Source: a virus
IMG/VR virus record: IMGVR_UViG_3300048838_000072
Span: 1-20,274 of that record
Length of the DNA: 20,274 bases
Strand: one strand, 5' to 3'
Part shown: in pieces, positions 1-20,274 of the stretch
Numbering within the stretch: the stretch's first letter is position 1
How the letters are laid out: each line of letters opens with the position of its first letter
Position numbers and translations under genes: made by a program
Notes under the pieces: generated by a model
What the model was told of the DNA's origin: nothing
Seen by the model: the letters and a program-made list of their open reading frames with translations, nothing else
Database searches by the model: none

Positions 1-797
1 TGCGCCTCCCGCTGGAGGGTGTCGAACGACTTGACGAGGTCGGCCGTCGAGACGCCCGACTTGCGGGCCTTCTCGTCCAGGTCGAGCAGTTCGTTGTTCA
101 GCCGCTCCAGCGACTTCTCGAACCCGCTCGGGCCTGCGTTGTTGAGACGCTTCTCCAGCGCCTCCAGCTCGGCGCGTGCCGAGCGGATCTGCTTGTTGAT
201 GTCGACCGTGGAGACGTTGGCGGCCTTCGCCTCCGCGCGGTTCCCCTCCAACTGCTTGAGGGTGTCGCGCAGTTCCTCGGCGCGGCGCTTCGCGTTGGCC
301 TGCTCGGCGGACAGTTTCTCGATCGCGGCGGTGATGCGCTCGAACTCGCCGGCCACGCGGCCGGCCGCCGTCAGTTCCTTCTGCCGCGCCAGCAGTTCGG
401 ACTGCTCCTGGGTCAGCGCGCGTACAGCCGCCGCCTGGCGGTCGTAGTTGGCGTTGGCCTGGGAGAGGGAGGCCGCGGCCTTCTGCTGCGCTGCGGCGGC
501 TTCGTTGACGAGCCGCTTCTGGTCAGCGAGTTCGCTGTTCAGGCGGTCGAGCGACGCCTGCTGCCTGGCTGCCTGGCTGACCTTGACCAGCGCCTCACGG
601 AGTTTGCCGAAGTCCTGCGCGAGCGCGCCGGCGGCGCCGCGGAGTTGCCGGAACCGTTCGTCGGACTGCGCGAGGCCGTCAGCGAAGTCGTCGCTGGTCT
701 GCGCGACTTCGCCGAGCGTGGCCTTGAGTTTCTTGAGCTTGTCCGACGCCTCGTCACGAGCGCGCAGGATAAACTCGACCGAACGATCACCCGCCAT
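1..797 (-). CDS. Tape measure protein, N-terminal part (runs off left edge)
   Basis: The minus-strand frame is open from an ATG at 797 to the window edge, giving about 265 residues with no stop. The N-terminus (MAGDRSVEFILRARDEASDK) matches the usual start of siphophage tape measure proteins: a short beta strand, then 'RA.DEAS..LKK'. It is followed by long alanine-, glutamate-, lysine- and arginine-rich helix with heptad character and no proline, as expected for a coiled-coil rod that sets tail length and is later ejected. The gene follows the G/T chaperone pair, the standard lambda order, and its ATG overlaps the end of the T frame (TGA at 787-789). The C-terminal membrane and peptidase regions, if any, lie outside the window. 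Family assignment is strong from composition and position. Total length is unknown. Confidence 0.88.
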   Translation of the reverse strand, partial: MAGDRSVEFILRARDEASDKLKKLKATLGEVAQTSDDFADGLAQSDERFRQLRGAAGALAQDFGKLREALVKVSQAARQQASLDRLNSELADQKRLVNEAAAAQQKAAASLSQANANYDRQAAAVRALTQEQSELLARQKELTAAGRVAGEFERITAAIEKLSAEQANAKRRAEELRDTLKQLEGNRAEAKAANVSTVDINKQIRSARAELEALEKRLNNAGPSGFEKSLERLNNELLDLDEKARKSGVSTADLVKSFDTLQREA

Positions 798-1469
798 TTA
801 GCGACTCCACCAGTTCCTTGAAGGCCTTGCCGCCTTCCTTGGAGATCACGGAGGAGATCGCTGCTTGCGTCAGCACCGCCGCCGTCACCGCCAAGCCGTT
901 CAAACGGTCCCGGACAATCTCCGCTTCCGTGAACAGCATCCACAGCGGGTATCGCTTTGCCTCCGGGTGCCCGTTCCCGAGCAGCAGGGAGACATCCTGG
1001 CGCAGCTTGTAGAACCAGTGCTGGTCTACTGGCCCTGCGCGCTGGGCGTGCTGTTCGAGAGCAGCAAGTCCTGGATGACTTGGTTGCTGGCGCCGAGCAG
1101 GACGAGCACCTGCTCGGCGAACTTTTTTACGCCGCCGGCCTCCTCGAACGTGAGACGGCCGACCGCCATCAGCGCATCCAGCTGCACCGTGACGGGGAGG
1201 CGTTTGACTTTTTCGTGCTGGCCGGGCTCGTCGGAAGCGAACGCGATGACCTTGGCGGCCAGGTCGGGCATCTCGGCGAGCAGGGTCACTAGCATCGCGT
1301 CGGGCGTGCCTTCCCCGCTGGTGAACACGCCGATCACGGTATCCAGTTCGTCACGGTGCTTGTTGACGAGCGCCGCCACGTCCGCGAAGGACAGGCCGCG
1401 CACGGTGAAGTCACCGCGGTTGCCGACTTTGATTGTCTCGGTCGGCAGTTCGAGTGCAGCGAGCGTCAT
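787..1469 (-). CDS. Predicted G-T frameshift fusion, tail assembly chaperone
   Basis: Downstream of and overlapping G, the -1 frame is open from well upstream of the G stop to the TGA at 787-789. From about position 1020 it encodes a credible T domain ('HWFYKLRQDVSLLLG', then 'YPLWMLFTEAEIVRDRLNGL', then an alanine/valine-rich helix). T domains recruit tail tube subunits onto the G-coated tape measure in lambda. No start codon with a ribosome binding site precedes the T part, so a -1 ribosomal frameshift is expected. Slipping at A_AAA_AAG (1128-1122) would give about 227 residues. The -1 peptide just after that site is Arg/Pro-rich with poor third-position GC and looks non-coding until near the G stop. 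The true slip site may therefore be later and non-canonical. The fusion is likely; the junction is uncertain. Confidence 0.7.
1026..1469 (-). CDS. Tail assembly chaperone, gpG-like (zero-frame product)
   Basis: This 147-residue protein lies between the tail tube and tape measure genes, where lambda encodes gpG (140 residues). Siphophage G proteins coat the tape measure during tail assembly and are absent from the virion. The start (MTLAALELPTETIKVGNRGD) and the mixed alpha fold with 'TVRGLSFADVAALV' are typical of this class. Third-position GC is very high right up to the TAG at 1026, so this frame is used to its end. The -1 frame continues without a stop into a T-like domain (separate entry). 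A canonical slippery heptamer A_AAA_AAG lies in frame at 1128-1122, at codons 114-116. No catalytic function is expected. The main uncertainty is how the frame change is made. Confidence 0.85.
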   Translation of the reverse strand: MTLAALELPTETIKVGNRGDFTVRGLSFADVAALVNKHRDELDTVIGVFTSGEGTPDAMLVTLLAEMPDLAAKVIAFASDEPGQHEKVKRLPVTVQLDALMAVGRLTFEEAGGVKKFAEQVLVLLGASNQVIQDLLLSNSTPSAQGQ

Positions 1470-1499
1470 TCGCCTTTCCTCAAGTGCCAGGGGTGGAAA

Positions 1500-1528
1500 C
1501 CCCCGGCCCCGCTACGCAGGGCCGAGGG
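1500..1528 (-). terminator. Hairpin after tail tube gene, possible weak terminator
   Basis: Read on the minus strand, CCCTCGGCCC pairs with GGGCCGGGGG (ten pairs, one of them U-G) around a 9-base loop and is followed by only TTT. It lies between the stop of the tail tube gene and the start of gpG. It may be a partial terminator lowering expression of the tail assembly genes relative to the abundant tube protein, or a 3'-end stabiliser. The short T run makes full termination unlikely. Confidence 0.5.
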
Positions 1529-1539
1529 TCAGTGGAGCA

Positions 1540-2307
1540 TCAGACCACCGGGCGGCCGTCGATGTAGATGGCCTCGGTCGTGTCGTCCTTCTTCAGGATC
1601 TCGACATCGAACGAGAGCACCTGCCACTCGTCGCCCTTCAGCGCGAAGTCACCCGACGGGGTCAGGCGGACATACGGCATGTAGTAGTCGAGCTGGTCGC
1701 CCTGGGCGTTGAACGCCACGAAGCGCAGCGCGCCCTCGATCTCGGCGTTGGCTGCCGTGACGATCTGGGTGCGGGTGTTGGCCGCGGTGTCGTAGTCCGA
1801 GATGTTGATGTTCGCGCCGTCGCCCAGGCCGCCCGGGATGATGTAGATGCGGCCGAGGTCGGAGTCCAGCGTGTAGTCGGTGCCAGCGACCAGCGGGTCG
1901 GTGCCGTCGGTGATCGTGTTGATGGTCACCTTGCGGACGCCGGACGGGTTCACGTCGGTGCCGATCTGGTAGTACCGGCCGCCGACGGCGCCGGTGATGG
2001 TGAAGCTGTCGGCAGTGATGCCGGTATCCGTGACCGTGTCGGCATCGCCCAGGAAGAAGCGGGCCACGTTCGCCGGCGAGATGTTGTCGCAGGTGAACGA
2101 GCCGGTGCGGTTCAGCTCCAGGAGGACGGACTCGTCCTTGACGCGGACGCCCTCGTCGGAGTTGAAGTGGTCCAGCTTCTCGGACTCGATCGTGATGGAG
2201 AACTCCGGGGTGTTGCCCAGGTAGTCCTCGCCCGTGGTGTTCGTGGTGTTCGGCGCATACGGGTCGAAGAAGACCTTGCCGCGACCGAGAACGTAGTTGT
2301 TGGCCAT
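1540..2307 (-). CDS. Major tail tube protein (gpV-like)
   Basis: This 255-residue protein is close in length to lambda gpV (246). It starts MANNYVLGRGKVFFDPY, and the first 60 residues carry the pattern seen in siphophage tube proteins: a glycine-rich start, 'GNTPEFSITIESEKLDHFNSDEG', then 'LLELNRTGSFTCDNIS'. The rest is beta-rich with many Asp, Thr and Gly, ending in 'DEWQVLSFDVEIL', a typical closing strand of the tube fold. Subunits stack as hexamers to form the tail tube. The ATG at 2307 has a GGAGAG Shine-Dalgarno about 8 bases upstream. It lies between the gpU-position gene and the G/T chaperones, and a GC-rich hairpin follows. A fused C-terminal Ig domain, as in lambda gpV, is not obvious. 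Confidence 0.87.
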   Translation of the reverse strand: MANNYVLGRGKVFFDPYAPNTTNTTGEDYLGNTPEFSITIESEKLDHFNSDEGVRVKDESVLLELNRTGSFTCDNISPANVARFFLGDADTVTDTGITADSFTITGAVGGRYYQIGTDVNPSGVRKVTINTITDGTDPLVAGTDYTLDSDLGRIYIIPGGLGDGANINISDYDTAANTRTQIVTAANAEIEGALRFVAFNAQGDQLDYYMPYVRLTPSGDFALKGDEWQVLSFDVEILKKDDTTEAIYIDGRPVV

Positions 2308-2354
2308 GATTCAACTCTCCGTGGAAAAGTCAGCCAAGGGTTGACAAGGCGACA

Positions 2355-2903
2355 TTACGTCAGAGCGTAGGGGTCGCCGGTAGTCTCCGCAACCCCAAGC
2401 CGCACGCGAAGATAGAAGCAGGGGACGTTGGAGTTTTCGTCGGCAGGACGCACCGTTCCGGGCGTCATGTCGAAGCCTGTGAGCAGGCCGCCGAGCATGT
2501 AGTCGGCGCCGGGGGCGTGCGCGCCGCCCATGTCGCGGATGCGCGCCAGCCGCTTTTGTACGTCGGCCATCAGCAGGTAGACAGGGTCGGTCGGGTTGTT
2601 CGACTCGTCGCCGATTTCCTCCCGCGCCCACCCCTGGATCATCAGGTCCCACTGGTGTTTGAACTTGTCGTGCTGCCCCACGAAGTCCGAGGTGAACTCC
2701 ACGGTCGGGTATTCGAGGATGGTGACGAACGGGAGCGCCTGGTTCGCGCTGACGACCGACACCCCGCGGCCGACACGCCCGGACAGGTTGTGCTGGTACT
2801 CCGGGGTCCAGCCCTCGGGGAGCGGGTCCGGCGGCGTGTTGTCGATGCCCTCCAGGAGGTCGGTCAACGCCTTCAGGATCGTCAGTCGCTTGGAATCGGT
2901 CAT
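2355..2903 (-). CDS. Tail terminator / minor tail protein at gpU position
   Basis: This 182-residue protein starts MTDSKRLTILKALTDLLEGI, a helical start common in tail terminator and tail completion proteins (short helix, then 'VGRGVSVVSANQALPFVTILE' strand and 'WDLMIQGWA'). It lies between the gpZ-like gene and the tail tube gene, exactly where lambda encodes gpU, which caps the tail tube and joins the head. It is longer than lambda gpU (131), and the extra length is a C-terminal stretch after 'MADVQKRLARIRDMGG'. The start ATG lies a few bases inside the end of the upstream gene. The call rests mainly on position, fold pattern and size; I do not see a diagnostic motif. Confidence 0.65.
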   Translation of the reverse strand: MTDSKRLTILKALTDLLEGIDNTPPDPLPEGWTPEYQHNLSGRVGRGVSVVSANQALPFVTILEYPTVEFTSDFVGQHDKFKHQWDLMIQGWAREEIGDESNNPTDPVYLLMADVQKRLARIRDMGGAHAPGADYMLGGLLTGFDMTPGTVRPADENSNVPCFYLRVRLGVAETTGDPYALT

Positions 2904-3511
2904 CGCACACCTGCCAGATCGAGTTGGCGGAAGAACTCGGCGCGCACGAAGTCGGCGACTTCATCGAGCCGGTCCTGACCGGCCACAGCGAGGGCCTGAT
3001 CGACTTCCACCGAATAGAGGATGTACGCGCCGCTGTCACCGCGCCGCAGCGGGTAACCGGCGCCCTTTTTGTTGACCAGGCGCTCGCCCGGCTTCAGGCG
3101 GACCGCGATACCAACCACGCCGTTCTTGAACCGCACGAAGAAGCCGCGGTTCAGGGTAACCGTCTTGCCCGGGTCGACCTTCACGCGCGGCTTCAGCCCG
3201 CGCCGGGCCGCGCCAGACGGGGCGTTCGTGGCGAACTTGGCCAGCAGGGTCGGGCTGTCTGCGCCACGGACCCGCGCCTCCAGCGACTCGCTCGACGCCG
3301 GGGCGACCGTGATCTTGCCGGTGTTCCGCGGCGAGTAAAGCTCGCACGGACGGAAGGCAACATCTTTGCGGATCTGCTCGGACGCCTTCGACGCCAGGCG
3401 GCGAGCGCCGGCGTTGATCGCCCGGCGGGCTGCCTCCACGGTCGCCTCGGGCGCCTTGGCGAAATACGCCTCGAAGTCCTCCAGGCCGCGGACCTCGACC
3501 TCAAGGGTCAC
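2900..3511 (-). CDS. Minor tail protein Z-like
   Basis: This 203-residue protein is similar in size to lambda gpZ (192). It starts with GTG in a GTGA overlap with the preceding gene. The first half is a helix ('FEAYFAKAPEATVEAARRAINAGARRLASKA') typical of the prophage minor tail protein Z family. A basic segment follows, with 'RRGLKPRVKVDPGKTVTLNRGFFVRFKNG' split over strands, and it ends in 'LDEVADFVRAEFFRQLDL'. In lambda, gpZ acts late in tail completion at the head-proximal end and positions the DNA end for ejection. The neighbours are a connector-like gene and the gpU-position gene, which agrees. Confidence is good for the family and lower for the exact role in this phage. Confidence 0.77.
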   Translation of the reverse strand: MTLEVEVRGLEDFEAYFAKAPEATVEAARRAINAGARRLASKASEQIRKDVAFRPCELYSPRNTGKITVAPASSESLEARVRGADSPTLLAKFATNAPSGAARRGLKPRVKVDPGKTVTLNRGFFVRFKNGVVGIAVRLKPGERLVNKKGAGYPLRRGDSGAYILYSVEVDQALAVAGQDRLDEVADFVRAEFFRQLDLAGVR

Positions 3512-3906
3512 ACGGCCTCCGGGATGCGCTCATAGCCTAGCGTGGCGGCCAGGTCGTCAGCGCGGTCGATCAGGTACTTCGGCGGGTCGCACTCGCGCGT
3601 CAGCACCCACATCTTCGTCTTCGCGTAGGCGATGGTCGAGTTGTCTATTCCGGCTGCGTTCAGGTTCGGGTACGGACCAGCGCTGTCGAACTCGGTGGCC
3701 GCAACGTAGATGCGGGCCTTGCACGGGATGGCGATGCCCCAGCGGGTTGGCTCTGTGTCCTGCGAGCCGATGGGCCGCAGCGGGACCGGGTTGTCCCACA
3801 GGCCGGCATTGCCCGGGTCGGCAGCCAGCGGGGCAGCGAAAGCAGCCGCCACCGGCAGGTCGGACGTGACAGCAACCAGGCTGTATTTCCACTCGGTTTC
3901 GCTCAT
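3508..3906 (-). CDS. Unknown structural/connector-like protein, 132 residues
   Basis: The most likely start is the ATG at 3906, which overlaps the stop of the lectin-like gene as ATGA. This gives MSETEWKYSLVAVTSD and 132 residues. The stop overlaps the GTG of the gpZ-like gene. The frame stays open further upstream, but that part is antisense-like in composition and overlaps the neighbour. The protein is mixed, with a 'WGIAIPCKARIYVAATEFD' strand pair and 'MWVLTRECDPPKYLIDRADDLAATLGYERI' at the end. Its location at the head-tail boundary suggests a completion or stopper role, but I see no motif that proves it. Recorded as hypothetical with a structural context. Confidence 0.6.
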   Translation of the reverse strand: MSETEWKYSLVAVTSDLPVAAAFAAPLAADPGNAGLWDNPVPLRPIGSQDTEPTRWGIAIPCKARIYVAATEFDSAGPYPNLNAAGIDNSTIAYAKTKMWVLTRECDPPKYLIDRADDLAATLGYERIPEAV

Positions 3907-4997
3907 GACTGCGTGTTCACCCAGTTGTAGTAGCGCGTGATCTCGTCGTCGGTGAGCTGGTCGTTCACGATCAGGAAGCCGCCGAAGTCGGCAAGCTGCT
4001 GAATGACCAGGTAGGCACTGTTGACCGCGACGGCCGAGTTGCCGGACGTGAGCGTCGTGGTGGAAGCCACGGCGTTTTCGACGATCTGCGCGCTGCTGCC
4101 CTGACCGCGGGCACCGGACATACCCCACACCTCGGACGCGCGGGTATACGCGCTGTTCTGGCCGGTGGATTGCTGCCGTCGCCACCCGCACCTGGTGGTG
4201 AAATTCGGGCTCGTCCCGGTGAACGAGTAGTAGAGGTCAACGAAGGTGGCCGGGGAGCTTCCGAGAGTGTTGGTAACCCGCAGCGCCAGCACCTCGTCGG
4301 TCGTCCCGGTGGCGTTGCGGCGTCCGTAGAGCAGGACCGTCAGTTCGCTGGTGTTGGACACCAGGCTCATCGACGAGAGGTCGAACAAGAAGCTGGTGGC
4401 CGACGCGCCGTAGAGGTAGCCGGCAGTGTGGTACCGCGCGGCCTCGGCATCCGTGCCAACGCTCGCGCTCACAACGGCGCGAACGCCGTTGATCCGCTTC
4501 ACGATGTCGCCGGTAGCGCTCACGTCTCCCGTGCCGTCGGCATTGCGGCGCAGCGTTGACGCGACGCGCGGGTCGACGTAGTCGCCCAGCCGGCCGCCGG
4601 TGAAGATCGCCTCGGGCGTCCACGCCGCTGCGTTGTTGACGATCGCCGTCGGGCCGAACGAGGCAACGTCACCACCAGCGCCAGCAAGATCGCCGGTGCC
4701 CGCGTCGTAGGTGATCGTGCCCACACTGTCGCCGGCGTAGACCTTCGGGATGGTCAGGTCGACATTGCCGCCACTGATCGACCCGGACGAGATAGTGCCG
4801 ACCGAGCGCGTCAGGCCCAGCGTTGCCGTGCCCGCCGTGATCGGCTGCGAGAACAACAGCCGCAGCGTCACGCCATCAGACAGGATGGTCGCCGAGACGA
4901 GCGTCGGCGGAACCGGAGCGGCCCCGCCGTTCGACTGAACGTAGAGCCCCGTCCTGGTGAACGCCGATACAAGACCAGTGCGCTTGACGAGCTGCAC
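3903..4997 (-). CDS. Virion decoration protein: SWM/Ig-like domain plus ConA-like lectin fold
   Basis: This 364-residue protein starts with GTG at 4997, with GGAGGT five bases upstream. Residues ~30-120 form a beta domain ('PPTLVSATILSDGVTLRLLF...ITAG...VYAGDSVGTITYD') resembling SWM/Ig-like repeats in the next-but-one gene. Residues ~125-364 look like a concanavalin-type beta sandwich: 'ELTVLLYGRRNATG', 'FVDLYYSF', and the closing 'FGGFLIVNDQLTDDEITRYYNWVN', a typical end of phage LamG/ConA domains. Such domains bind glycans. Encoded in the head-completion region rather than with tail fibres, it is likelier to decorate the capsid or neck. No enzyme motif is visible. The domain calls are from pattern recognition and need a profile search. 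Confidence 0.6.
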   Translation of the reverse strand: MQLVKRTGLVSAFTRTGLYVQSNGGAAPVPPTLVSATILSDGVTLRLLFSQPITAGTATLGLTRSVGTISSGSISGGNVDLTIPKVYAGDSVGTITYDAGTGDLAGAGGDVASFGPTAIVNNAAAWTPEAIFTGGRLGDYVDPRVASTLRRNADGTGDVSATGDIVKRINGVRAVVSASVGTDAEAARYHTAGYLYGASATSFLFDLSSMSLVSNTSELTVLLYGRRNATGTTDEVLALRVTNTLGSSPATFVDLYYSFTGTSPNFTTRCGWRRQQSTGQNSAYTRASEVWGMSGARGQGSSAQIVENAVASTTTLTSGNSAVAVNSAYLVIQQLADFGGFLIVNDQLTDDEITRYYNWVNTQS

Positions 4998-5009
4998 AGG
5001 CGACCTCCG

Positions 5010-5294
5010 TCAGGGGCCCGCGAGGAACAGATTCACCACAGGGTCGGTGGCCCCGGTCAGCCGCCCACGCACCTTCATGCCCTTCTTCAGCGAGACGAGG
5101 ATCGGCGCGCCAACGGCCGTGATCTCACGGTCCGTTTCACCAGGCAGGACGTTCTCGTCGAAGTCCGCCACGTCGATGTAGAGCGTGCCGGTTCCGAGGT
5201 CATCCCCTTCGCGCAGGGACAGGAGGTAATCGCCGCTCTCGGGGGCGGTGTACCAATCCCCGGTGTCGTCAGCGGTAATCTCAAGCAGCAGCAT
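5010..5294 (-). CDS. Small beta-rich protein of decoration cassette, unknown
   Basis: This 94-residue acidic protein starts MLLLEITADDTGDWYTAPES and continues with alternating short strands ('DYLLSLREGDDLGTGTLYIDVADFD', 'GAPILVSLKKGMKVRGRLTG'), suggesting a single small beta sandwich. Its ATG lies two bases after the stop of the upstream SWM protein, and the lectin-like gene follows after 12 bases, so the three are almost certainly co-expressed. It has no signal peptide, membrane segment or cysteine. A structural or adaptor role within the decoration cassette is inferred from context only. Confidence 0.6.
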   Translation of the reverse strand: MLLLEITADDTGDWYTAPESGDYLLSLREGDDLGTGTLYIDVADFDENVLPGETDREITAVGAPILVSLKKGMKVRGRLTGATDPVVNLFLAGP

Positions 5295-5298
5295 GGCG

Positions 5299-5952
5299 TC
5301 ACTCCGTCACGGTGGAGTTGTTGGTTGCGGCGAAGTCGGCGATGGCCGCGACGGGCAGCACGAGGCCGACGGCGTCGCCGGTCGTGTCGTCGTAGTCCAC
5401 CGACACGTCTGCACCCTGGAGGATGGCGGCGGCCATCGTCAGCACCAGCTCGGTGCCGGAAGCCACCCCGGAGTCGGGAGCGATGTCGTTGACCGTCCAC
5501 CCGGCCTCGGTTCCGGCGCTCAAGGCCACGTCGAAGGTCAAGGTGACAGTCAGGCCGGTCGCATCGACAACGGCGCTCTGGAGTTCCGGCGCCGCCGGCG
5601 GGGCGACCGCACTCGTGTTGCCGAGGGCGAAGCCTGCGGCGACGCCCGCGATGGCCAGGTTCCCGTTACCCAGGTCGCCCACCTCGGGGTCGTAGGTCCC
5701 GGTAACGGCCATGCCTGCGTAGATCGCGGCCTGCGTCTCGCTGTCGAAGTCATAGGACACCTCGAACTCGACGGTGCGCCCGGCGACGGTGGCGGCGGCG
5801 ACGGTGGCGGCGATGCCGTTGACCTCGAACGACCAGCCGTCGGCGGGCGCGTCCGAGAATACGGCCTGGTCGAAATCAACACGCACCAGCGTGCCGGTCG
5901 CATCGACGTAGGCCTGGGTGATCTTCGGTTGGCGGCTGCGGCGGCTCGGCAT
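5299..5952 (-). CDS. Tandem SWM/Ig-like repeat protein, probable virion surface protein
   Basis: This 217-residue protein contains two tandem beta repeats of about 95 residues. The first opens 'ITQAYVDATGTLVRVDFDQAV', the second 'LQSAVVDATGLTVTLTFDVAL'. Both continue with 'GW.(F/V)..N.IA', 'GTELVLTM / GRTVEFEV', and 'ADVSVDYDDTTGD / MAVTGTYDPEVGD', ending in a small-residue stretch before 'NNS' or 'NTS'. This is the pattern of the SWM/SwmB-type Ig-like repeat seen in surface proteins. A short basic N-terminal tail (MPSRRSRQPK) might anchor it. The ATG has GAGGAG 6 bases upstream, overlapping the end of the FII-like gene. It lies between head-connector and tail genes, so a capsid or neck decoration role is likely. 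There is no enzymatic motif. Confidence 0.65.
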   Translation of the reverse strand: MPSRRSRQPKITQAYVDATGTLVRVDFDQAVFSDAPADGWSFEVNGIAATVAAATVAGRTVEFEVSYDFDSETQAAIYAGMAVTGTYDPEVGDLGNGNLAIAGVAAGFALGNTSAVAPPAAPELQSAVVDATGLTVTLTFDVALSAGTEAGWTVNDIAPDSGVASGTELVLTMAAAILQGADVSVDYDDTTGDAVGLVLPVAAIADFAATNNSTVTE

Positions 5953-5955
5953 GGC

Positions 5956-6309
5956 TCACTCCTCGGGTTCAGGCGGCAGCGGCGGCAGCCGCGTCGCTTC
6001 ACAGGTGATCGTGATGCCGTGAACCGGCAGCACATGGTCAATCTTGTAGCGACGACCGTCGGCGGTCGTCACCACTGCGCGCTCCTTCGGCTCGGCCACG
6101 TCGGCGGCAAGGAACACGATGCGCGGAGCGTCAACGGCGATCTGGGTGTACCCGACGCCGTTGAGGTCACCCTCGATCTTCGTCGTGTCATGAACGCGGA
6201 CGGTTACCGCGGTAGGCTCGGCCTCACCGGGAGCGAGGTAATCCGCCGGTTCCGCGAAGAACTCGTGGATAGATGCCCGGGCTGCCGCGAGGGTGTCTTT
6301 CCACGCCAC
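5956..6309 (-). CDS. Head-tail connector, gpFII-like
   Basis: The protein is 117 residues, the same length as lambda gpFII, and lies in the same place between the capsid gene and the tail genes. It starts with GTG (MAWKDTLAAARASIHEFF), then shows strands 'VTVRVHDTTKIEGDLNGVGYTQIAVDAPRIVFLAADV', and ends in 'VTTADGRRYKIDHVLPVHGITITCEATRL'. That layout (N-terminal helix, beta barrel, 'dG..Y.Vd.v.pd') is typical of the Phage_attach/FII family, which forms the site where the tail docks. The last residues are proline/glutamate-rich. Overlap with its neighbours is nil, with spacings of 3-6 bases. The family call is fairly confident although primary identity to lambda is not obvious. Confidence 0.7.
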   Translation of the reverse strand: MAWKDTLAAARASIHEFFAEPADYLAPGEAEPTAVTVRVHDTTKIEGDLNGVGYTQIAVDAPRIVFLAADVAEPKERAVVTTADGRRYKIDHVLPVHGITITCEATRLPPLPPEPEE

Positions 6310-6315
6310 GGCACG

Positions 6316-6603
6316 TCAACCGAAATCCGGCGCGCCCAGGTCGGACTGAACCGACCCGGGTTCAGTGGTGGCCTTCCCTGGCTCGTCCTTTTTCTTCTTG
6401 GCCCGGGCGCCTGCCTTCTGTTTCGGCGACGGCAACGCGGCCTCGGCTTGCGCCACGCGGGCGTCGATGCGCGCGATGGCCTTCAGACGCAGCAGGTCGT
6501 TGACCTCTGCCTCGGAGAAATCCTCGACAATCTTGCCGGCAGGGACGACCTCGATGTCGCCGTTGCCGCGCTGTCGGATGATCTTGTGCAAAGTCTGGAA
6601 CAC
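6316..6603 (-). CDS. Small head protein at gpFI position, unknown function
   Basis: This 95-residue protein starts with GTG at 6603, with a GGGAG sequence upstream. The first 55 residues ('GDIEVVPAGKIVEDFSEAEVNDLLRLKAIARI') match a pattern common in small phage head-region proteins: a 'vP.Gk..D.s..e...Ll.l.Ai' segment. The second half is low-complexity, with an alanine-rich helix, a lysine run (KQKAGARAKKKKDE) and an acidic/glycine tail. It sits between the major capsid gene and the FII-like gene, as lambda FI does; FI helps packaging and capsid assembly. No sequence proof of FI function is visible. The lysine-rich part could contact DNA, which is speculation. Confidence 0.6.
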   Translation of the reverse strand: MFQTLHKIIRQRGNGDIEVVPAGKIVEDFSEAEVNDLLRLKAIARIDARVAQAEAALPSPKQKAGARAKKKKDEPGKATTEPGSVQSDLGAPDFG

Positions 6604-6630
6604 GGGGCGTCACTCCCAGGGTAGAGGCAA

Positions 6631-6654
6631 GGAGGCCGGGTTGCCCCGGCCTCC
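6631..6654 (-). terminator. Strong hairpin with GCAA tetraloop after capsid gene
   Basis: Directly after the major capsid stop, the minus strand reads GGAGGCCGGG-GCAA-CCCGGCCTCC: ten perfect pairs closed by a GNRA-type GCAA tetraloop, followed by TTGCCTC. The T run is too short for a textbook intrinsic terminator. It may be a partial terminator or an RNA stabiliser that keeps capsid mRNA abundant relative to downstream genes. Confidence 0.6.
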
Positions 6655-6663
6655 CCGCGTTGG

Positions 6664-7692
6664 TTACGCCAGAACGGTCGCCTTGAGGGAGGCGTTCGGG
6701 CGCATCGGCACCATCAGCGGCGCGCTCTGCGTCATCAGGAAGATGGCGCTCGGGTCTTCCTGCTTCCACATCTTCGGGAAGATCTCGGCAGGACGGAACC
6801 CGGCGTCAGCGTCCATGATGGCGCCGAAGCAGCGCACACCCTGGAGGCCCGGGCCGGTCAACACCACTTCCTTCGACCCGAGGATGTTCGTCTGGGTGCC
6901 AGTGTCATCCTCGTAGTAGTCGTTGTAGGTGTAGACCTCCAGCGAGCCGATCACGCCGCGGTAGACGCCGCCGATCATCGCGTTCGGGCCGCGGTCGAGG
7001 TTGGCAGCGCCGCCACGGTAGGTCGTGTCGAGCTGATCCTTGACGTAGGCGTTGGCGATGAACGCCTTCCAGGCGTCAATGCCCATCGTCACGCGCGTCG
7101 CCGCGGTGCCGGAGTTCTGGAGGACCAGCAGGGCCCACTCCTCCAGGTCCTCGACCGGGTTCACGCCGGCCTCGTTCCAGCGGGAGCCGCCACCGAGGGT
7201 CACGGTATGGCCGCCGTCACGACCGAAGGAGATGGTCGTGGTCGGGTACGAGTCACCGGAGACGGTGATGGAGCCGTTGATGACGGCCTGCGCGGCCATC
7301 CATTCCTGGCGGGCGCGGTGCATGGCGGTGTGCATCGACAGGATGTCGGCCACGACGGCGTCGTAACGCTGCGCCATCGAGAGCGAGCCGGTGTAGGCCT
7401 CACCCGGGCGGCGCTTGATGACGCGGCTCGGGTCGACGATGTCCTTCGGCTTGACGTAGGCCGGCTTGAACCGCCTGGTTGCGTAGCCCTCGTGCAGCAT
7501 CGGCTTGCCCTGCACCGTCGGCGCGACGAAGGGGGCGAGGCGCTTGCCACGGTCCACCACGTCGAAGTCGATGTATTCGGTGTCGAACAGCTGCACCTGC
7601 GGGAAGCACAGGTCGAGCCAGTACGAGGAGAGGGTTTCCTGTTTGGCGATCACACCCATCAGGGTGTGGGTATCGTAGGCGCCAATCGTCAT
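6664..7692 (-). CDS. Major capsid protein, lambda gpE family
   Basis: At 342 residues it is almost exactly the size of lambda gpE (341). It starts MTIGAYDTHTLMGVIAKQET, followed by 'YWLDLCFPQVQLFDTEYIDFDVVDRGKRLAPFVAP', the characteristic gpE-family opening. Later features include 'KPAYVKPKDIVDPSRVIKRRPGE', 'DAVVADILSMHTAMHRARQEWMAAQAV' (the long spine helix), 'TVTLGGGSRWNEAGVNPVEDL' and the closing 'MTQSAPLMVPMRPNASLKATVLA'. The product is the HK97-fold shell subunit. The ATG has AGGAG about 10 bases upstream. It follows the gpD-like gene and precedes a strong hairpin. The assignment is very secure. Confidence 0.95.
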   Translation of the reverse strand: MTIGAYDTHTLMGVIAKQETLSSYWLDLCFPQVQLFDTEYIDFDVVDRGKRLAPFVAPTVQGKPMLHEGYATRRFKPAYVKPKDIVDPSRVIKRRPGEAYTGSLSMAQRYDAVVADILSMHTAMHRARQEWMAAQAVINGSITVSGDSYPTTTISFGRDGGHTVTLGGGSRWNEAGVNPVEDLEEWALLVLQNSGTAATRVTMGIDAWKAFIANAYVKDQLDTTYRGGAANLDRGPNAMIGGVYRGVIGSLEVYTYNDYYEDDTGTQTNILGSKEVVLTGPGLQGVRCFGAIMDADAGFRPAEIFPKMWKQEDPSAIFLMTQSAPLMVPMRPNASLKATVLA

Positions 7693-7725
7693 TTGCGTGA
7701 TCTCCTGGAAGTTGACTAGCCCGGA

Positions 7726-8118
7726 TTAACCTACGGAGTAGGTCAGTTCGCGGATGGTGATGGGGGTACGGTCGAAGGCGGCCTGCACCGTCGCCAGCGT
7801 CTCGCCGTTCGGCACAACCAGCTGCGCGAAGTTGAAGGTGCCGGCGACATAGATCACGCACGCCTTGTCCGCCAGCGAGGCGTCGACGGCGTAGGCGAGG
7901 ATGCCAACCGGGACTTCGGTGCCGTCGTTGGCAGCGGGGTCCCAGACTTCCAGCTTGCCGGTCGTGGAATCACGGCCGACGATGGTGTGGATGGCGAGGT
8001 TCTCGCCGGAGGCGAGGGTGGCCTCCTGCGTGACAACCGGGCTGTCACCCGCCAGCAGTTGCTCGGCGGTGAAGGTGTCGGAACCCGAACCGGCGATACC
8101 GTAAGCGTAAGTGGACAT
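7726..8118 (-). CDS. Head decoration protein, lambda gpD family
   Basis: At 130 residues it is a little longer than lambda gpD (110). The sequence has the family pattern 'SPVVTQEATLASGENLAIHTIVGRDSTTGKLEVWDPAANDG', then 'VGILAYAVDASLADKACVIYVAGTFN', ending in 'LTYSVG'. gpD trimers cap the threefold sites of the expanded capsid and hold it against DNA pressure. The start ATG at 8118 has AGGAG 9 bases upstream. It is placed between the protease/scaffold and major capsid genes, as in lambda. The N-terminus before 'SPVVT' is a disordered glycine/serine stretch, also usual for the family. Confidence 0.92.
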   Translation of the reverse strand: MSTYAYGIAGSGSDTFTAEQLLAGDSPVVTQEATLASGENLAIHTIVGRDSTTGKLEVWDPAANDGTEVPVGILAYAVDASLADKACVIYVAGTFNFAQLVVPNGETLATVQAAFDRTPITIRELTYSVG

Positions 8119-8145
8119 GACTGTTTCTCCTGGATGGGTCCCGTG

Positions 8146-8529
8146 TTACTGGAGTTTCCGGCCACTGGCCAGCGCGTAGTTGCCGAGGATCCGTGCGACC
8201 GGGTCTTCGCGCTCCTCACGCTGACCGGCGTCGGCGCCAACAGCGGGGGTTCCGCCACTGGCCTCCATCGCCTTGTCGAGCGCCTCGATGCCCGTGACCC
8301 CGGCGGCCTTGTCGCCGGCCTTCGGCGCGGCGGCGAGAACAGCGCGGGCGTCCTCCACGGACATCTCGGTGTTGAAAGCGAGATGCGACGCAAGGCTTTC
8401 ACGACCTGCGGCTTCCTCGCAACCCTGGATCGCAGCGATGCGCTGGCGCTCCGAGGCTTTGACGCTTGCGGCGTCGGTGGTCGGCACTTCGGGCGCGACC
8501 GGCTGCTGATCTGCGTTGTCGGCAGACAT
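8146..8529 (-). CDS. Nested capsid scaffold protein (Nu3-like), internal start
   Basis: An in-frame ATG at 8529 (residue 295 of the protease) is preceded at normal spacing by AGGAG (minus strand GCAGGAGCACCCACCATG). It would give a 127-residue protein starting MSADNADQQPVAPEVPTTDA, alanine/glutamate-rich and predicted largely helical ('ASVKASERQRIAAIQGCEEAAGRESLASHLAF'). This is the arrangement of lambda C/Nu3, where the scaffold is made from an internal start so that many more copies than protease are produced. The start marks the boundary between the folded protease and the low-complexity region. Independent translation is inferred from the ribosome binding site and the lambda precedent. 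Confidence 0.75.
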   Translation of the reverse strand: MSADNADQQPVAPEVPTTDAASVKASERQRIAAIQGCEEAAGRESLASHLAFNTEMSVEDARAVLAAAPKAGDKAAGVTGIEALDKAMEASGGTPAVGADAGQREEREDPVARILGNYALASGRKLQ

Positions 8530-9411
8530 GGTGGGTGCTCCTGCATTGGAGTTGAACGAACGAGCGCCGGTCAGAGCGCCCTTGAATGCCGCGAACGCCT
8601 CACGAGGAGACATGACGGCGTCCACCAGGCCAAGATCGAGAGCCTCGGGGCCGGCGAAAGTGCCGGCCTCGGTGCCGCGGATGGCCTCGGGGGATATTGC
8701 GCCGCGGCGGCCTTCGGCGACCGACGCGACAAACACTTCGTAGGACTTCTGGACGCGCGCCTGGATGCGGCCCTTCACGTCCTCGGCCAGCGGCTCGTAG
8801 GGGTTGCCGTCGACCTTCTGTTTCCCGGCGTAGATGTAGGTGACCTTGACGCCGCTCTCGGCCAGCGCCTTCGAGAAGTCAACGTGCATCGTGACCACGC
8901 CGACGCTGCCGACGCTGGCAGTCTCCGACATGAAGATCTTGTCGGCGGCCGACGCTAGGGCGTAGCCGGCCGAGTGCGCGTAGCCGTCGACAACGGCGTA
9001 GACGGGCTTCTGTGCCCGGGCGTCCCGGATCACCTTCGCTGCCTCGAACGCCCCGGACACCTCGCCGCCGTGCGACGCCACGTCGAGCGCGATACCGCGC
9101 ACGTCGGGGTCGGCCAAGGCCGCGTCCACCATCGCCTCGACGTACCCGTACCCGGTGAACCACCCCGGGTAGTGCATGTCGACCTTGTGCAGCAGCATCC
9201 CGTGGACCGGGATGACAGCGATACCCCCGTCCACGGCATACGGCTTGCCGCCGCCGAGGTCGCTGGAGGCGTCCATGAACAGCGCCTTGTCGGCCGCCAT
9301 GTCGGCGGCGTTCTCGACGAACGCGCGCAGGAACTCGCCCTCGTTCGGGTCCAGCAGCAGCGGCTTGTTCGACAGCCGCTTGGCCAGCATCGCCTTATTC
9401 ATCAGCGTCAT
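8146..9411 (-). CDS. S49-family head maturation protease with C-terminal scaffold region (gpC-like)
   Basis: A 421-residue protein. Residues ~55-270 form a SppA-like serine protease: 'GGIAVIPVHGMLL', 'IALDVASHGGEVSG', the nucleophile Ser147 in 'DGYAHSAGYALASAAD', and the likely general base Lys199 in 'YAGKQKVDGNPYEPL'. Residues ~295-421 are alanine/glutamate-rich with low complexity, the scaffold-like part. In lambda gpC the protease cleaves scaffold and portal inside the procapsid, and its C-terminal part is also made separately as Nu3. The ATG at 9411 overlaps the end of the portal gene by 17 bases and has GAGGA upstream. Family and both catalytic residues are directly readable. A nested start is listed separately. 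Confidence 0.93.
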   Translation of the reverse strand: MTLMNKAMLAKRLSNKPLLLDPNEGEFLRAFVENAADMAADKALFMDASSDLGGGKPYAVDGGIAVIPVHGMLLHKVDMHYPGWFTGYGYVEAMVDAALADPDVRGIALDVASHGGEVSGAFEAAKVIRDARAQKPVYAVVDGYAHSAGYALASAADKIFMSETASVGSVGVVTMHVDFSKALAESGVKVTYIYAGKQKVDGNPYEPLAEDVKGRIQARVQKSYEVFVASVAEGRRGAISPEAIRGTEAGTFAGPEALDLGLVDAVMSPREAFAAFKGALTGARSFNSNAGAPTMSADNADQQPVAPEVPTTDAASVKASERQRIAAIQGCEEAAGRESLASHLAFNTEMSVEDARAVLAAAPKAGDKAAGVTGIEALDKAMEASGGTPAVGADAGQREEREDPVARILGNYALASGRKLQ

Positions 9412-11110
9412 CCGCCGGGTCCTCCTCGTCTTCCTCGCCCGTTTCCTGCGGCGCGTTACCGCTGCCCGGCCCGAGGCGGCCCACGTCGGAGCCGGGTTTC
9501 TTGTCGTCCTTCACGCCCTGGCCACCGAGGCCGGCGGACTTCGACGGGTCGGCGTTGAACTCCAGACCCATCTCGGCCATCAGGCGCTTCTCCTTGGCTG
9601 CCTGGGCGAACACCTGACGGTAGTCCTTGCCCATCTTGGACATCTCGTCCTCGTAGGTGGACAACCCGGAGCGAATCCGCATCACGGCGGCCTGCGTCTC
9701 CTTGAGTTCGTCGATCTGGCCGCGGTTGGCGCCGATCCAGGTGGCCGCGCAGACCGCGTCCTTGTTCTGGCCTTCGTAGAAGAAGTCGCGGGTGACGCCA
9801 CTCGGCAGCGGCACATCGCCGCGGGCAATGGCCTCCTCCAGCCACAGGGCATAGACGTGGCTGGCGAAGCGGTCGGCGACCATCTTCTTCCGGGCCTGCA
9901 TCCCCTTCCACGTCTCCAGCATCGACGCGCGCGCGCTGGAGTAATTCGATTTCGAATAATCGCGCGCCAGCTGCTCGTAGGACAGTCCGGTCGAGGCCGC
10001 GATGTTCCGCAGCAGGGACTCCTCGAACACGGTGCCGACGCCGCCAGGTTGGCCGGCGTTCAGCAGTTTCAGCTTGGTGCCGGGGTACAGGTGCGGGATC
10101 TTGACCCCGTCGATGTGCAGGTTGCGGGCCGAGCCGACGTAGTCGGAAAGGCCAGACAGGTACGTCTGGATGTAATCCGGCATCCCCGCTTCACCGCCGA
10201 TCTGGGCGTAGGCCTCGGCGGGCGGCAGTTCGGATTCGATGGCCGCGGCGTAGGTAGCGTTGACGACGGCGTTCTGGAGAACAATCTCCCGGAACTTCTT
10301 CGTCATCTTCATCTCCTTGAGCGCGGAAACCATCTCCGCTACGCCGCGGGTCTGATCCGGGCGCATTTGCTCAAGGATGTGGATGACCTGGATGCGCCCC
10401 CACGGCTTGCGGGCCGGCACGCGCTTCCAGGAGAAACTGTCCATCCCGACGTAGGTCGAGAAGGGGTGAGTCATCCGAATGTGGTACGCGAGCGGGGCGC
10501 CGAAGCGGTCGCGCTCCACACCCTGCCGCAGGTACATCGTGTCGTCCATGCCGCGGGGGTTGGACAGCCGGTCGAGGTCGACCATTTGCAGGGCGGTCCG
10601 GTACGGACGGGTGCCGTCACGAAGCCATTCCGCCGTGGCCAGCACTTCACCGGCAACGGTGTAGACGCCGACGGCCAGGCGCACGAGGCCAGTCAGGGTG
10701 TTGTGGCGGCTGGCGTCCGGCCAGTTGTCCGGCGACTCGGCCCACAGGCCGAACTTCGCCTCGACCTCCGACTGGAACTCCTCGCTCCACGACTCGTCGA
10801 ACCCCCGGCTGACGCCCTTCAGGACGCGCAGGTTCGGGGCTGCGTTGAGCAGGAAGAACGACCCGACGATGGAGTCCTTGTGGGTGGCCACCGCGCCGGC
10901 GATGTACCCGTCGTTCCGCACGAGGTCACGACCGCGCGCATCCAGCAGGACCTTGTCGACCTTGATGTCGTCGTCGGCCGAGCGGACGGAGGGCGACCAG
11001 AGGGCCGTCTCCCGGTTGATCCGGGAGGCCCCCTCGTAGGGCGCACCGACCATTGCGGACTCACGCAGCGGTTGAGTCTCGGCCGTCGTCACTTCCGGCT
11101 TCTCGGCCAT
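9395..11110 (-). CDS. Portal protein, lambda gpB family
   Basis: A 571-residue protein (lambda gpB is 533). The opening segment 'GASRINRETALWSPSVRSADDDI...LLDARGRDLVRNDGYIAGAVATHKDSIVGSFF' (written in parts) is the signature of lambda-type portals. Later come 'VGVYTVAGEVLATAEW', 'HPFSTYVGMDSFSWKRVPA', 'VIHILEQMRPDQTRGV' and 'STGLSYEQLARDYSKSNYSSARASMLE', all typical of this family. Twelve copies form the ring through which DNA enters and leaves. The C-terminal ~60 residues are acidic and glycine-rich, possibly trimmed by the S49 protease. The ATG overlaps the gpW stop as TGATG, and the 3' end overlaps the protease start. Confidence 0.95.
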   Translation of the reverse strand: MAEKPEVTTAETQPLRESAMVGAPYEGASRINRETALWSPSVRSADDDIKVDKVLLDARGRDLVRNDGYIAGAVATHKDSIVGSFFLLNAAPNLRVLKGVSRGFDESWSEEFQSEVEAKFGLWAESPDNWPDASRHNTLTGLVRLAVGVYTVAGEVLATAEWLRDGTRPYRTALQMVDLDRLSNPRGMDDTMYLRQGVERDRFGAPLAYHIRMTHPFSTYVGMDSFSWKRVPARKPWGRIQVIHILEQMRPDQTRGVAEMVSALKEMKMTKKFREIVLQNAVVNATYAAAIESELPPAEAYAQIGGEAGMPDYIQTYLSGLSDYVGSARNLHIDGVKIPHLYPGTKLKLLNAGQPGGVGTVFEESLLRNIAASTGLSYEQLARDYSKSNYSSARASMLETWKGMQARKKMVADRFASHVYALWLEEAIARGDVPLPSGVTRDFFYEGQNKDAVCAATWIGANRGQIDELKETQAAVMRIRSGLSTYEDEMSKMGKDYRQVFAQAAKEKRLMAEMGLEFNADPSKSAGLGGQGVKDDKKPGSDVGRLGPGSGNAPQETGEEDEEDPADDADE

Positions 11111-11313
11111 CAGAAGAACACCCGCATCGGCGCCTTGGTAGTACCGTTGACCTGGGCCTTCAGGCCCTCGATGTATTTGAGCAACTGCCCGGCATTGGCC
11201 ACGGTGAACTCGACGCGCTCGCCGTTCGAGTCGACGATGACGCGCGCCATTTGCCCGGTGACGAGCAGGTGGTACTTCGCTTCTGCGTCGGTCAGTTTTT
11301 CGGCCGGGGTCAT
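11110..11313 (-). CDS. Head-tail joining protein gpW-like
   Basis: This 67-residue protein matches lambda gpW (68) in length, position and pattern: an N-terminal helix 'MTPAEKLTDAEAKYHLLVTG', a beta hairpin 'ARVIVDSNGERVEFTVANAG', a second helix 'LLKYIEGLKAQVNG' and a short tail. gpW stabilises packaged DNA and forms the base for FII. The start overlaps the terminase stop as ATGA and the stop overlaps the portal start as TGATG, so translational coupling is likely. Such a small gene is convincing here only because every structural element and both neighbours agree. Confidence 0.92.
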   Translation of the reverse strand: MTPAEKLTDAEAKYHLLVTGQMARVIVDSNGERVEFTVANAGQLLKYIEGLKAQVNGTTKAPMRVFF

Positions 11314-14300
11314 GCGAGGTCCGCCGCTATCTTGCTCAAGTCAACGCGAGGTTTAGGTGCCGAAGCGAAACGCCGCTCGGCAGTCTCACCCGAAACTAGG
11401 GCATTCGTATCCCACTCCGCAACCCACGCCGGCGGCTTCTGCCAGTTGATGTTCTCCATCCCGAGGTACGACACCAGCGCCAGGTTGTAGACGAGCAGGT
11501 CCCACGCCTCGTTTCGCAGCTTCTTCAGGTTCACCCACCGGCCTTTCACGTCCTTCTGCTCGACCGTCAGTTCCACGAAGAACGAATCGGGCAGCCAGTC
11601 GGGCAGCACGACCATCCCGCCGCGCGGCTCCGTGCGGTCGAGCATGTGGTCGAGCTGGTCCTTGACCTTGTCGGTGTTTATCAGCAGCACCGGAATCTCA
11701 CCGCGCGCGGCGGCCTTGCGATCCTTCCGTTTCGCGTCCGGGTAGGAGACGGTGACCCGCGGCGCGCTCGGCAGGGACGCGCCCTTGAGCAGCATGAAGC
11801 GACCGTTGAGGCCCTGCTTCCGCAGCGTCCGGTAATAGTCGTAGGCCTTGGCGGTCACACCCTCACGGCCACCGGAGTCGCAGCCGACCATCTTGATCTG
11901 CATTCGCCGGCCGGAACCGTCGGACAGCGGATAGTCCTTCATCAAGACCTGCTCGGTCAGCAACTCCCAATCCTCCAGGTATGTCCCGGGCTTGACCCAA
12001 TACCTCTCGCCGTCGGGATCGACCCGCTTCGACTTCTGGATGGCGAAACGATCGACCACGACCACGTCGAGGCCGGGCCGGATGCCGTGAACCTGCACCT
12101 CGAAGCGGTTGGCCTGCACGTCCACGGTCGCAAGCAGGCACCGGACATCCGACGGCACCTCCCGCTCGGGGAGCGGCTGGGATTTCGCTTTAAGGTCCTC
12201 CGGCAGCCGGCTGGAGCCCAGCCCGCGGGGGATGTAGGGCTCACCCTGGTCGGTGTTGACCGTGGACTTCAGCGCCTCCTGGCTGCCGGTAGCCGCGAAC
12301 TCGGCCTCGGCCTGAAGGTACTTCGTGACGAGCGACTGCCAGCTCGTGAACGCTGCCGCGGGGCCCTTCAGCCAGAACGACGCGACGTTTGAGCGACGGC
12401 CCTCCCCGTGAACGACGCCGTTCTTGTCGACGGACTGCCCCTCTTTGAGCCAGCGCCCGCCGCGGTTGAGTTCAGCCTGCTGCTCTGGCTTCAGCGCGAC
12501 ACCGCAGCGCGGGCACGCCATGTGTACGCTCGCCGCGGCGCGGGCGATGTCTTTGTCCTGATCCCAGGTCAACAGTTTGAACGCCGGCTCGAACCAATCC
12601 CGGCAGTCCGGGCATTGCCAGTACCAGCGGCGGCGGTCGCCACGGTTGTAGAGCGCCAGCGCGCCAGGGCAGGGCGGCGCCTCGTGCTTCGTCGCCGGCA
12701 GCCACTTCGGGTTCGTCGTCTCGAAGCCAGGCGACGACTCGGCGAGCGTCATGGCAAACGACCCGAACGTCGTCGTCCGCTTCTGCGCCAGGTCGAACGG
12801 GGAACCCTCGCCGTCAATGTCCTGTGGCATACGGTCGTAATCGGTCAGCGCGACCTTTCCAACCGGACGGCCCGATAGTTCGTTGATCGTCGGCCAGGAC
12901 AGCGTGAGGATCATCCCGCTGCGGTAGAACTTGTCGTAGGTGTTGTCCGAGTCGCCTGCCTTGAGCAACTGCTCGCCGACCGTCTGCGAGTGCCGGTGGA
13001 GACGGTCGATACGCCGGCGCGAGAAGTCGCGCGCCACCGACTGCGAGGTCTGGTACATGATGAAGTCGGCCGGAGAGCACACGACCGTGTGCAGCAGCCA
13101 GTTGATAAGCAGGGCGTCTGTGTTATGCGTCGGGATCATCGACTCGCCGCACAAAAACAAGCGCGACGGATGGTCAACCTGTATGCACCGAACCGGCTCG
13201 CTCCTCACAGGCTCGATCTTGGTAATCCAGCGGCGGCCCGTGTAACCAGGGCGGCCTTCGCTGCGCTCTTTAAGACGAGTCAGTTTCCTGTTAAGGCGAA
13301 ACACCGGCTCGTCCGAATACGCAACAAACGAAATCCGGTAACTGGTTTTTCCTGGGCGGCGCTCTCCTTTGTAAACACAACTCGTCCTGCGAACGCTTCG
13401 CCCGACCTTAAACCCGAGTGAGCAAAGCAGTTCGTGTACGCCGCGCGCCAGGTCATACGACGTGGTGTCGAAAGAGCAGGAGCCGTTCTTGGCTACGGTT
13501 CCATCGGTGTCCATCAAGCCCTGAAGCAACGCGAGGCGTTGCTCAACAGACGCACGAAGGTACGCCTCCGGTATATGCTTCCGCCCGCCGTAATTTGTCA
13601 GCAGGCCCAGGGCGCGCAGCGACCCGAGAAGCCCGTAAGAACCCTCTCCGGGTTTCGGTGGACGTGGACACGGGTCAACGCGGGCCACTCCAAGCAACTT
13701 TCCGTCCAGCCCTGACTCAACCGGGTATCCGTCTGCTTGGATGTTCTTAATCAACTCTGGCAGGTCGTCAGCGTGACCGTAAATACGCGCGGTCCTGCTG
13801 TGGCCGTCCCCGAGCCAACACCCTAAAGTGTACGGGGCAATCGGCAGTTGACGCTCCGGCAAAACAAGAGGCTTTGCCGTCGCTATGGCGAAGCGCGACC
13901 GCTGGTTTTTTCCATAGCGGTACGTCTGCGCCAGGGTGGAGGTAGTGAGAATTTGCGGCCGTCCTGGCTTATGGGCGTCGTCTACCTGCCATTTGTGGTC
14001 GGCGTCTGCTATCACCTCCGAACCGTCGTCAAACGCCACGCGATAGCAAAGGTGGTCGTTCATCACATCAGTGGCGAACACAACCTTACATGGCGAGCCG
14101 TCGGCCGAGAGAATCTGATCCCCGACGCGCAACTCACCCATCGCCGTCCAACCAGTCGGGGTCGGTATGCGGGTAGTCAACGCCAACGCCTTACCCGTCT
14201 GCGCTGGGCCGACAAAGATGCACGCGTTGAAGTCCCGCGAGTCGAGCGTGTCCATCACCTCCGTCATGTACGGGGTGGTGTCGTTCTTCCACGGGCCGAT

Positions 14301-14435
14301 GTACGACCCCGGGTTGTGGACGTAGCGGTACTTTTCAGCCGCCTCGCTGACGGTCAGCCGCTCCGGCGGCCTTAACCCGTCGGCGAGACTTACGATCAGA
14401 TTCCGCAGCGTGGACGGTTTCGGGGTCTGGTTCAT
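11310..14435 (-). CDS. Terminase large subunit (gpA family), interrupted by an intein
   Basis: The frame encodes 1041 residues. Removing residues 83-438 leaves a 685-residue GpA-type terminase, near lambda gpA (641). The N-extein ends 'FVGPAQTGK' and the C-extein begins 'TDALLINWLL', so splicing restores a Walker A motif GPAQTGKT. Further features are 'GKVALTDYDRMP' (527-536, probable Walker B region), a zinc-ribbon-like pair CPDC/CPRC at Cys608, 611, 641 and 644, and a C-terminal nuclease with 'LLATVDVQANRFEVQVHG' and 'VGCDSGGREGVTAKAYDYY'. The enzyme cuts concatemers and drives packaging by ATP hydrolysis. Without splicing the P-loop is broken, so activity should depend on the intein. The GTG/ATG overlaps at both ends fit an operon with the small subunit and gpW. 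Confidence 0.94.
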   Translation of the reverse strand: MNQTPKPSTLRNLIVSLADGLRPPERLTVSEAAEKYRYVHNPGSYIGPWKNDTTPYMTEVMDTLDSRDFNACIFVGPAQTGKALALTTRIPTPTGWTAMGELRVGDQILSADGSPCKVVFATDVMNDHLCYRVAFDDGSEVIADADHKWQVDDAHKPGRPQILTTSTLAQTYRYGKNQRSRFAIATAKPLVLPERQLPIAPYTLGCWLGDGHSRTARIYGHADDLPELIKNIQADGYPVESGLDGKLLGVARVDPCPRPPKPGEGSYGLLGSLRALGLLTNYGGRKHIPEAYLRASVEQRLALLQGLMDTDGTVAKNGSCSFDTTSYDLARGVHELLCSLGFKVGRSVRRTSCVYKGERRPGKTSYRISFVAYSDEPVFRLNRKLTRLKERSEGRPGYTGRRWITKIEPVRSEPVRCIQVDHPSRLFLCGESMIPTHNTDALLINWLLHTVVCSPADFIMYQTSQSVARDFSRRRIDRLHRHSQTVGEQLLKAGDSDNTYDKFYRSGMILTLSWPTINELSGRPVGKVALTDYDRMPQDIDGEGSPFDLAQKRTTTFGSFAMTLAESSPGFETTNPKWLPATKHEAPPCPGALALYNRGDRRRWYWQCPDCRDWFEPAFKLLTWDQDKDIARAAASVHMACPRCGVALKPEQQAELNRGGRWLKEGQSVDKNGVVHGEGRRSNVASFWLKGPAAAFTSWQSLVTKYLQAEAEFAATGSQEALKSTVNTDQGEPYIPRGLGSSRLPEDLKAKSQPLPEREVPSDVRCLLATVDVQANRFEVQVHGIRPGLDVVVVDRFAIQKSKRVDPDGERYWVKPGTYLEDWELLTEQVLMKDYPLSDGSGRRMQIKMVGCDSGGREGVTAKAYDYYRTLRKQGLNGRFMLLKGASLPSAPRVTVSYPDAKRKDRKAAARGEIPVLLINTDKVKDQLDHMLDRTEPRGGMVVLPDWLPDSFFVELTVEQKDVKGRWVNLKKLRNEAWDLLVYNLALVSYLGMENINWQKPPAWVAEWDTNALVSGETAERRFASAPKPRVDLSKIAADLA
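13122..14189 (-). other. Class 3 intein with LAGLIDADG homing endonuclease inside terminase P-loop
   Basis: A 356-residue insertion within the terminase frame, from Ala83 to Asn438. It opens 'ALALTTRIPTPTGWTAMGEL' with 'VGDQIL' following, and closes 'IPTHN' before Thr+1. The first residue is Ala, not Cys or Ser, which excludes the ordinary class 1 mechanism. The class 3 Trp-Cys-Thr set is present: Trp149 in 'DHKW' (block B), Cys417 in 'VRCIQVDHPSRLFL' (block F) and Thr436 in 'PTHN' (block G). Two LAGLIDADG-type motifs are readable: 'LGCWLGDGH' (~204-212) and 'LLQGLMDTDGT' (~303-313), with both acidic residues kept. Splicing and homing activity are inferred from intact motifs. Base composition looks less GC-rich than in the flanking terminase, consistent with separate origin. 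Confidence 0.93.
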
Positions 14436-15069
14436 CGACTTCAGGGAACTCCGTGCCGAACTGCTCGGCGCCTTTAGCGCCTTCAGTCCGGTATTTCTCG
14501 AAGGCTGGGTTCTCGATCAGCGACTCGCGCAGATCCTCAAGCAACTGGTCGGACAGCGCGGTGATGATCTCGCGCTGTTTGTTCGTGATGCCCGTTTCGC
14601 GCGCCACCGTGTCGCTGAACAGCATGATGGTCATGCGAAGCGACTTGAACACCTCGGCCATCGCCTCGGTGATCTCCTCCGTCCGCCACAGTTCGCCCGC
14701 CTCGCGCTCCCACTTCTGCCGCTTCAGAGCCGCGTCCCAGAACTCCTTCTGCATGATCGGCGGCAGGTCGTTCGGCCGCATCTTCTTGACGTACTCGATC
14801 ACCTGGTCCGGCGACGGCCGCGCCAGGCGGGAGCACGCTTCTTTGAAGTCGTAGGCCGGTGTTCCGTGCTTCGTCCGGCCGACCACCTTCGCGCCGGCCA
14901 TCTTCGCCGCGATGTGCTCCTTGGCCTGCCCGAAGAAGTTGGCCAGGAACGTGACGGTAGCGCCACGGGCCAGCATCTCCATCAGGTCGGTTGCCGCAGC
15001 CGCCTCTGGCAGTTCGCGCGAGACTTCAGGGCCGGCGGCGTAGGACTCGAAGTCGTCACTCACCGCCAC
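14335..15069 (-). CDS. Terminase small subunit, Nu1/DUF1441-like
   Basis: A 244-residue protein directly upstream of the large terminase, overlapping its start by 101 bases. The middle part (~24-75, 'ATDLMEMLARGATVTFLANFFGQAKEHIAAKMAGA') has the helix-turn-helix layout of small terminases that recognise the packaging site. It is followed by 'RTKHGTPAYDFKEACSRL', a winged stretch typical of DUF1441/Nu1-type proteins, and a helical region for oligomerisation and large-subunit contact. The end is charged and basic (RKSRRRVKAAGAADRQRGG). The start may be GTG at 15069 or GTG at 15063; both overlap the upstream HTH gene. The long 3' overlap is unusual and might mean the large subunit starts at a later methionine. 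Confidence 0.85.
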   Translation of the reverse strand: MAVSDDFESYAAGPEVSRELPEAAAATDLMEMLARGATVTFLANFFGQAKEHIAAKMAGAKVVGRTKHGTPAYDFKEACSRLARPSPDQVIEYVKKMRPNDLPPIMQKEFWDAALKRQKWEREAGELWRTEEITEAMAEVFKSLRMTIMLFSDTVARETGITNKQREIITALSDQLLEDLRESLIENPAFEKYRTEGAKGAEQFGTEFPEVDEPDPETVHAAESDRKSRRRVKAAGAADRQRGG

Positions 15070-15322
15070 GGCGGGACTCCACGAGGTCCGCGCGGATCGC
15101 CGGCGGCAGGGCGAGCAACGTCTTCATGTGCGCGCGGATGTACCGCGGGAGCTTCCGTGTCGCCCCGCGGTACTGCATATATGTGGTGTAGGCGGTCCCG
15201 AGCACGCGCGAGGCCTCCTTGGAGGAGACGCCGCAGACCCGCTCGAAATCCAGCACGAAATCGTTGACCATGCGCGAACGGTATGCGGTGCGTACCGGCG
15301 GTCGCAACCCCGTGATTCGCAT
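15056..15322 (-). CDS. Small helix-turn-helix protein upstream of terminase
   Basis: An 88-residue frame. The recognisable part begins at Met18 (ATG 15271): 'MVNDFVLDFERVCGVSSKEA', then 'RVLGTAYTTYMQYRGATRKLPRYIRAHMKTLLALP', a Cro/XRE-like helix-turn-helix arrangement in which 'SSKEASRVLGTAYTTYMQYR' would hold the two helices. Proteins of this pattern are common next to terminase genes in related siphophages. Two starts are possible. ATG 15322 has AGAGGG upstream at rather long spacing. ATG 15271 lacks a clear ribosome site but fits the third-position GC better. The 3' end overlaps the small terminase start. It could regulate the late operon or assist packaging; neither is shown. TGCACC repeats just upstream (15329-15346) are a candidate operator. 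Confidence 0.6.
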   Translation of the reverse strand: MRITGLRPPVRTAYRSRMVNDFVLDFERVCGVSSKEASRVLGTAYTTYMQYRGATRKLPRYIRAHMKTLLALPPAIRADLVESRRGGE

Positions 15323-15406
15323 TGCGGATGCACCCTCTTTGCACCACGGTCAGAAAACGCATAGGGATCAAGCGCATACGCGGTTCGAGAATCCTGAAGA
15401 AGGACA

Positions 15407-15437
15407 CCTATAGCGCCTGAAAAGGTAATAAAAACAA
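15407..15437 (-). promoter_or_regulatory. Candidate promoter for the late (packaging/head/tail) operon
   Basis: On the minus strand, TTGTTT (15437-15432) and TATAGG (15412-15407) are separated by 19 bases, in the only AT-rich part of the intergenic region and upstream of the HTH and terminase genes. The boxes match sigma-70 moderately and the spacing is long, so this is only a candidate. It overlaps the inverted repeat AAGGTA...TACCTT (15422-15443), which could be an operator. Confidence 0.3.
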
Positions 15438-15443
15438 TACCTT
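15422..15443. repeat. AT-rich inverted repeat AAGGTA-N10-TACCTT
   Basis: Six-base perfect arms around a ten-base A-rich centre (AAGGTA at 15422-15427, TACCTT at 15438-15443), in an otherwise GC-rich genome and between the two TGCACC repeat pairs. The geometry resembles a recombinase core site with short arms flanking an overlap region, but it could also be a repressor operator. The role is not determined. Confidence 0.4.
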
Positions 15444-15540
15444 ACTCAAGCGCAAACCCGACATGGTGCAACACGGTGAACACTTGTTTACCATTGGCGA
15501 CCACCGCCGGGGTTGACCGGACTGCACCAGGGCTGCACCA

Positions 15541-15750
15541 GTGGCCTACATCGAGAAGCGCGGGGAGAAGTGGCGCGTCCTGATCCGCAAGCGAGGCCGT
15601 GCGCCGATTAGCCGGACCTTTCGGCTCAAGGCGCAAGCCGAAAGATGGGCACGGGAGATCGAGGTCGCCATCGAGTCCGAGGACGCCGGACGCGCTACAC
15701 GAGGGGCCTGCTGGAAAAAGAAAACCCCTCGACGCCGGGTAGGAGGGTAG
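15541..15750 (+). pseudogene. Orphan N-terminal (arm-binding) domain of a tyrosine integrase
   Basis: The only credible plus-strand gene. A 69-codon frame starts with GTG at 15541, because an in-frame TGA at 15514 excludes any earlier start. Residues 2-50 ('AYIEKRGEKWRVLIRKRGRA', then 'SRTFRLKAQAERWAREIE') match the opening of many phage integrases: 'I.kRG.kWr..v.rkG....s.tF..KaeAe.Wa..iE', the three-strand AP2-like fold that binds arm-type DNA. The frame then degenerates into Arg/Lys-rich sequence and stops. The core-binding and catalytic domains are missing, and I found no remnant of them downstream. The ribosome site (AGGG) is weak. It is either a decayed integrase or a retained stand-alone DNA-binding protein. 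Confidence 0.6.
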
Positions 15751-15760
15751 CGCCGAGGGG
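15713..15760 (-). terminator. Intrinsic terminator at end of the lysis-side operon
   Basis: On the minus strand CCCCTCG (15760-15754) pairs with CGAGGGG (15731-15725), extended by three more pairs after one mismatch, and is followed by TTTTCTTTTT (15724-15715, read on the minus strand). This is a textbook rho-independent terminator for transcription arriving from the right (replication and lysis genes). It lies inside the 3' end of the integrase-like ORF, so that ORF's last codons are made of terminator DNA. Confidence 0.8.
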
Positions 15761-16024
15761 GAGGGCCGACCAGTCGTGGCGGCAAGGAACGTCGTGCTTC
15801 TTGTAGTGGACCCTCGTCTCTCCGAGGAGTCAAGCCTTCTGGCCATTCCGCAGGCTTTCGCGGTTGAGGCTCCCCGCCGGTACACGGTGCTCTAGGCACC
15901 CTTCAGGCGTGCGCCCCGGCGAGCCCTGTCGTGGGTTAGATGGCCTTCCGGCCCACGAGGAGGTATGAACGGCGCCGCGCCCTGCTTGTTGAGGAGTCAA
16001 TGGTGGGTTGACACACCAGACTGG
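15751..16024. other. Non-coding stretch with hairpins and short repeats
   Basis: No convincing gene is seen on either strand between the integrase-like ORF and the holin-like stop codon. A GGCC-GGAA-GGCC hairpin with a GNRA loop sits inside a CGTGGG/CCCACG stem near 15930-15960. GAGGAGTCAA is repeated at 15824-15833 and 15991-16000. Near 16000 several TTGA/TCAA palindromic units cluster, including GTTGAC (16007-16012) paired with GTCAAC (16024-16029), which overlaps the holin-like stop. A plus-strand ATG at 15965 with an adjacent AGGAGGT has too little spacing. No tRNA T-loop was recognised. It may be a leader RNA or an untranslated 3' region. Confidence 0.45.
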
Positions 16025-16213
16025 TCAACTACCGTTCGTCGCCTTCTTCGCGGCCACGTTGGCGTAGCCGTAGACCCCAAGCACGAGGGTGGCCAACGCC
16101 ACGAACGTCGGCCCGTCCATGCGGCCCGAGAGCAGTGCGATGACGCCAGCAGAGGTGTAGACCATCGCTATCAGGAACTTCCTGCTCGCGTAATCCAGGG
16201 CCTTCGAGATCAT
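16025..16213 (-). CDS. Small two-helix membrane protein, probable holin
   Basis: A 62-residue protein whose ATG overlaps the lysin stop as ATGA, so translation is probably coupled. The sequence (MISKALDYASRKFLIAMVYT onward) has two hydrophobic stretches: ~13-29 ('FLIAMVYTSAGVIALLSG') and ~36-54 ('TFVALATLVLGVYGYANVA'), separated by a short polar loop 'RMDGP' and followed by a basic tail. Size and layout fit class II holins, which make the membrane lesion that lets the endolysin or its effect reach the cell wall. An antiholin role is equally possible because another membrane protein precedes the lysin. It is the last gene before the operon terminator. Confidence 0.65.
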   Translation of the reverse strand: MISKALDYASRKFLIAMVYTSAGVIALLSGRMDGPTFVALATLVLGVYGYANVAAKKATNGS

Positions 16214-16698
16214 GCTTCGTTCCTCGACACGGGGGCGCTCAACGCGAGCGTTGGCAAGGCGGCCACCGGGGGCAGCGGCTCGCCTGCCGGCCAGCGGAAC
16301 CCGAGGACGCGTGACCGCTCGAAGGGCGCAATACTGACTGCATTGCCCTGGTTTCCGCCCAGAACAAGCAAGTTGCCACGGGCGTCCCGGCCAACGACGA
16401 ACCCAACATGGCCGCCACCCTGCCGGCTGAACACGACGACCGCGCCGCGTGCAGCCACATCTATCGGTTGGCCCCATTCGAGCCACGCCTGCGCCCGCAT
16501 CCAGTAGCGCGGCAACGGATGGCCGGCAGACTTGACGCAGTGGGCAACGAACACCCCGCACCAGGGCGTCTCGTCGTCCGTCCACCACGCGCGGAGATCC
16601 TCCAGCCAGCGGAGAATCACACTCTCGTGCCGCGGCCCCGGGATCTCCTTCAGACCGTTGTACCGGAACCCCTCGGTGAGCCATGCCGGGTCGTTCAC
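16210..16698 (-). CDS. Peptidoglycan hydrolase, TIGR02594/CHAP-like endolysin
   Basis: A 162-residue protein starting with GTG at 16698, overlapping the previous stop as GTGA; a longer frame exists upstream but overlaps the preceding gene in a poor reading frame. It opens 'VNDPAWLTEGFRYNGLKEIP'. The probable catalytic Cys47 is in 'DDETPWCGVFVAHCVKSAG' and His97 in 'GGGHVGFVVGRD', with 'AARGAVVVFSR' between, the layout of the TIGR02594 family, a branch of NlpC/P60-CHAP amidases. It lacks a signal peptide, so it would need a holin. The Pro/Ala-rich C-terminus follows 'RSRVLGFRWP'. Activity is inferred from the conserved Cys/His pair. Confidence 0.85.
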   Translation of the reverse strand: MNDPAWLTEGFRYNGLKEIPGPRHESVILRWLEDLRAWWTDDETPWCGVFVAHCVKSAGHPLPRYWMRAQAWLEWGQPIDVAARGAVVVFSRQGGGHVGFVVGRDARGNLLVLGGNQGNAVSIAPFERSRVLGFRWPAGEPLPPVAALPTLALSAPVSRNEA

Positions 16699-16934
16699 GG
16701 CACACCATCCGGCTTGGCCATGATGAATGACCAGAACTCGGCGACGAAGCCGCCGATGGTGGCCGAAATGCCAGCCAGGATGGCGATGGTCCGCCACCCG
16801 CCGCGTGCCTGCTCGAAGGCGACCACTACGCGGTGGAGGTCCGTGCGGATGGCCTCCACGTCCCGTTGCAACTGCTCGATTTTCGCCTCGTGGGCGCCGA
16901 GGTCACGGTGGATGTCGGGGTCGCGGTCGGGCAC
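16695..16934 (-). CDS. Coiled-coil single-membrane-segment protein, holin/XhlA-like
   Basis: A 79-residue protein with GTG start at 16934 and AGGAG about 9 bases upstream. Residues ~12-45 are a charged helix with heptads ('LGAHEAKIEQLQRDVEAIRT', 'LHRVVVAFEQ'), followed by one hydrophobic segment ~48-72 ('TIAILAGISATIGGFVAEFWSFIM') and a short tail. This matches the coiled-coil-plus-one-helix plan of XhlA-type lysis proteins and of small phage holin partners. It overlaps the endolysin start as GTGA, so it is part of the lysis operon. It could be the holin, an antiholin or an anchor; the sequence alone cannot decide. No Rz/Rz1 spanin pair was recognised. Confidence 0.7.
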   Translation of the reverse strand: MPDRDPDIHRDLGAHEAKIEQLQRDVEAIRTDLHRVVVAFEQARGGWRTIAILAGISATIGGFVAEFWSFIMAKPDGVP

Positions 16935-17009
16935 GGCAGCGGGCTCCTGCTGGAGAGTGGTGGGGCGCCGCCCGAGCGTACCGCCCGCAACCCGAAGTAC
17001 GCCACCCCC

Positions 17010-17254
17010 TTATAAGTTGAGACGCTGGCGCAGCGCGGCCAGGCTGGCCTGCCGCCGCGTCTCGAAGTACGTCTCGACCACCAGGCGGTCAACCACCAGT
17101 TTCCGGCCGATCCGGTAGGTCGGGACCGGGAAGGTTCCGAGGTAGACCTGGTTCTTCGCCGTCTCGAAGGTGACCCCGAACAGGGGAGCGGCGAGTCATT
17201 GACTGCCTGAAGAAGCCTGTGGTGAAAATCCTCCGGTCGTTCCATACGGGCCAT
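17010..17254 (-). pseudogene. Excisionase/MerR-like helix-turn-helix gene with a -1 frameshift at CCCC
   Basis: ATG 17254 has a strong AGGAGGG ribosome site 9 bases upstream and begins MARMERPEDFHHRLLQAVND, then SPL. After a four-C run (minus strand, 17186-17183) the frame becomes meaningless. The overlapping frame instead reads 'LFGVTFETAKNQVYLGTFPV', 'PTYRIGRKLVVDRLVVETYF', 'ETRRQASLAALRQRLNL' to TAA at 17012-17010. That is a clear HTH_17/excisionase-type fold ('lGvs..t....i..G..P.yriGr...v.r..v..yle..r'). The second part has no start codon of its own at a useful place. One extra C, or a -1 slip of tRNA-Pro on CCCC, would join them into 81 residues. Sequencing error, true decay and programmed frameshifting are all open. 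Confidence 0.65.
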
Positions 17255-17310
17255 GTGGAAGCACCCTCCTTTGGTTGAGGGCAAAATCCTACGACCGGCG
17301 TACTGGACAG

Positions 17311-18675
17311 TCAACAGGCGGTTGAGCGCGCAGCGACAAGTTCCTTGACAGCGGCTATAAGCCGTGCTTGGCCATCCGCTTTACCGTCGAGCGCCTTGAG
17401 CACGACCTCGTCTATCGTGCCGGGCACAACCAGGTGGTGCAGGATGACCGGCCTGCCCTGGCCTTGCCGAACGAGCCGAGCGTTGAACTGTTGGTAAAGT
17501 TCCAACGACCAGGTAAGCGAGAACCAACACACGTTGCACCCACCGCGCTGTAGGTTGAGGCCGTGCCCGGCGCTCGCCGGGTGCGCGAACAACAGGGGGA
17601 TCTTCCCGTTGTTCCAGTCGTCCACGACCCGCTGGCTTTTGTCGAGGACTCGGGCCTTTGGGAACCTTTGCTTCAGGCGGTCCAGGTCGTGTTGGAACCA
17701 GTACGCCACGAGCAAGGGCTCACCGCCGAGCGACTCCACGAGATCAGCGAGCGCGTCCAACTTCGACGTGTGCAGCTCGTGGACGTTCCGGTCGTCGTCG
17801 TACAGGGCGCCGGCGGCGAACTGAAGAAGTTTGCCAGCAAGCACGGCGGCATTCGCGGGCGTGATCTCCGCGCCCGCCAGTTCGATGACGCGCTCGCGCT
17901 CGAACTCCTCGTACTTCTCGAACGCCGCCGCATCGAGCGGGCACTCGATGACATTCCGAGTGCCGGACGGCAGGCCGTCATACGACTCCACAACCTGCAC
18001 GATGTCGGAAATCTTCTCCTCGATTTCCCGTTGGGCGTGGGACTTCGGCTTCCACTCGTGTGTCCACTGGTTCAGATCGAACCAGCGTGAGCGGAATGCA
18101 GTTACCGTCCGCCCCAGCCGCTCTCCGTCGTCTAGGAGATACACCTGCGCCCACAGGTCAGCAAGCCCCTGCGGCGCCGGGGTGCCGGTCAGGATGACCA
18201 CCCTTCGGATATGCTTGAGCACCGCCTTGAGGGCCTTGAATCGCTTGCTCTGGTGGTCGGAGAACGAGCGGCTCTCGTCCACCACAACCATGTCGAACGG
18301 CCAGGCCTTGCCGTAGTGTTCAACGAGCCACGCGACATTCTCGCGGTTGATGCTGTAGATGTCTGCGTCGGCATCGAGCGCCTTCAGACGGCGCTTCTGG
18401 TCGCCGAGAACTTCGACGACGCGTAGGTGCTGGAGGTGCGACCAGTGCTGCGGCTCGTGCGGCCAAACCGTCCGCGCCACCCGTAGCGGAGCGATCACGA
18501 GGACTTTCTTCACCATCATCTCGGAGAGGAGCCTGGAGACGGCCGTGAGGGTAGTGACGGTTTTTCCTGCACCCATCAGCGCGAACAGACCAGCGCGCTC
18601 CCGCTCGCACAGGAACTCGACAGCGCGGTGCTGGTAATCGTGCAGGTCTACTTCGCTGCGAACTCGTCGATCCAC
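17311..18675 (-). CDS. SNF2-like superfamily 2 DNA helicase/translocase
   Basis: The frame is open from 18750, but the first 25 codons lie wholly inside the nuclease gene. The GTG at 18675, just before 'DLHDYQHRAVEFL', is the likelier start, giving about 454 residues. Counting from the longer start, the motifs are: I 'LMGAGKT' (58-64), Ia 'VLVIAPLRVARTVW', II 'VVVDESRS' (155-162, DEAH-like DESR), III 'ILTGTPAPQGLADLWAQ' (186-202), V 'FAHPASAGHGLNLQRGG' (388-404) and VI 'QQFNARLVRQGQ' (420-431). All are the SNF2/SWI2 set. It likely remodels DNA or protein-DNA complexes during replication or recombination. The gene sits between the VRR-NUC nuclease and the HTH gene, so nuclease and helicase may act together. 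Confidence 0.93.
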   Translation of the reverse strand: MDRRVRSEVDLHDYQHRAVEFLCERERAGLFALMGAGKTVTTLTAVSRLLSEMMVKKVLVIAPLRVARTVWPHEPQHWSHLQHLRVVEVLGDQKRRLKALDADADIYSINRENVAWLVEHYGKAWPFDMVVVDESRSFSDHQSKRFKALKAVLKHIRRVVILTGTPAPQGLADLWAQVYLLDDGERLGRTVTAFRSRWFDLNQWTHEWKPKSHAQREIEEKISDIVQVVESYDGLPSGTRNVIECPLDAAAFEKYEEFERERVIELAGAEITPANAAVLAGKLLQFAAGALYDDDRNVHELHTSKLDALADLVESLGGEPLLVAYWFQHDLDRLKQRFPKARVLDKSQRVVDDWNNGKIPLLFAHPASAGHGLNLQRGGCNVCWFSLTWSLELYQQFNARLVRQGQGRPVILHHLVVPGTIDEVVLKALDGKADGQARLIAAVKELVAARSTAC

Positions 18676-18929
18676 GCGGTAATTTCCACCATCGAACTGA
18701 ACCAATGCGCCTCGAAGCCGAGCCGCCGTAGTCTGTTGATCCACACCCATTGCGCCTTGCGTGGTTCTTTTCCAGGGCGCTTGAGTTCTATGAACGCTAT
18801 CTTGCCGCCTGGCAGCAGAACCATACGGTCCGGGAACCCCAGCAAGACCGCAGGGATGAACTTGATCGCGTAACCGCCGTGGCGCTTCGCTTCGTCTTTG
18901 AGGTGGTCTTCGACCTTGATCTCAAGCAT
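18648..18929 (-). CDS. VRR-NUC domain nuclease
   Basis: A 93-residue protein from ATG 18929, which overlaps the polymerase stop as TGATG; a TTG one codon earlier is less likely. The core is 'KRHGGYAIKFIPAVLLGFPDRMVLLPGGKIAFIELKRPG' (read in parts): the Asp of 'GFPDR' and the Glu/Lys of 'IELK' form the metal-binding PD-(D/E)XK centre of the VRR-NUC family. The rest, 'RKAQWVWINRLRRLGFEAHWFSSMVEI', is the usual C-terminal helix and strand. Stand-alone phage VRR-NUC proteins of about 90 residues occur next to SNF2 helicases and are thought to process branched DNA. Catalytic residues are intact. The exact substrate is unknown. Confidence 0.92.
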   Translation of the reverse strand: MLEIKVEDHLKDEAKRHGGYAIKFIPAVLLGFPDRMVLLPGGKIAFIELKRPGKEPRKAQWVWINRLRRLGFEAHWFSSMVEITAWIDEFAAK

Positions 18930-20274
18930 CAATCCTTCGCGTACCGCATCATCTCGCCAACACTACCGTCCAGCGGCAGGCCGGGCGCCCACTCGATAGG
19001 CCGTGCCATGATCTTCCGCACGTCGTCCGGGTGGCCGTGCGCCGCATCGAGAACCCCCTCGTCGTGGACGTGCCCAACGATGTCCTCGCGGTAGCCAGCG
19101 TCCACTAGGCGGAACAGCACCTCACGGAGGCAATCGCGCGCGATCCCCTGGTCGATGTTCTCCACCAGTTTTCCACCGTGCGTCTCCACGCGGCCCCACA
19201 CGCGCTGCGTCTTACCCGGCAACTGGCGCTCGCCCATGTAGGAGAGTTGTTTCTTCCAGCCCCACGGGCTTTCGTAGTCCTCAAGCCGCGGCTGCCAATA
19301 GCGCATGACGCGCCCGGACGGCAGTTTTATCATCAGCCAATTGGCGTCAGCCTTGAACACGCACTTCCCTGCGTGGTGCAGAGTGCCGGGCTTATCCACG
19401 GCGTTGATCGCCGCATCGGACACGGCCCACCACAGCCGCTTGATGTTGGGGTTTGCCTGCCGCCAGGCGTCTACGATTGGCTGCAACTCGTCCTCACGCA
19501 ACCCCATCTTCAAGGCGCCCATGATGATGAGAGCGTTCACGCCGCCGTAGTAGCCGAGCGCGAGTTCCGCTACCTTGCCTTTCTTACGAAGCGGGTGGTG
19601 CTCGCCAGTACGTTTCTTGTAGTCGATGAACTCCTGGAGAGGAACTCCGAACATCTCGGCGGCGGACGCTTCGTAGATCATCCCGTGCGTCTTGAAGACG
19701 TTTAGCCGCCACGTCTCCTCGGCCAACCACGCGAGCACGCGGGCCTCGATGGCGCTGAAGTCGCCGACGATGAACCGGCGGCATTGGCTCGGGATGAGCA
19801 TGGCGCGGGTCATGTTGCCGAACAGCGGCATCGCATCGCCGTACAGCATCTCGACGCCATCGAGGTCGAGGTTCAGCACGTCCTCGGGCGCCGTCTCCGG
19901 GTAGCCTTGGTTCGAGAGGTTCTGCAACTGGACAATCCGCCCGGCCCAACGCCCGGTCGGCACCGCGCCGAAGAACTGAAACATCCCGCGCAGCCGACCG
20001 TCCGCGCAGGCGGCACGCTTCGCTGCGTAGAACTTCGACCCGGATGCCTGCCGGCTCGCGTACCGGCGAATCTCCAGCACCTCACGAACCTCTGGCGGCA
20101 GGTCCTTCTTCTTCAGCGCCGCGGCGATGTCGTCCTTCCGGTAGCCCTCGAGGTACACGCCACGGCTGGCGCACCACTTGAGGATCTCGTCGCGCTGCGA
20201 AGTCGAGACGCCGGCAATAGCGATGGCCCGCTTCTGGAAGTCCTCGGCCTTCTGGTTGATCATCCCGCACACCC
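18929..20274 (-). CDS. Family A DNA polymerase, C-terminal part (runs off right edge)
   Basis: About 447 residues are visible and the frame is open to the window edge, so the true N-terminus, probably with a 3'-5' exonuclease domain, lies outside. Polymerase motifs in order: 'GRWAGRIVQLQNLSN' (thumb/palm, 'TGR' region), motif A 'VGDFSAIEARVLAWLA' with the metal-binding Asp, motif B 'RKKGKVAELALGYYGG' (O helix with Lys and Tyr), and motif C 'VGHVHDEGVLDA' with the second catalytic Asp in HDE. All catalytic residues are present. It is the phage replicative polymerase type found in T7-like and Chi/Nazgul-like viruses. The GTG at 20272 is only an edge artefact, not a supported start. Confidence 0.94.
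   Translation of the reverse strand, partial: VCGMINQKAEDFQKRAIAIAGVSTSQRDEILKWCASRGVYLEGYRKDDIAAALKKKDLPPEVREVLEIRRYASRQASGSKFYAAKRAACADGRLRGMFQFFGAVPTGRWAGRIVQLQNLSNQGYPETAPEDVLNLDLDGVEMLYGDAMPLFGNMTRAMLIPSQCRRFIVGDFSAIEARVLAWLAEETWRLNVFKTHGMIYEASAAEMFGVPLQEFIDYKKRTGEHHPLRKKGKVAELALGYYGGVNALIIMGALKMGLREDELQPIVDAWRQANPNIKRLWWAVSDAAINAVDKPGTLHHAGKCVFKADANWLMIKLPSGRVMRYWQPRLEDYESPWGWKKQLSYMGERQLPGKTQRVWGRVETHGGKLVENIDQGIARDCLREVLFRLVDAGYREDIVGHVHDEGVLDAAHGHPDDVRKIMARPIEWAPGLPLDGSVGEMMRYAKD

Follow-up and report, generated by a model that had tools for sequence, protein, structure and literature searches.

A class 3 intein, intact and equipped with a LAGLIDADG homing endonuclease, almost certainly interrupts the large terminase gene of this virus, between the Lys and the Thr of the Walker A motif of a GpA-type terminase. 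That this particular copy splices and cuts DNA is what we infer. The window (the whole stretch of DNA analysed) is a virus record of 20,274 bases, and the features within it are listed in Table 1.

The terminase gene and its insert

The reading frame of the gene is open along all 1041 residues of the precursor. The exteins on either side of the insert matched GpA_ATPase (PF05876, E 4e-61) and GpA_nuclease (PF20454, E 1e-66); with both GpA domains present, this is the make-up of a lambda gpA-type large terminase. The first-pass annotation had described a 356-residue insert at 13122-14189, between the Lys and the Thr of the P-loop, and this proved correct to the codon. The insert lies between Lys82 and Thr439 of the precursor (GPAQTGK/T, with a slash for the insertion point), and taking it out leaves 685 residues of extein.

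Table 1. Features of the terL gene and its intein in the window
Feature	Position	Strand	Evidence
terL precursor, GpA-type large terminase with intein, 1041 aa	11310..14435	-	open frame, Pfam domains
N-extein (residues 1-82), with the Walker A stretch GPAQTGK at its C-terminal end (14190-14210)	14190..14435	-	translation, empty-site relatives
C-extein, remainder of the ATPase domain and nuclease domain, 603 aa	11310..13121	-	Pfam
First residue of the C-extein (+1 Thr), which doubles as the Walker A Thr (Thr439)	13119..13121	-	translation, empty-site relatives
Class 3 intein with LAGLIDADG endonuclease, 356 aa, precursor residues 83-438 (A83..N438)	13122..14189	-	Pfam, phmmer, alignment, structure model
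Ala1, replacing the Cys1/Ser1 nucleophile	14187..14189	-	alignment; Ala in 64/81 sequences
Cys48, equivalent of the redox partner Cys48 in Msm DnaBi1	14046..14048	-	conserved in 76/81
His65, block B:10, catalytic His	13995..13997	-	alignment, literature numbering
Trp67 (precursor Trp149), block B:12, W of the WCT triplet	13989..13991	-	alignment, literature
LAGLIDADG motif 1, LGCWLGDGHS, with Asp128	13797..13826	-	alignment
LAGLIDADG motif 2, LLQGLMDTDGTV, with Asp229	13494..13529	-	alignment
Cys335 (precursor Cys417), block F:4, initiating nucleophile	13185..13187	-	phmmer, alignment, literature
Thr354-His355-Asn356, block G:5-G:7: T of WCT (precursor Thr436), penultimate His, cyclising Asn	13122..13130	-	phmmer, alignment

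The neighbours of terL encode a small terminase, a portal, a head maturation protease, a major head protein, a helicase, a DNA polymerase and a probable lysin, which is an ordinary gene neighbourhood for a phage. The genome relatives of this TerL fall in Proteobacteria, which hints at the host range without settling the host. Scans for tRNA genes and Rfam families across the window returned no matches. On visual inspection, a 69-aa ORF at 15541-15750 on the plus strand, opposite to the late genes, looks like the N-terminal arm-binding part of tyrosine integrases; it displayed just a weak match to a PHROG of unknown function.

L082, another contig of this virus, is 99.96% identical to the window over 10.8 kb (10,809 bases, four differences) and has the insert as well, in frame, which makes an assembly error unlikely. 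Two of the four differences are missense changes within the intein, at window positions 13828 (Thr121Ile) and 14144 (Ala16Thr).

Class 3 inteins are defined by Trp at B:12, Cys at F:4 and Thr at G:5 (PMC5050341), and three class 3 mini-inteins whose splicing has been studied share the numbering His65/Trp67 (PMC5222942). The window intein displayed this Trp-Cys-Thr (WCT) triplet, has no N-terminal nucleophile, ends in His-Asn followed by a nucleophilic +1 residue, and adopts a Hint fold in its predicted model. The Ala start, and such a triplet in precursor residues Trp149, Cys417 and Thr436, had been read from the letters alone, and the triplet turned out to be invariant. When the window intein was aligned with 80 relatives from viral contigs, Trp67, Cys335, Thr354, His65, His355 and Asn356 were present in all 81 sequences, each of which ends in HN, with Thr (41) or Ser (40) as the +1 residue. 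In a phmmer comparison with the solved class 3 DnaB inteins 6rix (E 3e-30) and 6bs8 (E 2e-27), residues 1-70 and 326-356 were aligned, residues 1 and 356 met the termini of both structures, and Ala1 paired with their Ala1. Both LAGLIDADG motifs previously noted are present with their acidic residues, Asp128 in LGCWLGDG and Asp229 in LLQGLMDTDG, and a LAGLIDADG_3 domain (PF14528, E 4e-8) matched inside the insert.

An AlphaFold (AF2) model of the intein, for which sequences from the window and the related loci served as input, reached a mean pLDDT of 94.7. The model superposed on 6bs8 at 1.2 A over 125 residues and on 6rix at 1.6 A over 130 residues, the splicing domain being 46-48% identical to the class 3 DnaB inteins across the structural alignment. 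Nearly its full length matched the bifunctional intein/endonuclease PI-SceI (Z 28 over 329 residues). Collectively, sequence, structure model and relatives bear out the class first proposed, and support the identification of the insert as a class 3 intein at the Lys/Thr point of the P-loop with its endonuclease motifs intact.

Probable splicing and cutting, and a possible control point

We postulate that splicing would start with the attack of Cys335 on the Lys82-Ala83 bond, that the N-extein would then be transferred to Thr+1, and that cyclisation of Asn356 and joining of the exteins would restore GPAQTGKT in a 685-residue terminase. Since the insert separates the Walker A Lys and Thr, the precursor has no normal P-loop and the motor should need splicing. 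The residues and the model make it very likely that the intein can splice by the class 3 route. Of the mycobacteriophage terminase inteins tested by experiment, five out of five spliced; some terminase inteins of these phages cut DNA, and their endonucleases can thus be active (PMC5050341). The insert might instead be a splicing-dead remnant or a Hint domain that is no intein, as the score of the Pfam Hint model on it, below the cut-off of that model, would allow. This is very hard to reconcile with a full set of catalytic residues, a frame open in two contigs and exteins that are otherwise complete, and an insert left unspliced would disrupt the Walker A motif of an essential motor.

During co-infection, the endonuclease of the class 3 intein would cleave a terL that has no intein within its P-loop codons, after which repair would insert a copy of the element. 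Such cutting by the window copy is likely. Alternatively, splicing may have been kept while the endonuclease is already inactive, the copy being vertically inherited and decaying towards a mini-intein. Homing-domain loss of this kind is found nearby: L115 displayed a mini-intein of 162 aa without endonuclease (1477-1959), and the closely related TerL of L116 has a full-length form of 394 aa (881-2059). The block C Asp is also substituted in 7 of the 81 sequences, and half of the differences between the window and L082 are the two missense changes in the intein. However, in the window intein both catalytic Asp are intact, the motif positions agree with the consensus, and the endonuclease domain folds confidently in the model. 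In addition, compared with the intein of L090, amino-acid-changing differences in the endonuclease part are far rarer than silent ones (pN 0.34, pS 0.74, with silent sites saturated). Taken together, we regard an inactive endonuclease as unlikely, if by no means far-fetched. The ratio dN/dS per domain was discarded as a measure of selection on the endonuclease, as synonymous sites are saturated.

The broken Walker A motif had also suggested a control point for late gene action; this idea is a hypothesis at best, taken over from DnaBi1, an intein sensitive to oxidation (PMC6195587). In Msm DnaBi1, splicing is reversibly blocked by a disulfide between Cys48 and the block F Cys (PMC6195587). Both Cys48 and Cys335 are found in the window intein, whose splicing domain resembles those of class 3 DnaB inteins to the degree given above; by analogy, oxidation might join these two residues and keep the terminase inactive, so that conditional splicing would act as a packaging switch. 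However, DnaBi1 needs Cys48 for splicing itself, every substitution having abolished it (PMC6195587); thus, the conservation of this residue in the alignment requires no regulatory role. Furthermore, most close TerL relatives are intein-free and presumably package their DNA without an intein. We consider such a switch improbable, and slightly more doubtful still is a Cys335/Cys48 redox toggle by which terminase activation, and hence packaging, would be delayed under host oxidative stress.

Empty sites and intein mobility

Searching with the C-extein yielded 62 TerL loci, and these provided the comparison with intein-minus relatives that the annotation had called for. The P-loop is continuous in 53 of them and interrupted by an intein at this very codon boundary in seven; the other two loci are truncated. 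The ungapped joined sequence at the insertion codon of these 53 relatives indicates that the insert is no product of chance. L156 and L179, both with inteins, were added by a second search. On a tree of 65 TerL sequences, intein presence required 11 changes against 12.8 for shuffled labels, whereas on a tree of 88 inteins those of GpA-type terminases grouped together (4 changes against 17.3). Patchy on the one tree and clustered on the other, the element is faithful to its site and not to its host lineage, as homing predicts.

The TerLs closest to that of the window, L083 (69% identity) and L084 (64%), are both empty; among the TerL relatives collected, no intein-free relative of the window virus was found above 69%. 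Meanwhile, the closest intein is that of L090 (55%), whose TerL is just 57% identical. Recent mobility of the family at this Lys/Thr site is well supported by its patchy presence and by the close filled/empty pairs described below. For the homing history of the window's own copy, horizontal movement is not proven. Formal conflict between intein and extein trees was set aside as proof of it, being one-sided only: the extein data reject a grouping of L082 with L090 (p 7e-5), and the intein data fail to reject the extein-like grouping (p 0.137).

Third-position GC was likewise dropped as a sign of recent arrival. GC3 is 0.671 in the intein against 0.787-0.904 in windows of the neighbouring genes, but class 3 inteins lie below their own exteins in 83 of 86 control loci, at any host GC. 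The difference between intein and extein averages -0.114 (sd 0.073) in this control, and is -0.192 in the window.

Two close pairs of loci with and without the intein bear on the events at the site. L156 (filled, 1394-2963) and L157 (empty, 3143-3551) are 98.0% identical in DNA, and L090 (filled, 3408-4560) and L092 (empty) about 95%. Synonymous differences are highest at the insertion point in both. Between L156 and L157, the 27 bases before this point contain five differences, all of them synonymous, and the 60 bases after it contain none. Between L090 and L092, 21 of the 40 codons in the 60 bases flanking the site on each side differ, 15 by silent changes, compared with 18 of 200 farther off. 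The ratio of near-site to background differences was 2.27 and 3.99 in these two pairs, against 0.36 to 1.78 in empty/empty pairs, the highest of which involves L092, while distant filled/empty pairs displayed no near-site excess (0.68 to 1.18). The altered P-loop tract belongs to L092 and not to L090, since L090 matches its empty relative L107 there; no donor for this tract was found among the loci examined. Such a silent peak is expected both from co-conversion at homing and from empty alleles that evade cutting, and two pairs are too few to decide.

Inteins interrupt deviant Walker A motifs at the homologous point in the GpA-like terminases of L034 (MGA/T), L049 (LGF/T) and L050 (IGA/S), and perhaps likewise in L030 (VGL/T) and L069 (IGL/T), so invasion does not depend on the P-loop Lys.

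Relation to known inteins

Among the closest counterparts are the class 3 DnaB inteins of mycobacteria (Msm DnaBi1, Mch DnaB1, Mle DnaB), which share with the window intein the WCT triplet, the His65/Trp67 numbering, the missing Cys1/Ser1, the THN end, the P-loop insertion (DnaBi1) and a fold close to that of the model (1.2-1.6 A). Those are mini-inteins in a host helicase, whereas the window intein has a complete LAGLIDADG domain, lies in a phage terminase and is followed by Thr at +1. PI-SceI combines a splicing domain and a LAGLIDADG endonuclease in the same whole-length fold, but follows class 1 chemistry in a yeast V-ATPase and is only 18-19% identical.

Inteins at the Lys/Thr point of the P-loop in phage TerL have already been published for Terminase_1 proteins of mycobacteriophages (PMC5050341). 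The TerL1-a and TerL1-b inteins are likewise found in the P-loop of a phage large terminase, TerL1-a at the very same point, but their host protein is of the Terminase_1 type (PMC5050341). That survey of mycobacteriophages recorded inteins only in Terminase_1, Terminase_6-like and one terminase-like protein (PMC5050341). The host protein in the window is GpA-type, from phages whose nearest genome relatives fall in Proteobacteria.

Acidovorax phage ACF1 (MZ547449.1) is one isolated phage with a GpA-type relative. Its TerL also contains a WCT intein, which is 40% identical to that of the window and belongs to a different lineage; its first residue is Cys, and Asn replaces the Asp of LAGLIDADG motif 1 (WLGNG). 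The record annotates the protein just as "terminase large subunit", leaving the intein unmentioned. WCT inteins with this additional Cys at position 1 occur in the GpA-type terminases of ACF1 (L144:463-1512), L115 and L116; their chemistry may be that of class 1 or of class 3.

Other class 3 inteins of this collection lie elsewhere. One clade (L015, L035, L039, L041, L042, L051, L059, L070, L078 and L080) has its insertion sites away from any P-loop, where motifs such as RMYNYW and AYHFK precede the intein; its host is possibly a portal or another head protein. One viral contig (L058) contains a pair of class 3-type inteins, each ending in THN and each in an ORF of its own.

No report of inteins in GpA-type terminases was found in the open-access literature. 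What is new here is mainly the GpA-type host protein, the natural plus/minus pairs, and, in each of the two close pairs, synonymous divergence that peaks where the intein is inserted. Inteins invade the Lys/Thr point of the P-loop recurrently, and the present case firmly adds GpA-type packaging motors to the hosts of class 3 inteins. The filled and empty alleles of nearly identical phages offer natural material for asking whether homing goes on in environmental phage populations, and whether silent changes of the P-loop codons let empty alleles escape cutting.
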